Below are positions 1 to 64,000 of a stretch of 64,000 nt of DNA, piece after piece. Below the pieces are notes generated by a model. That model was not told where the DNA came from and searched no databases. It worked only from the letters and a program-made list of their open reading frames with translations. A program made the position numbers and the translations under genes. Location of the stretch: contig JAEUHN010000051.1 in NCBI GenBank assembly GCA_016795365.1, positions 124,001 through 188,000 on the forward strand. The letters are read 5' to 3'. This DNA is from Verrucomicrobiaceae bacterium. GTDB lineage: Bacteria; Verrucomicrobiota; Verrucomicrobiia; Verrucomicrobiales; Verrucomicrobiaceae. Numbering within the stretch: the first letter of the stretch is position 1; the number at the start of each line of letters is the position of its first letter.

Positions 1-1032
1 GACATACTGGTAGTGGTAGCCCTTGGCTTTGAGCACCTTGGCCATGCGATGATTTGCTTCTACCCAATCGTGCATACCATCACGCATCACGTTTGGATTG
101 TAGTTGTCGCGGTCACCCACGGCCAGCCAGATACGAATCGGCTTCACGGGGCTCTCAGGGATGATCTTGTTGTGAAAGCCCCACGCTCCATCTGGTGTCT
201 CGGGATTGAAAGGCCATTGCTGATTCACAAACGTGCCAGACGTGGCGAGCACGCGATGATACAAATCTGTGCGATACCATGCCATCGCCAGCGCAGCTGA
301 ACCTCCAGAACTGCTGCCCATCGTAGCACGGCCTTCGGGATCTCTGGTGAGTTTGACACCTGCGTTCTTCTCCACAAGCGGCAGCACTTCGTTCTCGATG
401 AACTCCGCATACAGGCCGGACATCGTGTCATACTCACGACCACGCTCATGCCCCTGCGCATCACCACCGCCGCTGGAGATCTGGATCAGGACCTGCACCG
501 GCACGCGTTTCTGCGCGATGAGGTTGTTCAGGATGTTTGGCATCATCATGTCCGGTTTTCCGCGAGGTCCGTCATGGCCCACGAGGAAGGGAGCCTCCGT
601 CCCGGGCATGTATTGCGCAGGCACATAGACCGTCACGAAGCGCTGGTAGTCGATGGGATGCGTCTCCACGATCAGCGTCTTCGGGTTGTTTGGATCTACA
701 GTGCCGAACACATCACGCGCGATGCCGGGATTGAAGAGCTTGCAGTCCTTCGACTCCATCACGAACTGCGTCACCTTTCCCTGCGGCACGCCTTCAACTA
801 CCTTCGTCTCTGGCGCGGCGATGTAGTCAGGCCCTATGACGAAATCGCCATCCACATCCGCCGGTGCATTGACACCCGGTTTGCCATCCAGTCGCGTGAA
901 CTTCGGCGCTCCAGGGGCGTCGAAGGGTCGCGTAGGTGGCTGCGGACGATCGGCCTTTTTCTCTTTCGCCTGCTGGGCCAAGGCCGGAAGAGCGAGTGCG
1001 GTGAGAACGAGGAGGAGATGAAGGGAACGCAT
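1..1032 (-). CDS. Secreted esterase, enterochelin-esterase-like alpha/beta hydrolase (3' end cut by window)
   Basis: The reading frame is open from an ATG at 1032 leftward to the window edge, giving 344 residues without a stop, so the C-terminus is missing. The first 20 residues (MRSLHLLLVLTALALPALAQ) form a signal peptide. A nucleophile elbow G239-S-S241-S-G is visible, preceded by the strand and acidic turns of the Fes/esterase-D group of alpha/beta hydrolases. The family hydrolyses esters, including siderophore, feruloyl and acetyl-xylan esters; the substrate here is unknown. The remaining catalytic Asp and His probably lie partly outside the window (the late GDRDNYNP segment may carry the Asp). 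It sits 36 bp downstream of another secreted-protein gene on the same strand, so the two probably share a transcript. Confidence 0.8.
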   Translation of the reverse strand, partial: MRSLHLLLVLTALALPALAQQAKEKKADRPQPPTRPFDAPGAPKFTRLDGKPGVNAPADVDGDFVIGPDYIAAPETKVVEGVPQGKVTQFVMESKDCKLFNPGIARDVFGTVDPNNPKTLIVETHPIDYQRFVTVYVPAQYMPGTEAPFLVGHDGPRGKPDMMMPNILNNLIAQKRVPVQVLIQISSGGGDAQGHERGREYDTMSGLYAEFIENEVLPLVEKNAGVKLTRDPEGRATMGSSSGGSAALAMAWYRTDLYHRVLATSGTFVNQQWPFNPETPDGAWGFHNKIIPESPVKPIRIWLAVGDRDNYNPNVMRDGMHDWVEANHRMAKVLKAKGYHYQYV

Positions 1033-1068
1033 GGGATGAAACTGGTGGATCATTGAGAAAGCGGAAAC

Positions 1069-1701
1069 TCACTTCACCTCGGTGACATCGACCACGTCGA
1101 GCTGGATGAACTGCCCATTGAAGGGCTTTGGCGCGGGAGCAATACCGGGCACGACGAGCTTGGCGAAGTTCGTGATCATGTGCCCGTTCTGGCCGTCGCC
1201 ATGGAGCGTGAGCGTGGCACCACCGTCGATTCCGATAGTAGCGGTGTAGTCGATGGTGAAAATGCGGTGGCCGACCTTGTCATCGCGATTGAAAAAGAAA
1301 TGCTGTGCCGGCGAGGAGACGCTGAGCTGGTAGATGTTGTAGGTTTTGTTGTTCGGCACGCCGCCAATGTAAAAGCGCTCGCCGACCTGCTGGCCGTCCT
1401 TATACATCATCGGCTCCACCACGCCACGCACCCGCAGGGTGACCTTGTAACGTTTACCAGGATCGCCGCCGAAGGTCTTCACATCGGTGAACTTGTCATT
1501 GGTCTTCGGGTCATCTGTCATCCGGGCGGAGATGCCGTCAGCGCCAGGCTTGGGATTCTCTGGCATGGGATCTCGACATGGAAACTCAAAACGATAGCCA
1601 TCCAAGGCAGTTGCGACTTTCTTCAATTCTTCCGCACCGTGGCACAACGGAGCTACCAACGACATAACAAGAGCACAGGAAAGGAAGTTCATGCGGTTCA
1701 T
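1069..1701 (-). CDS. Secreted protein of unknown function
   Basis: I do not recognise the family. The start is taken at ATG 1701 (MNRMNFLSCALVMSLVAPLCHGAEE) because it gives a clean signal peptide; ATG 1692 is nearly as good, and the longer frame to 1800 adds residues that do not look like a leader. The mature part (about 190 residues) is rich in beta-strand patterns, with a GDPGKRYKVTLRVRGVVEP segment resembling the jelly-roll ligand-binding or accessory domains of secreted Verrucomicrobia and Planctomycetes proteins. No catalytic motif is evident. It lies directly upstream of the secreted esterase gene, so an accessory extracellular role is an inference from position only. Confidence 0.6.
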   Translation of the reverse strand: MNRMNFLSCALVMSLVAPLCHGAEELKKVATALDGYRFEFPCRDPMPENPKPGADGISARMTDDPKTNDKFTDVKTFGGDPGKRYKVTLRVRGVVEPMMYKDGQQVGERFYIGGVPNNKTYNIYQLSVSSPAQHFFFNRDDKVGHRIFTIDYTATIGIDGGATLTLHGDGQNGHMITNFAKLVVPGIAPAPKPFNGQFIQLDVVDVTEVK

Positions 1702-1899
1702 GAATGGTGTGAAAAGTGAGACCATGATGAACGCCAAGGACAACGGAAGCTTGCTGGTATCGCAGAGAACTTTGGGGTGTTGTTGAATTGGCGCAGTCAT
1801 TAGGCCAACCAGATACCACGGCTATCAGTCGCCTCATCCGCTTCTTACGCATCAGGATGCAAGCGCCCCATCACACGAGCAGAACTGCAACAAAGCGAA

Positions 1900-4800
1900 T
1901 TACTTCACGACGAGCCTCGTCAACGGAGGCTGATCCGATGTTAGTTCCAGGTGCGGACCGCGCCATGGCAGGCCGAGCTTCTTCATCTCGACCTCCAGGT
2001 TCGCAAGGTCCCATACCTGCTGGATGTGTCCCAGCGCGCTGTAGGTCAGCCAGCGGCCATTGGGTGTGAGGGCTAGCCACGCTGCGGTCATGGGCATCGG
2101 ATGGCGCAGACGAAGAAAGGGCTCACCTGTGTCTCCGTGGCGCAGCACCACGCTCATGCCATCCAGCGTAGCCATGAGCCGCCCATCTCTGCTGCCTTGA
2201 ATCATGCCAAGGGCACCAGGTTCCTCGCGATCGCGCCATTCACGCAGGGGCTTCCAGGTTGTCGTGTCATAGAGAATCTGGGACATCCAGTTCGATAGCC
2301 ACATCCGTCGGCAATCCTGTGTGAACCAAGCATAGGCGACCCGTTGATCCGTCTCGATAAAGTTTACCCAGCGTTCCTCGTTCAGATCATAGACGCCGAC
2401 CTTCGATCCATGCTCACTGCTCACCACCGCCCAGCGGCCATCCGGACTGATGGTCATGGGATTCAAGGCGGTGCTCGCGGGCATCTCCTCGGGCGCAGGA
2501 ACAAATCGAATGTCACCGCCATCGCCATTGCCGTGGCAGATGCCGTCTAGCATCGTCACGGCCCAATGGCCATTCTTGGCAGGCGAGAAGCGAGCGCAGC
2601 CCTTGCCCTCGAGGGCGAGTGGCTCACCACGATGCGCAGTGACCGTGCCGTTGGCATCATACTCAAAATGATAGCGCACCAGCGACCTGCCAGCACCGAT
2701 CCACAGCTCACGCCCCTCTTGCATCCATGCCTGCGTGTTGCCACCACCATCCTTCAGCACGCCAAGGTAGCGGCATGTGCGTGCATCGTAGATTGTGGTC
2801 TCACCATAGTTCGAGCACGCGAGCAATCGGCCATCAGGACTCACTTCGGCGCACCAACTGCCCTTCGGCGGACGATAGCCTGCGAGCGTCGCGTGAAGGG
2901 TGAACTGGCGGCACACATCGGAGACTTCGACATCATAGATGTGCAGCTTCGATTGGCCCTGATCGTGCATCACCGCGCGCCTGCCATCGGCGCTGAAGCG
3001 TGTCATGAAACTATTCAGCCGCTCCATGCCCAGTGCTCGGCCGCTGGTCCAGTCAATGATCCAGGTGCGCCCATCGTAGCCACTGCTCAGCCCGAGCTGG
3101 CCCTGCGGATGCACGGCCACGCCGTAGGTTTGTGCGGCGTGCGCAGGCAGCACGCGGGAGGTCTGGCTGGTGATAATCCACGAGCGCACACGGCCTGTGT
3201 AGGAGCCCAGCATGAGCCCCTGGCTGTCGCCAAACCAACTGCCGCACAACGTAACGCCATCACTGTTGTCACCGAAGGTCATCGCGACCCTGCCTGTTTC
3301 CACGCCATAGACCGACACCTGATGCGTGCGGGAACTCATCACCGCCAGCCAGCGGCCATCGGGACTGAAGCCCACAGGTTCAGGCGGCTGGTAGGGTCCC
3401 GCAGGCCAGACCACTGGCAGTTTCCCAGGCTGCGTGAGATCGTAGATCTCGATGCGGCCATCATTGAGTCCGGCAGCGAGCTTGGTGCTGTCAGAAGAGA
3501 AACGCGGCGACACGCGGCGCTGATCAAGCGGCCCGATGATTATCCTGCCTGTGCGCCACTCGCGCACGACCGTCTTCAGCGACACGCCTTCGTCATAAAT
3601 GAGGAACCGCCCATCGGGACTGAAGCCGCGCTGGCCGCCCCAAGCGGCATCGCCTCCCGGCAGGCGGGCGAGTTCGCGCTGCGTTTCCAGTTCAATAATG
3701 CGCACGACTGAGGGATCGCGATAGTCTGCAGCATTTGCGATCTGTTCGTCGGGAACCAGCTTCCAATGTTGAGCACCAGCCGGCACTTCATGCACCCTTC
3801 GCATTGAGGGCATGGCCAGCAAGCTTGCGGCTTCGCTCTCCAGCTCGGGCGTGGAGCCGAGCATTGCCGCGCGCTTCACGGCCTCCAGTGCTTCGTGTCG
3901 GCCCTGAACGCTGGCTGACACCCGTGTGGCGCGAATCTCATTGAGCAAGGCCGTGCGCAGATGGTGCTGGCTCTTGCCGAGCGCATCCCTCAGTTGACGA
4001 TTCTTCACGAGGATCAGCGACGAGGCGGCTAGCGTGCAGCCGATGAGCAGCACTGACATCGCCGCCAGCCCGGGCTTCCGCTTGCACCAAAGCGCGAGCC
4101 GCTCTGTGGCTGACAGGCGTCTAGCGGCGATCGGTTCATTCGCGAGCCATCGCTTCAAGTCGTCGGCAAGCGACTGTGCGCTGGCGTAGCGTTTTGCGGG
4201 GAGTTTGCTCAGGCACTTCAGCGTGATCGTCGCGAGGTCGCGTGGCACGTCGCTGGCGAAGGGGGCAGGATCGCTCTCGCCGATCTGCTTCAAGATCGCC
4301 GCCACGTTCTGTCCATCGAACACCGGTTTGCCCGCGAGCAGTTCGTAGAGGATCGCGCCGAGCGCATACACATCGCTCGCGGTGGTGGCTTGTCCGGCAT
4401 TGTTGATCAGTTCCGGCGCAAGGTAATGCGGTGTGCCGACGAGTGAGATGGTGCGCGTGAGATCACTGTGCTCGCTGACGATCTTCGCGAGGCCAAAGTC
4501 GCTCAAGAAAGCGCGACTTTCATCATCGAAGAGCACATTGCCCGGCTTCAGGTCACGATGCAAAACACCACGCGCATGAGCAAAGGCCACCGCCTCGGCC
4601 AGCGACACCATCAGTTCCGCGATGCGTTCCCATTCGCTGCGATACTCGTCCTTGCGCTGCGCCAGTGAGCCACGGGAGCACAGCGCCATGCTGATCCACG
4701 GCACACCGGTGTGCTCGCCGTATTGATAGATCGGCATGATGCCCGGATGCACGAGGTCGGCCATCACCTTCGCCTCGATGCGGAAGCGCTCGCGCATGTC

Positions 4801-5073
4801 ATCCAGCGACACCTGCGGCATCAGCATCTTCACTGCGACTTCACGCTGCGGATGCTTTTGCCGCGCTCGATAAACGACGCCCATGCCGCCGCGCGCAAGT
4901 TCGCCGGTGATCTCGTAGCCAGGGATCTCAAAGCCTTTCGCAGAAACCGCTTCAGATGCCTCCGACTTTGATCGCTGCCAGCCTTTCGTCAGGCAGGCTG
5001 GGCAGACGTTCAGTCTGCGTCCCTCGGCCAAGGGCTGGCCACAGGAGGTGCAGAGCTTGGAGGAATCGGGCAT
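1900..5073 (-). CDS. Membrane Ser/Thr protein kinase with zinc ribbon and C-terminal WD40 propeller
   Basis: The 1,057-residue protein starts with a zinc ribbon (C8-x2-C11 and C24-x2-C27). A Hanks-type kinase domain follows from about residue 53: glycine loop ARGGMGVVY, catalytic K82 in VAVKML, HRDLKPGN catalytic loop, DFGLAK and the DVYALGAILYELLAG helix. All key residues are present, so it should be active. A single membrane helix (AAMSVLLIGCTLAASSLILV) lies near residue 340. The rest, about 650 residues, consists of WD40-type repeats with FSPDGRWLAV-like strands, presumably a sensor or scaffold on the other side of the membrane. It lies 112 bp downstream of an ECF sigma factor gene on the same strand, a pairing common in Planctomycetes and Verrucomicrobia, where the kinase is thought to control the sigma factor. 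The ligand is unknown. Confidence 0.93.
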   Translation of the reverse strand: MPDSSKLCTSCGQPLAEGRRLNVCPACLTKGWQRSKSEASEAVSAKGFEIPGYEITGELARGGMGVVYRARQKHPQREVAVKMLMPQVSLDDMRERFRIEAKVMADLVHPGIMPIYQYGEHTGVPWISMALCSRGSLAQRKDEYRSEWERIAELMVSLAEAVAFAHARGVLHRDLKPGNVLFDDESRAFLSDFGLAKIVSEHSDLTRTISLVGTPHYLAPELINNAGQATTASDVYALGAILYELLAGKPVFDGQNVAAILKQIGESDPAPFASDVPRDLATITLKCLSKLPAKRYASAQSLADDLKRWLANEPIAARRLSATERLALWCKRKPGLAAMSVLLIGCTLAASSLILVKNRQLRDALGKSQHHLRTALLNEIRATRVSASVQGRHEALEAVKRAAMLGSTPELESEAASLLAMPSMRRVHEVPAGAQHWKLVPDEQIANAADYRDPSVVRIIELETQRELARLPGGDAAWGGQRGFSPDGRFLIYDEGVSLKTVVREWRTGRIIIGPLDQRRVSPRFSSDSTKLAAGLNDGRIEIYDLTQPGKLPVVWPAGPYQPPEPVGFSPDGRWLAVMSSRTHQVSVYGVETGRVAMTFGDNSDGVTLCGSWFGDSQGLMLGSYTGRVRSWIITSQTSRVLPAHAAQTYGVAVHPQGQLGLSSGYDGRTWIIDWTSGRALGMERLNSFMTRFSADGRRAVMHDQGQSKLHIYDVEVSDVCRQFTLHATLAGYRPPKGSWCAEVSPDGRLLACSNYGETTIYDARTCRYLGVLKDGGGNTQAWMQEGRELWIGAGRSLVRYHFEYDANGTVTAHRGEPLALEGKGCARFSPAKNGHWAVTMLDGICHGNGDGGDIRFVPAPEEMPASTALNPMTISPDGRWAVVSSEHGSKVGVYDLNEERWVNFIETDQRVAYAWFTQDCRRMWLSNWMSQILYDTTTWKPLREWRDREEPGALGMIQGSRDGRLMATLDGMSVVLRHGDTGEPFLRLRHPMPMTAAWLALTPNGRWLTYSALGHIQQVWDLANLEVEMKKLGLPWRGPHLELTSDQPPLTRLVVK

Positions 5074-5185
5074 TGGCGTGAAATCAAAGAGATCATTTCA
5101 TTTCTAGCAAACGATGCCGTCGAGTTTCGTCCAAACTTTTCGCCACGGGCATTCTCGTGAGGTTGGCTTGCCTCAAGCAAGGAGG

Positions 5186-5893
5186 TCACTTCATCTCGAA
5201 GCCCGGGTCTAGCAACACACGTTCCAGGTAGCGCAGTTCCTCCGCTACTTCGTGCGGTTCGCTCACCGTGCGAGCGACCTCGCTCTCAATGTGTTCGCGG
5301 AACCGCTGACGAAAGCGATGCACCCGCAGTTTCAAGGCCGGGAGCGTGCAGCCGAGTTCATTCGCAGCCGCTTCGTAAGCAGGTGCGTCTTCACCCATGG
5401 GCAGGAAACGCTGCAAAGTGGCGAGTTCGCGGTCGTCGCCCCACTCGGCGGCCAGCCTTTCCATCGCACGCTCCAACACGCGCTCGGCCCACGCCCGATC
5501 AAATCGCAGACGCTCATTCTCATCTTCAGCAGCCAATTCACCGCCTTGATCAGCCAGTTCGTCGAGCGCAATCAGCATCGCATTCTTCCCTCGCTTCGCT
5601 GCCTGTTGATAGCGCACATGCTTCGACAACGTGCGCATCAAAGCCCCGAGCAGGAAACTGCGAAAGCGTCCGCGTGCCTGATCGGCTCGGTGCCACAATC
5701 GCGATTCGACCAGCGCCGAGAAAAAGTCCTGGGCGAGATCCTCCGACTCTTCCATGCACAACCCTCGCCCCCGAAGAAAATTCACCACTGCCGGCCAGTA
5801 AGCCTGGCATAGAGACTCGAGCGCACGCTTGCCCAACGAGTCACCATTCAGCGTCGCGGCAGCTACGAGAGTCCAGGGAGTGTCGGGGAACAT
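5186..5893 (-). CDS. ECF-type RNA polymerase sigma factor
   Basis: The start is placed at ATG 5893 (MFPDTPWTLVAAATLNGD), giving 235 residues. The longer frame to 6019 overlaps the end of the upstream gene and adds no conserved sequence. The region-2 core is seen in SLCQAYWPAVVNFLRGRGL followed by EESEDLAQDFFSAL, matching the ECF subgroup found next to Ser/Thr kinases in Planctomycetes and Verrucomicrobia. Region 4 is the helix-turn-helix near residues 165-205 (AYEAAANELGCTLPALKLRVHR). No anti-sigma factor gene is nearby; the downstream kinase at 1900-5073 is the likely partner. The regulon cannot be told from sequence. Confidence 0.88.
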   Translation of the reverse strand: MFPDTPWTLVAAATLNGDSLGKRALESLCQAYWPAVVNFLRGRGLCMEESEDLAQDFFSALVESRLWHRADQARGRFRSFLLGALMRTLSKHVRYQQAAKRGKNAMLIALDELADQGGELAAEDENERLRFDRAWAERVLERAMERLAAEWGDDRELATLQRFLPMGEDAPAYEAAANELGCTLPALKLRVHRFRQRFREHIESEVARTVSEPHEVAEELRYLERVLLDPGFEMK

Positions 5894-5990
5894 GGGTTTT
5901 GATAACAACGAGCACCGCACATCATTCTCCGCCCACAAACTCATGCACGTTAATCTTTTCGGCAAGCGTCGGCGAAGACGACGGGCAGCT

Positions 5991-7193
5991 TCATCGCTCG
6001 TGTGCTGCAAAATGCACACCGTAACGGCTCAAGACATCGGCTCGAATCGAATCATCCAACCCTGCAAGGATGCCTTTCACATCGGCAGGAACGCCATCCA
6101 CCTTCACGTCACCGAGCCAACGCACAGGGAGGTTTTCAGTGCTGAATCTCCTGGCCACAAGGGTCGCAGTTGCGGCCACTTGCGCGGGACTGGATGGCGG
6201 GCCAAGACGACGGATCAACACGTTATCGATCTCCATGCTGGCACGTCGCCCCTCTCTGCCCGTGAGCAAAAACGGATTCTGCGAAGACGACAAGACGATG
6301 ACATTCGAAAGCCGGTAACGACCCTCGTCGAGGAAGTAGAGATCAAAGCCAATGCAGTCAGCGATGAACACATTCGTGTAGCTTGTCTGCGCAGTGCCTG
6401 TGTCGCAGATGCCGGTGCTGTTGCCGATGCTGGCAAAGCCGTTCACTTCATACTGAGCTGACTCGTGTGCGCTGATTCCGTCGTCACCGCATTCGATGGC
6501 GCGGATGTTCTCGAAGACACAGGCGCGACAGTCGCCATGGATATTGAAGCCGTCGTTATAGACATGGGTGGCAGTGAGGTTCTTGATGATGAGGTGCGCA
6601 TTATCTCCGCTCATCTGCACGCCTGCACTACGCATCGGCGCTCGAATGCTGGCAGACGCCAGGGTCTGGCTAGGTTGTAGCTTGAGGAAGAAGGTGCCGT
6701 ATATCTGCTTGGACGGCGGCTTCTCACGCGTTCGATCTTTGATGAAGGTCCATTCGTTTGGCTGGAGATCCGCTGGCTTTTTGAATGGAATACTGCGTCC
6801 TTTGGAGGTGCGTCCCATGTGTTTCATCACGCCGTCCCATAGAAAGAACCAACGGCCGACGATGGCGTCGTCGTTGCGCTTGATGAGGTTGTCATTCGCG
6901 AAGAGTCCCGGAGAGACTTCCTTCCAATCCTCTACCTTGAGCGGATCGCTGCCATCGAGTGTCGCACCATGGCCGTCGAGAGTGATCGGTCTGCCTGGCT
7001 CACCCTTCTTCGCGTAAAAACCTGCGTAGTCGTGATAGGTCTTCGGCTCAAGATGGATAGTGTCACCCGGCTGCGCAAGCTTGATGGCATGAGCGATAGT
7101 GGGAACATCCTTGTCTTTACCCACGAAAAGATCACGAGCACACAGCGATGGCGAAATCAGGACGGAGATGGCGAGGAGACACGAACGAAGCAT
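5991..7193 (-). CDS. Secreted right-handed parallel beta-helix protein
   Basis: The chosen start is ATG 7193 (MLRSCLLAISVLISPSLCARD), which gives a good signal peptide; ATG 7223 would add ten residues before it. The mature protein of about 380 residues opens with FVGKDKDVPTIAHAIKLAQPGDTI, the usual entry to pectate-lyase/NosD-like beta helices. It continues with stacked coils such as HLIIKNLTATHVYNDGFNIH and CGDDGISAHESAQ. Folds of this kind bind or cleave polysaccharides. No clear lyase or hydrolase active site is recognised, so carbohydrate binding or cleavage is an inference. It follows the sugar-catabolism-like genes on the same strand and precedes the sigma factor gene by about 100 bp. 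Confidence 0.8.
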   Translation of the reverse strand: MLRSCLLAISVLISPSLCARDLFVGKDKDVPTIAHAIKLAQPGDTIHLEPKTYHDYAGFYAKKGEPGRPITLDGHGATLDGSDPLKVEDWKEVSPGLFANDNLIKRNDDAIVGRWFFLWDGVMKHMGRTSKGRSIPFKKPADLQPNEWTFIKDRTREKPPSKQIYGTFFLKLQPSQTLASASIRAPMRSAGVQMSGDNAHLIIKNLTATHVYNDGFNIHGDCRACVFENIRAIECGDDGISAHESAQYEVNGFASIGNSTGICDTGTAQTSYTNVFIADCIGFDLYFLDEGRYRLSNVIVLSSSQNPFLLTGREGRRASMEIDNVLIRRLGPPSSPAQVAATATLVARRFSTENLPVRWLGDVKVDGVPADVKGILAGLDDSIRADVLSRYGVHFAAHER

Positions 7194-7285
7194 GGCCCAC
7201 TCATACGCGGATGCCGAGTGCATCTTCGATCAGGGCTGCGAAATCGAGGTCTGCCTCCACCCCGAAGGTGAATTTCGCGTGAACA

Positions 7286-7609
7286 TCATTCCAAAGGATG
7301 GACGGGCCCCAAGGCGCGTTCGCGATCGACTCGAAACTCTACCACCACCTCGTCACCATCCGTCTTTTTGCCCCTCACCTTCTTGGGCACAGGCAAATAG
7401 CTGAGCCCTTTCTTGTCATGCCAGATGGTTGTCTTCCATTCACGACCATCCACCTGGGCGATCACGGGTGTCATGCCCCAGGAGCCCATGACAGGCGGGG
7501 CCAGATCGGCAGGCACCGTCACAAAGTGCCAACCACCCTTGCCAGGCGTCCGAAACAGCTTGGCGGTGAAGCGACCAATCTGAGCGAAGGGATCTCGCGC
7601 GGGTTTCAT
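7286..7609 (-). CDS. DUF1905-family small protein
   Basis: The protein has 107 residues, with FTAKLFRTPGKGGWHFVTVPADL at the N-terminus and KKGLSYLPVPKKVRGKKTDGDEVVVEF towards the end. This is the beta-barrel pattern of DUF1905 proteins (phenylalanine/tryptophan-rich strands, then the P-V-PKKVRK turn). The biochemical role of the family is not established. Its start codon overlaps the stop of the PhyH-type oxygenase gene by 4 bp, so the two are translationally coupled in a leftward operon. It lacks a signal peptide and should be cytoplasmic. Confidence 0.75.
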   Translation of the reverse strand: MKPARDPFAQIGRFTAKLFRTPGKGGWHFVTVPADLAPPVMGSWGMTPVIAQVDGREWKTTIWHDKKGLSYLPVPKKVRGKKTDGDEVVVEFRVDRERALGPVHPLE

Positions 7610-8349
7610 GCGGGCGATGTGGCCGTGACAGCCGCGGAGTAGGCCTGCTTCAGCTTGGAATCCGTCTGAGTGTGAGTGCCGCGATAAACCAAAAGCAAAC
7701 CAAGGCGGGAGAAGTCTGTCGTGTTAGGTGCGGAATGATGCACGGTCTCGCAGTGATGAATGGTGGCGTCTCCAGGTGCCAGCAATCCGCAATACTGCTC
7801 ATCGAGCGGCACCTTCGAAGGCTCCGCCATGCCGATGCTATTGCCGCGCACACCACTAGGCTTGGTGGGGAGCATTCCTTCTTTATGTGAGCCTCTGACG
7901 AAGAACACGGGGCCGTTGGCCTCCGTCACCGCATCAATCGCAATCCACACCGTGAGCATGTCTGGAGGCGTCTGGCAGAAGTAGGCGTTGTCCTGGTGAT
8001 ATGGCACCCCAGAGCCCACCCTCGCAGGCTTGTTGAAAGTCTCCACGCCTACCAGCAAAGGCTCGCCTCGCACGAGGGGTGCCACCAGGGCTTTGATGTC
8101 CTCCCGCTCGCCCAGCCGGTGAAACCACGCGTTGTATTTCTCCAGCCGCCACAGATTGCGAACGGTCTTGTCATCCTTTTCAAAAGTGCGGGCATCGACG
8201 GGTTGTGAGGCGAGGTCGTCACGGATGTAGCGATCCAGTTCGGCACGAACGGCAGCCACCTCGTCAGCCGAGAGAAACTCACGCACGCACACCACGCCAT
8301 CGCGTTCGTAGTCAGCCAGCAGTTGATTGGGATTCGTCTTCATCGGCAT
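7606..8349 (-). CDS. Phytanoyl-CoA dioxygenase (PhyH) family Fe(II)/2-oxoglutarate oxygenase
   Basis: The 247-residue protein shows the PhyH iron-binding triad: H118-x-D120 in VPYHQDNAYF and a distal His in VHHSAPN (about H204), followed by a basic stretch for 2-oxoglutarate (SRLGLLLVYRG). Family members hydroxylate unactivated carbons of varied small molecules; the substrate cannot be read from sequence. The ATG at 8349 lies immediately after the TGA of the upstream aldolase gene. A second in-frame ATG follows two codons later. Coupling to aldolase, TIM-barrel protein and sialidase genes suggests a role in processing a sugar-derived metabolite; this is inference. Confidence 0.88.
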   Translation of the reverse strand: MPMKTNPNQLLADYERDGVVCVREFLSADEVAAVRAELDRYIRDDLASQPVDARTFEKDDKTVRNLWRLEKYNAWFHRLGEREDIKALVAPLVRGEPLLVGVETFNKPARVGSGVPYHQDNAYFCQTPPDMLTVWIAIDAVTEANGPVFFVRGSHKEGMLPTKPSGVRGNSIGMAEPSKVPLDEQYCGLLAPGDATIHHCETVHHSAPNTTDFSRLGLLLVYRGTHTQTDSKLKQAYSAAVTATSPA

Positions 8350-9165
8350 TCAATACGTTTTGCCCTCAGGTGCATTCGGCACACCCGAGGTCTCATTAAG
8401 CACACGATCGAACTGCGCTGAACAGTCGGACAGGTGCTGATATAGCGCACCAAACTCACTGCCGTAGGCGATCAACTGCGCGCCGAGCTCGATGAGCGTC
8501 TTCGCATCCTCAGCCGTGCCCACAGGACGACCCCAGGCCTTGCCGTGACGCCTGCACGCAGCGGCGATCTTCTTCTGCACGTCCATCATCACGGGGTCGG
8601 TAACTGCGGCGGTGCACCCGAGACGGATGGACATGTCGCCCGGGCCAAGAAAGAGCACATCCACTCCAGGCACGGCAGCGATCTCTTCGACGTTGTCGAG
8701 AGCTTGCGGAGTTTCGATTTGCACCGTCAGGAACGTCTCGCGATTCGCCTGCTCAGTGTAGTCTGCGGGCTTGCCAATCCAATAGGCCGCATCGCGACCA
8801 CCACCACAAAACCCACGATCTCCGAGCGGCGGAAACTTGATGGCCGTGACCAGCGCACGCGCCTCATCAGCGGTTGCCACATGGGGAATCATCAGCCCCG
8901 AGGCTCCATCTTCTAGCAGACGATAAAGCGCGTTTTTTTCCTTCGTCGGCGGGCGATAAAGGCAGTCAATGTCGGCCGCATAATGCTGGGCGATGAGGTG
9001 ATCGGCTTCGCGAGGTTCCCACACCCGATGCTCGGCATCCAGCCAGATGCCGTCGTAGTGAAAGTGCGCCGCCAGCGCAGGATAGGAGGCTATCGGTGAT
9101 CCCAGGCTGCAAACACGGGCGACTTTGCCAGCGCGAAGCTTGGCGAGGATTCGGGAACGTCTCAT
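8350..9165 (-). CDS. HpcH/HpaI family class II aldolase (2-keto-3-deoxy-sugar-acid type)
   Basis: The 271-residue protein matches the HpcH/HpaI/RhmA aldolase fold. It has GIWLDAEHRVWE with the catalytic His region, VQIETPQALDNVEEI with a metal-ligand Glu, and DVLFLGPGDMSIRLG with the second metal-ligand Asp. These enzymes split 2-keto-3-deoxy acids to pyruvate and an aldehyde using a divalent metal. The length fits the family (about 250-270). It is 18 bp downstream of the TIM-barrel protein gene and abuts the PhyH gene. The exact keto acid is unknown; the sialidase upstream suggests a sugar-acid substrate, but no other sialic-acid catabolic gene is visible. Confidence 0.88.
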   Translation of the reverse strand: MRRSRILAKLRAGKVARVCSLGSPIASYPALAAHFHYDGIWLDAEHRVWEPREADHLIAQHYAADIDCLYRPPTKEKNALYRLLEDGASGLMIPHVATADEARALVTAIKFPPLGDRGFCGGGRDAAYWIGKPADYTEQANRETFLTVQIETPQALDNVEEIAAVPGVDVLFLGPGDMSIRLGCTAAVTDPVMMDVQKKIAAACRRHGKAWGRPVGTAEDAKTLIELGAQLIAYGSEFGALYQHLSDCSAQFDRVLNETSGVPNAPEGKTY

Positions 9166-9183
9166 GGAATGGGTGCGGTGGAG

Positions 9184-10491
9184 TTAAAGAGTGTCGAGGC
9201 TGAGGCGTGGTGCTCTGCCGAGGTGGGCAAGCAGGCTGTGATTGTCGAGGCCAAAGTAACGCTCACGCTCGCTCATCTGCGGCTGATGTTTTCGTGAGGT
9301 GGTCAGTTGTTCGAAGACGGCGGCTGAATCGGCAAGACGAGGAAGCAAGGGACCTACCAAGGCTTTGAGCGCAGGCGAGAGAACAGCCGCGTCAGTCTGG
9401 AAGAGAGCGATGCCATCCACGCCCTCACCGTAGTTCCGAGCAATCCGTTCGAGAAAGGCGCGTGCGTTGGCCGTGACACCTTTGCCTGTAACGGTGTTGG
9501 CCCCGCCATGAATCCTGGCACCGTGGGCATGAGCGAGTTCAATGTAGGGCCGTGCGGTGTCGGGGTAATTGAAATCCCAGATCCACAGTGGATTGAGCGC
9601 GATCTCATCCACCCATCCTTCTTTGAGCCAGGTGCGGAGGTCCAGGCCTTCCATCAAATTCAGATCGAGTGTGGCTTCGGGGATGCGGACGAGGACGGGC
9701 ACCTTGCGCTGAGCCGTTTTCTCCAACGTGCGAAGCTGCTCACGGAGATCACGCATGAACAGATTCACAAAATCACAACGATGCTGCGCCCAGGCCAGAA
9801 ACTCGGGGGAGCCGACACGCATCTGGCGAGGATCATCGCGCCCAGCCTTCAGCCAGGGCTCAAGAATCTGCGGATGATAGCGTGCGATCGGTGGCTGGCG
9901 GCAGAAATCGAGGCACAAACCATGCGCACCGATCTGTGCGACCTCCAGCAGCACGGCGATGCGCTCGGCGCGATACTCGGGAATGGCGAAGCTCACCTTG
10001 GTGCTGTCCACCTGACCGCCGCGATGCCGCTCCATCCACTCGGGATGATCGGCGATGTATTTGGAGCGCAAGCCGCCGCCGAGTGCATCACCATAGTGGC
10101 GGTTCATGCCGAGCCGTCCGTAGATGACCATGCCGTTCCTGTCCGCGAAGGCCAAGGCCGCACGTAACGAGCACTCCTGCCGAAGGGATTCGGCGATGAC
10201 CTTCGTCTCCGGCCGTGTATCGCCTGCATACATCGTGGAGGTGGGCAGCGCACTGTGGTAGTCGAGCGTGCTGCGACCAAGCGCCCACATCACATGCCGG
10301 ATGCCGTGGTCGAGATGCGCTTGCAAGCAGTCCGCCGAGTCGTGGCCCGTGGTCTTTTGCTTCCCATAGAGCCACTCCCAAAGCTCGGCGATGCCCCAGA
10401 CCGTCTTCGTTTTCTCTTCTGCTGCGGCAATCCGTAAAACTGGAGCCACGAGAGCCCCGGCGCTGCTGGCAATGAATCGGCGGCGGTTCAT
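9184..10491 (-). CDS. Tat-exported TIM-barrel protein, putative glycoside hydrolase
   Basis: The start is ATG 10491, giving MNRRRFIASSAGALVAPVLRI, a twin-arginine signal with an RRxFI core; the TTG at 10500 is rejected because it overlaps the previous stop. The mature part of about 410 residues carries TIM-barrel-like strand ends (GLCLDFCR, VPVLVRIPE, DEIALNPLWIWDFNY, GARIHGGANT, GVDGIALFQTD). These resemble the hypothetical glycosyl-hydrolase families (DUF4015/GHL10-like) of Verrucomicrobia and Planctomycetes. No family-defining catalytic acid pair was verified. The gene begins 5 bp after the sialidase stop, so the two are surely co-transcribed. Carbohydrate hydrolysis is inferred. Confidence 0.7.
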   Translation of the reverse strand: MNRRRFIASSAGALVAPVLRIAAAEEKTKTVWGIAELWEWLYGKQKTTGHDSADCLQAHLDHGIRHVMWALGRSTLDYHSALPTSTMYAGDTRPETKVIAESLRQECSLRAALAFADRNGMVIYGRLGMNRHYGDALGGGLRSKYIADHPEWMERHRGGQVDSTKVSFAIPEYRAERIAVLLEVAQIGAHGLCLDFCRQPPIARYHPQILEPWLKAGRDDPRQMRVGSPEFLAWAQHRCDFVNLFMRDLREQLRTLEKTAQRKVPVLVRIPEATLDLNLMEGLDLRTWLKEGWVDEIALNPLWIWDFNYPDTARPYIELAHAHGARIHGGANTVTGKGVTANARAFLERIARNYGEGVDGIALFQTDAAVLSPALKALVGPLLPRLADSAAVFEQLTTSRKHQPQMSERERYFGLDNHSLLAHLGRAPRLSLDTL

Positions 10492-10496
10492 GGACC

Positions 10497-11648
10497 TCAA
10501 GGTTGCTTGAGCCAGTCGAGCGCGATACGGCGGATGCGCAGTCGATTGAGAGCGCCTACTTTGCTATCGCCAGCGCAGTAGCCGATCAACATGGCATCGC
10601 CGACAAAGTGAATCGCCGTGTAGTGGTAGAGACCGTCGGGATCACTCTCGATGAGCTTGCGCCGTGGCCAAGTCTTGCCTCCGTCCGAAGAGATGGCGGC
10701 GACGAAGGGATTGCGCTTCTTTGGTGGGAATGGGAACATCCCGGAGTGATCGTTGTAGATCGCAATGAGGTCGCTGCTGCCGGGCAGACGCTTGATGCTG
10801 GCGGGACCATTGGGCGACTTCATCTCCGTTGGCTCGGGTGGTGTCCAGGTCTTGCCTGCATCGGTGGATGTGAATCCCCACTGCTCACCATGATCGGTGC
10901 GACACCAGGAGAACACCGAACCATCCGCGCGCTCGACCACGCCGGGCTCTTGCAGACCGCTGCCGCTGCGCACTGGCATCGCCCACCAGCTGGCAGACTC
11001 CGTCCACGTAGCGCCTTCGTCATCCGAGTAGATCCAGGTATCGATCGCCCGCGAATCCCACGACTTGCTGGTGTGAGGGTCAGTGCCGCGTGACCGATGA
11101 AATGCGAGAGGCACCAGGAGCCTGCCAGTGCTCAACTGAATGACGCGGTCGTTGTTCATGACGAAGTAACCCGGTGCCTGTTGCATCAGCTTGGGCTCAG
11201 ACCAGGTCACGCCTTCGTCCGTGGAGACTCGCATGTGCGGACGGCAGTCGATCCAGCTGTTCTTGATGCAGTAAAACATCGCGAGCTTGCCACTGGCCAG
11301 ACGCAGCAAGGACACACTCATCACATTGTTGCCACCGGTGTTCTCCACGATCTTCACTGGCGTGCTCCAAGTGCGCCCTTGGTCTTTGGACTCGATGCGA
11401 ACAATGCAGGCTGCACTCTCATCGGCAGCACCTCCATAAAACTGCGAGTAGCAGAAGATGATGCGTCCGTCGCTGAGCGTGGCGAAGGAGCCTTCGGAAT
11501 TGCGCGGGTGCTCCTTGCTGGGTTCCACATTGAGCACGACGACACTCTCAGGTTCGGCAGCACGCGTGGGCAGCATCGCTCCGAGAAAGCTGGCGGCGAC
11601 ACAAGCGGCCATCGAGCTTGAACTGAAGAATCGAGACATGGGGTTCAT
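10497..11648 (-). CDS. Secreted BNR-repeat sialidase-like protein
   Basis: The start is set at ATG 11648 (MNPMSRFFSSSSMAACVA), giving a signal peptide ending near LPTRAAEP; ATG 11639 is also possible. The longer frame to 11726 would overlap the divergent regulator. Five Asp-box motifs (S-x-D-x-G-x-T-W) are visible: SKDQGRTWS, STDEGVTWS, SDDEGATWT, STDAGKTWT and SSDGGKTWP. This defines a six-bladed sialidase/neuraminidase-type propeller of about 380 residues. The family cleaves terminal sialic or related acids from glycans, but many BNR proteins in Verrucomicrobia have other substrates. It heads the leftward operon and is read away from a GntR/LacI-type regulator 67 bp away. Confidence 0.88.
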   Translation of the reverse strand: MNPMSRFFSSSSMAACVAASFLGAMLPTRAAEPESVVVLNVEPSKEHPRNSEGSFATLSDGRIIFCYSQFYGGAADESAACIVRIESKDQGRTWSTPVKIVENTGGNNVMSVSLLRLASGKLAMFYCIKNSWIDCRPHMRVSTDEGVTWSEPKLMQQAPGYFVMNNDRVIQLSTGRLLVPLAFHRSRGTDPHTSKSWDSRAIDTWIYSDDEGATWTESASWWAMPVRSGSGLQEPGVVERADGSVFSWCRTDHGEQWGFTSTDAGKTWTPPEPTEMKSPNGPASIKRLPGSSDLIAIYNDHSGMFPFPPKKRNPFVAAISSDGGKTWPRRKLIESDPDGLYHYTAIHFVGDAMLIGYCAGDSKVGALNRLRIRRIALDWLKQP

Positions 11649-11715
11649 GCCGTCGATCCTGACTGCACGATCAATTTCGAACAAGTTTCGCGTTCTGGTC
11701 CGTTCTTCAGACCAT
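11649..11715. promoter_or_regulatory. Divergent intergenic region, likely promoter/operator of the sialidase operon and its regulator
   Basis: Sixty-seven bp separate the two divergent start codons. Both promoters must lie here or just inside the coding ends. No perfect palindrome was recognised by eye, so the operator assignment rests on position. Confidence 0.4.
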
Positions 11716-12804
11716 ATGCCGCTCACAGCCTCCGCTCACCCCGTTCTGCCCAAGCGTGTTTCCTTGGTGGCGCAGACGGCCGAAAGTCTATGCACCTCGC
11801 TTCGTGACGGACTCTGGGAAGGCTACCTTCCCGGCGAACGGGAACTCTGTGCTCAGTTGCAGGTGAGCCGCCAAACGCTGCGCAGCGCTCTGGAGGCCCT
11901 TCAACAGCAAGGCTGGATCGACACCACAGGGCGCAAACGCCGACGCATCCTGAAGACCGATGGGAGCCGAACCCGCGCTCGCGCACCTCGAATCGTGGCC
12001 GCGATCTCCCCTCGCCCGCTGGACTCCATGTCACAGTCCTCAGTGGTCATGGTCGATCAGCTTCGTGCCGATCTCGCCCGTGCTGGATTGGAGCTCGTAA
12101 TTCATACCTCTCCGGCATGTTACTCCGCTCACCCCGCCCGTGCTCTCGATGCATTGGTCTCACGATCACCAGCGGCAGTCTGGCTGCTTGTGGGTTCCCT
12201 CGCACCACAGCAGAGGTGGTTCGTTCGCCGGAGAGTGCCGTGCCTGGTGGTGGGCTCTTGTGATCCAGACATCGGGCTGCCGTCGGTGGACATGGACTAT
12301 CGAGCCGCCTGTCGTCATGCTGGTGCCTTGCTTCGTCGCAAAGGACATCGCAGCATCGCCTTGATCCGAGCCACGGGCGACTACGGAGGCGACCTCGAAA
12401 GCGAGCGCGGCCTGATCGATGTCTTGGGCCAGGATCCCGGCACCCATTTTCAAATCCTTCAGCATGACGGCACGGCTCAGGGCGTTTGTTTGCAGGTGGA
12501 CCGGGCGCTGCGCTCTTTGCGTCCACCCACCGCCTATGTGGTCGCCCGCGCCATGCATGTGATCACCGTGATGATGCATCTGATGCTGCGCGGCAAACGC
12601 ATTCCGAAGGACGTGGCGGTGCTGTCGCGCGACGACGAAACATTCCTCCAACATGCGGTGCCAAGTGTGACACGCTACTCAACGAGCCAGGTCCAGTTTG
12701 CCCGGCGAGTGTCCATTGCTGCCCGTCAACTTGCTGAAGGCACGCCATTGCCTCGCACAACGATCCGCCTGATGCCCAAGCTGGTGCCTGGCGAAACCGT
12801 CTGA
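11716..12804 (+). CDS. GntR-type winged-helix regulator with LacI-like ligand-binding domain
   Basis: The start is ATG 11716 (MPLTASAHPVLPKRVSLV); the frame continues further upstream but runs through the divergent sialidase gene. Residues about 20-75 form a GntR winged helix (GYLPGERELCAQLQVSRQTLRSALEALQQQGWI). Residues about 95-350 form a periplasmic-binding-protein-type effector domain as in LacI/XylR regulators (VDMDYRAACRHAGALLRRKGHRSIALI). It lies divergently 67 bp from the sialidase gene, so it probably controls the sialidase-aldolase operon in response to a sugar. The effector is unknown. Confidence 0.88.
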   Translation: MPLTASAHPVLPKRVSLVAQTAESLCTSLRDGLWEGYLPGERELCAQLQVSRQTLRSALEALQQQGWIDTTGRKRRRILKTDGSRTRARAPRIVAAISPRPLDSMSQSSVVMVDQLRADLARAGLELVIHTSPACYSAHPARALDALVSRSPAAVWLLVGSLAPQQRWFVRRRVPCLVVGSCDPDIGLPSVDMDYRAACRHAGALLRRKGHRSIALIRATGDYGGDLESERGLIDVLGQDPGTHFQILQHDGTAQGVCLQVDRALRSLRPPTAYVVARAMHVITVMMHLMLRGKRIPKDVAVLSRDDETFLQHAVPSVTRYSTSQVQFARRVSIAARQLAEGTPLPRTTIRLMPKLVPGETV

Positions 12805-12813
12805 CCTCGCGAC

Positions 12814-14025
12814 TCAGAGTGCCTCGACCAGTCGCCGAATGGCTGTGATGTTCAGCATCGCCTTGGGCACGAAGGAAGTGGTGTCCACATACTCAGGCAC
12901 CTTGCTGCCATCAGCCGCGCGCTCGGAGCAGTGGGCATTGGCACCGGCAGGACCCAGGCCATCCAAGGTGGGACCGATGCCGCAGAGATAGTTCGCGTCG
13001 CTGAGCCCACCGCGCTTCACCAGCTTGGTTGGCAAGCTCATTTCCGCTCCAGCTTCCTGCCAATATCGAGCCAGTCCACGCGTGCGCTCATCATCAGGCC
13101 AAGAAGGCGACAGCCCTAGGCGCTCCACTTCGATCGCCGAGCACCCGGGCGATGCATCGCGTGCCAGCGCATGCAGAGCGGCTCCGGCTTGCTGGAGAAG
13201 CGCAGGATCGTAGGCGCGCATTTCAAGTTCCATCGCGGCGTGATGAGGCACGCGGTTCAAGACGGTGCCGCCCGAGATGTGACCGATGTTCACGGTCACT
13301 TCGCGCGCATGATCGGTCAGCCCGGCCGCTGCCTGAATAATGGGAACGAGATCAACAATCGCATTCACTCCTTGGTCGTGTGCGCTGCCTGCATGCGCGC
13401 CTTTGCCATGGGCGGTGAGCCGATACTCGGCGCGACCTTTGCGAGCTGTGACCAAGTGATACTCGCCATTGACGACAGGACCGCCTTCGAAGACGAGCAC
13501 GGCAGCCGCACCTGCCGGACAACGATCAGCGGTGAACCGCGCGAAGTCCGTCGCCATCACTTCCTCGGAGGCATTCGCTGCAATCAGCCAGTCGATGCGA
13601 TGGAAGACATCGGGCATCACATCGCGCATGGCCTTGAGCATCAACCAGATCAAGGCAGTGCCGCCTTTGATATCGACCGTGCCAGGACCGTAGATTCGTC
13701 CCTCATCGGGCGCCGGCTGCCAGTGGAAGTCGTTCCTCCGCTCCTCCTCTGCCGGAAAGACCGTGTCGAGGTGCGTCACCAGCACGATGCGTGGCCCGCC
13801 GGGCTGCGGCCTTGTCAGGAAGAGATGATGCCCGAAATCAGGATGATCCGAGGGCACCTGCTCGGCGATAAATCCGAGATCGTGGAAGCACTCAGCGGTG
13901 AGCTTGCCCAAGGCATTCACGCCCGCAGGATTCGAGGTGAAGCTATTGATGTCCACCATCCGATGAAGCCAGTCGATGGCCTGATCAAAGTGGGTTTCGA
14001 GAGATTGGCGGAGAGCATCAGACAT
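12814..14025 (-). CDS. M20-family metallopeptidase (glutamate carboxypeptidase-like)
   Basis: The 403-residue protein has the M20 zinc-site pattern: H85-x-D87 in VTHLDTVF, bridging D118 in PGTVDIKGG, E154-E155 in NASEEV, and a late His in GANAHCSE. The central dimerisation lid starts near residue 190 (HLVTARKGRAEYRLTAHGKGAHAG). This matches carboxypeptidase G2/ArgE-type enzymes, which remove C-terminal Glu or deacylate amino acids. No signal peptide is visible, so it should be cytoplasmic. It lies 9 bp downstream of a dipeptide epimerase gene, so the pair probably degrades murein-derived or other Glu-containing dipeptides; this is inferred from the pairing. Confidence 0.88.
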   Translation of the reverse strand: MSDALRQSLETHFDQAIDWLHRMVDINSFTSNPAGVNALGKLTAECFHDLGFIAEQVPSDHPDFGHHLFLTRPQPGGPRIVLVTHLDTVFPAEEERRNDFHWQPAPDEGRIYGPGTVDIKGGTALIWLMLKAMRDVMPDVFHRIDWLIAANASEEVMATDFARFTADRCPAGAAAVLVFEGGPVVNGEYHLVTARKGRAEYRLTAHGKGAHAGSAHDQGVNAIVDLVPIIQAAAGLTDHAREVTVNIGHISGGTVLNRVPHHAAMELEMRAYDPALLQQAGAALHALARDASPGCSAIEVERLGLSPSWPDDERTRGLARYWQEAGAEMSLPTKLVKRGGLSDANYLCGIGPTLDGLGPAGANAHCSERAADGSKVPEYVDTTSFVPKAMLNITAIRRLVEAL

Positions 14026-14034
14026 GAGAGTGCC

Positions 14035-14988
14035 TCAAAGGTGAAGGCGGCCATCAGCATCGAAGGTGATGCCGCCGCCCGGATCATTGGCGAGGTAGAG
14101 GTGGCCGTCGAGATCGATGTAATCAGCGAGCCCGGCCAGATGCGCCGCAACGGTAATGCCGTGGCTGCTCTCGATCATGCAACTGAGCAGCACTTGTTTC
14201 CCGAGTTCACGTCCAAGACGTATGGTGGTCAGCGCCTCGCCGATCGTGGCGCACTTGAGGAGCTTCACGCTGATGCCTTGAATGAAGGGAGCGATCATCG
14301 GCACGTCATCAGAAGTCTGCACACTCTCATCTGCAAACACAGGAATCGGAGGTGTGGGCAGGCCTGCCTTCAATGCCATCCACGGTGCGAGTCCCTCCCT
14401 GTGAGTCACCGGTTGCTCGATCATCGTCAGGCCAAGTGCGGCGAGGCGAGGGATCAAATCAACCGCCTGCTCCGCGCTCCATCCGCCATTGGCATCGGCG
14501 ATCAAGGTGGCATCAGGTGCAGCCTCTCGGGCCACGCGAACGATGTCGAGATCATAGGCCACATCACCACTGCCGAGCTTGAGCTTGAGCACGTGAAACT
14601 GTCGGGCCGTGTCCGCGACCCGCTGACGAAAGGCCACGAGGTCTGAAGGGATGCCGAGCGAGCGAACGACAAGACGACCATTCGGATTAGGAAAGTGCAG
14701 GTGCTGCCACAATGGCAATGCTGCGCTGCGAGCGAGCAGCAGATGTTTCAGCACATCGTGCGCCAGCCGTGCCGCTCGCGGTGTGTCCGCAGGCAAGGAG
14801 TCGAATGGATCGCGAAGCTCGCGAACAGCCGCCAGTGCAGCCTCGGGCGATTCGGCATAGTAGGGCACGAAGGGAGCCTCGGCGATCACGCCATCGTGAG
14901 AGAGCCGAAGCACCGTGCGCTCGGTCGAGGTGCCATGGGCAATGCGGAAGGGCTCCGTCAGCTGAAGGGTTCGCAGTTCGCAACGCAT
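14035..14988 (-). CDS. Dipeptide epimerase, enolase superfamily (L-Ala-D/L-Glu epimerase-like)
   Basis: The start is taken at ATG 14988 (MRCELRTLQLTEPFRIAHGT), giving 317 residues; the extension to 15069 is not conserved-looking. Enolase-superfamily catalytic residues are in place: K135-x-K137 in VLKLKLG, metal ligands D165 (IADANGG), E191 (IEQP) and D220 (FADES), and acid/base K242 (SVKLLK). A D292-x-D294 pair in the last barrel turn (YIDLDGHLYLAND) matches the residues that hold the dipeptide amino group in Ala-Glu epimerases. This argues for dipeptide specificity over muconate or sugar acids. It is 9 bp upstream of the M20 peptidase gene in the same operon. Confidence 0.88.
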   Translation of the reverse strand: MRCELRTLQLTEPFRIAHGTSTERTVLRLSHDGVIAEAPFVPYYAESPEAALAAVRELRDPFDSLPADTPRAARLAHDVLKHLLLARSAALPLWQHLHFPNPNGRLVVRSLGIPSDLVAFRQRVADTARQFHVLKLKLGSGDVAYDLDIVRVAREAAPDATLIADANGGWSAEQAVDLIPRLAALGLTMIEQPVTHREGLAPWMALKAGLPTPPIPVFADESVQTSDDVPMIAPFIQGISVKLLKCATIGEALTTIRLGRELGKQVLLSCMIESSHGITVAAHLAGLADYIDLDGHLYLANDPGGGITFDADGRLHL

Positions 14989-15079
14989 GAAGGCGTCAGG
15001 CTCAATCTCGAATCGCGAACCATCAAGGATGATCTCATTAGATTCATCGCCACGAGCGAGCCCTCGCAAAGCTTCATCG

Positions 15080-15556
15080 CTAGCCGAGTTCGGCCAGCAC
15101 GAGGTCGAGGTGCTCCTCGGGCTTCACTTTGCGCAGCACCGCCTTGAGATAGCCTTTGGCATCAATGATGAAGGTCGAGCGCTCGGTGCCCATGTATTTC
15201 TTGCCATACATGCTCTTCTCCACCCAAACGCCGTAGGCTTCTACAAGGTTCTTGTCCTCGTCAGCGAGCAGCGGGAAGGGCAGTGCATGCTTCTTGATGA
15301 ACTTCTCGTGGCTCTTCACTGAGTCGATGCTCACGCCAAAGACGTGGGCCTTCTTCTGGATGGAACTCCAGCCATCGCGCAAGGCGCAGGCCTGCTTGGT
15401 GCAGCCAGGAGTGTCGTCTTTGGGATAGAAGTAGAGCACTACCGAGCGGCCCTTGAGGGAGGCGAGACTGATGGTTTCACCAGATGAATAGGAACCTCCG
15501 ACAACGGGGGCTTCAAAGGCGGGGGCTGGGGAGCCGGGATTCAGTGAGGTGCTCAT
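15080..15556 (-). CDS. bcp: Peroxiredoxin, Bcp/PrxQ type
   Basis: The start is ATG 15556 (MSTSLNPGSPAPAFEAP), giving 158 residues; the longer frame to 15622 runs into the divergent pgsA gene. The peroxidatic C52 and resolving C57 are seen in YPKDDTPGCTKQAC, the PrxQ arrangement with five residues between them. The enzyme reduces peroxides using thioredoxin in the cytoplasm. It is divergent from pgsA, with 53 bp between start codons, and lies 91 bp upstream of the epimerase gene on the same strand. Confidence 0.93.
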   Translation of the reverse strand: MSTSLNPGSPAPAFEAPVVGGSYSSGETISLASLKGRSVVLYFYPKDDTPGCTKQACALRDGWSSIQKKAHVFGVSIDSVKSHEKFIKKHALPFPLLADEDKNLVEAYGVWVEKSMYGKKYMGTERSTFIIDAKGYLKAVLRKVKPEEHLDLVLAELG

Positions 15557-15609
15557 GTGGAATGGGGGGTTGAAGGGGGCTTGAGAGTGGCCTATGCAGC
15601 AGATGCCCG

Positions 15610-16188
15610 ATGACGACCGCAAACAAAATATCGATCTTCCGAATCCTGCTCGTGCCCGTGTTCATCGGGTTCGCAGCGTATTACGGGCAGAGCGTGGCCG
15701 AGGGTGCGCCGGATCAGCGGCTACGTTACGCAACGATCTTCATCTTCGGACTCGCGGCGGTCAGTGATGCCCTCGATGGCTGGCTGGCGCGGAAGTTCAA
15801 TCAAAAGACCCGTCTCGGAGCGATCCTCGATCCTCTGGCGGACAAGCTCCTCATGCTCTCAGCCGTGATTGTGCTGAGCATCACCGCCTGGCCCCAGCGG
15901 TTCCCGCTTTGGTTCCCGCTCCTCATCATCTCCCGCGATCTGATCAGCATCGTGGGGGCCTTCGTGGTGCATCACATCGCTGGCCACTGTCGTATCCAAG
16001 CCCACTGGACGGGCAAGGTCGCGACCATCGCCCAGATCGTGGCCATCCTCTGGCTGATGCTGGAGATGCGCTTCATTCCCGTGATCTGGGTGGCCTCCGT
16101 GGCCGCATTCTTCACGCTGGTTTCAGGCATGATCAATCTCGCCGACGGCATCAAACAACTCCAAGCTTCCCCTTCCTCTCATGCGTAA
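15610..16188 (+). CDS. pgsA: CDP-diacylglycerol-glycerol-3-phosphate 3-phosphatidyltransferase
   Basis: The 192-residue integral membrane protein has the CDP-alcohol phosphotransferase signature complete: D56-G57-x2-A60-R61-x8-G70-x3-D74-x3-D78. Hydrophobic helices flank it on both sides. The enzyme makes phosphatidylglycerol-phosphate from CDP-diacylglycerol and glycerol-3-phosphate. PgsA is preferred over the phosphatidylserine or cardiolipin branches because of the N-terminal MTTANKISIFRILLVPVFI pattern, typical of PgsA. Its last 8 bp overlap the start of der, so the two are co-transcribed. Confidence 0.9.
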   Translation: MTTANKISIFRILLVPVFIGFAAYYGQSVAEGAPDQRLRYATIFIFGLAAVSDALDGWLARKFNQKTRLGAILDPLADKLLMLSAVIVLSITAWPQRFPLWFPLLIISRDLISIVGAFVVHHIAGHCRIQAHWTGKVATIAQIVAILWLMLEMRFIPVIWVASVAAFFTLVSGMINLADGIKQLQASPSSHA

Positions 16189-17629
16189 AACCGTCGCCAT
16201 CGTAGGCCGCCCAAACGTGGGCAAGTCAGCCTTGTTCAACCGCCTTGCGGGCAAGAACATCTCCATCGTCTATGACAAGCCCGGCGTGACTCGCGACCGC
16301 ATCATGGCCGAGTGCCGTCGCGGCCCTGAGATCTTCGACATCATGGACACGGGCGGCATTGGCGAAAGCACGGACGATGTGCTCACCGATCAGGTTCAAA
16401 CCGAGGCCGCCATCGGTCTCGAAGTCGCCGACCTGCTGCTCTTTGTCGTGGACTCCATCGACGGCGTGACGCCGATCGATCTCACGCTGGCCAAGACGCT
16501 GCGCAAGGTGACCAAGCCGGTCATCCTCGTGTGCAACAAGGCGGACTCGCCACGCTATCGGATCAGTGCCGCAGAGTTCACGAAGCTGGGATTCGCCGAA
16601 CGCTGCGAGGTGAGTGCGGCTCATGGATTGGGCATTGATGAACTCGTGGAGCGCATCGCCAGCCTGCTGTCGCTCGAGAAGAAGGCCCCCGTGGAAGCGC
16701 CTGCCTCCGAGGAGGAAGAAGACCTCACCGATGAGCCCAAGAAGAAGACGAAGAAGAAAAAGAAGGTCGAAGGCAAGTTCCTGCCCTCTGATCGCGAGCC
16801 GCTGCTGAAGCTGGCCATTGTCGGACGGCCCAATGCGGGCAAGTCCTCACTGGTCAACGCCTTGACTCGCGAAGAGCGAGCCATCGTCAGCCCTGTGGCA
16901 GGAACCACTCGCGACTCGCTGGACATCCAGTGCAAAATCCACGGCAAAAAGTATCAACTCATCGACACCGCCGGCATTCGTCGCCAGGCCAAGATCCACG
17001 ACGAAGTCGAAGCCTTCAGCGTGCAGCGTGCGATCCAGAGCATCGAGCGCGCCGACCTCTGCCTGCTGATCGTGGACTGCGAAGAAGGTGCCAAGATGCA
17101 GGACCGCAAGATCGCCCAGATCATTCTCGAGAAGCACAAGCCTTGCATCATCGTGATGAACAAGTGGGACCTCTACAAGCCGAAGGAAAAGGTGCGTGTG
17201 CGCCACCAGGAGCTGGAGGAGAAGATACGTCGCGAGTTTTTCTTCCTCAGCTATGCGCCGATCATCATGATCTCCGCCAAGAACCGCGAAAACCTGGAGA
17301 AGCTCACCTCGTGCATCGAGCGAGTTCGCGCCGGAGCCCAGCGTCGTGTCGGCACAGGACAGCTGAACCGAATCCTCCATCACGCCATCGACAACACTCC
17401 TGGTCCCCTCGGCGCAGGTCCCAATACCTTCAAACTGCTCTACGCCACCCAGGTCAACAACACGGACGATAAGCCTATTCCGGTGCCGCACTTCGTGCTC
17501 TCGGCCAATCGCGTGTTCCGACTGCAAGACAGCTACCTCCGCTTCCTCGAGAGCAAGATTCGCGAGATCTTCCCTGGCGAGGGCTTGCCATTCTTCCTGA
17601 AGATCAAAGCGAAGCCCAAGCTCACCTAG
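16181..17629 (+). CDS. der: Ribosome-assembly GTPase Der (EngA)
   Basis: The 482-residue protein has two tandem GTPase domains, each with a P-loop: GRPNVGKS at residues 9-16 and GRPNAGKS at 215-222. DTGG and DTAG switch motifs are present, plus NKAD and NKWD specificity motifs, followed by a C-terminal KH-like domain. Der acts in 50S ribosome maturation. The linker between the G domains (about residues 160-210) is unusually charged, with an acidic run followed by a lysine run (PKKKTKKKKK), longer than in E. coli Der. It overlaps pgsA by 8 bp. It is a clear housekeeping gene. Confidence 0.97.
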   Translation: MRKTVAIVGRPNVGKSALFNRLAGKNISIVYDKPGVTRDRIMAECRRGPEIFDIMDTGGIGESTDDVLTDQVQTEAAIGLEVADLLLFVVDSIDGVTPIDLTLAKTLRKVTKPVILVCNKADSPRYRISAAEFTKLGFAERCEVSAAHGLGIDELVERIASLLSLEKKAPVEAPASEEEEDLTDEPKKKTKKKKKVEGKFLPSDREPLLKLAIVGRPNAGKSSLVNALTREERAIVSPVAGTTRDSLDIQCKIHGKKYQLIDTAGIRRQAKIHDEVEAFSVQRAIQSIERADLCLLIVDCEEGAKMQDRKIAQIILEKHKPCIIVMNKWDLYKPKEKVRVRHQELEEKIRREFFFLSYAPIIMISAKNRENLEKLTSCIERVRAGAQRRVGTGQLNRILHHAIDNTPGPLGAGPNTFKLLYATQVNNTDDKPIPVPHFVLSANRVFRLQDSYLRFLESKIREIFPGEGLPFFLKIKAKPKLT

Positions 17630-17705
17630 CGAACCGGGCTGTTCATTCGCACGCGTCGCCGTTACAACTCCCGGATGGACGCGTTCCGCTCGCGTGATTA
17701 GACTT

Positions 17706-17710
17706 GGAGG
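17706..17710 (+). promoter_or_regulatory. Strong ribosome binding site of the ATPase module
   Basis: GGAGG lies 7 nt before ATG 17718. This decides the start at 17718 instead of the in-frame upstream codon at 17694. Confidence 0.7.
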
Positions 17711-17717
17711 TTTTCCG

Positions 17718-19895
17718 ATGGCCTCACTCGAAGCGTATCTGCCGCTCAATCCGTTTGTCGATCTCAGTGTCGGCGAGGCGGAGCTTTGGGGCACACGTGC
17801 TTGGATGGACGTGACGGAGATTCACGCCGCCCAGACAGCGCAGCTCCGCGCGGCCGTGGAGACCGTGAGAGCCAATGGCCGCACCCAGGTGCGATTCGTT
17901 CGTGGTGTCGGGGGTTCGGGCAAATCACACCTCTTTGCCCGGCTGCGGCGCGAGATGGGAGACTCGATCCTCTACGCTTACGCGCCGAATCCTCCACTGC
18001 AGCCCGCCACGCTAGAGGCCTTCCTTTTGCAGAAGATCGTGACCAGCCTGCGGCACAAGGCGCGCACGTCCTCTGGGGCCGATGCGTCCTACAGCCAGCT
18101 TCGACTGCTTGCTTATGCCTTGCTGCGGCCGGTCATCGAGCAGGGGGCGCTCGCCATCGAACAGCTGCACGAAGCGTGGTCCGAGATTTCCCTCGATGAT
18201 CAGAAGGCCCTGCTACACGATGCCATGCTCCTCCTTGAAGCCGAGCATCCCATGGTCGCCCGCGGCGTGCTGCGCTGCCTGCTGAACGTCTTGCGGGATG
18301 ACAAAGAGAACCTCGCCGGGCAATGGCTGGCCGGCACGCACTACCTGACGGAGGCTGATCTCAAGTTCCTTGGCGAGCCAGAACCGATGGGCACGGAGTT
18401 GCACGGTCCTGTGATTCATCTGCTCGGTAAACTTGCAGGTATGGCACAGCGTCCGTTCGTGCTCGTGCTTGATCAGCTCGACCTCGTGACCTCCACGGAT
18501 CAGCTCGACGAGTTCCAGCGCATGCTCTTTGCGCTGATCGATCAGAGTGAAAACTGGGCTGTCTTCATCGGTCTCGTCGGCGAGCGCTTTCGCTTCTGGG
18601 AGCAGAACATCAATCAGGCCATGCGTGGTCGCGTCGGCGTGCCCAGCCTTCACAATCCCGACCAGCCCACCCTGCCTGTCATCGACGTCACCCCCATCAT
18701 GGCGGCGGACAAGGAGGTGCTCATTCGTCGCCGTCTGGCCTCCCCCACTCTGCATCGTCAGCGCGAGGCGGATGGCATTGAATCGCCCCTCCATCCAATC
18801 AGCGATGCCGATCTCAAATTCCTCACCCACGGCGGTGCGGTGTATGCCCGTCACTTGCTGGCCGCGTGCTCTGAACGCTTTGCGCGTGCTGTGCTCGGCG
18901 GTGACGAGACCAATCGTGTGCCGCTCGCTGACAAAGTGGATGCGCTGCTCGAAGAAGCCGCTGACGAAGCCCGCAACGATGCAGCCCAAGTAGGCGGCCC
19001 CGAACTCGGTGAACGTATTCGAGAGCTGATCGAAGTCCTCGGCGACCAGCCCCTTTCGATCACGCCAGGGCCGTCGCGCGAACTGGCTGGCACCTTCACC
19101 GGCACGGATCACATCGTGCAGTCCAATGCTCAGCGCGCCCGCATCGTCTCTACCGACATGGGTCGTCGTGCTTTCGTCAGCCTGCTCGAATCAATGCAAA
19201 ACGAGACCGGCTCCACCCTGCTGATCCGCAGTGCTTCCTCACCGATCTCGGGGCCGGTGACCTTGGAGCTGTTCCGCCAGTTCAGGATTCGGAATCACTT
19301 CCATCAAGTGTCCGCCAGCGAGGCCGCCATATTGATGGCGCTCGGCACCGTGCTGGCCTCCCTGCGCGAGGGTAACTACGAGCAGCTGCTCACCGAACCA
19401 CCCGCGACACGCGACAGCATGATGGCGGCGTTGCGTGAGAACGGCAGACTGCGCTCGCTCCGCGTCTGGCAGGCCGTGCAGTCGGCTCTGGCAGGCAAGC
19501 CGCCACCGCCTTCTCGAACGCCCACCTCACGCACCTCTTTGACAGCTCGTGTCACCGCCGGCACCGAGGGCGAAGGTGGAGTCGCCACCGTCGTCGCACC
19601 TCCAGCCACCCTGCTCGCCACACCTCAGCGAAAGTCCGGCCCGGTGGCACCCGTGGAAAAGATTTCCCAGCACGCAATCGAGACGGTGCAGGTGCTGCTC
19701 AAGATGGAACGCTGGATGGAAGTGCGCCGCCTGCACCGCCGACTGGAGGAACTGGGCTGCCATTGCTCCATCGAATCCCTTCGCTACAGCCTTCGTCTGG
19801 CCCCGCTTGCCGAGTTTGCCATGCTGCATCCTCTCGATCCGTCAGACGCTGGCCACACTCCTCAAATCGTGCTCTGGCACGAGCCGCTGCACTGA
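17718..19895 (+). CDS. ORC/STAND-like P-loop ATPase, first gene of a two-gene ATPase module
   Basis: The 725-residue protein starts MASLEAYLPLNPFVDL behind a GGAGG site. A Walker A motif GVGGSGKS lies at about residues 63-70 and a Walker B FVLVLDQLDLV at about 247-257. The sensor-like strand WAVFIGLVGERF follows. The layout (P-loop, long helical insertion, LDQLD Walker B) resembles ORC/Cdc6- or STAND-type ATPases, not AAA+ chaperones. A proline/threonine-rich linker near residues 600-645 precedes a C-terminal domain of about 75 residues that looks like a winged helix (ETVQVLLKMERWMEVRRLHR). No transmembrane segment is visible. The next gene begins 1 bp after its stop. Function is unknown; an ATP-driven complex with its partner, in defence or DNA transactions, is inferred. 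Confidence 0.78.
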   Translation: MASLEAYLPLNPFVDLSVGEAELWGTRAWMDVTEIHAAQTAQLRAAVETVRANGRTQVRFVRGVGGSGKSHLFARLRREMGDSILYAYAPNPPLQPATLEAFLLQKIVTSLRHKARTSSGADASYSQLRLLAYALLRPVIEQGALAIEQLHEAWSEISLDDQKALLHDAMLLLEAEHPMVARGVLRCLLNVLRDDKENLAGQWLAGTHYLTEADLKFLGEPEPMGTELHGPVIHLLGKLAGMAQRPFVLVLDQLDLVTSTDQLDEFQRMLFALIDQSENWAVFIGLVGERFRFWEQNINQAMRGRVGVPSLHNPDQPTLPVIDVTPIMAADKEVLIRRRLASPTLHRQREADGIESPLHPISDADLKFLTHGGAVYARHLLAACSERFARAVLGGDETNRVPLADKVDALLEEAADEARNDAAQVGGPELGERIRELIEVLGDQPLSITPGPSRELAGTFTGTDHIVQSNAQRARIVSTDMGRRAFVSLLESMQNETGSTLLIRSASSPISGPVTLELFRQFRIRNHFHQVSASEAAILMALGTVLASLREGNYEQLLTEPPATRDSMMAALRENGRLRSLRVWQAVQSALAGKPPPPSRTPTSRTSLTARVTAGTEGEGGVATVVAPPATLLATPQRKSGPVAPVEKISQHAIETVQVLLKMERWMEVRRLHRRLEELGCHCSIESLRYSLRLAPLAEFAMLHPLDPSDAGHTPQIVLWHEPLH

Positions 19896-19896
19896 G

Positions 19897-21690
19897 ATGG
19901 AGCTGACCCGTTTTGCCATCACCACGGAGTTGAGGCACTCGCTGGAGCCTCTAATTCTCGATGCACTCTTCGAGTATGGTGCACGACGTCGTTCGGCAGC
20001 GGAAGACATCGACATCACGGCACCCATGCAGTTGACGATGGCCCAGGCCATCGAGGTGATTGCCGCGCAACAGCCACGCTGGAAGCAACATCTGGCGCCC
20101 GCCCTCTGCCATCTCAAGCTTCGCAGCCACGATCTTCCCCGGCGGACCGGCGTTCAGCTGCATGACATGCTCTCCGCCGCCCATCAATTTTTCCGGCATG
20201 AGGCAGCTCACACTTTCCGTGCCGCCGCGACGACACCGGAGACTCAAGAACGCTTTTCCATCCTTTGGACCGACTTCTTCTCGCGGTGCCTGCTCGACTG
20301 GCTGCGCGACCGCGACTTGATCAATGATCCTGAGCATCTCGATCTGGCCGATACGTTGGTGGAGTGCGCCAAGCTCTGGATTCGGCAAGTGGCTGAATCC
20401 GTGAGCGAGGATGCCGATCCTACGCAGTTTTTCCTCGATGCCGAACGCGATCTCACCGCCACTTTCCAGCGTGGCCCGGTGAAGCTGAAAATCGTCGGCA
20501 AGCCCGAGCCCATGCTGTTGCGCCCTCACAACGGCACGATCGAGTTGATTGAGTATCGCCTTGGCGAACCTGAGCTGGCCGAGCTACGAGTAGTTCAGGC
20601 GCTGCTGATGATGATCCTGATCGAGAAGGCGAAAGGTCTCACCTGCCAGCAGGCGCAGATGATCTTCTTCAGCAATGATTCCGCCAGTGGCTCGCGCATT
20701 CCGATGGAGGTCGAGACTGCCTTCAGTCGCTTCATTGGCAACGAACCAGCGGTGAAGCGATTGATGCAACAGGCTGCCCTCGTGCGCTCAGGCCGGACCT
20801 TGCGTGCCCCTTCCTGCCTGCTGATCACGGGCCCTGTAGGACATGGCAAGACGACGCTGGCTCGATGCTTCGCCCACGCTGCGGGCCGTCCCTTGGTGGA
20901 GGTCCAAAGTGCGAGCCTCGTCCACGGCGAAGACTTGCTCCACGCCGCCGACGAATGCCTCGAAGCCGCGAGTCTGAAGGCCGAACGGACCACGGACAGT
21001 GCCGGTCACCCAATGCTGCGCTACCCACCACTCGTCATCTTCCTCGACGATGTGCATGGACTCCGCCGCCGCGCGTCCGTCTGGCAGTCACTCATCACCA
21101 CGGCAGAGCGGCGTGTGGTCACACCCGAGGTGGAGGCTGATTTTTCCAGCTCGATCATCATCGCTGCGAGCGCGGAACCAATGAAGGTCCCGGAGGCACT
21201 GCTCGCAGGCTTCAGACGCATCGAGCTGGAACCCTATCGCCAGCACGACATCGCTCGCATGGTGGTGTCCACCTTCGAGCAGTCAAAGCTGGCCTTGCCC
21301 GAGCCTCTCGCCTTTCAGATCGCCAGCATGGGACGTTGCAATCCGCTACGTGCGCAGTTGTTTGCCAGCGAACTGCGTGATCGTCATCGCGCCAGCGCAT
21401 TGGCGATGCCGTTGAATCGCGAGAGCTTGCTGCGTCTGGCGAGATCGCAATGGCATGTCGATGAGCATGGCCTCGCTGACCGCGACTACCTCTATCTCCA
21501 GGCGTTGGAATCAGGGCCCAAGGGGCTCCCCGCGTTGCAGCACTTGCTGCCTATGCCTGACGAAGAGATTACCGTTCACATCGAGCCTTACCTTCAGCAC
21601 ATTGGTGCCATGCATCGCGGACCCCGCGGACGATCCCTCACCGTGCTGGGTGAGCAGCTCCTTCATCGCCATCGCTCACGCGAGCACTGA
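19897..21690 (+). CDS. RuvB-like AAA+ ATPase with N-terminal PD-(D/E)xK-like domain
   Basis: The start is ATG 19897, one base after the stop of the preceding ATPase; the longer open frame lies inside that gene. Of 597 residues, about 280-600 match RuvB: FIGNEPAVKRLM, Walker A GPVGHGKTTLA (312-322), Walker B LVIFLDDVHGL (379-389), sensor strand IIIAASAE. A C-terminal winged helix (GLADRDYLYLQALESGPKGL, then IEPYLQHIGAMHRGPRGRSLT) lines up with the RuvB DNA-binding domain. The N-terminal 280 residues are helical. They end in KIVGKPEPMLLRPHNGTIEL-IEYRLGE, then a helix, which looks like a RecB/Cas4-type PD-(D/E)xK core with Asp changed to Glu and the catalytic Lys replaced by Arg. It is not the housekeeping RuvB, which lacks the N-terminal part. 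Confidence 0.8.
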   Translation: MELTRFAITTELRHSLEPLILDALFEYGARRRSAAEDIDITAPMQLTMAQAIEVIAAQQPRWKQHLAPALCHLKLRSHDLPRRTGVQLHDMLSAAHQFFRHEAAHTFRAAATTPETQERFSILWTDFFSRCLLDWLRDRDLINDPEHLDLADTLVECAKLWIRQVAESVSEDADPTQFFLDAERDLTATFQRGPVKLKIVGKPEPMLLRPHNGTIELIEYRLGEPELAELRVVQALLMMILIEKAKGLTCQQAQMIFFSNDSASGSRIPMEVETAFSRFIGNEPAVKRLMQQAALVRSGRTLRAPSCLLITGPVGHGKTTLARCFAHAAGRPLVEVQSASLVHGEDLLHAADECLEAASLKAERTTDSAGHPMLRYPPLVIFLDDVHGLRRRASVWQSLITTAERRVVTPEVEADFSSSIIIAASAEPMKVPEALLAGFRRIELEPYRQHDIARMVVSTFEQSKLALPEPLAFQIASMGRCNPLRAQLFASELRDRHRASALAMPLNRESLLRLARSQWHVDEHGLADRDYLYLQALESGPKGLPALQHLLPMPDEEITVHIEPYLQHIGAMHRGPRGRSLTVLGEQLLHRHRSREH

Positions 21691-21697
21691 CGGGCCC

Positions 21698-23758
21698 TTA
21701 CTTCACCTTCTCGATCAGGCCGCGCACCACTTTGGCTGACACCGCCTCGTTAAGGGTCATGAGCGTCGGCTTGTCGCCATGATCATCGTCGCTAGCCGGC
21801 TTCTGATCGCCAAAAAGGGGCTGAATTCTGGCCACGTGCCCGATGGCATTGCCACACTCATCGAGCACGGCGGAACCGCTGCTGCCAGGAGCCCAGTCGG
21901 TGCTCACATTCATGCGATGGGAATCCACCGCACCCTCGATCTTCTGGTAGAGACGATTGACAATGCCGGTGCTGAAGTATCCACGAATGCCTCTTGGATC
22001 ACTGTAGCAGTAGGCTGAATCGCCAGGCTGCGGATCAGCATTCAAAGGCAAAGGCTGGAATGAATCCTTCGCCAGACTGAGCACGACCGTGTCATTCGCC
22101 TCGTCGGCCGCCACTACTGACTGGACACCTAGCACCTCATCCTCACCCTTCACCACCACCAGATGTCCAGATCCCGCCTTCATCGTTGCGGGTGGCTGAG
22201 CCACGTGATGGGCTGTGGCGACGGCATTGCGCGCGATCGCGTATCCGCCTGCGAGGTTGCTGTGCCATCGGTCGCACTTCGTGCATTGATACACCCATCC
22301 CACTCGCACATGCGCCGCTGCTGCCCGCTGGGCAATCTCACGTCCGCGAAGTGGTGCTGTCGCCACAGGAGGCAGTGCGATCGGCGCAGGCTTCGGCTGC
22401 TTGAGTTGAGCCGCGATCATGCTTCCCGAAGGTATGTTTCCAGCTTTGACGAGAGCCAGCGTTCTCTCGACCACGGCGCTCTGGACAACAGGCGGACTTG
22501 CAACCGGCTTGGTCGCCTCCGCACTCTTCCCGGCACCAGCCTTGCCAAGGTTGGCGAGCCCCCGTTCCAGCGTGCCACGCAAGGCTTCACCGCGCAGTTC
22601 CCTTGAAGTGCCGACGATGAGTCCGGTGGTTCCATCAACGAGCCAGCAGGAAGGTATGCCGCGCACACCATACAGATTGGCAATGCGTGATTCCCAGCCG
22701 AGACCATCACAGATCTGCGGCCATGTCATGTTCTTCTCCTTCGTGAAGGCGGGCAGCTTTCCTTTCGTTGCTTCGCTATCGAGCGAGATGCCCAGCACTT
22801 CGAATCCCTTGTCGTGAAACTCCTTGTAGGCGGCGGTGAGCCCGGGCAGTTCACGAATGCAGGGTCCGCACCATGTGGCCCAGAAGTCCAGCATGACCAG
22901 CTTGCCTTTGTAGTCGTCGGGGAACTTCACCTTCTTCCCGTCCGTCGTCTGATCCTCGAAGGCGATCGCCTTGCTGCCAATCCCAAGGGCCGTTGGCACC
23001 GCTTTCTCTTGGACCTTCTGAGTGCTCTTCACGATCTGAAATCGGCTGCCATCGGCAGTCATGCCCTCAATCTCATACGTGGTGCCTCCAATATTGAAGG
23101 GCTTGGAGGTGGCAAAGCGCTCGCTCTTGGTGTCAAAGCGACCGTCAGCGTTGATGTCCAGCAGGAGTGCGACATCGCTACCCGTGAAATCGCCGCGAGA
23201 CGTATCGTCCGAGAGCAGCGCCTTGAAGAACTTGTCACCGATCATCACATCGCCGCTCAGTCCGTAGTCACGATAGTAGAGCACAGTGGAGGCGAGAGAT
23301 TTGCGATTGGGATCGTTTTTATCAAAGCGGTAAACGTTGAGCCCCAGGGTCCGCTTTTCCGCTCCATACTCGATGGTCACCTGCCCGGCTCCCGACCACG
23401 TTGTGCTGCTCGCCGACTTGCGTGAACTCCAGTTCGCAGGCGGATCGTCTGTGAGGTCGCCGTTGGCATTCGAATCCAGCCAGAGCTTCGAAGGCCCATC
23501 GTCACGATCATCAATCAAAAGCGTCACCGTCGCGGGCTTGTCCTTGGGACCCAGCGTGAGAGTAGCGAAGGCTGGCACTGCCACGCCTTCCGGCACTCGC
23601 GTCACGTAAGCAGGCTTGTCCTTCGACAGCTCGGCGCGCACAGGCTTGTAGTAGCCTGTCTTTGGTGAGAAGCCGCCTGGCACCCACTTCAAGGTGATGT
23701 CTTCAGCAAGGGCTGCGGTCGCCGCAAATGCGATCAAAAGTAGGACTTTGGTTTTCAT
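21698..23758 (-). CDS. Secreted TlpA-like thioredoxin fused to a trypsin-like serine protease
   Basis: The start is ATG 23758 (MKTKVLLLIAFAATAALAED), a clean signal peptide, giving 686 residues. An N-terminal region of about 250 residues contains two calcium-loop-like motifs (LDSNANGDLTDD and LDINADGRFDTK). A TlpA/ResA thioredoxin domain follows, with C297-x2-C300 in DFWATWCGPC. After a Pro/Ala-rich linker, a trypsin-fold domain shows His in ATAHHV (about 517), Asp in DEANDTVVL (about 556) and Ser in APGSSGSAV (about 627). A CTKC pair in the protease domain (about 492-495) may bind metal or form a disulfide. The combination is unusual. A periplasmic redox and proteolytic role is inferred. Confidence 0.85.
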   Translation of the reverse strand: MKTKVLLLIAFAATAALAEDITLKWVPGGFSPKTGYYKPVRAELSKDKPAYVTRVPEGVAVPAFATLTLGPKDKPATVTLLIDDRDDGPSKLWLDSNANGDLTDDPPANWSSRKSASSTTWSGAGQVTIEYGAEKRTLGLNVYRFDKNDPNRKSLASTVLYYRDYGLSGDVMIGDKFFKALLSDDTSRGDFTGSDVALLLDINADGRFDTKSERFATSKPFNIGGTTYEIEGMTADGSRFQIVKSTQKVQEKAVPTALGIGSKAIAFEDQTTDGKKVKFPDDYKGKLVMLDFWATWCGPCIRELPGLTAAYKEFHDKGFEVLGISLDSEATKGKLPAFTKEKNMTWPQICDGLGWESRIANLYGVRGIPSCWLVDGTTGLIVGTSRELRGEALRGTLERGLANLGKAGAGKSAEATKPVASPPVVQSAVVERTLALVKAGNIPSGSMIAAQLKQPKPAPIALPPVATAPLRGREIAQRAAAAHVRVGWVYQCTKCDRWHSNLAGGYAIARNAVATAHHVAQPPATMKAGSGHLVVVKGEDEVLGVQSVVAADEANDTVVLSLAKDSFQPLPLNADPQPGDSAYCYSDPRGIRGYFSTGIVNRLYQKIEGAVDSHRMNVSTDWAPGSSGSAVLDECGNAIGHVARIQPLFGDQKPASDDDHGDKPTLMTLNEAVSAKVVRGLIEKVK

Positions 23759-23791
23759 AAAGGAATCGAGTGTGAACAAAGAACCAACAAA

Positions 23792-23821
23792 AAGGCCGGG
23801 CTCCTTTCGGAACCCGGCCTT
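23792..23821 (-). terminator. Rho-independent terminator of gap
   Basis: A perfect 9-bp stem (AAGGCCGGG with CCCGGCCTT, 12-nt loop) is followed on the minus strand by TTTTTG. It sits 23 bp past the gap stop codon. Confidence 0.88.
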
Positions 23822-23844
23822 CAAACGTTGCTCAGTGGCGAGTC

Positions 23845-25017
<1,173 letters not shown>

Positions 25018-25132
25018 TCAGCCCTTGGCGGCTTTCCTGCTATGCCGGAGGGTGCGAAAGCCACGTGGCAATTTGACGAACTCTGATCGCTCGTTAAATG
25101 CCCGCCTCCTTAAACTCTACCCCACTCCAAAC

Positions 25133-25717
25133 ATGAGCGTTCTCGTTGGTAAACCCGCCCCTGACTTCAAAGCCGACGCCGTCAAAGGCCTCGAATTCAC
25201 CGAAATCCAGCTCTCCGGCTACAAAGGCAAGAGCCCGGTCGTGCTGTTCTTCTATCCCCTGGACTTCACCTTCGTGTGCCCGACCGAACTGCACGCCTTC
25301 CAGGAAAAGCTGAGCGAATTCCACAAGCGTGGCGTTGAAGTGATCGGCTGCTCTGTGGACAGCAAGTTCAGCCACTTCGCCTGGCTCACGACTCCCAAAA
25401 ACAAGGGCGGCATCGAAGGCGTGACCTACGCACTCGTGTCGGATCTGCATCGCTCCATCGCCAAGGACTACGATGTCCTCTCCGACGCTGGCGTTTCCTT
25501 CCGCGGCCTGTTCCTGATCGACAAGGAAGGCATCGTCCGTCATCAGGTCGTGAATGATCTGCCGCTCGGTCGCAATGTGGATGAAGCGATCCGCATGGTG
25601 GATGCGCTTCAGCATTTCGAAAAGCACGGTGAAGTCTGCCCGGCCAACTGGTCTGCTGGCAAGAAGGCAATGCAGGCCACCGCTGAAGGTGTGTCCAGCT
25701 ACCTCGCCACGCACTGA
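25133..25717 (+). CDS. Typical 2-Cys peroxiredoxin (AhpC/Prx1 type)
   Basis: The start is ATG 25133 (MSVLVGKPAPDFKADAV), giving 194 residues; the frame extends upstream to 25025 without conserved sequence. Peroxidatic C49 lies in LDFTFVCPTEL and resolving C169 in HGEVCPANW, the typical two-cysteine, obligate-dimer arrangement. It reduces hydrogen peroxide and organic peroxides in the cytoplasm. The sequence resembles the Prx1/AhpC group with a C-terminal arm. No AhpF or dedicated reductase gene is adjacent, so thioredoxin is the likely donor. A strong terminator follows. Confidence 0.95.
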   Translation: MSVLVGKPAPDFKADAVKGLEFTEIQLSGYKGKSPVVLFFYPLDFTFVCPTELHAFQEKLSEFHKRGVEVIGCSVDSKFSHFAWLTTPKNKGGIEGVTYALVSDLHRSIAKDYDVLSDAGVSFRGLFLIDKEGIVRHQVVNDLPLGRNVDEAIRMVDALQHFEKHGEVCPANWSAGKKAMQATAEGVSSYLATH

Positions 25718-25735
25718 GCCCCTCGATTCCTCCAC

Positions 25736-25770
25736 GCCGCTGCTGCCTTCGATGGTGGCAGCGGCTTTTT
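25736..25770. terminator. Terminator between the peroxiredoxin and membrane-protein genes
   Basis: GCCGCTGC and GCAGCGGC form an 8-bp stem with partial pairing above it, followed on the plus strand by TTTTT. It ends exactly at the stop codon of the convergent gene. It clearly serves the peroxiredoxin gene; service in the other direction is less certain. Confidence 0.8.
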
Positions 25771-27683
25771 CATTTCGTGATGGCTGGTGTCAGTTCGAAC
25801 AAGCTCAGCACGCCCGCTTTGATCACGAGCTTCACTTGTGGTCGCAGAGCCTCCGGCAGCGGATCACGATCTGTTTCGAGCACGTAGCGAATGCCTAGCT
25901 TTCGAGCCAGTCGCAGCGACCATTGCAAGTCCTCCTCACCCGCCTGTTTCGGGACGAGCACGTAAGGCGCTCCTGACCCGTAGAAGCTGGCGAACTCGTG
26001 AAGGTGATCACGGGCATACACGCTGTTGAGCCGCAGAATAGGCGACTCCAGCACCGCGCCCAGCGGCGCGTTGTAGCTGATCCACCACTGCCGGTCGAGC
26101 ACCGCGAAGTAGCCCAGCGGCTGGCCTTGCACCACGTCCTTGAGTTTTTGCAAATCGGTCATCGTGTAGCCCTTGGTCTGCTTCCACTCAGCTCGGTGAT
26201 CATGCACCGAATCGTAAATACCCATCAGCACCATCATGACGAGCAATCGGCTGGAAATCGTCTTCAACCATCCTGTGCCATGAGCGCAAAGCGCGCAAAG
26301 GCCGACAAAGCCTGCGAGGTTGCCCACCACCAGATGAGCGTAAGTCGTGAAGTGCCCTCGATCTCCCGTGGGCATCAGAAAGTGATAGGCCACATAGGAT
26401 GTCATCATGCCTCCGATCGCCATCCAGCCCAGGGCTCGATGTTGTCGATCATCCGACCGAACAAGGAACCACAAACCAGGGATCAACACGACTGCCAGGA
26501 ACACGCCCATCGCCCAGTCACGCAGGAGCAAGGTCGTAGCCTTACCAATCTCAGCCGCTCCAGTCACCAGCATGGGGGAATCATCCATCTTCGGCAGGGA
26601 CACCCCAAAGCACACATGGCAAACCAGCCACGCACTTCCGAGCGTGGCGACCATCGCTGAGGCTCGCCCCACGTCGCCAAACTCCCTTCGCATCAGGGCA
26701 ACAAGCCCCCAACCACCCGCCGCCAGAGCCATGCCCGCCACAGTGTGCGGCGTGCTGATGCCCGCGCAGAACAGCATCACCAGCGCCAGCGCGGTCCTGC
26801 GATTCAGCCACGCCACAGCGGCTCCGGCGACGAACAACCCTTCGAGCATGTAGGAGAACATCATGCCGTAACCGAGGTGCGAATGCGGACCGCCCATGCC
26901 AATACCAAACCAGTTGGCCAGCGGCACCTGCATGGCACGAGCTGGCATCGCCACGGCAATCAAAGCCGCAAAACCGAGCAACAAACAGCGGGCATTGGTC
27001 CACTGGGTCACACGTTGGATAATAGCTCCGAACGTGACCGACATCATGAAGGTCAGCATGGGAATCACGATGTAAATCATCGCGTTCATCGCACTCGCCC
27101 CGCTGAAACGCGCCGCAAATGCCGCCAGCCACATCGGTCCCCAGTGATACCACGCATCCGCGTGCGCACCGGCTTCCTGAGTGAATGATGAGAACACGGC
27201 TGCCCATTGGCTCGCCACCTTGGCCTGAGGCAACTCCTGAGCCAGCAGCCCGAAGTAGCCGAGGTCGGACCACGGCAGCACCACGCCGCCGCGCCCCATG
27301 CCCCAGCCATGTTCGTAGCAGGCGAAGACCATAGAAAGGCTGAACACCGCCAACAGCGGCCATCCTTCACGACGCGTGAATGGCGTCAAGCAGGTCTCGC
27401 CTTCCGGCTTTTTCTCCATGCCTTGCCACATGCTCCAGCCGATCAGCAGCAATGGAAACAAGCTGTGAACATTGAACCGCCGCAACATCAACGTGCTATA
27501 TAAGCCGATCAGGGTCAGAGTCCCCGCGACCAATATCAATGCGACATCGGCCAGGGAGCGCTGCTGGCGAGGTTCCACGCGAAGCACGGTAGAACCCGCC
27601 ACGTAGGTCACCAACAAAATCAGCGCCTTGTTCAGCACAGCGCTGAACAAGGAGATTTCGAGTGGCGAGTGGGAGGCCAGCAT
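25770..27683 (-). CDS. Polytopic membrane protein of unknown function
   Basis: The 637-residue protein has roughly a dozen hydrophobic segments across residues 10-490, followed by a soluble C-terminal part of about 130 residues. The pattern (membrane helices with loop motifs such as WSDLGYFGLLAQEL and YHWGPMWLAAFA, then a short alpha/beta tail) resembles uncharacterised membrane glycosyltransferase-like or O-antigen/PMT-like proteins, but no catalytic DD or DE motif of GT-C enzymes was confirmed. The tail reads VRYVL/YVLVPKQ-like strands. It sits 51 bp downstream of the LPS acyltransferase-heptosyltransferase fusion gene on the same strand, so a cell-envelope glycan role is plausible but inferred. 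Confidence 0.65.
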   Translation of the reverse strand: MLASHSPLEISLFSAVLNKALILLVTYVAGSTVLRVEPRQQRSLADVALILVAGTLTLIGLYSTLMLRRFNVHSLFPLLLIGWSMWQGMEKKPEGETCLTPFTRREGWPLLAVFSLSMVFACYEHGWGMGRGGVVLPWSDLGYFGLLAQELPQAKVASQWAAVFSSFTQEAGAHADAWYHWGPMWLAAFAARFSGASAMNAMIYIVIPMLTFMMSVTFGAIIQRVTQWTNARCLLLGFAALIAVAMPARAMQVPLANWFGIGMGGPHSHLGYGMMFSYMLEGLFVAGAAVAWLNRRTALALVMLFCAGISTPHTVAGMALAAGGWGLVALMRREFGDVGRASAMVATLGSAWLVCHVCFGVSLPKMDDSPMLVTGAAEIGKATTLLLRDWAMGVFLAVVLIPGLWFLVRSDDRQHRALGWMAIGGMMTSYVAYHFLMPTGDRGHFTTYAHLVVGNLAGFVGLCALCAHGTGWLKTISSRLLVMMVLMGIYDSVHDHRAEWKQTKGYTMTDLQKLKDVVQGQPLGYFAVLDRQWWISYNAPLGAVLESPILRLNSVYARDHLHEFASFYGSGAPYVLVPKQAGEEDLQWSLRLARKLGIRYVLETDRDPLPEALRPQVKLVIKAGVLSLFELTPAITK

Positions 27684-27734
27684 GAGCTTGCAAAGCTACG
27701 CTTTCAGACGCTGCACGATCAAGCTCTCGCTGAA

Positions 27735-29693
27735 CTATTCTCGGCTGGCGAGCCTTGCCTGAATAGCCTGCACCACATGCACCGGCGCGATGCCTGTCAT
27801 GCACTCGTAGTGGCCGAACGGGCATTCGCGTTTGAAGCAAGGGCTACAGGCCACATGATGGCGGACAATCGTGTGCCGCACGCCCAGAGGCCCCGTCAAG
27901 ATCGGCTCGGTGCTGCCAAAAATGGAAACCGTGGGCACTCCAAGAGCAGCCGCCAGATGCATGGTGCCCGTGTCATTCGTGACCAGGAGCGCGCACTCGC
28001 GCAGGCAATGAATGAGATCATCGAGCGAGGTTTTGCCCACCAGATTGAGGTGAGGCATCTTCAGCATGGCAGACAACTGCTCGCCCATCGCGGCCTCGCC
28101 AGGCGCACCGAAGAGCACCCAGTCCAGCTGCGGCAAAGCATTGGCCACCTCCGCGAAACGCTCCATTGGCCAGCGTTTGGCCTGCCCATACTCAGCGCCC
28201 GCACAGATGCCCACGCGGATCTTGCCATCTTGAGACACCACCGGGGCTCCAGGTGCAAACAAGGCGGGATCATCCGTCTTAGCGCCGCAATGTCGGGCGA
28301 GGCGCAAATACTTGTGTGCCTGATGTTCGGGAGGCGTGCCGGGCTTTTGCTCAGGCGTGATCTGATGCATCAACTTCGAGCGCAGCGACCCCTTGAATCC
28401 GACAAGGCGAGGTATGTCAGCCAGCCAAAACTCCAGCGTGCTGCGCGTCGAATTGGTAAACAGAATCGCCGCATCAAATCGCGCCCGCTCCTTGATTCGT
28501 CTCGCCACCGTGAAGACGCCTTCCTTGCCATCCTTCATGATGAGATCGTCAATGATCCCGAGCGACTGCCAAAGTTGCGCGAGCTTCGAAGGCGTGAACA
28601 CCGTGAGCCGCAAGTCAGGCCGCCCCTGCCGCAGCGCGCGCACCGCAGGAAAGGCCATGCAGGCATCGCCCAGCCAGTTCGGCGAGCGCAGGAGCAACTC
28701 AAACTTCTGCAAGCGATCGACCTGATAACCAACGGGCAGCGTGATGCCTCGACGATAGTTCGCGAGCAGGAACTCCGGCTTCGGCGTCTTCCAGCGATTG
28801 TGAACCCAGAACCAGTTGTGCGGTGCCATGCGCACCACCCGCTCCACCGCCAGATTGAGTTCAGCCGTGACGCCCTCAGCGGTCGGTGTTTCTTCGCGAC
28901 TGACTACGGGGGGATGGAAAACAATTCTCCAGCGGCCCGGCCCGTCATCATAAACTCCGATGGGCACCAGCGGCGTGTCGCATCGCAACGCCATGAGCGC
29001 AGGCAACGAGGTCGTCGAAGCGAGCCGATCAAAGAACGGACACCAAACGCCTTTGTCGCCCGCATGTTGATCCACCAACACTCCGAGCGTTCCCTGATTC
29101 TCACGAAGATGCCGCATCGGCTCGCTGAAACCCGCACTGCGATCAAACAAGATGTAGCCGAGCTTCTCGCGATTCCGCCGCACGTGGGCATCCAGGAAAG
29201 GATTGGCCAGCGGCTGATAGATGCTTGATGGCCGACGGCCCATCGACACAACGGACGGAATCTGGGTAAGCAACTCCCAGCAGCTCAGATGCATCACCGC
29301 ATAAAGCATCGGCTTGCCTTCGGCTGCGATGGCGGCGGGTATGTGAGCGTTCTCAACGGACACGCACTTCAGCACCTCTTGCTCGCCCATCAGAGGGAGC
29401 TTCAATCCACAAAACAAGTTGGCTCCCAGTGATGCGAAGTGCCTCCGCACGATGACCTTCAATTGATCCTCCGGCAGCTCGCGTCCAAACGCGATTCGCA
29501 CATTGTTTAGCGCCAGTTTCCGGTAACTGCCGCCCAGCATCCAGGCGAGCATTCCAACGGCGCTTCCCACACGCGCGACGAGCGTCAGCGGCAGCACCTT
29601 GAGCACGAATTCGAACACTCGAAAGGCCGCATAGACAATGAAGTGTCCGGCGGGCTGTAGATGCTGGGAAAAGGCGGAGGGAGTCTTGGCCAT
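27735..29693 (-). CDS. Fusion of lipid A acyltransferase (LpxL/HtrB-like) and heptosyltransferase (GT9)
   Basis: The 652-residue protein carries two enzymes. Residues about 1-300 match LpxL/HtrB lauroyl-acyltransferases: an N-terminal hydrophobic helix and the H-x4-E catalytic motif in MHLSCWELL. Residues about 325-650 match ADP-heptose:LPS heptosyltransferases (GT9, WaaF-like): RSPNWLGDACMAFPAVRALR at the start, AEYGQAKRWP in the middle, and TNDTGTMHLAAALGVPTVSI near the donor site. These are normally separate genes of lipid A and inner-core assembly at the inner membrane's cytoplasmic face. Linkage in one chain suggests coordinated lipid A acylation and core sugar addition; this coordination is inference. 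The fusion junction has no stop or frameshift. Confidence 0.9.
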   Translation of the reverse strand: MAKTPSAFSQHLQPAGHFIVYAAFRVFEFVLKVLPLTLVARVGSAVGMLAWMLGGSYRKLALNNVRIAFGRELPEDQLKVIVRRHFASLGANLFCGLKLPLMGEQEVLKCVSVENAHIPAAIAAEGKPMLYAVMHLSCWELLTQIPSVVSMGRRPSSIYQPLANPFLDAHVRRNREKLGYILFDRSAGFSEPMRHLRENQGTLGVLVDQHAGDKGVWCPFFDRLASTTSLPALMALRCDTPLVPIGVYDDGPGRWRIVFHPPVVSREETPTAEGVTAELNLAVERVVRMAPHNWFWVHNRWKTPKPEFLLANYRRGITLPVGYQVDRLQKFELLLRSPNWLGDACMAFPAVRALRQGRPDLRLTVFTPSKLAQLWQSLGIIDDLIMKDGKEGVFTVARRIKERARFDAAILFTNSTRSTLEFWLADIPRLVGFKGSLRSKLMHQITPEQKPGTPPEHQAHKYLRLARHCGAKTDDPALFAPGAPVVSQDGKIRVGICAGAEYGQAKRWPMERFAEVANALPQLDWVLFGAPGEAAMGEQLSAMLKMPHLNLVGKTSLDDLIHCLRECALLVTNDTGTMHLAAALGVPTVSIFGSTEPILTGPLGVRHTIVRHHVACSPCFKRECPFGHYECMTGIAPVHVVQAIQARLASRE

Positions 29694-29790
29694 GAAAACG
29701 GAAGCCGCGATTTAATCACCATTGGCGTCGATTGCACCCATTGATTGAGTGTTGCCAATCGAGCCGGATAGAGTGAAGCGCCTTTTGGCG

Positions 29791-29819
29791 TTGACCTCGC
29801 CAGATCGTCCTGCTACGAA
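29791..29819 (+). promoter_or_regulatory. Candidate sigma-70-type promoter of the small lipoprotein gene
   Basis: TTGACC and TACGAA are separated by exactly 17 bp, 33 bp upstream of the GTG start at 29853. Confidence 0.45.
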
Positions 29820-29852
29820 AATGCTGTTCAATTTAACCTTAGTCGAAAAGTT

Positions 29853-30044
29853 GTGAACATTCTCCGCCCCACCCTGCTCGCTGTTTCAGCCGTTGTCACC
29901 CTCTCCGCCTGCAACGCCTATCCCCCGGTTCCCACTTCCAACGTTGAGCGTGTGGAGCGCATGGCACCTGTGACCGATGCGCCTTACGTGCCCGACAATA
30001 CCTATGGTGGCTACTACTATGGCCACAGCCGTCGCTGGTATTGA
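29853..30044 (+). CDS. Small predicted lipoprotein
   Basis: The 63-residue protein has a GTG start, a hydrophobic leader and the lipobox LSAC at residues about 17-20, followed by a short proline- and tyrosine-rich tail (YGGYYYGHSRRWY). Signal peptidase II processing would leave a peptide of about 44 residues attached to a membrane. The family is not recognised. A candidate promoter lies just upstream, and another small lipoprotein gene follows 44 bp later, so the two may be co-expressed. Confidence 0.6.
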   Translation: MNILRPTLLAVSAVVTLSACNAYPPVPTSNVERVERMAPVTDAPYVPDNTYGGYYYGHSRRWY

Positions 30045-30088
30045 CCCATCTCCCCATCCAATAACAACCCACATTCAGACATAACATC

Positions 30089-30364
30089 ATGATCAAGCAC
30101 TCCCTTCGCCTCTCTGTTGCCTTGGCTGCCTCGGCGCTCCTGACTCAATGTGCCTCATTCCAGAATTCAACGGTCGCTGACTACAACCGTGATGGCGTGG
30201 TCTCTGATGCTGAGTTCAAGCAGTATGAGAAGCAGCAAGTCGTTCAGCGTTCCAACGTCGCAACTGAGCGCGCCAAGCGTGACAACGCCGTTGATACAAT
30301 CTGGGATACGAGCAGCGGCATCCAGGGTGTGCACAGCATCCTGAATGGCATTCGCGCCTTCTAA
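30089..30364 (+). CDS. Small predicted lipoprotein with an EF-hand-like loop
   Basis: The 91-residue protein has a signal peptide ending in a lipobox-like LTQC (Cys at about residue 21). The mature part contains DYNRDGVVSDAEF, a canonical D-x-N-x-D-G-x-x-x-x-x-E calcium-binding loop, then a charged helix (KQYEKQQVVQRSNVATERAK). One EF-hand alone may bind Ca2+ weakly or dimerise. The function is unknown. A strong terminator closes the two-lipoprotein unit. Confidence 0.75.
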   Translation: MIKHSLRLSVALAASALLTQCASFQNSTVADYNRDGVVSDAEFKQYEKQQVVQRSNVATERAKRDNAVDTIWDTSSGIQGVHSILNGIRAF

Positions 30365-30382
30365 GGCTGAGGTTTTGATTTC

Positions 30383-30417
30383 AAGCCCGCAGAGCCCAAG
30401 GCTTTGCGGGCTTTTTT
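30383..30417 (+). terminator. Rho-independent terminator of the lipoprotein unit
   Basis: A perfect 9-bp stem, AAGCCCGCA with TGCGGGCTT, 13-nt loop, leads into a run of T residues. It lies 18 bp past the stop codon at 30364. Confidence 0.92.
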
Positions 30418-30449
30418 GTGCCCAGGCCGATGGCCAGTCGCGCTGCACC

Positions 30450-33400
30450 CTACAATCCCGTCGGCATCAAGCTGACCAGCCCAGACTGAATCGCACTGCC
30501 GGTGGCCAGTCCTGGCAAGACGAAGCAGCCGACGCCTTCACGCCGATGGCTGAGCAGCACACCATAGTAGCTCACGATTCGAACGATGGGCTTGAGTGTT
30601 CCGGGGTCGTTGAGCGTGATGCTGCCGGAGAACAAGCCCGTCGTGGGCACGAAGGTCATCTTCACAGCACACGGGTTGCCAGTCGTCGCCGTGCGGAAGG
30701 TCGCGACGTTGGTCTTGGAGACTCGAAAAACCTGGGCGAGATCAGTATACTTCGCAGCAGTCTCGATTTCGGCTCCGCTGAACTGCACCATGGCGTTGTC
30801 GGCTTGATCAGGCAGCGCCAGCACGATGGGCTGCGTGGTGGTGGGCTTCACATACTTTGCGCCACTGGAGTTGAGAGCAATTATGTAGCCACTGGCATAG
30901 GTCTTGTCAGCGGTGGAAATCGGCCCGGTCTTCACCCAGGTGAGATCGTCACTGGACACCCACTCATCCACTCCGATGACCTGCCATCCGCGGAGGCTCC
31001 CATGATTGGTGTAAAGCAATTGGAACAAGGGCACGCGACGATCAGACCCCATGATGGTCGTGCTGGTGAATGCCGTGCCATCGGCGAGTCGTCCGCTCAT
31101 CGTCACCGTGCCAAGAGCGACCACGGTCAATTGTGTCCACCCAGCGCCTTGCGGTTTGCTCACATCTCCCACGTTCTCCAGCGGCAACTCGAGCGCATTG
31201 TTGTAAAGTCCGGCTGGTGCTGGCAACGGCGTGGTCCATGAGTTTCGTGAGGCATCCACGGCTGCGATCTCTCCAGCACTGCTGATCGTTCCCGTGAGGC
31301 TGGCCGTGCTGGGATCAAGGGTGAAGCTCACGACCAACGGCGTGCGCCCGGTGCGCACGATCGTTTGTGTTCCACTTGATCGCTGTGTCGCGACATCCGT
31401 GATCACACGCCCTGCTAACGGATGAGTATCCTTGCCATTGCGCAGCGTGCCGGTGAAGGTTCCCGTGCCTGTGACATTCAAAACGAAGCTGCCGCCGAGG
31501 TCCGCATTCAGAGCCGTCTGCCGGGCAACAAGTCCCCACCAGGCTCCTGCGGTGCCGGGAGGTTGAATGGCCACGCTGAGCGGGAAGGTGACCTTGTCGC
31601 TCGCCCCTGCCGCATTGGTGGCAGTCACCGTGATAGCGTAAGGCCCGGTCAGCTTATCAGCCACATTGGCCGCGCCAGAGATCACTCCGGTTGTCGTGCT
31701 GTAAGTCAGGCCAGAGGGCAAACCCACGACGGACCACGAGGTGGGAGTCGGGGTGGCCTTCAACTCCAGTCGATAGCTGCCGCTGATAATGGTTTGCTGA
31801 GCCGCCACCGGATCAATCACAGGCTTGGGCAGGATTGCGAGTTCACAAGGGCCCACCGTGTGGGTCAGGGCACCCAGCTTGATGATGCAGCTGTAGTCAG
31901 CTCCCTCGTCTGCCGCGGTGAGGAGCTTCACCGAAAGGCTGGCCGTCTTGGCTCCCGCAAACTTGGTGCCATCGACCAGATTCACACCTGCACGCTGCCA
32001 TTGGAAGGTCGCGCCGCTGGCATTGGTCAGCGTCTGAGCAAACACCGCCGTCTTGGCCACCGGAGCCGTGGCATACATCGTGGGCTTCACCACGCTGAGC
32101 GATGCCGCGCTGCTGATCGTGCCGGTGCCGAGAGCTACTGTGTAGAGAGCGGCATCCGTGGTGGCTACATTGCTGATCGTGAACTGGTTGCTCGTGGCAC
32201 CAGCGATGGCCACCCCATTCTTTCGCCACTGGCAGTTGGTAGCGAGTCCATCCAGAGCCACATCGAACGTCATACTGCTGCCAAGATTCACGATGCGGCT
32301 CTGCGGTTGCGAGGTAATCCAAGATGGCGAACTCGCCGCCATCTGATCAATCCATGCGGCCTCGCCGGCCCCTGTGCCAGTCGTCTGATCAAAACTGAAC
32401 TCCAGCTGATGCGCGCCCGTCGGCACGAGGATCGAGGCCAGGGTCCAGTCCACCGTGCCCGTCGCCTCGCTCACCTGTGCGCCATCTACCGAGCACCGCA
32501 AAAAGGCCGCACCGGACGTCGCTGTGACCTTGTAGTAATACGTGAGTCGCACAGGCCCTGTGATGATCGCGGAGCACTTGCTTGATCCCCCTGCGGCGGG
32601 ACTGCCACTCTTCAGAGCGTCCACACCATCACGTGCACCGGTCGTCACGAAGCTCCAAGGCGAAGGTGAAGTCGTCTGCCAGCGCGTGGTAGTGAGATCC
32701 ACCGCCGTATTGAAGTTGCTCACCAAGGTCAGCACCGCTGTGCTGCTCGTCGCTGTCACACCAGCCGCATTGGTCACCACGCACACGTAGTTCCCTGCCT
32801 GAGCGCTTTGGAAATTCGTGATGTTCAGCGTGCTCGCTGTGCCGCCCGTGACGCTCGTTCCATTGCGTTTCCACAAGTAGGTCAACCCATCGCCTGTCGC
32901 CTGCACACTGAGGGTGAAATTGCTCCCCGCTTCAGCCGTGATGCTCGTGGGCGATGACGTAATCACCGGCGGCTCAGGCGGTGGAGGTTCATCCGTCGTG
33001 AAGCTACGATCAGCTCCCAAGACCACGCCATCAGCCGTGACCGCCTTGACCCGATAATGATAAGTCGTCGCCTCTTGCAAGCCACTCAGCGTCGCCATCA
33101 CAGCTGTGTCCGTGCTGGTAGTCAATGAGGCAGGCGTCGCCGCCATCGTCGATCCATAGTCGGTCGTGAGCCCATACTCAAAGCTCACCGTGGTGCTGAT
33201 GCCCTTGGCATTCACAGAGCCCTGAAGATCAGCCGAGGTCCGTGTGATGTTCGTGGCTTCCAGCGTGCTGGCCACAGGCATCGGCACGGCAGCGCCCGCC
33301 GCTTGATACTTGGCGATCAGGAAATCATAGCCTGCTGCACTGGTCGCCGTATCGCCAGCCACGAGCAAGACCCCATCGCTCAGCACCCTCACCGCGTAGG

Positions 33401-34601
33401 CACTGTCAGGTCCCGAGTCAGCGCTAAAGTTGGTGATCGCCACACCGTTGCTGCCGAAGCCCGCATCGACACTCCCGCTACTGGTGAATCGCACGAGCGC
33501 CACATCGTCCTCATCAGCCACTCGCGTCGATCCCGCGACCACAATCTTGCCATCGCCTTGAATCGCGATGCTGTGAACTACATCACCTTCACCCGCACCT
33601 GTGATCGGTGTGATGATCTTGCCCGTGGTGTTGAAGGTCGTGTCCAGCACACCGCCCGCTGTGTAGCGCGCCACGCCCACACCGGCCTCGACCATCGAGC
33701 CCGCCGTCACGATCTTGCCATCGGCCTGCACAGCGATGGCGTCGATGTAGTTGTAGGTGGGTCCCATGTTCGTAATCACCTTGCCCGTCGTGTTGAAGGT
33801 CGTGTCCAGGGAGCCATTCGCGTTGTAGCGCACGAGGGCGTTGTTGGCGTAGTCGCCTGCGACATTGCTGGTGAAGCCCGCGACAAGGATCTTGCCGCTG
33901 GCTTGAACGATCAGCGCCTCGGCCACCTCGACTCCGCCCAGATCTGTCGAGACCTTGCCCGTCGTGTTGAAGGTGGTATCCAGGGCTCCGTTCGAGTTGT
34001 AGCGCACCAGGGCGAAGTTGGTCGAGTCCGCCGAGATGTAAGTGTAGCCACCAACCACGATTTTGCCGTCGTTTTGCACTCCGATACAGGTGGCATAATC
34101 GTCGAGCGATCCGATACCCGTGACCACCTTGCCGGTCGTGTTGAAGGTCGTGTCGAGTGTTCCATTGGCGTTGTAGCGCACCACAGCGAAGTTCGCGTTC
34201 GAGCCTGAGGAATCGTTCATCTCGCCCGCGACCACGATCTTGCCATCGGCCTGAATCGCGACATCGAAGGCGATGTCGTTGCCCGTGCCGATGCCAGTCA
34301 TCACCTTGCCTCCGATGCCAAAGGTCGTGTCCAGCGCCCCGCTCGGCAGGTAGCGCACCACGGCGAAATCAGAGTTGGTGTAGTCGGCGCTCAAGGTGCT
34401 GCCCACCACCACCACCTTGCCATCCGGCTGCACCGCCATCGAGTAGGCATGGTCGTCGCCGCGCACCTCGGTCTTGACGAACCCTGTGGTCTGGAAGCTC
34501 GTATCCAGCTCACCGGCGGCTCCCCAGGCCGACACGACAGAGGCCGCCAATGCCAGGACGGCAAAGGCACCAATGGTCGAGGCACGAGGGTGAGGGCTCA
34601 T
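30450..34601 (-). CDS. Giant secreted delta-60-repeat, Fn3 and Ig-domain surface protein
   Basis: The start is ATG 34601 (MSPHPRASTIGAFAVLALAA), a signal peptide, giving 1,383 residues; the frame to 34751 is less likely. Residues about 30-430 hold seven delta-60 repeats of the form DTTFNTTGKV then VQADGKIVVAG, predicted to form a beta propeller. An Fn3 domain follows (TRTSADLQGSVNAKGISTTV), then at least two Ig-like domains (LTYLWKRNG, CQWRKNGVAI), a lectin-like segment (residues about 650-760), and a cadherin/He-PIG-like domain (GLPSGLTYSTTTGVISG). No PEP-CTERM or other C-terminal sorting motif is visible. Such proteins are typical of Verrucomicrobia surfaces; adhesion is inferred. Confidence 0.88.
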   Translation of the reverse strand: MSPHPRASTIGAFAVLALAASVVSAWGAAGELDTSFQTTGFVKTEVRGDDHAYSMAVQPDGKVVVVGSTLSADYTNSDFAVVRYLPSGALDTTFGIGGKVMTGIGTGNDIAFDVAIQADGKIVVAGEMNDSSGSNANFAVVRYNANGTLDTTFNTTGKVVTGIGSLDDYATCIGVQNDGKIVVGGYTYISADSTNFALVRYNSNGALDTTFNTTGKVSTDLGGVEVAEALIVQASGKILVAGFTSNVAGDYANNALVRYNANGSLDTTFNTTGKVITNMGPTYNYIDAIAVQADGKIVTAGSMVEAGVGVARYTAGGVLDTTFNTTGKIITPITGAGEGDVVHSIAIQGDGKIVVAGSTRVADEDDVALVRFTSSGSVDAGFGSNGVAITNFSADSGPDSAYAVRVLSDGVLLVAGDTATSAAGYDFLIAKYQAAGAAVPMPVASTLEATNITRTSADLQGSVNAKGISTTVSFEYGLTTDYGSTMAATPASLTTSTDTAVMATLSGLQEATTYHYRVKAVTADGVVLGADRSFTTDEPPPPEPPVITSSPTSITAEAGSNFTLSVQATGDGLTYLWKRNGTSVTGGTASTLNITNFQSAQAGNYVCVVTNAAGVTATSSTAVLTLVSNFNTAVDLTTTRWQTTSPSPWSFVTTGARDGVDALKSGSPAAGGSSKCSAIITGPVRLTYYYKVTATSGAAFLRCSVDGAQVSEATGTVDWTLASILVPTGAHQLEFSFDQTTGTGAGEAAWIDQMAASSPSWITSQPQSRIVNLGSSMTFDVALDGLATNCQWRKNGVAIAGATSNQFTISNVATTDAALYTVALGTGTISSAASLSVVKPTMYATAPVAKTAVFAQTLTNASGATFQWQRAGVNLVDGTKFAGAKTASLSVKLLTAADEGADYSCIIKLGALTHTVGPCELAILPKPVIDPVAAQQTIISGSYRLELKATPTPTSWSVVGLPSGLTYSTTTGVISGAANVADKLTGPYAITVTATNAAGASDKVTFPLSVAIQPPGTAGAWWGLVARQTALNADLGGSFVLNVTGTGTFTGTLRNGKDTHPLAGRVITDVATQRSSGTQTIVRTGRTPLVVSFTLDPSTASLTGTISSAGEIAAVDASRNSWTTPLPAPAGLYNNALELPLENVGDVSKPQGAGWTQLTVVALGTVTMSGRLADGTAFTSTTIMGSDRRVPLFQLLYTNHGSLRGWQVIGVDEWVSSDDLTWVKTGPISTADKTYASGYIIALNSSGAKYVKPTTTQPIVLALPDQADNAMVQFSGAEIETAAKYTDLAQVFRVSKTNVATFRTATTGNPCAVKMTFVPTTGLFSGSITLNDPGTLKPIVRIVSYYGVLLSHRREGVGCFVLPGLATGSAIQSGLVSLMPTGL
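33350..34500 (-). repeat. Seven delta-60 coding repeats
   Basis: Units of about 165-190 bp recur with near-identical blocks such as the segment encoding DTTFNTTGKV (for example near 33620, 33800, 33970 and 34150). DNA-level similarity is high between the central units, suggesting tandem duplication or gene conversion. Confidence 0.8.
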
Positions 34602-34762
34602 CAAGGGCAGGCTCGGAGGGATTAAAGGTTCAATTATGGAAATTATAACCTTCCATCCCAGGCTGACGCAACCCCCAGAACCATCTTTCGCCGTGGACTC
34701 AGCGCGTCGTTGAGGTTTCGGTTTCACTACCTGCCATTCGATGGAAGGCACAAGCCTCCACT

Positions 34763-35440
34763 TTGAAGCCCTTCACCACCATTGCCCAGGCCCGCACCTC
34801 CGAGGGTGCCGAGCTAACCCTTCACTCGCACGACGATCATTTTTACCTGCGCGTGAACCGCCAGCCCCTCATGGGCACGAATGCCTCCACATCGGAGCGA
34901 GTGCTCGCCGAGCAGGCATGCGCCAAGCTGACGGGTGTCGGCGGCGCACGCGTGCTGATCGGTGGTCTCGGATTCGGCTTCACGCTCAAGCGCGTGCTGC
35001 AGCTTGTGGCCAAGGATGCCATCGTCGAGGTAGCCGAACTGCTGCCGGAAGTGGTGAACTGGAATCGCGAATTCCTCGGCCATCTCAATGGCAAGCTGCT
35101 CGATGATCCGCGTGTGCAGATAGCGATTGGCGATGTGTTTCAGATCATCAATCGCGCCCCGAATGCCCACTTTGATGCCATCATGCTCGATGTGGACAAC
35201 GGCCCGATCGCCATGGTCCATGACGGCAATTCACGCCTTTACTCGACGCGCGGATTCGACGCCATCAGCCGCGTGCTCAAGCCCCGTGGCCGCGTGGCCT
35301 TCTGGTCCGCAAGTCAGGACGATGCCTTTGCCAAGCGTCTCGGCCTGGCGGGCTACAAGGTGAAAGCTGTGGCCGCCAAGGCCTATGAGCAGGCCCGTCG
35401 TCCCTCGCACACGATCTTCGTGGGTGATCGCATGGGTTGA
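34763..35440 (+). CDS. Spermidine-synthase-like SAM/dcSAM-binding protein
   Basis: The 225-residue protein appears to start with TTG 34763 (encoding MKPFTTIAQAR) after a GGAAGG element; the next in-frame ATG is about 36 codons later and would cut into the domain. The Rossmann motif VLIGGLGFGFTL and acidic strand IVEVAELLPEVV, then DAIMLDVDNGP, match the polyamine synthase/methyltransferase fold. The aminopropyltransferase N-terminal domain is short, so whether it makes polyamines or methylates something is uncertain. It faces the delta-60 gene divergently and glgP convergently. Confidence 0.72.
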   Translation: MKPFTTIAQARTSEGAELTLHSHDDHFYLRVNRQPLMGTNASTSERVLAEQACAKLTGVGGARVLIGGLGFGFTLKRVLQLVAKDAIVEVAELLPEVVNWNREFLGHLNGKLLDDPRVQIAIGDVFQIINRAPNAHFDAIMLDVDNGPIAMVHDGNSRLYSTRGFDAISRVLKPRGRVAFWSASQDDAFAKRLGLAGYKVKAVAAKAYEQARRPSHTIFVGDRMG

Positions 35441-35463
35441 GAGACGACGTCGAAAAACCTGAA

Positions 35464-37965
35464 CTACTTCTGCCACTTCACCCACGGAACCTCGGTGGCT
35501 AGGCGATCAGGATGCACAGGGCGAAGTCGCGGCGTGAAGTGCTCGGCGGGTCGCGAAGCAGGCACGCGAGCGCGGCACGCAATGGTCGTTCCCGCTGCCC
35601 GCTGCACATCCATCGGCAGCGCCACCATCTTCCGAGTGTCGGGATCCACCGCGCACAGCTCTGCCACCACCTGGGATTCCGAGAGGCCACCGATGTTCGC
35701 AGTCGCCCAGAAAAGCCAGTGTTCGCCCTCGCGCTCCACGTTGCATTGCTCGAAGTGAACATACGGCCACTCCGCCGCGACCATAAGCTGCCAGGAGTTG
35801 AGCTGACGGGCCACCGCATCGCCGCTGGCCGTGCGATGATCGAAGGCCGCCGCCGCTGGCACGTAAGCCTGCTGCACATACTCGCGCACCATGCGATCAC
35901 TGCTGAAGGCAGGAGTCAATCGAGTCAGACTTGCACGCACACGAGGCAGCCAACGACGCGGCACACCATCCTGATCACGATCATAGAACAAGGGCGTGAT
36001 CACATGCTCCAGCAGGTGGTAAAGCTCGTGCGCATCGAGTGCATCGCGGGCCGGATTGTCATCATCCGTGCCGCCAATGCACCAGCCCACCTCCGGCGTG
36101 TAGGCCTCATCCCACCAGCCATCCAGCGTGGACAGATGCAAACCGCCATTGACCAGCGCCTTCATGCCGCTCGTGCCGCAGGCCTCGCGCGGACGCGCCG
36201 GATTGTTCAGCCAGATGTCCACACCACCGATCATCGCCTGCGCCACGCCCATGTCATAATCCTCCAGGAACACCGCCCGATGCTTCACCTCCGGCCTCCG
36301 GCAGAAGGCGACCACATCGCGCACAGCGTCCTTGCCCTGATGGTCATTCGGATGCGCCTTGCCCGCGATCACGAGCTGCACCGGACGCTCGCTGTGATTG
36401 AGGATGTGAATGAGACGATCCACCTCGTGGAGCATCAGCGATGGACGCTTGTAGCCCGTGAACCGACGGGCAAATCCAATGGTGAGCACGTTCGGGTCGA
36501 GCAGGCGCGTCACATCCCGATTCGCCCAGCCGCGCTCGCGACAACGACGTTCGTAGCGTTGACGAACAAACTCCACCAACTTCGCCCGCGCCTGCTGACG
36601 GAAGCTCCACAGCGATTCGTCGCTCATCGCCTCCACCCCCTTCGCTGCGTGTTCCAGATCACGAGACCAACCCTGGCGATACGCCTGCTGCCAGAACTGA
36701 TCGGCTGCCGAGGAGTCCCAGGTGGGCACATGCACGCCATTCGTCACATGACTCACCGGCACTTCATCGATCGGCACTCCAGGGAACAAGGGTGCGAAGA
36801 GCCGGCGGCTCACTTCACTATGCAACCGGCTCACCCCATTCACATAGCCACAGCCACGCACCGCCAGGTTGGCCATGTTGAACTGCTCATCGGCATTGCC
36901 AGGATTCAGCCGACCCAAGGCCAGCATTTGATCCATGCTGATGCCCGCCGACTCCACCAGAGGCCGCGCATAGTGCGCCACCAGCCCAGGATCAAACACA
37001 TCGAAGCCCGCCGCCACCGGCGTGTGTGTAGTGAACACATTGCCCCCACGCGTCGCCCACAGCGCCGTCTCGAACGACACCCCCGTCTTCTGGGCATGGC
37101 TCGCCGCCCGCGCGATCACCACGAAAGCCGCATGACCTTCATTCAAGTGACAGACCTTCGGTGCCAGCTCCAGCTTCTCTAACAAGTGCCAGCCGCCAAC
37201 TCCAAGGATCAGTTCCTGGAGCAATCGCGTGGTGCGATCCGCATTGTAAAGCTGCGCCGTGATCGCCCGGTCATTCGGACTGTTCATCGGATCGTTGCTG
37301 TCCAGCAACAACAGGCGCACTCCACCCACCTTCGCCTCCCAAGTCCGCAGGATCAGCGTGCGCCCCGGCAAGGGCAGCCGCACGCGCGGCCAGCGACCAT
37401 CAGGTCCCTTCACGGGCGACACCGGCATGGACCCTGGTTCATTGAATGGAAACACCTCCCGCTGCACCCCATCGCCCCCGATCGTCTGCCGGAAGTAGCC
37501 TTGCTGATAAAGCAGCCCAATACCCACCAGCGGCACCCCGAGAGCACTCGCGCTCTTCAAATGATCGCCCGCCAGCATCCCGAGACCGCCCGAGTAAATT
37601 GGCAGCGCCTCGCTCAGCCCAAACTCCATGCTGAAGTAAGCAATCGAAGCCGCCCCCCAACCATCGCCCAGCGTGTCCGCGAACCAGCCCTTCTCCGAAG
37701 TCGCGCGCTCCGCACGCTCCACCCAATGCCGTAGGTTCGTGAGGAACCCCTCATCACGCGCCGCCTCATCCAGCCTCTCCTGCCGCACATTGAGCAGGAT
37801 CGTCACCGGATTCCGTGTCCGCTCCCACATCTCCACATCCAGCCACGACCACACACGTGCCGCCGTCTGACTCCCACTCCAGCGAAAATCGAAAGCCAGC
37901 GAGGCCAGGGGTTGCAAAGCATCAGGCAGCACACGGCCCAGAGGACGAAGAGAGGATGAATTCAT
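35464..37965 (-). CDS. glgP: Alpha-glucan (glycogen/maltodextrin) phosphorylase, GT35
   Basis: The 833-residue protein has the DUF3417-type N-terminus (LASLAFDFRWSGSQTAARVW) found in the short bacterial phosphorylase subgroup. GT35 landmarks include YSGGLGMLAGDHLKSAS, HLNEGHAAFV, HVTNGVHVPTW, GFARRFTGYKR, and EACGTSGMKALVNGG with the PLP-binding Lys near residue 597. It phosphorolyses alpha-1,4-glucans to glucose-1-phosphate in the cytoplasm. It is a monocistronic leftward unit; no other glycogen genes are adjacent. The stop lies 23 bp from the convergent spermidine-synthase-like gene. Confidence 0.95.
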   Translation of the reverse strand: MNSSSLRPLGRVLPDALQPLASLAFDFRWSGSQTAARVWSWLDVEMWERTRNPVTILLNVRQERLDEAARDEGFLTNLRHWVERAERATSEKGWFADTLGDGWGAASIAYFSMEFGLSEALPIYSGGLGMLAGDHLKSASALGVPLVGIGLLYQQGYFRQTIGGDGVQREVFPFNEPGSMPVSPVKGPDGRWPRVRLPLPGRTLILRTWEAKVGGVRLLLLDSNDPMNSPNDRAITAQLYNADRTTRLLQELILGVGGWHLLEKLELAPKVCHLNEGHAAFVVIARAASHAQKTGVSFETALWATRGGNVFTTHTPVAAGFDVFDPGLVAHYARPLVESAGISMDQMLALGRLNPGNADEQFNMANLAVRGCGYVNGVSRLHSEVSRRLFAPLFPGVPIDEVPVSHVTNGVHVPTWDSSAADQFWQQAYRQGWSRDLEHAAKGVEAMSDESLWSFRQQARAKLVEFVRQRYERRCRERGWANRDVTRLLDPNVLTIGFARRFTGYKRPSLMLHEVDRLIHILNHSERPVQLVIAGKAHPNDHQGKDAVRDVVAFCRRPEVKHRAVFLEDYDMGVAQAMIGGVDIWLNNPARPREACGTSGMKALVNGGLHLSTLDGWWDEAYTPEVGWCIGGTDDDNPARDALDAHELYHLLEHVITPLFYDRDQDGVPRRWLPRVRASLTRLTPAFSSDRMVREYVQQAYVPAAAAFDHRTASGDAVARQLNSWQLMVAAEWPYVHFEQCNVEREGEHWLFWATANIGGLSESQVVAELCAVDPDTRKMVALPMDVQRAAGTTIACRARVPASRPAEHFTPRLRPVHPDRLATEVPWVKWQK

Positions 37966-38020
37966 GAGATAAGAAGTAGAGAGCAGAGAAAGGACGAGAC
38001 GCTAGTGGCGGTTCGGTGAG

Positions 38021-38055
38021 TCATTGGTCATTGGTCATTGGTCATTGGTCATTGG
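38021..38055. repeat. Five-copy heptanucleotide tandem repeat TCATTGG
   Basis: Five perfect copies of the 7-bp unit lie in the gap between glgP and the haemoglobin gene, about 56 bp upstream of the glgP start. Copy number may vary by slippage. Confidence 0.95.
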
Positions 38056-38116
38056 TCACATGGATCACTCGGGTCCCTGCCCCTCCAACCAACTCCCCCG
38101 CCCCAGCGCCAGCTGA

Positions 38117-38488
38117 TTAATAAGACGTTCCCGTCACTTCGTTGGCAAAGCTGTTGATGCGATCAATGACTTGTTCCGCCTCGGCATCGTCCACCCCGAG
38201 GTCTTCGAGCGTTTGGACCAGATGCTCCACGAAGCGGCTGAAGTGATGCGCCGTGATCCCACGCCCATGATGCACATGCCCGATGGGACGACCCGAATAC
38301 GACACCGGCCCTCCTAGCGCCATCGTGAAGAACTCCCGCTGCATCAGATGCAGCTTCTCCACCTCCGTGTGGCGGAAGAAAGGAGCCAGTTCCGAGTCCG
38401 CCATCACGCGGGTATAAAAGGTGATCACCAGGGATTCGATCCCCGCCCGGCCACCCAGACGATCAAAGAGAGAAGCAGAAGCACTCAT
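38117..38488 (-). CDS. Truncated haemoglobin, group I-like
   Basis: The 123-residue protein has the 2-on-2 globin pattern: LFDRLGGRAGIESLVITFYTR (B10 Tyr at about residue 25), FFRHTEVEKLHLMQREFF, and the proximal His in HVHHGRGITAHHF (about H73). All haem-pocket residues needed for binding are present. Such proteins handle oxygen, nitric oxide or redox signalling in the cytoplasm. The gene stands alone on the minus strand. Confidence 0.93.
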   Translation of the reverse strand: MSASASLFDRLGGRAGIESLVITFYTRVMADSELAPFFRHTEVEKLHLMQREFFTMALGGPVSYSGRPIGHVHHGRGITAHHFSRFVEHLVQTLEDLGVDDAEAEQVIDRINSFANEVTGTSY

Positions 38489-38676
38489 GCCCGCTCCATG
38501 CAGCAGAATCGAGGCCGGTTCAGCCCCCGAGTGCTTGATCGCAAGTCACGGCGCTGAATGAACAAGAATGGCGGTCCTTGGAGGCACGCCTTCCTTCCAA
38601 GGTTTGTCCTCCCTGATGCATCCACTGCACCATCTATGCCTTGCTCCCTCACCCAGTTTTTCATATTCATGGACCC

Positions 38677-38919
38677 ATGAAGATCACGATTGATCTGCCC
38701 GACGACATCTTCCTTAAAGCCAAAGTCTTGGCCTCAGAGCAGCGCACCACATTGAGTGAAGTGCTTGTCCAGGCATTGCAGCGCTTCATGCAGACGCCGC
38801 CTGAAGCAGAGGAGAAGCAGCGCTATGATGTGGGTGCCCTCCTGCTCAAAGCCATGCAGGCATCGAACACCGAGCCAATGATCCCTCTGACGCGGGAGGA
38901 AATCTATGCCGAGAGGTGA
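38677..38919 (+). CDS. VapB-like ribbon-helix-helix antitoxin, apparently orphan
   Basis: The start is ATG 38677 (MKITIDLPDDIFLKAKVLAS), giving 80 residues. The N-terminal 40 residues match the ribbon-helix-helix antitoxin fold with a MKITIDLPDD strand and the helix KVLASEQRTTLSEVLVQALQ. The C-terminal tail (PLTREEIYAER) resembles the toxin-binding arm. Normally a PIN-domain toxin follows within a few bases; here only a short, non-PIN frame (about 38 codons from 38909) is seen before the convergent NTPase gene ends at 38978. It therefore looks like a solitary antitoxin, perhaps left after toxin loss. Confidence 0.78.
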   Translation: MKITIDLPDDIFLKAKVLASEQRTTLSEVLVQALQRFMQTPPEAEEKQRYDVGALLLKAMQASNTEPMIPLTREEIYAER

Positions 38920-38977
38920 TCTTTATTCCGAACTCTGCCTTCCGGCTTCATTCCGCCCGCTTTGGCGAAAGCACTAT

Positions 38978-41900
38978 TCAGCGGTAGATGTCCTCCAAGC
39001 GATGAGTGAGTGCCCGAGCTTTTGACCAGCCCGCATCCACTAACATGTCCAGCAGTCTAAGCAGCGCCTGAAGGCAATCAGAGTTCCCGTCTGTGGAAAC
39101 GCGGAGAACATGCCGATGATCAGAGAGCAGGCGGTGGATCAGTTTTTCGACGTCATCGACCACCAAACTCTCTTGAAGAAATCCCCATGCGTTACTCGTC
39201 TCAATCGCCTTCGCAGCGCAGAGGAAAGTCCGCGCGGGATCGGCGGGTTGTAGGTGAATCATGGCTTCCAACACATGATGCGCCGTATGGGGATGATACT
39301 CGTTCGCCAGAGCTTCGAAGAGATCGGCAGCCTCGTTCCAAAAACGTCGTGCTTGGGGTTGCGTGAGAGCATCTTCATCTTGGTTCTGCTTCGTGGCGAA
39401 AGCGCCGCTGCCAAAGAAAAGCTGGGCAGCGATACCATCGACGATGCGGCTCAAGGTGTCGATCTGGGCTTGCAGCTTTTGCTTCTGCTCTTTGTCGTCA
39501 GGGTTAGCTTCGTGGATGGCTTGCCACAGTAATCTTCGTTCCGAAAGCGTCTTCTGCGCGGTGAACAACAGTTCGCGAAAAAACCTCCAAGCCCGGGACC
39601 GATGTTCGTCAGCCTCGGTATCAGAAACAATGGCATCTCCAGCAGTTAACCAGCGTCCTTTTCGACAGCCGTGAAGTTGGGGAGTCAATGACCGTCCGAT
39701 GGCCTGTCCCTCACATCGGGCGATCCGAGTGGCAACATAGTCCCAACAGGATAGATCCCCGCAGCGCAAATAGCGGAAAAGAAAAGCGCTCATCAACTCC
39801 TCATGAATGTCGTGCTCATCCGGCGCGGTTGTTCCTGCACGTTCTGCAATGCGACGCATTCGAAGCAGTGCCTTATCGGGATCCTGAGATAGCAGTTCGC
39901 GAAGAGAGTCGAGAAGCCCGCTGAGCACCCGGAAAGTAGGTTCGGATTCGATTAGTGTGTCGATCAGTTCCCACATCAGTTGGGGAGCGGCTCCTCGTAT
40001 AGCAAACAAACTACTGGAGAGATGTTGACGCACAATCCTAGATCCATCAGTTGCCAAACGGCGCAGGGCCTTTGCAGTTGCGGCATCTATGTCACGGAGT
40101 CGGCAAACCAAGAACGGCAAGCCTTCGGCAGCATCGCTACGGGGAGATGGCCAAGCCCATGCTTCGAGCCTTTCCTCGCCCCTTAAATCTTCAGGGGCGA
40201 CGACAGGCAAAGGATCGGAAACGGCACGCAGCAAGATGCGTTGAGCAAAAGCAAAAAGCCCTTGGGCTCGAGGTGGCGGTCGTCGCCCGGCAAGTCTTGA
40301 GCAAGTTTGAGTCAGCCGTCCCCACAGATCGATTGTCTGCTCAGGATGAGTTGCCCGGCACTTCCTTATGAGCCTGTCCGCACGCCGAAGAAGCGCGAGA
40401 TCATCGCTGGCAGTTTTAGCGGACACCTTGGTGGCATTGTCCCTCTGCCTAATCGCATCGAGGGATTGCGACATTGTTACAATTGAATCAGCAGTTGGAT
40501 CAGCTCCTTCTGGCTGGTCTGGGATGGGCGCACCTCCAAGGCTCGGCAGAAACTGCGTCAGGGAGCTAGGCTGACGATTACGTCTCAATTCTCCTGCGGC
40601 TTGCCTCGTCCGCCAAAGTGTCAGGGTCTCGGCGAGGGCGATATTCGTTCCATCAAGCTCTCCAAGAATGATGTCCTGCACGTAGATGATCCACTCTGGC
40701 GTCGGCTCACGCTGGTCTTCACATCGAAGTGGAGTTGTCCGGGGCAGCCCCAAGAGCGTCCGCTCCAATCTTATTCGGCGTTTTTTGTCTCCTGCCCGAT
40801 GCAACGCGGCGAAAAGCGCCACGGCTCCGTATCTGTAATCGGGCATCGTTAGCATCAGCGGTTCATGCACTGCTTCCTCCAGCAGTTCCCCCAGTTCTGC
40901 CACATGCTGACTTGCGATCTCCAACACTGTCTGCCAGACAACTGCTGAACGATTTTCCCGCGCAAGCGTGTCCACGACCGCCTCCAATGCCGGACGATCA
41001 GCATCATCACACCAGTGATGGAGTCGTTGTTCGAAGGAATTGAGAATTGTGTTCTCCTCGTGTTCGAACTGTCGTCCCAAGTTCGAACTCCCATCGCTTT
41101 TCAGCTCGCACTCGGTTCCTCTGATAGTGAATGTAGCCTGAAAGCATTTCGAAGGCCGTGACCACCGTCTGCCCTGACGTTCCTCTACTGCATTCCAAGC
41201 TATGCACACGAGAGTGGCAGCGAGTCCAGGGTCCATTTTGTCTGCCCCCTGATAATACTCTGCCAGCGAGTAGCGGTTGAGTTCCCAATCCTGACGTGTC
41301 TCTGTCCGGAAAGGAAGAATGAGTGATCCGCTTGTTCGATGCTCGCCGCTATTCGGTGCGGTAGAAAAGGACACGTCAAACAGCCGCTTTACCACTGCAT
41401 CACCGTGTGGACCGAGGTGCTTGATTTCATGAGCGAGGTCGAACAAATCCTCGTGGGGGAAGAGTGCAACGCGCTCGGTGGCCATGATGGCTAGAAGCAT
41501 CCTTTCGCTTTCAACTCGCTGGCAGTCAAAGGTGCGGCAGATCGCTCTGGTCGCCGTCGCCGCAACGTATCGCCATCCTCTGTTCACAGGCTTCGTGAGA
41601 TGGTGAGAAAGCAGATGTCGTCCGGCCTCATTGAGGTTTTGGCGATCAGGTTCCTGCTGTGCTGCCTCCACATCTAAAAGTCGCACCAGCAGGAACAAAA
41701 TGGGCGACTCAAGGGACGGATGCTCCGACAGCATTGCGCCCAACTTCCTGGCGTAGTTACACCAAACTGGCGAAGCATTCCGAATCGATTCAGATGATAC
41801 ATCGGCAAGACCTGTCGATAAGTGTAGTGCAGTCTTGATCACGGACCGAATATCAGGTCGAGATTGGCTCATTGCACTTAGCAGAGGAGCAACATCAGTC

Positions 41901-44029
41901 TGCGCTGTAACCCTGTGCGCAGCAACCAACGGGCCTTGGATCCGTGTAATGCTACGTAGCTGTGGGCTTTCCTGCATCCTTATGCACGCATTCCAGAAAT
42001 CTAGCGCATTAGGGCCTGCATCCCACATTTCGTGCAAGGCCATTCTAAAGCTCGACAGGTAGAGAATGGGGGCCAACGGCTCCCGTTCAGCGAAAGCAAC
42101 AAATGGTTCTGCCACCAACGGAATCAGCGCCTTTGCGATCACATAATCATGGAGCAAGTGGTGACTGAATCGGATGGCTTCATCGCCAACGCGCGCACCA
42201 TGCTTGATCGCTGGACCCTGGAGAATGCCGCGGCTGCGGAGATCATTTACTGCGTCGCGTTGTGCTGAGTTGAACGCCAGCTCTTTAATCGAAAGTGACA
42301 TGCTGCGGCGGGTCAACATTTGCCTGCAAATCGCGTGCAGCGCCGCCTCACGATCACCGGAGCCAGCACCTTCGCCAATGCGTATGTCCCAGAACCTCCG
42401 AAGTAGAAGAGTAGGGCTGCTCCAATCCGCCAGCTGAGAAGGTGAGACACCCGCTCTCAGCAGGTCAGAAGCGAGTCGCAAGAAGAAGGGCGAGCGGTGC
42501 AGCTCTTCAGAGCGATTTGACCGCCTAGCGCTTGCGACAAACGGCTCGATCTCCATTCGCGTTTGCACCAAGCAGTCCAGTTCCTGTTCCCTCAATCGAC
42601 CAAGATGAAAATGGGAAACTCCGGCAAAGTCCTCGGATGAGTGATCGGTCACACCGTCCCCAGGAAACAATTCGCGCAACTGTTGGCTGTGCTTCAAGTC
42701 AAATTCACGAACACTCGCGATCACCGTCCATTGCGACTCGCCACGCAAGATCCTCTCTAACAACCGCCTCAGCTTTGCTTGCAAATCAGGATCGCGGACC
42801 GCATCAAGGGCGTCAGTGATGAGGTAACCGGGAACACCGTCTGGCCAATGCGCTAGCACATCGTCCAGCTCATGTTGAAGTCGAGTGAGAGCACCACAAC
42901 TGGTCCACTGACTATCCTCCATCTCCTCCGCGAGCATCAAGACCACAGGCAGGCCTTTCAGATGGAGTTCTTCTACCAACCTGTGTATTAGCCCGCTCTT
43001 CCCACAACCGGGTTCTCCAGTTAGCAGCCTGTGGCCTTTCTTTAACGAAGTCCAAAAGGCAGCCATTTCAGCCTCACGAGGTAAATGAACTTCCTCCTCC
43101 GTCGTCGAACCGAATCTCAGATAGCGGTGCTCTCGAAGTCGGGCGAGGTTGCTCTTCGTCATCTTTGTCAGCAGGGCAACATCGTCCGAGTAGTCGAGTT
43201 CGCTCTTCAATCGAATCCCGTTCGACGTGAGGAATGAACGAAGCTGTTGGGGACGAAGTTTGAGTCCCCGGCGATTCGCATCGCTTAATGCTTCACGTAG
43301 AACCGACCAGGCGAGTGGTGTGTCTGGTGTCTTGGTAAGGACATGGGTAGCTAGTTCGCTTTGAGCCAGCCTGTCATGGTATGATCCACCGCCAAAATCG
43401 AAGACTTCAACGTGAATGCGTGACACAAGTGCCTGCACGGTCTCACTCGAAACCGAAGCGCCAGTGAGCCGTCTCCAGCGCGCGCTGACAATCTTGATGA
43501 GAGCACCAAGGGCATCTCGTTCTTTGGAAGTCCTTCGGCGCAAGAAGTCCGCATGATCATCGACGGGCATCTCAGCCCGATATGCCTTCAATGCTTCGCG
43601 CAGATGGAACGTGACCGGCAAGCCTGCGGTCGATGGCAAAGCCCAAACGAATCTCGACTGAAAGCGATGCGGCTCCGGTAATGCGAAATACTGCTCAACC
43701 AACGATTCAATCACTTCTGAAAATGTCCCTTTGCCCGAACCGAGAGACACGGACCCAGTTCTGCGCTTTGCCGAGAAGAAGACTTTACCTCCACTCGCGT
43801 CTCGCAGATCGAGAACTGCGTCATCAACGACGTCGTCCGTTTGCAGAGCCAAACTAGAAATCTCGCACGCCGATACGCCATCGAGAATCTCGACGCTGCC
43901 TCCGATCAGCATTCGGGAGGCAAGCCAGCATGCAACGTCCACCTCATAACCGACGCCTCCAGACGTATTCCTCCCGCCAAACTGACGTTTGGTTGAAATC
44001 GCAGATTTGCCGGGAGGGGCTTTGTTCAT
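38978..44029 (-). CDS. Avs-like STAND NTPase with N-terminal Cap4/DUF4297-like nuclease domain
   Basis: The start is ATG 44029 (MNKAPPGKSAIST; a TTG six codons upstream is less likely), giving 1,683 residues. Residues about 20-150 resemble the DUF4297/Cap4 nuclease: GVGYEVDVACWL, then DDVVDDAVLDLRDASGGKVF and FSAKRR (a PD-(D/E)xK-like acidic plus Lys core). A STAND ATPase follows, with P-loop GEPGCGKS at about 338-345, Walker B GYLITDALDAV at about 401-411, and VIASVREFD. The rest, over 1,100 residues, is helical, of the type used for target sensing. This is the architecture of Avs/AVAST antiphage proteins, where the C-terminus recognises phage proteins and the nuclease kills the infected cell. 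The target is unknown. Base composition is lower in GC than in the neighbours. Confidence 0.82.
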   Translation of the reverse strand: MNKAPPGKSAISTKRQFGGRNTSGGVGYEVDVACWLASRMLIGGSVEILDGVSACEISSLALQTDDVVDDAVLDLRDASGGKVFFSAKRRTGSVSLGSGKGTFSEVIESLVEQYFALPEPHRFQSRFVWALPSTAGLPVTFHLREALKAYRAEMPVDDHADFLRRRTSKERDALGALIKIVSARWRRLTGASVSSETVQALVSRIHVEVFDFGGGSYHDRLAQSELATHVLTKTPDTPLAWSVLREALSDANRRGLKLRPQQLRSFLTSNGIRLKSELDYSDDVALLTKMTKSNLARLREHRYLRFGSTTEEEVHLPREAEMAAFWTSLKKGHRLLTGEPGCGKSGLIHRLVEELHLKGLPVVLMLAEEMEDSQWTSCGALTRLQHELDDVLAHWPDGVPGYLITDALDAVRDPDLQAKLRRLLERILRGESQWTVIASVREFDLKHSQQLRELFPGDGVTDHSSEDFAGVSHFHLGRLREQELDCLVQTRMEIEPFVASARRSNRSEELHRSPFFLRLASDLLRAGVSPSQLADWSSPTLLLRRFWDIRIGEGAGSGDREAALHAICRQMLTRRSMSLSIKELAFNSAQRDAVNDLRSRGILQGPAIKHGARVGDEAIRFSHHLLHDYVIAKALIPLVAEPFVAFAEREPLAPILYLSSFRMALHEMWDAGPNALDFWNACIRMQESPQLRSITRIQGPLVAAHRVTAQTDVAPLLSAMSQSRPDIRSVIKTALHLSTGLADVSSESIRNASPVWCNYARKLGAMLSEHPSLESPILFLLVRLLDVEAAQQEPDRQNLNEAGRHLLSHHLTKPVNRGWRYVAATATRAICRTFDCQRVESERMLLAIMATERVALFPHEDLFDLAHEIKHLGPHGDAVVKRLFDVSFSTAPNSGEHRTSGSLILPFRTETRQDWELNRYSLAEYYQGADKMDPGLAATLVCIAWNAVEERQGRRWSRPSKCFQATFTIRGTECELKSDGSSNLGRQFEHEENTILNSFEQRLHHWCDDADRPALEAVVDTLARENRSAVVWQTVLEIASQHVAELGELLEEAVHEPLMLTMPDYRYGAVALFAALHRAGDKKRRIRLERTLLGLPRTTPLRCEDQREPTPEWIIYVQDIILGELDGTNIALAETLTLWRTRQAAGELRRNRQPSSLTQFLPSLGGAPIPDQPEGADPTADSIVTMSQSLDAIRQRDNATKVSAKTASDDLALLRRADRLIRKCRATHPEQTIDLWGRLTQTCSRLAGRRPPPRAQGLFAFAQRILLRAVSDPLPVVAPEDLRGEERLEAWAWPSPRSDAAEGLPFLVCRLRDIDAATAKALRRLATDGSRIVRQHLSSSLFAIRGAAPQLMWELIDTLIESEPTFRVLSGLLDSLRELLSQDPDKALLRMRRIAERAGTTAPDEHDIHEELMSAFLFRYLRCGDLSCWDYVATRIARCEGQAIGRSLTPQLHGCRKGRWLTAGDAIVSDTEADEHRSRAWRFFRELLFTAQKTLSERRLLWQAIHEANPDDKEQKQKLQAQIDTLSRIVDGIAAQLFFGSGAFATKQNQDEDALTQPQARRFWNEAADLFEALANEYHPHTAHHVLEAMIHLQPADPARTFLCAAKAIETSNAWGFLQESLVVDDVEKLIHRLLSDHRHVLRVSTDGNSDCLQALLRLLDMLVDAGWSKARALTHRLEDIYR

Positions 44030-44431
44030 GGAATCATCTGGAGCCAAGTAATCTTTGCTCGTCCGGCAGAGTATGCGGTAGCAATCGAGCTAGCAACGAA
44101 CAACAGAGCAAGGGAGTTTGGCCTCTCTCCTACAGCGTGTTTGATCTCAACTTCTTCTCGCCCGCTGGCACTGCCAACCACTTCCTGGCCTCTGCCGTCT
44201 GTCCAGCGACAGCATTCATGCCGCCATCACTGCGTGTGGGATAGTCTCGGATCACTGTGAACGGTGATTATTACCCCGCATCCCCACCACAAAAACCGCA
44301 CCACTGAACACATCGACGACGTCTGACGGAAGTGTTTCATGGAATTCGATGCCGGGTGGCACGGAAAGTTCTAGCGAGGGTGGTCTGGCGCGGGATGTCC
44401 TCCGGGCGTCGGGTTGGGATTCTTCATTGGA
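44030..44431. other. Gene-free gap between the defence gene and the AspT-like transporter
   Basis: About 400 bp without a supported gene. It holds the likely promoter of the leftward NTPase and an imperfect inverted repeat with ATCAC/GTGAT arms at 44251-44268. A 29-codon minus-strand frame at about 44219-44130 has no recognisable product. No insertion-sequence ends or tRNA gene were seen. Confidence 0.6.
44068..44096 (-). promoter_or_regulatory. Weak candidate promoter of the Avs-like gene
   Basis: On the minus strand, TTGCTA and TACTCT are separated by 17 bp, ending 38 bp before the ATG at 44029. The match to consensus is only moderate. Confidence 0.3.
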
Positions 44432-46093
44432 ATGTTCGCATCATCTTCGGTCAGCACAGCTTCGTCTTTGATCCTTCTGTCTTCGGTGGCAGCGGGTGGG
44501 CTGGCGCTGGGGGCGGTGAAGGTGCGGGGTGTGGGGCTGGGGTCGGCGGGGGTGCTGTTCGTGGGGTTGATCGTGGGGAGTCTGGGGTTTGGGCTGGATC
44601 ATGCGGTGCTGGAATTCCTGCGGGAGTTCGGGCTGATGCTGTTCGTGTTCACGATGGGCTTGCAGTTGGGGCCCGGATTCTTCGCGTCGCTGCGCAAAGC
44701 GGGCATCCGGCTGAATGCGTTTGCGGCGGCGATCGTGGTGGCGGGTTTCCTTTGCACCTGGGGTTGTGCGGTGATGTTCGCGATCCCTGCCGGGGCAAGG
44801 CTGGGTCTGTTCTCGGGGGCGACGACGAACACGCCCTCGCTGGGAGCGGCGCAGCAGGCCATGCTAAGCGTGGGGGCGGGGGCGGATCAGATGGCGCTGC
44901 CGGCGCTGGCCTACTCGGCGGCGTATCCGGTGGGCATCATCGGCATCATCGCCACGCTGCTGCTGCTGCGGAAGGTCTTCCGCATTGATGTCGAAGCGGA
45001 GACAAAGGAGTTCGAGGTGGCTCAGCGGCAGGGAATTGAACCGCTGCAACGCCTCAATGTGATCGTGGAGAACGCGAATCTCGATGGGCTGGCGATCCGG
45101 CAATTGCCCGGACGGCGTGAGACGAGCGTTATGGTGTCGCGATTGCAAAAGGCCGGAGCGAGCGAAGTGGCGACGGCGACGGAGGACTCGATCATCCATG
45201 TGGGCGACCATCTGCTGCTGGTGGGCACGGCGGCGAACGTGGAGAGCTTCCAGCGCATCGTGGGAAGCCACAGCCGCGTGGACCTCATGAAGGCGCCGGG
45301 GGCTGTGTCGTTTCGTCGCGTGGTGGTGACGAACAAGTCGATGCTGGGCAAAACATTGGCAGAACTGGGGCTCGATCATCTCTATGTCGTGACGATCACG
45401 CGCATCGTTCGTGCGGGCATCGAGATGACGGCGGTGCCGGATGTGCGGCTGCAGTTTGGCGACTTCCTGCATGTGGTGGGCGATCAAAATGGACTGGATC
45501 AGGCGGCGAAGATGCTGGGTGATTCGTTGAAGGCGCTGAACACCACGCAGTTCGTGCCGATCTTCGTGGGGCTGGCGCTGGGCGTGCTGCTGGGGATGCT
45601 GCCGATCAACGTGCCGGGCCTCTCCAGCCCGCTCAAACTCGGCCTTGCCGGAGGTCCGCTGGTAGCGGCGATCCTGCTGAGCCGACTGGGCAAGGCGGGG
45701 CCGCTCGTCTGGCACATGCCGGCGAATACCAACCTCGCCTTCCGCGAGCTGGGCATCTCGCTCTTCCTCGCGTGCGTGGGGCTGAGCGCGGGGCCGAAAT
45801 TCTTCGCCACGGTGATGAGTCACGAGGGTCTGATCTGGGCCGCATCGGCGGTGATCGTGGTGATGGTGCCGCTGATGATCGCGGGGATCATCGGCCGGAT
45901 TTGGCTGAAGATGAATTTCCTGGAACTCTGCGGTCTGCTCACCGGCAGCATGACGGACCCGCCCGCACTTGCATTTGCCAACAGTCTGGCCAAGTCAGAC
46001 GCGCCCTCCGTGGCCTACGCGACGGTTTACCCGCTCACGATGCTCTGCCGCATTCTCATCGCGCAGGTCATGGTGCTTCTTTTCTTTCACTAG
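44432..46093 (+). CDS. AspT/YidE-family putative transporter with two TrkA-C (RCK_C) domains
   Basis: The start is ATG 44432; a TTG six codons earlier at 44414 is an alternative. The 553-residue protein has five to six N-terminal helices and another five to six from about residue 375. A cytoplasmic centre of about 200 residues between them carries two RCK_C-like units (HVGDHLLLVGTAANVESFQR, then LQFGDFLHVVGDQNGLDQAA). Duplicated AspT-type repeats with G-x-S/T-x-T-x-P motifs (GATTNTPSLGAAQ; TGSMTDPPALAFA) support the aspartate:alanine-exchanger/YbjL-YidE family. The substrate is unknown. It ends 18 bp before the phosphofructokinase gene, so co-transcription is likely. Confidence 0.85.
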   Translation: MFASSSVSTASSLILLSSVAAGGLALGAVKVRGVGLGSAGVLFVGLIVGSLGFGLDHAVLEFLREFGLMLFVFTMGLQLGPGFFASLRKAGIRLNAFAAAIVVAGFLCTWGCAVMFAIPAGARLGLFSGATTNTPSLGAAQQAMLSVGAGADQMALPALAYSAAYPVGIIGIIATLLLLRKVFRIDVEAETKEFEVAQRQGIEPLQRLNVIVENANLDGLAIRQLPGRRETSVMVSRLQKAGASEVATATEDSIIHVGDHLLLVGTAANVESFQRIVGSHSRVDLMKAPGAVSFRRVVVTNKSMLGKTLAELGLDHLYVVTITRIVRAGIEMTAVPDVRLQFGDFLHVVGDQNGLDQAAKMLGDSLKALNTTQFVPIFVGLALGVLLGMLPINVPGLSSPLKLGLAGGPLVAAILLSRLGKAGPLVWHMPANTNLAFRELGISLFLACVGLSAGPKFFATVMSHEGLIWAASAVIVVMVPLMIAGIIGRIWLKMNFLELCGLLTGSMTDPPALAFANSLAKSDAPSVAYATVYPLTMLCRILIAQVMVLLFFH

Positions 46094-46111
46094 CTCATCC
46101 CCTCCCCTCTC

Positions 46112-47500
46112 ATGAAACGCATTGGTATTCTCACCGCTGGTGGCGACACCCCGGCCCTCAACGCCACGATCTACGGCGCGGTCACTCGCGCGAGCCAGAT
46201 GAAGGTGGAAGTCGTGGGCCTGATCAAGGGCTTCAACTGCCTCTTCAATCCCCGCGTGCCCCATGTGCAGCTCAACCCGCTGCACCAGACCATCCCGGAG
46301 CTGGACCCCACGCTCGGTGGAACGCTGCTCGGATCGTCGCGTGACTTCGTCGATCCCGAGAAAAAGGAAGACCTCGACATGGTGGTGCATCGCCTCAAGC
46401 GGCTCGGCATCGAGGGGCTCGTCTGCATCGGCGGCGATGGCACGCTCAACGGTCTGCAACCTCTCGCCGAGCGCCTGCCCACCGTGCTGGCCCCGAAGAC
46501 CATCGACAACGACCTGGGCCTGAACTACCCGAACGAACCCGATGAATTCCTCCGCGTGCCCGACCCATCGGCGAAGTGCGGCTATCACTACCAGAGGGCC
46601 GAATCGCGCTCCGTCTTCGCCCTCGATCAGATGGTGAACTACGTGACGCCCGGCTACGCCACCGCCGTTTATGTCTCGGCCAGTGCCATCGAACGTGTGC
46701 GCACCACGGCCGAAAGCCATCGCCGCATCGCCATTGTGGAAGTGATGGGCCGCCACTCGGGTTACATCGCCCTCGGCTCTGCCTACGGTCGGCCCGACAT
46801 CATCCTGGTCCCCGAGGTCGCCGTCGATGTGGAGATGGTCGCCGAGCGCGTGAAGCAGATCTACGACTTGCAGAAGAGCGTCATGATCGTGTGCGGCGAA
46901 GGCATCATCGACAAGGACGGCAACGAACTCGGTGCCAGCGGTGGCAAGGACCCCGCAGGCAATCATCAGCTCAGCGGTGCCGCCGAAGCCCTGCGCTCCG
47001 CTTTGATCAGTCTGATCGGCGACGCCTACTTCCGCAACTACCGCCGCGGCGAGTCAGCGAAGGAAGCGATCTTCACCCGCAAGGTCGGCCACACACAACG
47101 CGGCGGACGCCCCGTGTTGTTCGATCGCTTCTGCGCCTCCCAGCTCGGAGCCAAGGCCGTCGATATGCTCCTGGAGGGCCGCAACAACGCCACCTCCATC
47201 ATTCAATACAATGCCAACGAAGGCTTCCACGTGGAAGGCTTTGACGCCAATCACCTGCGCGATCGCTGGGGCCTCATCCACGCGCGGCACATGCACACCG
47301 AGTTCTACGATGCCCGCCTCATGAAGCCCTCGCGCATGGGTATCGACTACCTCATGCCCATCTTCTCCAACGCCATCGGCAACGACGACATGGAGCACAT
47401 CCGCAACACCCTCTTCGCCCCCGGCAACCTCCTGCGCCCCTACCACTCGATCAATACCGACGTGAACAAGCGCATCCGGTATCTGATGGAAGAGGGCTGA
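46112..47500 (+). CDS. 6-phosphofructokinase (ATP- or PPi-dependent)
   Basis: The 462-residue protein has the PFK fold signature: N-terminal ILTAGGDTPALNATI, IGGDGTLNGLQ, PKTIDNDLG and EVMGRHSGYIAL. The phosphoryl-donor site is mixed. GGDGT at the first position is the ATP-type residue, while Lys in PKTIDND is the PPi-type residue, as in intermediate clade enzymes. The donor is therefore not settled. It catalyses phosphorylation of fructose-6-phosphate in glycolysis. The length is above that of E. coli PfkA (320) and in the range of long PPi-type enzymes. It follows the AspT-like transporter gene by 18 bp. Confidence 0.93.
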   Translation: MKRIGILTAGGDTPALNATIYGAVTRASQMKVEVVGLIKGFNCLFNPRVPHVQLNPLHQTIPELDPTLGGTLLGSSRDFVDPEKKEDLDMVVHRLKRLGIEGLVCIGGDGTLNGLQPLAERLPTVLAPKTIDNDLGLNYPNEPDEFLRVPDPSAKCGYHYQRAESRSVFALDQMVNYVTPGYATAVYVSASAIERVRTTAESHRRIAIVEVMGRHSGYIALGSAYGRPDIILVPEVAVDVEMVAERVKQIYDLQKSVMIVCGEGIIDKDGNELGASGGKDPAGNHQLSGAAEALRSALISLIGDAYFRNYRRGESAKEAIFTRKVGHTQRGGRPVLFDRFCASQLGAKAVDMLLEGRNNATSIIQYNANEGFHVEGFDANHLRDRWGLIHARHMHTEFYDARLMKPSRMGIDYLMPIFSNAIGNDDMEHIRNTLFAPGNLLRPYHSINTDVNKRIRYLMEEG

Positions 47501-47709
47501 TGGGCCAAGCGTGTGGATTCGTTTTCTTGAAGCGAATGAGAACGAACGTCCGCCAATAGGACGACAAACTTCTATGGTTGGTCATTCGCGGCCCATTCGG
47601 TTTGGATTCGCGTCTGAAGATCCTCGCCTCGCTTTGTGGTGCCTCAGCACTGCGCTCACCTCCCAGTTGCCGCTTGCACGGGATGGTTCGCACCCGAGTT
47701 TCGGAGTCC

Positions 47710-48345
47710 ATGAAGACCTGGAGGATGATGAGTTGCGTGGCGGTGCTGCTGGTCGGCTGCTCGGAGGACAAGCCGCGGCGCTGGGACTTGCTGTCGGAGG
47801 CGATGCTGCCGCAGTGGCAGGCGGTGGCCATCGAGGGCGCTGGCAAGCCCCAGATGGGACCAGGGGAGTTCGTTTTGCCCGAGGGGGCTCCGATGACGGC
47901 GGTGCGTTTCGGAGGATGGGAAGCGATGGGGCTGCCGGTGGTGGACTACGCGATCGAGTATGAGGCGATGCGCGTGGAGGGGCAGGACTTCTTTGGTGCG
48001 GTGACGTTTCCCATTCGGAGCCTCAAGACCTGCGCCACGCTGGTGAACGGCGGTTGGGGTGGCGGGCTGGTGGGAATCTCGAACATTGACGAGCAAAGCG
48101 CGAACGAGAATGCGACGCGAAGCGAGCATCGGTTCGTCAACGGCCAGTGGTATCGCTTTCGCCTGGAGGTGCGCAGCGAGGAGATTCGGGGCTGGCTGGA
48201 CGGGCGGCTCATCATCAATGCCAGCCTCAAGGCGCGCTCGATCAGTCTGCGCCCTGGCGACATCGAGCGCTGTGCGCCTTTTGGCCTGGCTACGTATGGC
48301 ACGACGGGGAAGGTGCGCGGGCTGGTGGTGGAGGTGCTGCCGTGA
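47710..48345 (+). CDS. Lipoprotein with DUF1080/LamG-like fold
   Basis: The start is ATG 47710 (MKTWRMMSCVAVLLVGCSED), giving a lipoprotein signal with LVGC lipobox and 211 residues. The mature part is beta-rich and ends in WYRFRLEVRSEEIRGWLDGRLIINASL, the pattern of the concanavalin-like DUF1080/3-keto-disaccharide hydrolase and LamG folds. Binding or cleavage of glycans is thus possible, but no catalytic residues were confirmed. The upstream 47501-47709 gap shows no other gene. Confidence 0.75.
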   Translation: MKTWRMMSCVAVLLVGCSEDKPRRWDLLSEAMLPQWQAVAIEGAGKPQMGPGEFVLPEGAPMTAVRFGGWEAMGLPVVDYAIEYEAMRVEGQDFFGAVTFPIRSLKTCATLVNGGWGGGLVGISNIDEQSANENATRSEHRFVNGQWYRFRLEVRSEEIRGWLDGRLIINASLKARSISLRPGDIERCAPFGLATYGTTGKVRGLVVEVLP

Positions 48346-48390
48346 TTTCGCATTGCGAAGCGGGCGTTGTGGAGACAGAGAGGACCATCC

Positions 48391-49725
48391 ATGTCGTTCC
48401 CGCCTCGCCCCCGTCCTCCGCACCGCTCTGACCGGCCTCAGCGCTTTGATCGTCCGTCGCAACCACGGGACCGGGGTCCCTCGCGGCGCCCGGAACCGCG
48501 CTTGCCCAGCCCGGAGACTCCCGCCCCGAGCGGCAGCGCGGACTGGCCGCAGCCCTGGGCGCAGATGAAGTATTTCTCCTTCAACCCAGCGGTGTATCCC
48601 AACATGATCAGCGCCGTCTCGCGCGACGCAGCGGCCGGTGATCTCATCCATGTGATGGACAAGGACGGCCAGCCCTTTGGCACCGGCTTCTTCAATCCCC
48701 GGGCCAAGATCCCGCTGCGCGTGCTGCAACATGGAGCCGAGCCACTCACGGAAGCGGACCTGGACGCGCGTCTGGAGCGGGCGGTGCTGTTGCGACGCGA
48801 TGCCTTGAAGCTCGACGCCGTGACCAATGCCTATCGCGTGGTCTTCAGCGATGGCGACGGGCTCAGCGGGCTGACGGTGGATCGCTACGCGGACACGCTC
48901 TCCATTGAAGTGACCACGCTGGGTGTCTGGAAGCGCCTGCGCCGCTGGCTGCCGAAGATGCATGAGCTGCTGGGCACCACTCAGCATGTGATCCAGGTGG
49001 ACCCCGAGGTGGCACAGATCGAAGGCATGAGGATGGCGGACGTGCCGGAGATCGATGCCCCCGCGCCCGCGACGGTCCGTATTCAGGAGCACGGGATTCG
49101 TTATCAGGTGAATTTCCCGGACGGGCACAAGACGGGTTTCTTCTGCGATCAGCGTGACAACCGTCTGCGTTTTGGCCAGCTCGTCGCTGGGAAGCGGGTG
49201 CTCGACTTGTGCTGCTACACCGGCGGCTTCGCCCTGGCGGCCAAGCTGATCGGCAAGTGCGAGGACGTAACCGCCGTGGACCTCGACGAGAAGTCCATCG
49301 CCTCCGCTCGAAAGAACGCCGACATCAACCAGGTCCGCCTCAGCCTGACGCAAAGCGATGCCTTTGGATGGGGGCGGCAGATGATCGCCAATGGCGAGCA
49401 GTGGGACGCCGTGGTGCTCGATCCACCGAAGTTCCTCTTCAGCCGCGAACCCGAGAGCGAAGAGGCCAAAAAAGGCCGCAACAAATACTACGACCTCAAT
49501 GCCGTGGCCCTCCAGCTCGTGAAGCCGGGCGGGCTCTTCGTGACCTGCTCGTGCTCAGGCCTGCTGAGCCTGGAAGAGTTCGAGGAAATCGTCTGCCGCG
49601 CCGCCCATCGAAACAAGCGCAAGCTGCAGATCCTGGATCGCACCGGTGCCGGCATGGATCATCCGGTGATGTCGAACTGCCCGGATGGTCGTTACTTGAA
49701 GGTCATCTGGGCGGTGGTGGTGTAG
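48391..49725 (+). CDS. Class I SAM-dependent rRNA methyltransferase, RlmI-like
   Basis: The start is ATG 48391 (MSFPPRPRPPHR), giving 444 residues. The first 55 residues are unusually proline/arginine-rich and probably disordered. A PUA-like region follows, then the Rossmann methyltransferase with DLCCYTGGFALAAKL, VTAVDLDEKSI, VVLDPPKFLFSR and VTCSCSGLLS. This matches RlmI-type 23S rRNA cytosine-5 methyltransferases. The Arg-rich N-terminal extension could aid RNA binding; this is inference. Confidence 0.88.
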   Translation: MSFPPRPRPPHRSDRPQRFDRPSQPRDRGPSRRPEPRLPSPETPAPSGSADWPQPWAQMKYFSFNPAVYPNMISAVSRDAAAGDLIHVMDKDGQPFGTGFFNPRAKIPLRVLQHGAEPLTEADLDARLERAVLLRRDALKLDAVTNAYRVVFSDGDGLSGLTVDRYADTLSIEVTTLGVWKRLRRWLPKMHELLGTTQHVIQVDPEVAQIEGMRMADVPEIDAPAPATVRIQEHGIRYQVNFPDGHKTGFFCDQRDNRLRFGQLVAGKRVLDLCCYTGGFALAAKLIGKCEDVTAVDLDEKSIASARKNADINQVRLSLTQSDAFGWGRQMIANGEQWDAVVLDPPKFLFSREPESEEAKKGRNKYYDLNAVALQLVKPGGLFVTCSCSGLLSLEEFEEIVCRAAHRNKRKLQILDRTGAGMDHPVMSNCPDGRYLKVIWAVVV

Positions 49726-49800
49726 GGCCAACTTTCCCCTGTCATTTGCACGATTCTCGCTAATCTCGGCGCTCCCCAAATCCAAATCAGACCTCCGATC

Positions 49801-51018
49801 ATGCCCAAGAAAACCATTCGTGACCTCGACCTCTCTGGAAAGCGCGTCCTCGTGCGCGTGGATTTTAACGTTCCGCTCGACGAGAAGGACGGCCAGATGG
49901 TGATCACCGATGCCACCCGCATTCAGGAGACGCTGCCGACGCTGAAGTCTCTGATCGAGAAGGGCGCGCGCATCATCCTTTGCTCCCACCTGGGCCGTCC
50001 GAAGGGCCAGCGCGATCCGAAGCAATCGCTCGCTCCCGTCGCCCCTGCGCTCGCCGCGCTGCTGGGCAAGCCGGTCGCCTTTGCCGATGACTGCATCGGA
50101 GCCGATGCGAAGGCCAAGGCCCTGGCACTGAAGGATGGTGATGTGCTGCTGCTGGAGAACACCCGCTTCCACGCTGGCGAAGAAAAAAACGATGCCGACC
50201 TCGCGAAGGGCATGGCCGATCTGGCCGAGGTGTTCGTGAACGACGCCTTCGGTTCAGCACACCGCGCGCACAGCTCCACCGCCGGTGTGGCTGACTACCT
50301 GCCCGCCGTCTCCGGCTTGCTCATGGAGAAGGAACTGGCCTACCTGCACGACGAACTCGAGAACCCCGAGCGTCCGTTCGTGGTGATCCTCGGCGGCGCG
50401 AAGGTGAACGACAAGATCGGCGTCATCAATCGCCTGCTCGAAAAGGCCGACACCATCATCATCGGCGGCGGCATGGCCTACACCTTCCGCAAGATCGTGC
50501 AGGGCATCTCTATCGGGAAGAGCCTCTACAAGCCCGAGTGGGAACCCATTGCCCAGGCCGCTCTGGACAAGGCCAAGGAGCGCGGCGTGAAGATCCTCAT
50601 CCCTGTCGATGCGATGATCACGGACGCCTTCGACTTCGACAACAAGAAGCTCGGCAACATCAAGTTCACCGCCGCTGGCGAGAGCATCCCGGACGGCTGG
50701 GAAGGCGTCGATATCGGACCCGAGAGTGTGAAGCTTTTCGCCGAAGAGATCGCCAAGGCGAAGACCGTGATCTGGAACGGCCCGATGGGCGTGTTCGAGA
50801 TCAAGGAAAGCTCCAAGGGCACCTTCGACATCGCCGAAGCCATGGCCGCCAATACCACTGCCAAGAACATCATCGGCGGCGGCGACAGCGTGAAGGCCGT
50901 GAAGAAGGCCAAGCTGGCCGACAAGATGACCTTCATCTCCACCGGCGGCGGTGCGTCGCTGGAATTGCTGGAAGGCAAGGCCCTCCCCGGCGTTACCTGC
51001 TTGGCGGAGAAAGTATGA
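49801..51018 (+). CDS. pgk: Phosphoglycerate kinase
   Basis: The 405-residue protein has the Pgk landmarks: [14 protein letters not shown] near the start, [23 protein letters not shown], the hinge [28 protein letters not shown] and GGGDSVKAV. It transfers phosphate from 1,3-bisphosphoglycerate to ADP. The length is normal (about 390-415). It precedes tpiA by 119 bp on the same strand; a 16-bp inverted repeat lies in that gap, and its left arm overlaps the pgk stop. Confidence 0.98.
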
Positions 51019-51118
51019 AGGATGAAAAATGAAGGATGAAGCAAGCTATGACTGCTAGTTCATCCTCGTTTCGTCGCCCCAATCCCCTCTCTTGATTTCC
51101 GTTTCATCCTCCATACTT
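51011..51118. repeat. Inverted repeat spanning the pgk-tpiA gap
   Basis: The 16-bp arms 51011-51026 and 51103-51118 match at 15 of 16 positions as reverse complements. The left arm includes the pgk stop codon. A second copy of GAAGGATGAA follows the left arm. It could form a hairpin in the bicistronic transcript. Confidence 0.75.
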
Positions 51119-51137
51119 CATCATTGATCCTTCCCCT

Positions 51138-51944
51138 ATGATTCATCACCGCAAGCCCATCGTCGCCGCCAACTGGAAGATGCACCAAACTCCCCAGGAG
51201 ACCGAGGACTTCATGCGTGCCTTCCTTCGCCTCGTGCCGGAGAAGTGTCCGATCCAGATCGTGATCGTGCCTCCGTTCATCAGCCTGCCAAAGGCGGCGG
51301 ATTGCACCCACAATGTCCGCCATGCAGCGGTTGAACTCGGCGCTCAAAACATGAGCCAGCATCCTGGCGGTGCCTACACGGGCGAGATCAGCGCCCGCAT
51401 GTTGAAGGAAGTGGAAGTGAAGCACGTCGTCCTCGGCCACAGCGAGCGCCGCGCGCTCTACGGCGAGACGAACCAGATCGTCAATGCGAAGGTCCAGGCC
51501 GCTCTCGAAGCACGCCTGCACCCAATCCTTTGCATCGGTGAAACGCTTGAAGAGCGCGACGCAGGCAAGATCGAGCAGGTGCTGGAAAGCCAGCTCCGCG
51601 AGAGCCTCGCCGAAGTCGGTTCACGCCGCGTGCTCGACCTTGTCATCGCCTATGAACCCGTCTGGGCCATCGGCACCGGCCGCACCGCATCACCGCAGCA
51701 AGCTCAGGAAGCTCACGCCTTTGTGCGCAAGGTTTTGACTGACCTGTATGATGCGGACACCGCACAGAAGATCCGCATTCAATATGGCGGCAGCGTGAAG
51801 CCCAACAACATGGCTGAAATCATCGCGCAGCCCGACGTGGATGGCGCGCTCGTTGGGGGCGCTTCGCTGGAAAGTGGCAGCTTCTGGGAAATCTGCCGTG
51901 CTGCCATCGACCACGAAAACGCTCACGCCAAGCAGGCTGACTGA
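51138..51944 (+). CDS. tpiA: Triosephosphate isomerase
   Basis: The 268-residue protein has the substrate Lys in AANWKMHQ (about K14), the catalytic His region GHSERR, and the catalytic Glu in YEPVWAIGTG. Phosphate-binding GGSVKPNN and GGASL motifs are present near the C-terminus. It interconverts dihydroxyacetone phosphate and glyceraldehyde-3-phosphate. The length is slightly above the usual 250, from a C-terminal extension (ENAHAKQAD). A terminator follows. Confidence 0.98.
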   Translation: MIHHRKPIVAANWKMHQTPQETEDFMRAFLRLVPEKCPIQIVIVPPFISLPKAADCTHNVRHAAVELGAQNMSQHPGGAYTGEISARMLKEVEVKHVVLGHSERRALYGETNQIVNAKVQAALEARLHPILCIGETLEERDAGKIEQVLESQLRESLAEVGSRRVLDLVIAYEPVWAIGTGRTASPQQAQEAHAFVRKVLTDLYDADTAQKIRIQYGGSVKPNNMAEIIAQPDVDGALVGGASLESGSFWEICRAAIDHENAHAKQAD

Positions 51945-51989
51945 AGCACTTGATGCTATCCGTTAACCATAGTCCGCAAAACATCTGAG

Positions 51990-52016
51990 GGGGAGCTTGT
52001 GCTCCCCTTTCTTTTT
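51990..52016 (+). terminator. Rho-independent terminator of tpiA
   Basis: A 7-bp GGGGAGC/GCTCCCC stem with a 4-nt loop is followed by TTTCTTTTT. It lies 45 bp past the tpiA stop. Confidence 0.9.
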
Positions 52017-52038
52017 GCCTGCACACTTTTCGAATGTG

Positions 52039-52950
52039 TTACTTGGTCCGCCTGCGACCTGATACCACCGAGGCAATGGCTCCGAACATCAGCAGCATGC
52101 TGCCGGGCTCCGGGACCGCTGAAGCACCGATCGCGAAATCGTCATACGAGTTCTTTTCGGTATTTGCCACGGCCGTGAAGCGAATGCCCGCCAAGCTGGT
52201 CAAAGGACGGTCTGCCACCGCGCCTGAGATCACGTAGTGGGTGGTGCCAGTGAGGCTCTCGAAGTAGGAGAAGTTGATCGTGTCGTTATCGAGATCGAAC
52301 GTCAGCATCACGTGATCCCAGTCTGCGTTATTGCCGACGATGCTAGTCGTATGCCATCCGCTGGCGTCATACCAGTCGATCAGAGGCCTCGACGTGAGAC
52401 CTCCTTGCCCTAGGGTGCCCAGGGCAAACACTGTTTCTCCGGCCGCATTGAAGAACTCCGTGGTAGTGACTTGTCCCACGGCAAAAAAGGCAGTCTGGGG
52501 GCACGCCCAGTAGTCGATGTCGATTGTTCCCGTGGTCACGGCACTCGGGGTGCCGCCGTTGAAGTCGCGGGAGTCAAAGTAATACCGGTAATCAGCACCG
52601 TCGCCGCCCGTGTCACCAAAACCGGCAGTCGAGCGCAGAACGAGCCCTGAGGCTCCGCTGTGGGCCAGCCCATGGTGAGCCACGAGTTCGCCATAGTTGT
52701 CATCGATCCGGCCCACGTCGCCCTTGTAGAACAGGCCGGAGTTCGCCGCGATATTAGCAAAACCTCCCCCAGGCCCGCCATTGTTCGTGCCATACTGCCC
52801 AGCGTTGTAGCTGCTCACGTCACGCATCGGCAGCACTCCGCCGTCTTGATAGCCGTCCTGATCCTCAAAACCCCCGAGATAGGCGTGGGCACTCGTTCCC
52901 AGCAGGAGCGAGGCGAAGCCGATCAGAGGCACAAGGCGTGAACTCAACAT
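52039..52950 (-). CDS. PEP-CTERM sorted exported protein
   Basis: The 303-residue protein has a signal peptide (GFASLLLGTSAHAYLGG), a beta-rich body, and a C-terminal sorting tail with the VPEPGSMLLMFGAIA motif followed by a hydrophobic stretch and SGRRRTK. This is the classic PEP-CTERM signal recognised by exosortase, found with exopolysaccharide systems. The body resembles LamG-like domains (LDNDTINFSYFESLTG). No exosortase gene lies in the window. The function is unknown. Confidence 0.88.
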   Translation of the reverse strand: MLSSRLVPLIGFASLLLGTSAHAYLGGFEDQDGYQDGGVLPMRDVSSYNAGQYGTNNGGPGGGFANIAANSGLFYKGDVGRIDDNYGELVAHHGLAHSGASGLVLRSTAGFGDTGGDGADYRYYFDSRDFNGGTPSAVTTGTIDIDYWACPQTAFFAVGQVTTTEFFNAAGETVFALGTLGQGGLTSRPLIDWYDASGWHTTSIVGNNADWDHVMLTFDLDNDTINFSYFESLTGTTHYVISGAVADRPLTSLAGIRFTAVANTEKNSYDDFAIGASAVPEPGSMLLMFGAIASVVSGRRRTK

Positions 52951-52966
52951 GTCCTAAATATACATT

Positions 52967-52982
52967 TATTATTGAAATAATA
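52967..52982. promoter_or_regulatory. AT-rich inverted repeat upstream of the PEP-CTERM gene
   Basis: TATTATT-GA-AATAATA is a perfect 7-bp inverted repeat 17 bp upstream of the start codon at 52950, in a locally AT-rich stretch. It may overlap a -10 element or be an operator. Confidence 0.35.
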
Positions 52983-53050
52983 GCAAATATAAATTTCGGA
53001 CATACCTCGAGGCATCATTCCCCTCTCTGGCGAGCACTTGGTGCCCTGTC

Positions 53051-53617
53051 TCAGCCAGCCATGGACGCCGCCATTCGCTGGCGCACCGCCTCGAACAGGC
53101 AGATCCCCGTCGCGACCGAGACATTCAAGCACTCCACCTTTCCTGCCATAGGGATGCGAGCCAGGAAATCGCATGCATCGGAGGTGAGACGCCTCATGCC
53201 AGCCCCCTCGGCCCCCATCACGATACCGATCGGACCCGTGAGATCCTGATCGTAGATGGACTTGTCGGTTTCGTCCGCCGTCCCCACGATCCAGATGCCC
53301 ATCTTCTTCAGCTTCTCCATGGCACGAACAAGATTGGTCACACGCACGATGGGCACATTCTCCGCACCGCCGCAGGAAACGCGCAGCACAGTGTCCGTGA
53401 TGGGTGCGGAACGATCCTTCGGCACAATCACCGCCGTGACACCCGCGCCATCGGCAGTTCGCAGACAGGCCCCCAGATTGTGCGGGTCCTGAACACAGTC
53501 GAGGATAAGCACGAGCGCGTTGGGCACGTCTTCGAGGAGCTTGGAAAGATGCTCGTCTTCGTAAATGGGAACGTCAGGGTTCTTGGAGACGTGCTTGTTG
53601 GCGCGGGCTGGGTGCAT
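53051..53617 (-). CDS. 23S rRNA/tRNA 2'-O-ribose methyltransferase, SpoU (TrmH/RlmB) family
   Basis: The 188-residue protein carries the SPOUT motifs: [21 protein letters not shown] (motif 1), [13 protein letters not shown] (motif 2) and [21 protein letters not shown] (motif 3), which form the trefoil knot and SAM site. It lacks most of the N-terminal RNA-binding domain of RlmB (usual length about 240), so it is a short version. It methylates a guanosine ribose in rRNA or tRNA; the target is not clear. It is divergent from queC across 102 bp. Confidence 0.88.
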
Positions 53618-53719
53618 GGGTAGTTCTCGATTCGCAGTTCTTGGTTTTCAATGCAGAGTGTCGGGCCAGGATTCAACCCATTACTGCATTCCGGCCATCA
53701 ACCTCCGAACGCTTTCCAT

Positions 53720-54403
53720 ATGTCTCGCGCACTCGTTCTCCTCTCCGGCGGCATGGACTCCGTCACCGCTCTGTATTGGACGAAGAAGCATCACGAGGTG
53801 GTGGGTGCTGTGAGTTTTGATTATGGCTCCAAGCACAACCACCGCGAGATCGGCTATGCCATCTGGCACTGCGGACAACTCGATGTCTGGCACGACCAAG
53901 TATCTCTCCCCTTCGTCAACGAGCTGTTCGCTTCCGACCTTCTCAAGTCGGGAGGCGACATTCCTGATGGACACTACGAAGAGGAGTCGATGAAACGAAC
54001 CGTCGTCCCCTTCCGCAATGGCATCATGCTCGCCATCGCCTGCGGCATCGCCGAGAGCCGCAATGCGGAGTCCCTGGTGATTGCAGCCCACAGCGGTGAT
54101 CACGCCATTTACCCAGACTGCCGCGAATCTTTCATGCAGGCGATGGCTGGCGCGATGCGTGAGGGCACGTATGCGCGGATCGAATTGCTCCGGCCCTTCA
54201 TCGACAAAGACAAGGCTGCGATTGCCCGCCAGGGGCATGCGTTGGGCATCGACTTCGCCCACACGTGGTCGTGTTACAAGGGCGGCGAAGTCCACTGCGG
54301 CACCTGCGGCACCTGCGTCGAACGTCGCGAAGCCTTTCTCAACGCTGGACTCGTCGATCCAACGAACTACGCGAACACGCCGAGCCTGCCGGCCAAGCCC
54401 TGA
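53720..54403 (+). CDS. queC: 7-cyano-7-deazaguanine synthase (queuosine pathway)
   Basis: The start is ATG 53720 (MSRALVLLSGGMDSVTALY), giving 227 residues; the longer frame from 53651 adds a non-conserved leader. The PP-loop SGGMDS (9-14) is intact. Four Zn-binding cysteines are seen in CYKGGEVHCGTCGTC near the C-terminus. QueC makes preQ0 from carboxy-deazaguanine with ATP and ammonia. No other queuosine genes (queD, queE, queF) appear nearby. It ends 2 bp before the convergent glycosyltransferase. Confidence 0.95.
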   Translation: MSRALVLLSGGMDSVTALYWTKKHHEVVGAVSFDYGSKHNHREIGYAIWHCGQLDVWHDQVSLPFVNELFASDLLKSGGDIPDGHYEEESMKRTVVPFRNGIMLAIACGIAESRNAESLVIAAHSGDHAIYPDCRESFMQAMAGAMREGTYARIELLRPFIDKDKAAIARQGHALGIDFAHTWSCYKGGEVHCGTCGTCVERREAFLNAGLVDPTNYANTPSLPAKP

Positions 54404-54405
54404 AC

Positions 54406-55656
54406 TCAGTGCTTTTCGATCCAGTCGAGCAGCACCTCAAGGTGAGGATCAGACTGCATTCGACGAGCGCAGTCGGCGCAGTGTTGGGCCACCTCGGGGC
54501 TTTCCAGCAAGTGCTTCAGGCACTCCGCCACGCGAGGCCCCTTGAACTGCCTGGGCGTGATGCCCATGCCGACCCTAAGGCGGCGCAGACGGTTGGCGTT
54601 ATCCGGCTGATCATGGGCCATCGCCATCACCAGATGTGGGATGCCAGCCGCGAGCGCCTGCGAGCAGGTTCCGATGCCGCCATGATAAACCAGCGCCGCA
54701 CTTCGCGGCAGCAACAAGCTGAACGGCACATACTCCACGGCGAGCACTGATGAAGGCAATGGCGGCAAATCAAGCACCTGCCGCGTAGCAAAGATGGCTC
54801 GTCGCCCCAAACGTTGCACTGCATCCAACGCCTCCTCGAAGAACTTCCGCACCTGTCGATGCCCCGTGCCTGGTGTGAAGACGATCGGCTTGTCGCCTGC
54901 TTCAAGGAACGCTTCCAATTCAGGTCCCAAGACCGCACCCTCAGCCAGGTCTTCGCGCGGAAACGTGTGCTGGCACAATAGTGTGGGCCAGTCCGGTTGC
55001 GGTGCGGCAAACCAGCTTGGAAACAATGCGATGCTGCCATCGGGCGAGTCCCACCAGTCGGGATAGGCGGAGCGCGGAGCGGGCACCCCTTCGGCCGCGC
55101 ACTCGCGGCGCAAAGCGGGCGTGATGAACTGATTGATCGGATTCGGCAACTTGAACAAAAAACGCTTCACCCATATGGGCAATCGCGAGACCCATGGGGC
55201 AGCGGCGAGGAAGACCGGCGTGTCGTGCACGCTCAGAAAAACCGCGGGTTGCAGATGCACGGTGAGCAGACGGGCGCCTGCCTTTTCTCGCGCGAGCCTC
55301 GCTCCAAAAACCGTGGCAGGCGCAAGGATCGTTACCCGCTTGGGGTCGCGGATCAGTCCCGTGAGCGCCTCGAAGTAAACGCGCACCGCGTCCGCCCCCC
55401 TTTTGAACACGGTGCGCGGCCCATGAATGGGATGCCACACACGCGGATCGGAGGCAATACGCTCGAAGTCCGCCGCCGTGCCGACCGATACGAACTCCAG
55501 GCCTGCCGCACGAATCGCCTTCTCATACACCTCCAGCGAGACCACCGTGACGCGATGCCCTCGCGCGAGCAAGCCTTTGCCCAGCGCGATGAAAGGAAAC
55601 ACGTCTCCGCCACTTCCGAAGGGACAGAGAAGGTAATGCTGAGAAGCTATGGTCAT
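54406..55656 (-). CDS. Glycosyltransferase, GT1 (MGT/UGT) family
   Basis: The 416-residue protein has a GT-B fold: an N-terminal acceptor domain opening YLLCPFGSGGDVFPFIALGK, and a C-terminal donor domain with IVFTPGTGHRQVRKFF. The family motif YHGGIGTCSQALAAGIP and HDQPDNANRLRR complete the nucleotide-sugar site. Such enzymes glycosylate lipids, antibiotics or sterols. The substrate is unknown. It follows the HTTM-like gene pair on the same strand by 79 bp and may be co-expressed with them. Confidence 0.88.
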   Translation of the reverse strand: MTIASQHYLLCPFGSGGDVFPFIALGKGLLARGHRVTVVSLEVYEKAIRAAGLEFVSVGTAADFERIASDPRVWHPIHGPRTVFKRGADAVRVYFEALTGLIRDPKRVTILAPATVFGARLAREKAGARLLTVHLQPAVFLSVHDTPVFLAAAPWVSRLPIWVKRFLFKLPNPINQFITPALRRECAAEGVPAPRSAYPDWWDSPDGSIALFPSWFAAPQPDWPTLLCQHTFPREDLAEGAVLGPELEAFLEAGDKPIVFTPGTGHRQVRKFFEEALDAVQRLGRRAIFATRQVLDLPPLPSSVLAVEYVPFSLLLPRSAALVYHGGIGTCSQALAAGIPHLVMAMAHDQPDNANRLRRLRVGMGITPRQFKGPRVAECLKHLLESPEVAQHCADCARRMQSDPHLEVLLDWIEKH

Positions 55657-55735
55657 GCTCCCCTACATCGAGCTTGCCGCTCAGAACAATGCAAGAGCGA
55701 GTCAAAAGACGATCGGAATCACATCACATGGCGCG

Positions 55736-56632
55736 CTAACCCACCACTGCGGGCTCGGTCTTCTGAAACACCTTCTTCAGTCCCATGATGTTCACACAGA
55801 AGATGAAGGCCAGACCCATGTGGACTTCGAAATGCAAATCCATGACCTTGCTGATGGAAAGGTGCAGAGCGATGATCGACAATCCGCCCCAGAAAGCCCA
55901 CTTGCGATTGATCAGCACGACGAAGCCCAGCAACTCGATCAGCAAACCGGCACCAAAGACAAGGCGGGCAAGATTGGGATAATCGACGATGGCTTGCGTC
56001 ACCTTCGGCAGCCAGTCAGCCACGGGTTGCAGCGTGTCGTAGTAGCTAGACCAGTTGGACTTCAGCAACTGCACGCTGAGATAAGGCACCTTGTGAATCC
56101 AGAGAAAGTCCGAGTTCACCAGTTTCACGACACCGCAGACCACATACGCCGCAGCGAAGACCACCGTGCTCCAGTAGGTGGCGAGGCGATGCACCTCAAT
56201 CGAAGGATTCAGCCAGTCCGACTTCTTCTTCGGCCAGGCATAGACGATGAACTGCGCGAGTGCGATGAGAGTGATTGCCTGCCAGGAATGGTGCATGGCC
56301 TTGGAACAGACAAGCGTCCCGATCATCACGGCAAAGGTGCAGACAGGAGCCAGCCCTAACGCTGGAGCGCGGCCAAACACATACGCCAGCAAGCCGACAA
56401 TCGTGAGGCCCTGCCAAAAGAGCCCCGGGGGATGCTGGGAAAGCCAGGTGAAGTCGAAGAAATGCGCCAGCCCCGTGGGATTGCGCTGCGTCTTGTAAGG
56501 TGCGGTCTCCCACTTGATGCTGGAAAACAGGAGCGAGGCAAAGAGCGCCCGCATGACGAGCATCTCGAGCTTCGAGTAATCGAAAGGACCTGGCTGCCAC
56601 CAGGGGCGCGGGGCGGCGATGGAAGCGTTCAT
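55736..56632 (-). CDS. HTTM-like (vitamin K-dependent carboxylase-related) membrane protein
   Basis: The 298-residue protein has about seven hydrophobic segments, with polar motifs between helices (VVCGVVKLVNSD, IALHLSISKVMDLHFE). The helix spacing and a conserved His late in the chain recall HTTM/DoxX-like horizontally transferred membrane domains. The start ATG overlaps the upstream gene by 4 bp (ATGA), so the two are translationally coupled. Its activity is unknown. Confidence 0.62.
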   Translation of the reverse strand: MNASIAAPRPWWQPGPFDYSKLEMLVMRALFASLLFSSIKWETAPYKTQRNPTGLAHFFDFTWLSQHPPGLFWQGLTIVGLLAYVFGRAPALGLAPVCTFAVMIGTLVCSKAMHHSWQAITLIALAQFIVYAWPKKKSDWLNPSIEVHRLATYWSTVVFAAAYVVCGVVKLVNSDFLWIHKVPYLSVQLLKSNWSSYYDTLQPVADWLPKVTQAIVDYPNLARLVFGAGLLIELLGFVVLINRKWAFWGGLSIIALHLSISKVMDLHFEVHMGLAFIFCVNIMGLKKVFQKTEPAVVG

Positions 56633-57087
56633 AGTGATTTTTCAGCAAGGAGTTCAGGAGTGTCATCACCGAGCTTTCCGTCCTTCAGCTCGAAGGTGCG
56701 ACGGTAGAGTCGGACTGCGGTGGTGCCCTTGGGCAGGCGCTCACGCTTCATGTTGGCATACCAGTCGCCCAAGACGATCGCTCCCGCCTGGGCACGCTCC
56801 GTGGGCGAGGCCTGCTTAGTGTCGCGTTTCTGCGCGTTGGTGATCTTGCCCAGCTCCTTTTTGTAGGCCTTCTTGGCCGTGCTGGAGCCACTGCGAAACA
56901 CTTCGTCCATTGCCAGGGCATTGCCATGCTGGTCAGCAATGTAGATCACGTCGGCTTCCGTATCGAAGTTTGAATACATGGGGAAGTTCGAGAACGGGAA
57001 CTGTTCCTTGATCACAAACAAGGCCACCACCAGCACGGTCATGTGCCGAAAGGGCAGCTTCTCCCAGAAGGTTCGCAGGGCTTTCAT
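56629..57087 (-). CDS. Small membrane-anchored protein, partner of the HTTM-like protein
   Basis: The 152-residue protein has one N-terminal hydrophobic helix (MTVLVVALFVIKEQFP) and a soluble remainder, starting with NFPMYSNFDTEADVIYIAD and ending in basic and acidic stretches. No family is recognised. Its stop overlaps the HTTM-like start (ATGA). The NFPMYSNF segment follows the helix as in small companion proteins of HTTM operons; a common complex is an inference. Confidence 0.6.
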   Translation of the reverse strand: MKALRTFWEKLPFRHMTVLVVALFVIKEQFPFSNFPMYSNFDTEADVIYIADQHGNALAMDEVFRSGSSTAKKAYKKELGKITNAQKRDTKQASPTERAQAGAIVLGDWYANMKRERLPKGTTAVRLYRRTFELKDGKLGDDTPELLAEKSL

Positions 57088-57206
57088 CTCGCGCCGTTAG
57101 CCCGGATGACAGAGAGCGGGAAGTGAAAATTGACCAATGCCAAAGAAAGCGAATGACAAGCCAAAGCTCGCTCATATACTCGCGCCCTCCAACCAAGACC
57201 ATCGAC

Positions 57207-57281
57207 GCCGAAGTAGCTCAGGGGTAGAGCAACGCATTCGTAATGCGTGGGTCGCGGGTTCAATTCCCGCCTTCGGCTCCA
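57207..57281 (+). tRNA. tRNA-Thr (anticodon CGU)
   Basis: The full cloverleaf is readable: acceptor GCCGAAG/CTTCGGC, D-stem GCTC/GAGC, anticodon stem ACGCA/TGCGT with loop TTCGTAA (anticodon CGT), T-stem GCGGG/CCCGC with TTCAATT loop, and an encoded CCA at 57279-57281. It reads ACG codons. It lies only 8 bp before the next protein gene. Confidence 0.97.
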
Positions 57282-57289
57282 CAACCACG

Positions 57290-58375
57290 ATGCCCAGCCC
57301 GAAACCATTTGGACCAGCGCGATCACGCCGCATGGATGAGTTTTGGAACCGCGTCACGTTTCTGATTGGATGTGCATCAGTGGTGGCGATCATCGCTGTA
57401 TTGATCTGGAAGGTCAGTGTCGAGGTCTTTAAGCCACGTCCCGTGGATGAAGAGGCGCTCTCTGGCCTGGCGAACAGCGATCCCAAGAACAAAGCGTGGT
57501 CAGGCAAAGTGAACTCGAGTCCCGCTCTGATGGACATCATGAGTCGCCGAGAAACCTCAGCCCCCGCCCCTTCACTCCCGCTTTCGCCGTCAGTGCCACC
57601 AGCCTCGAATGCGCCCAGTGCTGCAGTTTCCTTGACGTCGGTCGTCACAGCCCCGCCAGCGACTTTGCCCAAGGCAGTCGCCACGGCATCGGGCATCGAG
57701 AACATCGAAGCGAAACGCGATGCGATCAGTTCTGTGCTCGAGAAGTTTTTTGGCGCGACCAGCATCGACGACAAGGCAGCTCTAGTGCGTGATCCTCAGC
57801 GGGTGAAACCCTTGATGGTGAACTACTACGCGCGGGCACCGATGCCCCAGTATCGCTGGCGTGGTCTGGGCAAGATGGTTCGCGTTGATGAGCCGGGCTA
57901 CCGGTTTGGATTCGTGCAGGCGCTGTTCGAGGACAGCACGCCTGCCAGCATCGTGGTGGAGGAGACAGGTGAAGGACGTTTTCTCATCGACTGGGAAGGA
58001 CTGGTCAGGTATGGCGAACTGAGTTGGACCGACTTCATGCGGATGAAACCGATCGAGCCCAAACTTCTGCGAGTCATCGCTTCAAAGGCTGAAGGCACGC
58101 CCTCCGTAGCGGCTCTCGCCCCGCCATCTTCACAGTGGCTGGAACTGCGGCATCCGGCTGAGAACGGCACGGTGCTCGGCTACTTCGATCGGTCTGATCC
58201 CAAATATGCGCGTCTGGTCGAGCAGCTGGAACTGGGGAACTGGAAGGATGTGCCCGTCACCCTCCGACTCTGCTTTCCTTCTTCGCCGACCAAGCTGGAA
58301 GGTCTCGGCGTGCGCATCGCTGGAGTGGAAGGCAAGGGCTGGCTGATTCTCGCCGAGCCCAAACCCCAGGGCTAG
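57290..58375 (+). CDS. Single-pass membrane-anchored protein, unknown
   Basis: The ATG at 57290 (MPSPKPFGPARSRR) starts a 361-residue protein; ATG 57332 (MDEFWNRVTF) is an equally good alternative. The frame upstream to 57137 passes through the tRNA gene and is not used. One transmembrane helix (VTFLIGCASVVAIIAVLIW) is followed by a Pro/Ala/Ser-rich linker and a globular C-terminal domain (YRWRGLGKMVRVDEPGYRFGF; IVVEETGEGRFLIDWEGLVRYGE). I do not recognise the family; related proteins are likely in Verrucomicrobia only. Confidence 0.7.
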   Translation: MPSPKPFGPARSRRMDEFWNRVTFLIGCASVVAIIAVLIWKVSVEVFKPRPVDEEALSGLANSDPKNKAWSGKVNSSPALMDIMSRRETSAPAPSLPLSPSVPPASNAPSAAVSLTSVVTAPPATLPKAVATASGIENIEAKRDAISSVLEKFFGATSIDDKAALVRDPQRVKPLMVNYYARAPMPQYRWRGLGKMVRVDEPGYRFGFVQALFEDSTPASIVVEETGEGRFLIDWEGLVRYGELSWTDFMRMKPIEPKLLRVIASKAEGTPSVAALAPPSSQWLELRHPAENGTVLGYFDRSDPKYARLVEQLELGNWKDVPVTLRLCFPSSPTKLEGLGVRIAGVEGKGWLILAEPKPQG

Positions 58376-58387
58376 CAGGGTTCGGTT

Positions 58388-61300
58388 GTGCTGCAAAAGC
58401 GGCAGCGTTTTGGGCGTTTGCACTGCGTGCTTCACCCAGTCTCCACCGGTCTTGTTTTGTCCCTGGCCCTCGCGTTGTCAGCCCACGCGCAGCCAGCTGT
58501 CGATTTTGCTCGCGACATTCAGCCCCTCTTCGCCGAGCACTGCCTGGAGTGTCACGGCCCCGATGCCTCGAAAGGTGGTCTTCTTTTGACCAACCGCGAC
58601 AGCGCACTCAAGACCTTGAAGAGCGGCAGGCACGGCATCATTCCAGGCAAAGCCGACCAGAGTGCGGTGATCGAGCGTGTGCTCACCACTGATCCCGATG
58701 ACCACATGCCGCCCAAAGGCAAGAAGCCGCTGAAGCCCCACGAGATCGAGCTTCTCAAAGCGTGGATCAACGAGGGAGCCAAGTTTGACGAGCACTGGGC
58801 CTACAAGCCACTGAAGACCTTCCCCGCGAGCACGTCCTCGCCAAGCGAGCGGATCGAGCAATTCGTGCGCACCAAGCTCGACGAGGCGTCCATCCGTCCG
58901 TCGCCTGAGGCGGATCGGCTGACGCTGATCAAACGGGTCCACTACGACCTGCTCGGTCTCCCGCCCACGCCCGAGGAGATCGACCAGTTCATCTCCGATG
59001 CCTCCCCGAAGGCGTTCGAGGCCCTGATCGATCGCACGCTCGCCAGCCCCCACTTTGGCGAGCGCTGGGGCCGCCACTGGCTGGATGCCGCGCGTTACGC
59101 GGACAGCGATGGTTACGAAAAAGATCGTCCTCGCCCCGATGCCTGGCGTTTCCGCGACTGGGTCATCCGCGCTATCAACGATGACATGCCCTTCGATCAA
59201 TTCACGGTCGAGCAACTCGCTGGCGACCTCCTTCCCGGTGCCACACCCGAGGAGGTCGTGGCTACTGCGTTTAACAGACAAACGCTGACCAACACGGAAG
59301 GCGGCACCGACCAGGAACAATTCCGGGTGGAGGCCGTGTTTGATCGCACCGAGACGCTCGGCACCGTCTGGCTGGGTCTCACCGTGGGCTGCGCACGCTG
59401 CCACACGCACAAGTATGACCAGATCAGCCAGCGCGAATACTACCAACTCTTCGCGTTCTTCAACAATGGTGACGAAGTCACCCGCCAGGTGCCCGAGTCG
59501 CCCGAGAAGTGGCAGCAGTTCCTCGCTGCCAATGGTGCCGAGGCAGCCAAGCTCGAATCGCTTCAGAAGCGTGTAGATGAAGCCAAGGCCGCACTGCCGG
59601 TGAAGCTGCCTGCATGGGAGCAAGACATCCAGGCGCGACTGGCCAAAGCGAAAGCCAGCAAGAGCACGCAGACCTTTCAACCACTCGCGCTCAAGACCGT
59701 GAAAGCAGGCAAGGGCAGCGCTTTCAAAGAACAGCCCGACCAATCCTGGCTCGCCACTGGCAAGGAAGCCACCACGGACACCTACGTGGCCGAAGTGGCT
59801 CCCCTGTCCCGCCCAATCACCGCCCTGCGACTCGAAGTGCTCCTCGACGATTCCTTGCCCTCCAAAGGTCCCGGCCGAAGCAAGAACGGGAACTTCGTGC
59901 TCAGCGAACTCAGGCTCGACTCAAACGGCCTCCAGATTCCTCTGCACACCGCTGAGGCGGACTACGTGCAGAAGTCCTTCGATGCGAAGCTCGCCATCGA
60001 CGGCAGTGAAGACAAGGGCTGGGCCGTCGGAGGCAAGGCCGGGACCGCTCACTATTTGACAGTGCAACTCGCCACCCCGCTCGCCGCAGGCCAGCCGCTA
60101 ACGATCCGCCTGGTGCAGAACTACAAGGTGAACACGGGCCATCTCATCGGGCGATTCCGCATCCTCGCTGCGTCTGAAGTGACCGAAGCCAGCATCGTTC
60201 CCAACGACGTGGCCAAGGTGCTGAACGAAGAGCCTCGCCGCCGCAATCCTGTGGTGATCAAGTCGCTCTTCGACTTTCTGGAGCGAGTCGATCCCGAGGT
60301 GGTCAGCGCCACCGCAGCTCTCGAGCAAGCACGCGTCAAACTACCCAAGGCACCGCTCATGGACGTCCGCGTGATTGCTCAGCGTTCCCAGAATGCCCGC
60401 ACGACTCATATCATGCATCGGGGCAACTTCCTCGACCCTGCGGAGGCGGTGAATCCTGGAGTGCTCGGTGTTCTCCCGCCCATTGCCTCAAGCTCGGCCA
60501 CCCCCACCCGCCTGGACCTCGCGCGCTGGCTAGTGAGCCCGAACCATCCCCTCACCCCGCGAGTGGTCGTGAACCAAATCTGGGGCAAGCTTTTCGGCGA
60601 AGGTCTGGTCCGGACGGCTGCCGACTTCGGAGTCCGCGGCGAAAAACCGGCCAACCTGGACCTTCTCGACTTCCTGGCCCGGCAATTCATCGAGCAGGGC
60701 TGGAGTCGGAAGAAATTGCTCAAGACCATCCTCCTCACCGCCACCTACCGGCAGAGCAGCAGCCAGGCTGATCGCACGCCGGAGGAGCTTGCACACATTC
60801 AGTCCGTGGACCCTCTCAACTTCCTGCTCTGGCGGCAGAATCGCCTGCGGGTGGAAGGCGAAGTCGTTCGCGACCTTCACCTCGCTGCCAGCGGACTCCT
60901 GAGCCGGAAGATCGGCGGACCCAGCGTTTTCCCTCCGATGCCGCCCGACATTGCGGACCTCAGCTACGCCAACAACTTCAAATGGACCACGAGCACTGGC
61001 GAAGATCGTTTCCGCCGCGGGCTTTACACGTTCTTCAAACGCACCGCCCCGCACCCCGACCTGACCACCTTTGACTGCCCTGACGCCAACCTCACCAGCA
61101 TCAAGCGAACGGTGAGCAACACTCCGCTCCAGGCACTGACCACTTTGAATGCCGAGTCCTTCGCCGAGGCAGCGCGTGCCCTCGCACAGCGCTTGCTCAC
61201 CGGCTCAGCTTTGAGTGACGAGCAGCGAATCCAGCATTGCTACCGCCTTTGTCTGGGCAGACCTCCATCGTCCAAGGAAGCTAGCGCCCTGGGCGACCTG

Positions 61301-61459
61301 CTGGCGATTTCCCGCTCGCACTACCATTCGAACCTACAGGAGGCCACGACGATGGCCGGGACCTACATTTCCAAGGGGCAATCACCAGTCGAGGTGGCCG
61401 CCTGGGCAGCTGCTGCTCGCATTGTCTTGAACACGGACGAGTTCATCACTCGAGAATAG
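58388..61459 (+). CDS. Secreted PSCyt1-DUF1549-DUF1553 (PSD1) cytochrome protein
   Basis: The GTG start at 58388 gives 1,023 residues with a signal peptide ending near ALSAHAQP. The PSCyt1 haem motif lies in LFAEHCLECHGPDASKGGL (CxxCH). DUF1549 (PSCyt2) follows from about residue 150 (LPPTPEEIDQFISDASP; GERWGRHWLDAARYADSDGY), with a second CxxCH in VGCARCHTHKYDQ. DUF1553 (PSD1) is at the C-terminus (LTPRVVVNQIWGKLFGEGLV; RRGLYTFFKRTAPHPDLTTF). Such proteins are hallmarks of Planctomycetes and Verrucomicrobia and are thought to be oxidoreductases acting on polysaccharides. The usual downstream DUF1501 gene is absent. Confidence 0.95.
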   Translation: MLQKRQRFGRLHCVLHPVSTGLVLSLALALSAHAQPAVDFARDIQPLFAEHCLECHGPDASKGGLLLTNRDSALKTLKSGRHGIIPGKADQSAVIERVLTTDPDDHMPPKGKKPLKPHEIELLKAWINEGAKFDEHWAYKPLKTFPASTSSPSERIEQFVRTKLDEASIRPSPEADRLTLIKRVHYDLLGLPPTPEEIDQFISDASPKAFEALIDRTLASPHFGERWGRHWLDAARYADSDGYEKDRPRPDAWRFRDWVIRAINDDMPFDQFTVEQLAGDLLPGATPEEVVATAFNRQTLTNTEGGTDQEQFRVEAVFDRTETLGTVWLGLTVGCARCHTHKYDQISQREYYQLFAFFNNGDEVTRQVPESPEKWQQFLAANGAEAAKLESLQKRVDEAKAALPVKLPAWEQDIQARLAKAKASKSTQTFQPLALKTVKAGKGSAFKEQPDQSWLATGKEATTDTYVAEVAPLSRPITALRLEVLLDDSLPSKGPGRSKNGNFVLSELRLDSNGLQIPLHTAEADYVQKSFDAKLAIDGSEDKGWAVGGKAGTAHYLTVQLATPLAAGQPLTIRLVQNYKVNTGHLIGRFRILAASEVTEASIVPNDVAKVLNEEPRRRNPVVIKSLFDFLERVDPEVVSATAALEQARVKLPKAPLMDVRVIAQRSQNARTTHIMHRGNFLDPAEAVNPGVLGVLPPIASSSATPTRLDLARWLVSPNHPLTPRVVVNQIWGKLFGEGLVRTAADFGVRGEKPANLDLLDFLARQFIEQGWSRKKLLKTILLTATYRQSSSQADRTPEELAHIQSVDPLNFLLWRQNRLRVEGEVVRDLHLAASGLLSRKIGGPSVFPPMPPDIADLSYANNFKWTTSTGEDRFRRGLYTFFKRTAPHPDLTTFDCPDANLTSIKRTVSNTPLQALTTLNAESFAEAARALAQRLLTGSALSDEQRIQHCYRLCLGRPPSSKEASALGDLLAISRSHYHSNLQEATTMAGTYISKGQSPVEVAAWAAAARIVLNTDEFITRE

Positions 61460-61669
61460 AGCTATTTGTTGGCTCGATAATTTCTGCGAGTTTCCGTTTC
61501 TGAGAAAAGTCATTCTACTACGGCTCATCCAGCCTGTGTAGAAATGATTTGATTTCATCTATGTGAATATTTAGTCTAGCCAAAGTATTTTTCATTTCGG
61601 ATTGGACAATTTCAATATTTAATAGAATAATCATAATCAGAGTGTCTTAATTCTTACCGCCGTCTCGTC
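61460..61669. other. AT-rich intergenic region
   Basis: About 210 bp with a clearly higher A+T content than the flanking genes (for example 61561-61650), likely containing the promoter for the following gene. No terminator hairpin with a T-run was recognised. Confidence 0.5.
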
Positions 61670-64000
61670 ATGTCCTTCTCCATCAAGAACATCTTCCAGA
61701 AAGGAGGAGCCGATCAGCCACAAGGGGGAAACCGTGATGTGTCCCTGCATCATGGAGGAGGCGCAATGCTGGCACCTAGCCCGTTTTTGGCGGCTGAGCC
61801 AGGCGCAAACGGTGGTGGATTTGGAGGCACGCTTTTTCGAACGTTGGAGCCGGAGGCATCGCTAGGCGAACCCGTAGCTCCTCGTGCTGGAGGTTCGCCG
61901 TTTTCGCCCTTTGGCAGCGCTGACAGCACCGTTTTGACGGTGAGCGATTTACTGCCTCAACTGCCTCCCGAGGTAGCCCGCGCCAACGGTGCGATGCCAG
62001 ACCAGCCCATTTCCATAGCTCCAGACGCCCTCGAATCGGCCATCTCAAGCGGACAACTGGCGGTGCCGTTGTTTGAAGTATTTCGTGCCTGTCCCGCACT
62101 TTTCCAGGGACCGGTGTCGCCCCATGATCCACGGATGGTGCAACTGCCGCGAGGCAAGCTGCCCAGCATGATCGCCAGCCACACCAGCGCCCTACGCCCG
62201 CAAGGTGTCGCCCCCGATCCCCGGCAATCGCCCTTCGGCCAGGCACAACCCCAGGGGATGCCCATGACGGCTCCCAGTCCGTTTGCACCAGCGCTTCCAG
62301 AGCTTCCCGGGTCCAACGCTCCAGGAGGCGGTGCCTCGCCCGGCACACGGCCTGCCGGAAGCCTGCCTCCACGTCGTCCGCCGGGAATGCCCCCAGCAAT
62401 TCCCACCCAGGCCGACTTCGTGGGTTCAGCACCTCCGTCATTGAGCCTCAATCTTAACGCGGCCCAGCCTCCGGCAGCTCCCAGCAGCCCTATGATGCCT
62501 CCAATGCCTGGAGCCTCACCGTTTGCGAGCATGCCAATGCAACCTGCGCCTCAGCCATCGCAGCCGTCCAGCCCATCCGGTCCCATGATGCCATCGGCAC
62601 CCGGAGCTTCGCCCTTCGCGAGCATGCCGATGCCACCCATGCAGCCACCGCCTTCGAGCCCGACTGGACCTTTGATGCCCTCCGCGGCCGGTGCCTCCCC
62701 GTTTGCCAGCATGCCCATGCCACCGATGCCTCAGCAGCCAGCTGCGCGCCCACCTTCGGGCCCGCTGATGCCACAGGCCGCAGGTGCCTCACCTTTCGCC
62801 AGCATGCCAATGGCTGCGCCCCGGACTCCGACAGGTCCGCTGATGCCACAGGTTCCAGGTGGTTCGCCTTTCGCCAGCATGCCAATGGCCGCCCCTCGGA
62901 CTCCGACAGGCCCGCTGATGCCCCCCGGCCCCAGTGCTTCTCCTTTCGCCAACCTTCCGGGCCAGCCACCTCCCATGCCTTCTGGAAGCGGTGCCCCGAT
63001 GGTGACCTCGCTGTTGTTTGGCAATCAACCCACTCCCGCTGATCCCGAAGAGGCTGCACCCAGCCCACCGCAAGCTCAAACCTCGAGCCCATCGCCCTTC
63101 GCCTCGATCCCTGGAGGCGCGATGTTTGGCCAGCCAGCGAATGCGCCAATCCAGCCGCAACCCTTTGGCTTTTCGCCTTCGGCAGGAGGTTCTCCCTTTG
63201 CTCCTCCCGCCAACCCCCAGGATCGCCCAGCCTCGGGCCCTCTCATGCCCCCGGCCCGCCCACCGTCGGGTCCGTTGATGCCGACGCCCGGGAACCCGGC
63301 GAACAGCGCACCGCCGATGGTGCCCAGCTTCCACCTGCCCCCTGCCGATCAGGCATCGCCGTTCCCATCTTCCCCTCCGCCAGTGGCGTCGTTCGAAGTG
63401 CCGCACCGTTCCGTGAACGCCGAGCCGCCGAAGCTTGGCAACCTGCCCTTCTCGGCCCAGCAGACGTTCCAGTCAGCGATGCCAACGCCATTCCCGGCGG
63501 CACCGTCTGCCACACCGCCTTCGATGGGCTCGTCTGCCGGGTCGTCGGAGAAAATGGAAGTGCCGCTCGCGGCCGTGCTCAAGGGGCAGTCGGCAGCCGA
63601 TCTCGGCTTTGATCCGAATTTCATTCCCGCCTGGATCACCACCAAGCTGCCCGCTGCGGATGTGCGCGAGCAGCTCCCGTCGGGCGAAGTCACGCTAGAC
63701 CTCGGCACCATCATTGATGGCACGGACAACAGCTTCCGCTCGGTGATTTCCCACGGTCGGCGCGGGTTCAAGGTTCGCATCGCTACGAGTGAGGTGTTCC
63801 AAAGCATGCCGCCGCCCTCGAGTTCGCAGCCCAACAGCACAATCGCAGGCTCGCCTTTCGCCCCACCTTCCACTCCGCCGGTCGGCCCATCACCGCAGCC
63901 ACAAATCAGCTTCAATTCGGCCTTCATGGCACCGTCGATTCCCGACGCTTCGTCCGTGCCGCCGTCGTTCTCCCCCAAGGCTGAGCCCGCTCCATCCGCC
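61670..64000 (+). CDS. Proline-rich repeat protein (3' end outside window)
   Basis: The frame is open from ATG 61670 for 777 codons to the window edge. The first 14 residues (MSFSIKNIFQKGGA) lack a signal peptide, so it seems cytoplasmic. Residues about 105-165 and about 630-710 look folded (for example VPLFEVFRACPALFQG and VPLAAVLKGQSAADLGFDPN). The rest is Pro/Ala/Ser/Met-rich and probably disordered. Six units of the form GPLMPxxxGASPFASMPM lie at about residues 274-432, and scattered SPFA motifs occur throughout. The function is unknown. A scaffold or bactofilin-type assembly role is only a guess. Confidence 0.75.
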   Translation, partial: MSFSIKNIFQKGGADQPQGGNRDVSLHHGGGAMLAPSPFLAAEPGANGGGFGGTLFRTLEPEASLGEPVAPRAGGSPFSPFGSADSTVLTVSDLLPQLPPEVARANGAMPDQPISIAPDALESAISSGQLAVPLFEVFRACPALFQGPVSPHDPRMVQLPRGKLPSMIASHTSALRPQGVAPDPRQSPFGQAQPQGMPMTAPSPFAPALPELPGSNAPGGGASPGTRPAGSLPPRRPPGMPPAIPTQADFVGSAPPSLSLNLNAAQPPAAPSSPMMPPMPGASPFASMPMQPAPQPSQPSSPSGPMMPSAPGASPFASMPMPPMQPPPSSPTGPLMPSAAGASPFASMPMPPMPQQPAARPPSGPLMPQAAGASPFASMPMAAPRTPTGPLMPQVPGGSPFASMPMAAPRTPTGPLMPPGPSASPFANLPGQPPPMPSGSGAPMVTSLLFGNQPTPADPEEAAPSPPQAQTSSPSPFASIPGGAMFGQPANAPIQPQPFGFSPSAGGSPFAPPANPQDRPASGPLMPPARPPSGPLMPTPGNPANSAPPMVPSFHLPPADQASPFPSSPPPVASFEVPHRSVNAEPPKLGNLPFSAQQTFQSAMPTPFPAAPSATPPSMGSSAGSSEKMEVPLAAVLKGQSAADLGFDPNFIPAWITTKLPAADVREQLPSGEVTLDLGTIIDGTDNSFRSVISHGRRGFKVRIATSEVFQSMPPPSSSQPNSTIAGSPFAPPSTPPVGPSPQPQISFNSAFMAPSIPDASSVPPSFSPKAEPAPSA
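62489..62965 (+). repeat. Six tandem coding repeats (GPLMPxxxGASPFASMPM)
   Basis: Six units of roughly 75-90 bp. Units four to six are near-identical in DNA over about 50 bp (from about 62815 and 62890). They suggest recent expansion. Confidence 0.85.

Follow-up and report, generated by a model that had tools for sequence, protein, structure and literature searches.

An accessory gene pair of Verrucomicrobiaceae encoding an ORC-like ATPase and a RuvB-derived AAA+ protein

The ORC/Cdc6-like clade of BrxC and BrxD, as well as BREX-related systems in which an ORC/Cdc6-like ATPase is accompanied by a separate DNA-binding protein, are described in PMC12839542. For RuvB, the reference residues are the arginine finger (Arg171) and R297, R300, and R302 of the wing (PMC9477746 and PMC10272136). 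Here, we analyzed a 64,000-nucleotide stretch of a Verrucomicrobiaceae genome (the window), in which two adjoining genes, designated P1 and P2, show likeness to these ATPases and to RuvB, respectively; a third gene, P3, is encoded elsewhere in the same genome. P1 and P3 resemble the systems of PMC12839542 in pairing an ORC/Cdc6-like ATPase with a separate, putatively DNA-binding protein, but they differ in that none of their core genes (PglZ, methyltransferase, HerA/FtsK, or others) was found with P1/P3, and in that P3 has no Pfam match to the DNA-binding families of those systems. In the literature, no case was found of an ORC-like ATPase partnered by a protein derived from RuvB.

The gene pair and its ORC-like ATPase

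The two genes lie on the same strand, each running from an ATG to the end of a stop codon:

17718..19895, plus strand: P1, a 725-aa ORC/STAND-like P-loop ATPase and proposed core component (ORF and translation)
19897..21690, plus strand: P2, a 597-aa RuvB-derived AAA+ protein (ORF, Pfam, and Foldseek)

As the first-pass annotation had claimed, they are separated by 1 bp, and the junction (TGA-G-ATG) is identical in G001, a genome of the same genus. The proteins share 92% (P1) and 90% (P2) identity with those of G001, and the dN/dS values between the two genomes, which are approximate because some synonymous distances are near saturation, were 0.060 for P1, 0.064 for P2, and 0.059 for der. From this identity and the der-like dN/dS, P1 and P2 are real genes rather than chance ORFs, and they are under strong purifying selection. 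The left neighbor of the pair is der, and the right neighbor is a gene for a secreted thioredoxin/trypsin-like protein (21698-23905); this placement, noted in the first-pass annotation, holds in the window, whereas G001 lacks the right neighbor at this site and is missing 2.1 kb on the right side of the pair. A promoter and terminator scan gave no signal above chance. An overlapping gene was considered as the source of the low synonymous divergence at the 3' end of P1 and rejected, the value being ordinary among the other genes of the window.

The features of P1 are as follows:

17718..18902, plus strand: ATPase domain, residues 1-395 (dN/dS 0.022; weak collinear BrxD alignment)
17904..17927, plus strand: Walker A, GVGGSGKS, residues 63-70 (GxGGSGKS invariant in 18 homologues)
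18459..18482, plus strand: Walker B-like motif, VLVLDQLD, residues 248-255 (DQLD invariant in 18 homologues)
18912..19517, plus strand: middle domain, residues 399-600 (kept in all homologues; matching no known family)
19668..19892, plus strand: C-terminal helical domain with a possibly winged-helix-like fold (alignment; dN/dS 0.044)

Both Walker motifs of the first-pass annotation are thus present in P1. The P-loop GxGGSGKSHLF was common to all 18 P1 homologues, with DQLD unvaried at the Walker B place, and the ATPase domain was the most constrained part of the pair. In the genus g9, a proline-rich tail replaces the C-terminal helical domain in the alignment. The Pfam AAA_16 match to P1 was above its cut-off, and the NACHT/nSTAND matches were weak only. 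The P-loop, a long insert after strand 2, a WLxG...LG element, and the order of the motifs align with BrxC/BrxD (PF10923); P1 differs in that the window protein scored 14.9 bits against a family cut-off of 22.2, and in that no BREX partner genes lie nearby: PglZ, methyltransferase, and BrxA/B-like genes were absent from the neighboring ORFs in the window and in the loci of G010 (the genome with the sole distant P2 homologue) and g9. Sixteen of the 18 homologues matched BrxC_BrxD at E<0.01, and one, from g9, was shown above the cut-off, at 24.1 bits over 43 residues only. The P1 profile aligned collinearly, although weakly (E 0.0011, probability 21%), over 309 columns with five BrxD proteins from the same bacterial family. 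On these grounds, P1 is classed, by sequence, as distantly related to the ORC/Cdc6-like clade of BrxC and BrxD and not as BrxC or BrxD itself. A separate, real BrxD is encoded on contig C40 of the window's genome. The AlphaFold model of P1 was unusable (pLDDT 37).

A RuvB-derived protein with a degenerate motor

The features of P2 are as follows:

19897..20421, plus strand: N-terminal helical region, residues 1-175 (dN/dS 0.035; helices in a low-confidence model)
20422..20712, plus strand: degenerate PD-(D/E)XK-like stretch, residues 176-272 (motif by eye; dN/dS 0.166)
20713..21456, plus strand: RuvB-like AAA+ large and small domains (alignment to the genome's own RuvB)
20830..20853, plus strand: Walker A, GPVGHGKT, residues 312-319 (alignment)
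21034..21051, plus strand: Walker B, VIFLDD, residues 380-385; VLAVDH in G010 (alignment)
21457..21687, plus strand: RuvB-type winged-helix head (RuvB_C, E 3.8e-10; dN/dS 0.033)
21583-21633, plus strand: EPYLQHIGAMHRGPRGR, within the winged-helix head (residues 563-579)

P2 was above the Pfam cut-offs for both AAA (E 1.4e-11) and RuvB_C, and it aligned end to end with the genome's own RuvB (hhalign 98.6%, E 1.2e-15). When the P2 model, itself weak (pLDDT 48), was searched with Foldseek, the best 39 PDB matches were all RuvB. These results identify the C-terminal 320 residues as RuvB in sequence, profile, and fold, and residues 276-590 have the three-domain architecture and the winged-helix head. 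The first-pass annotation was therefore right that P2 keeps the RuvB winged-helix signature behind a long N-terminal extension (approximately 275 residues), and this extension is the first difference from RuvB. In addition, each of the three known P2 proteins has L in place of the arginine-finger R, the trans-acting acidic motif is missing from P2, and the hairpin that binds RuvA is partly lost: the presensor insertion, which carries the RuvA-binding presensor-1 beta-hairpin, is 7 residues shorter than in RuvB, and the hairpin sequence is dissimilar. Walker B ends in DD, and in DH in G010. The DNA-contact positions of the wing have stayed basic (R/R/R in the window, RGPRGR; R/K/R in G010, RTPKGR). 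P2 as the housekeeping ruvB was ruled out, since the true ruvB sits elsewhere in the genome, on contig C16 (E 2.3e-75). Judged from these residues, P2 is a duplicated and repurposed RuvB copy. Because the arginine finger is lost, P2 is probably incapable of acting as an autonomous RuvB-type ring motor.

In the N-terminal extension, residues 1-175 are strongly constrained and match no known family. The first-pass annotation had given P2 a nuclease-like head. The stretch that follows residue 175 reads GKPEPMLLRP...IELIEYRLGE...Q, and residues 176-245 show the spacing G-x-P-E...E-Y-R...Q of PD-(D/E)XK nucleases of the Cas4/RecB type, but the conserved catalytic D...(D/E)xK is missing. In the window genus, other residues (P-E...E-Y-R) occupy the catalytic positions, which are not kept in G010, and residues 176-272 are the least constrained stretch of P2 (0.166, compared with dN/dS of 0.033-0.054 in the rest). 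The nuclease head was rejected on these grounds, even though the motif is visible.

Distribution and a third component

P1 homologues occurred in 24 of the 68 genomes of the window's bacterial family, in three genera; in a phylum-wide sample of 388 genomes, two had one, and both belong to this family. P2 was found in 3/68 family genomes and was confined to the window genus and one other. P1 and P2 adjoin in three genomes of these two genera, and the surroundings in G010 are unrelated to those in the window. Synteny with der throughout, which the first-pass annotation had considered, is not what was found: der does not adjoin the pair in G010, and the gene downstream of der varies among the genera looked at. 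Linkage of the pair to der was therefore rejected. On the der tree, P1 needs 6 changes, compared with 17.2 when the labels are shuffled, and its distribution is accessory but mostly clade-wise. Searches of 72,556 plasmids, 50,697 phages, and viral contigs returned no copies of P1 or P2; the few P2 matches in these collections were RuvB-like AAA+ matches. One scan across all species, with P2 as the sole query, found only the same-genus copy, and because this single scan made up the search outside the phylum, relatives beyond it may exist.

P3 is a 272-aa protein in the window's genome, encoded outside the window (G000, contig C13:21079-21897) and unlinked to P1; it is also unlinked in G001 (contig 259). 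In contrast, in g9, the gene for P3 (approximately 284 aa) lies directly upstream of P1 in all 15 loci examined, and P3 adjoins P1 in G047 and G054 too, in different surroundings. The P3 profile was matched in 22/68 family genomes, all of them with P1, and in none of the 44 P1-negative genomes. Two genomes had P1 without P3. In G057, P1 is cut off by the start of its contig; G010 has P1 and P2 and no detectable P3, suggesting that P3 is not always needed. The co-occurrence was strong in a Fisher test, which ignores relatedness (p 7e-16); there were only 4 independent tree contrasts, of which 3.2 agreed on average and 0 opposed, which is not significant. What is new here is that P1 homologues nearly always occur with P3 and that P2 is restricted to two genera.

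The N-terminus of P3 is a probable winged helix, for which the Pfam matches were sub-threshold, and its C-terminus is highly conserved, ending in GPPGYSWCW in g9. No homology was detected when P3 was aligned by hhalign with the P1 C-terminus, the P1 middle domain, or P2. Linkage of P3-P1 to an upstream hydrolase was considered and rejected: the hydrolase gene occurs in 56/68 genomes, it is not beside P3-P1 in the window's genome, and it is present without an adjoining P3-P1 in the P1-negative genomes inspected.

A proposed DNA-binding assembly and alternative roles

We tentatively propose, at a little short of an even chance, that these proteins form an accessory, lineage-specific, DNA-binding AAA+ assembly with P1 as its core, P3 as its constant partner, and P2 as a non-motor DNA-binding subunit. 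The homologies, the residue losses, the constraint, the linkage and co-occurrence of P1 and P3, and the adjacency of P1 and P2 are observed; from them, we infer a physical complex, nucleotide gating, and DNA binding. P1 would be the ORC/Cdc6-like ATPase of the core, probably acting as a nucleotide-driven switch or scaffold. P3, with its conserved C-terminal region and probable winged-helix N-terminus, would accompany P1 constantly, and P2 would have been added in two genera, with its ATP-binding P-loop and DNA-gripping wing retained. Active and inactive AAA+ subunits occur side by side in ORC and in clamp loaders; by analogy, P2 most likely works with P1 as a clamp or as a subunit that binds ATP and DNA. 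If this is true, a housekeeping DNA motor, RuvB, has lost its arginine finger, become joined to a BREX-like ORC ATPase, and turned into a static DNA-binding subunit, and the co-occurrence of P1 and P3 defines a testable three-gene set. A more specific version, in which a BrxC-like ORC ATPase, a P3 adaptor, and a RuvB-derived non-motor clamp make up an unnamed three-protein system that recognizes a particular state of DNA and holds on to it, serving immunity or genome maintenance within one family, is doubtful.

Defense against phages or plasmids, with P1 as a BrxC/STAND-like sensor, P2 and P3 recognizing foreign DNA, and an effector in the P1 middle domain or the P2 N-terminus, is unlikely. 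The distant relationship of P1 to BrxC/BrxD would fit such a role, as would its accessory presence in the family (gained or lost at least six times along the der tree), its several unrelated chromosomal contexts, a toxin-like ORF that precedes P3-P1 in G047, and a synonymous divergence of P1 and P2 above that of the neighbors tested. However, the distribution is clade-like rather than scattered, mobile elements yielded no copies in the searches above, and no nuclease, methyltransferase, or PglZ was identified alongside. With PADLOC 2023, P1 and P2 had no meaningful system match (best 18.1 bits, in the P-loop region only), and no specific defense model was matched by the ten neighboring genes scanned; the two PADLOC matches near the G010 pair, a kinase and a cNMP-binding domain protein, are probably generic. 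The first-pass annotation had proposed checking whether the pair lies near defense genes; none was specifically linked, the neighbors being housekeeping or secreted-enzyme genes. Its broader reading, an ATP-driven DNA-handling or defense module, stands in so far as there are two ATPases that are accessory and probably handle DNA, whereas the defense part gained no backing; its view that the pair fits no named system was upheld, as no library matched P1 or P2 to one.

A role in genome maintenance, in which P2 would be a second RuvB-like protein acting on intermediates of recombination or replication, with P1 loading or regulating it in the manner of an initiator or clamp loader, is quite unlikely. 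The RuvB derivation of P2 with its DNA-gripping head kept, a partner of the ORC/Cdc6 type, purifying selection as strong as that on der, and the stable P1 synteny within the main clade of g9 point in this direction, but the genome has a true RuvB, P2 has lost its arginine finger and some of its contact with RuvA, and P1 is absent from most family genomes and P2 from all but 3/68. The present data favor neither defense nor genome maintenance decisively.

A lineage-specific regulator, in which P1 and P3, with or without P2, would form an ATP-dependent DNA-binding transcription complex controlling a local regulon and processing no DNA, is improbable: the winged-helix head of P2 and possibly one in P3, the position of P3-P1 beside conserved hydrolase genes within the g9 main clade, and the fact that no enzymatic effector was identified are consistent with it, but the neighboring genes vary between genera and between g9 lineages, and AAA+ proteins of the P1/P2 type are rarely regulators. 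The degeneration of the P2 motor and the P3 partner encoded elsewhere in the genome are both additions to the first-pass annotation.

Synonymous divergence and right flank of the pair

When compared with the same-genus genome G001, the genes for P1 (the ORC/STAND-like P-loop ATPase) and P2 (the RuvB-derived AAA+ protein), which form the pair at 17718–21690, showed pS values of 0.47 and 0.57, respectively, and those of nine other genes in the region were 0.23–0.37. The GC3 of P1 and P2 was below that of der and pgk. The raised synonymous divergence and lower GC3 suggest that the two genes either are less biased in codon use or have had a history of their own. A secreted thioredoxin/trypsin-like gene (21691–23782) is missing at the corresponding site in G001; this difference is an insertion or deletion adjoining the pair.

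Defence-related genes in the same genome

A 1689-aa protein encoded 17 kb from the pair (38978–44047, minus strand) matched the candidate defence family PDC-M54A (E = 4.4e-206) and also showed weak similarity to Avs2. Elsewhere in this genome, contig C40 (209670–210887, locus L088) encodes a canonical full-length BrxD (PF10923, the Pfam BrxC/BrxD family; E = 3.8e-141). At two similar loci, L089 and L090, a PglZ-like ORF adjoins BrxD.

Neighbours in other genomes of the family

In G010, a Ser/Thr kinase gene (L043:11784–13016) adjoins the P1–P2 pair and matches defence-kinase models, although these matches are probably generic. In G047, a RelE/ParE-like toxin ORF, assigned by eye, lies at L135:841–1098, upstream of P1 paired with the third protein, P3.
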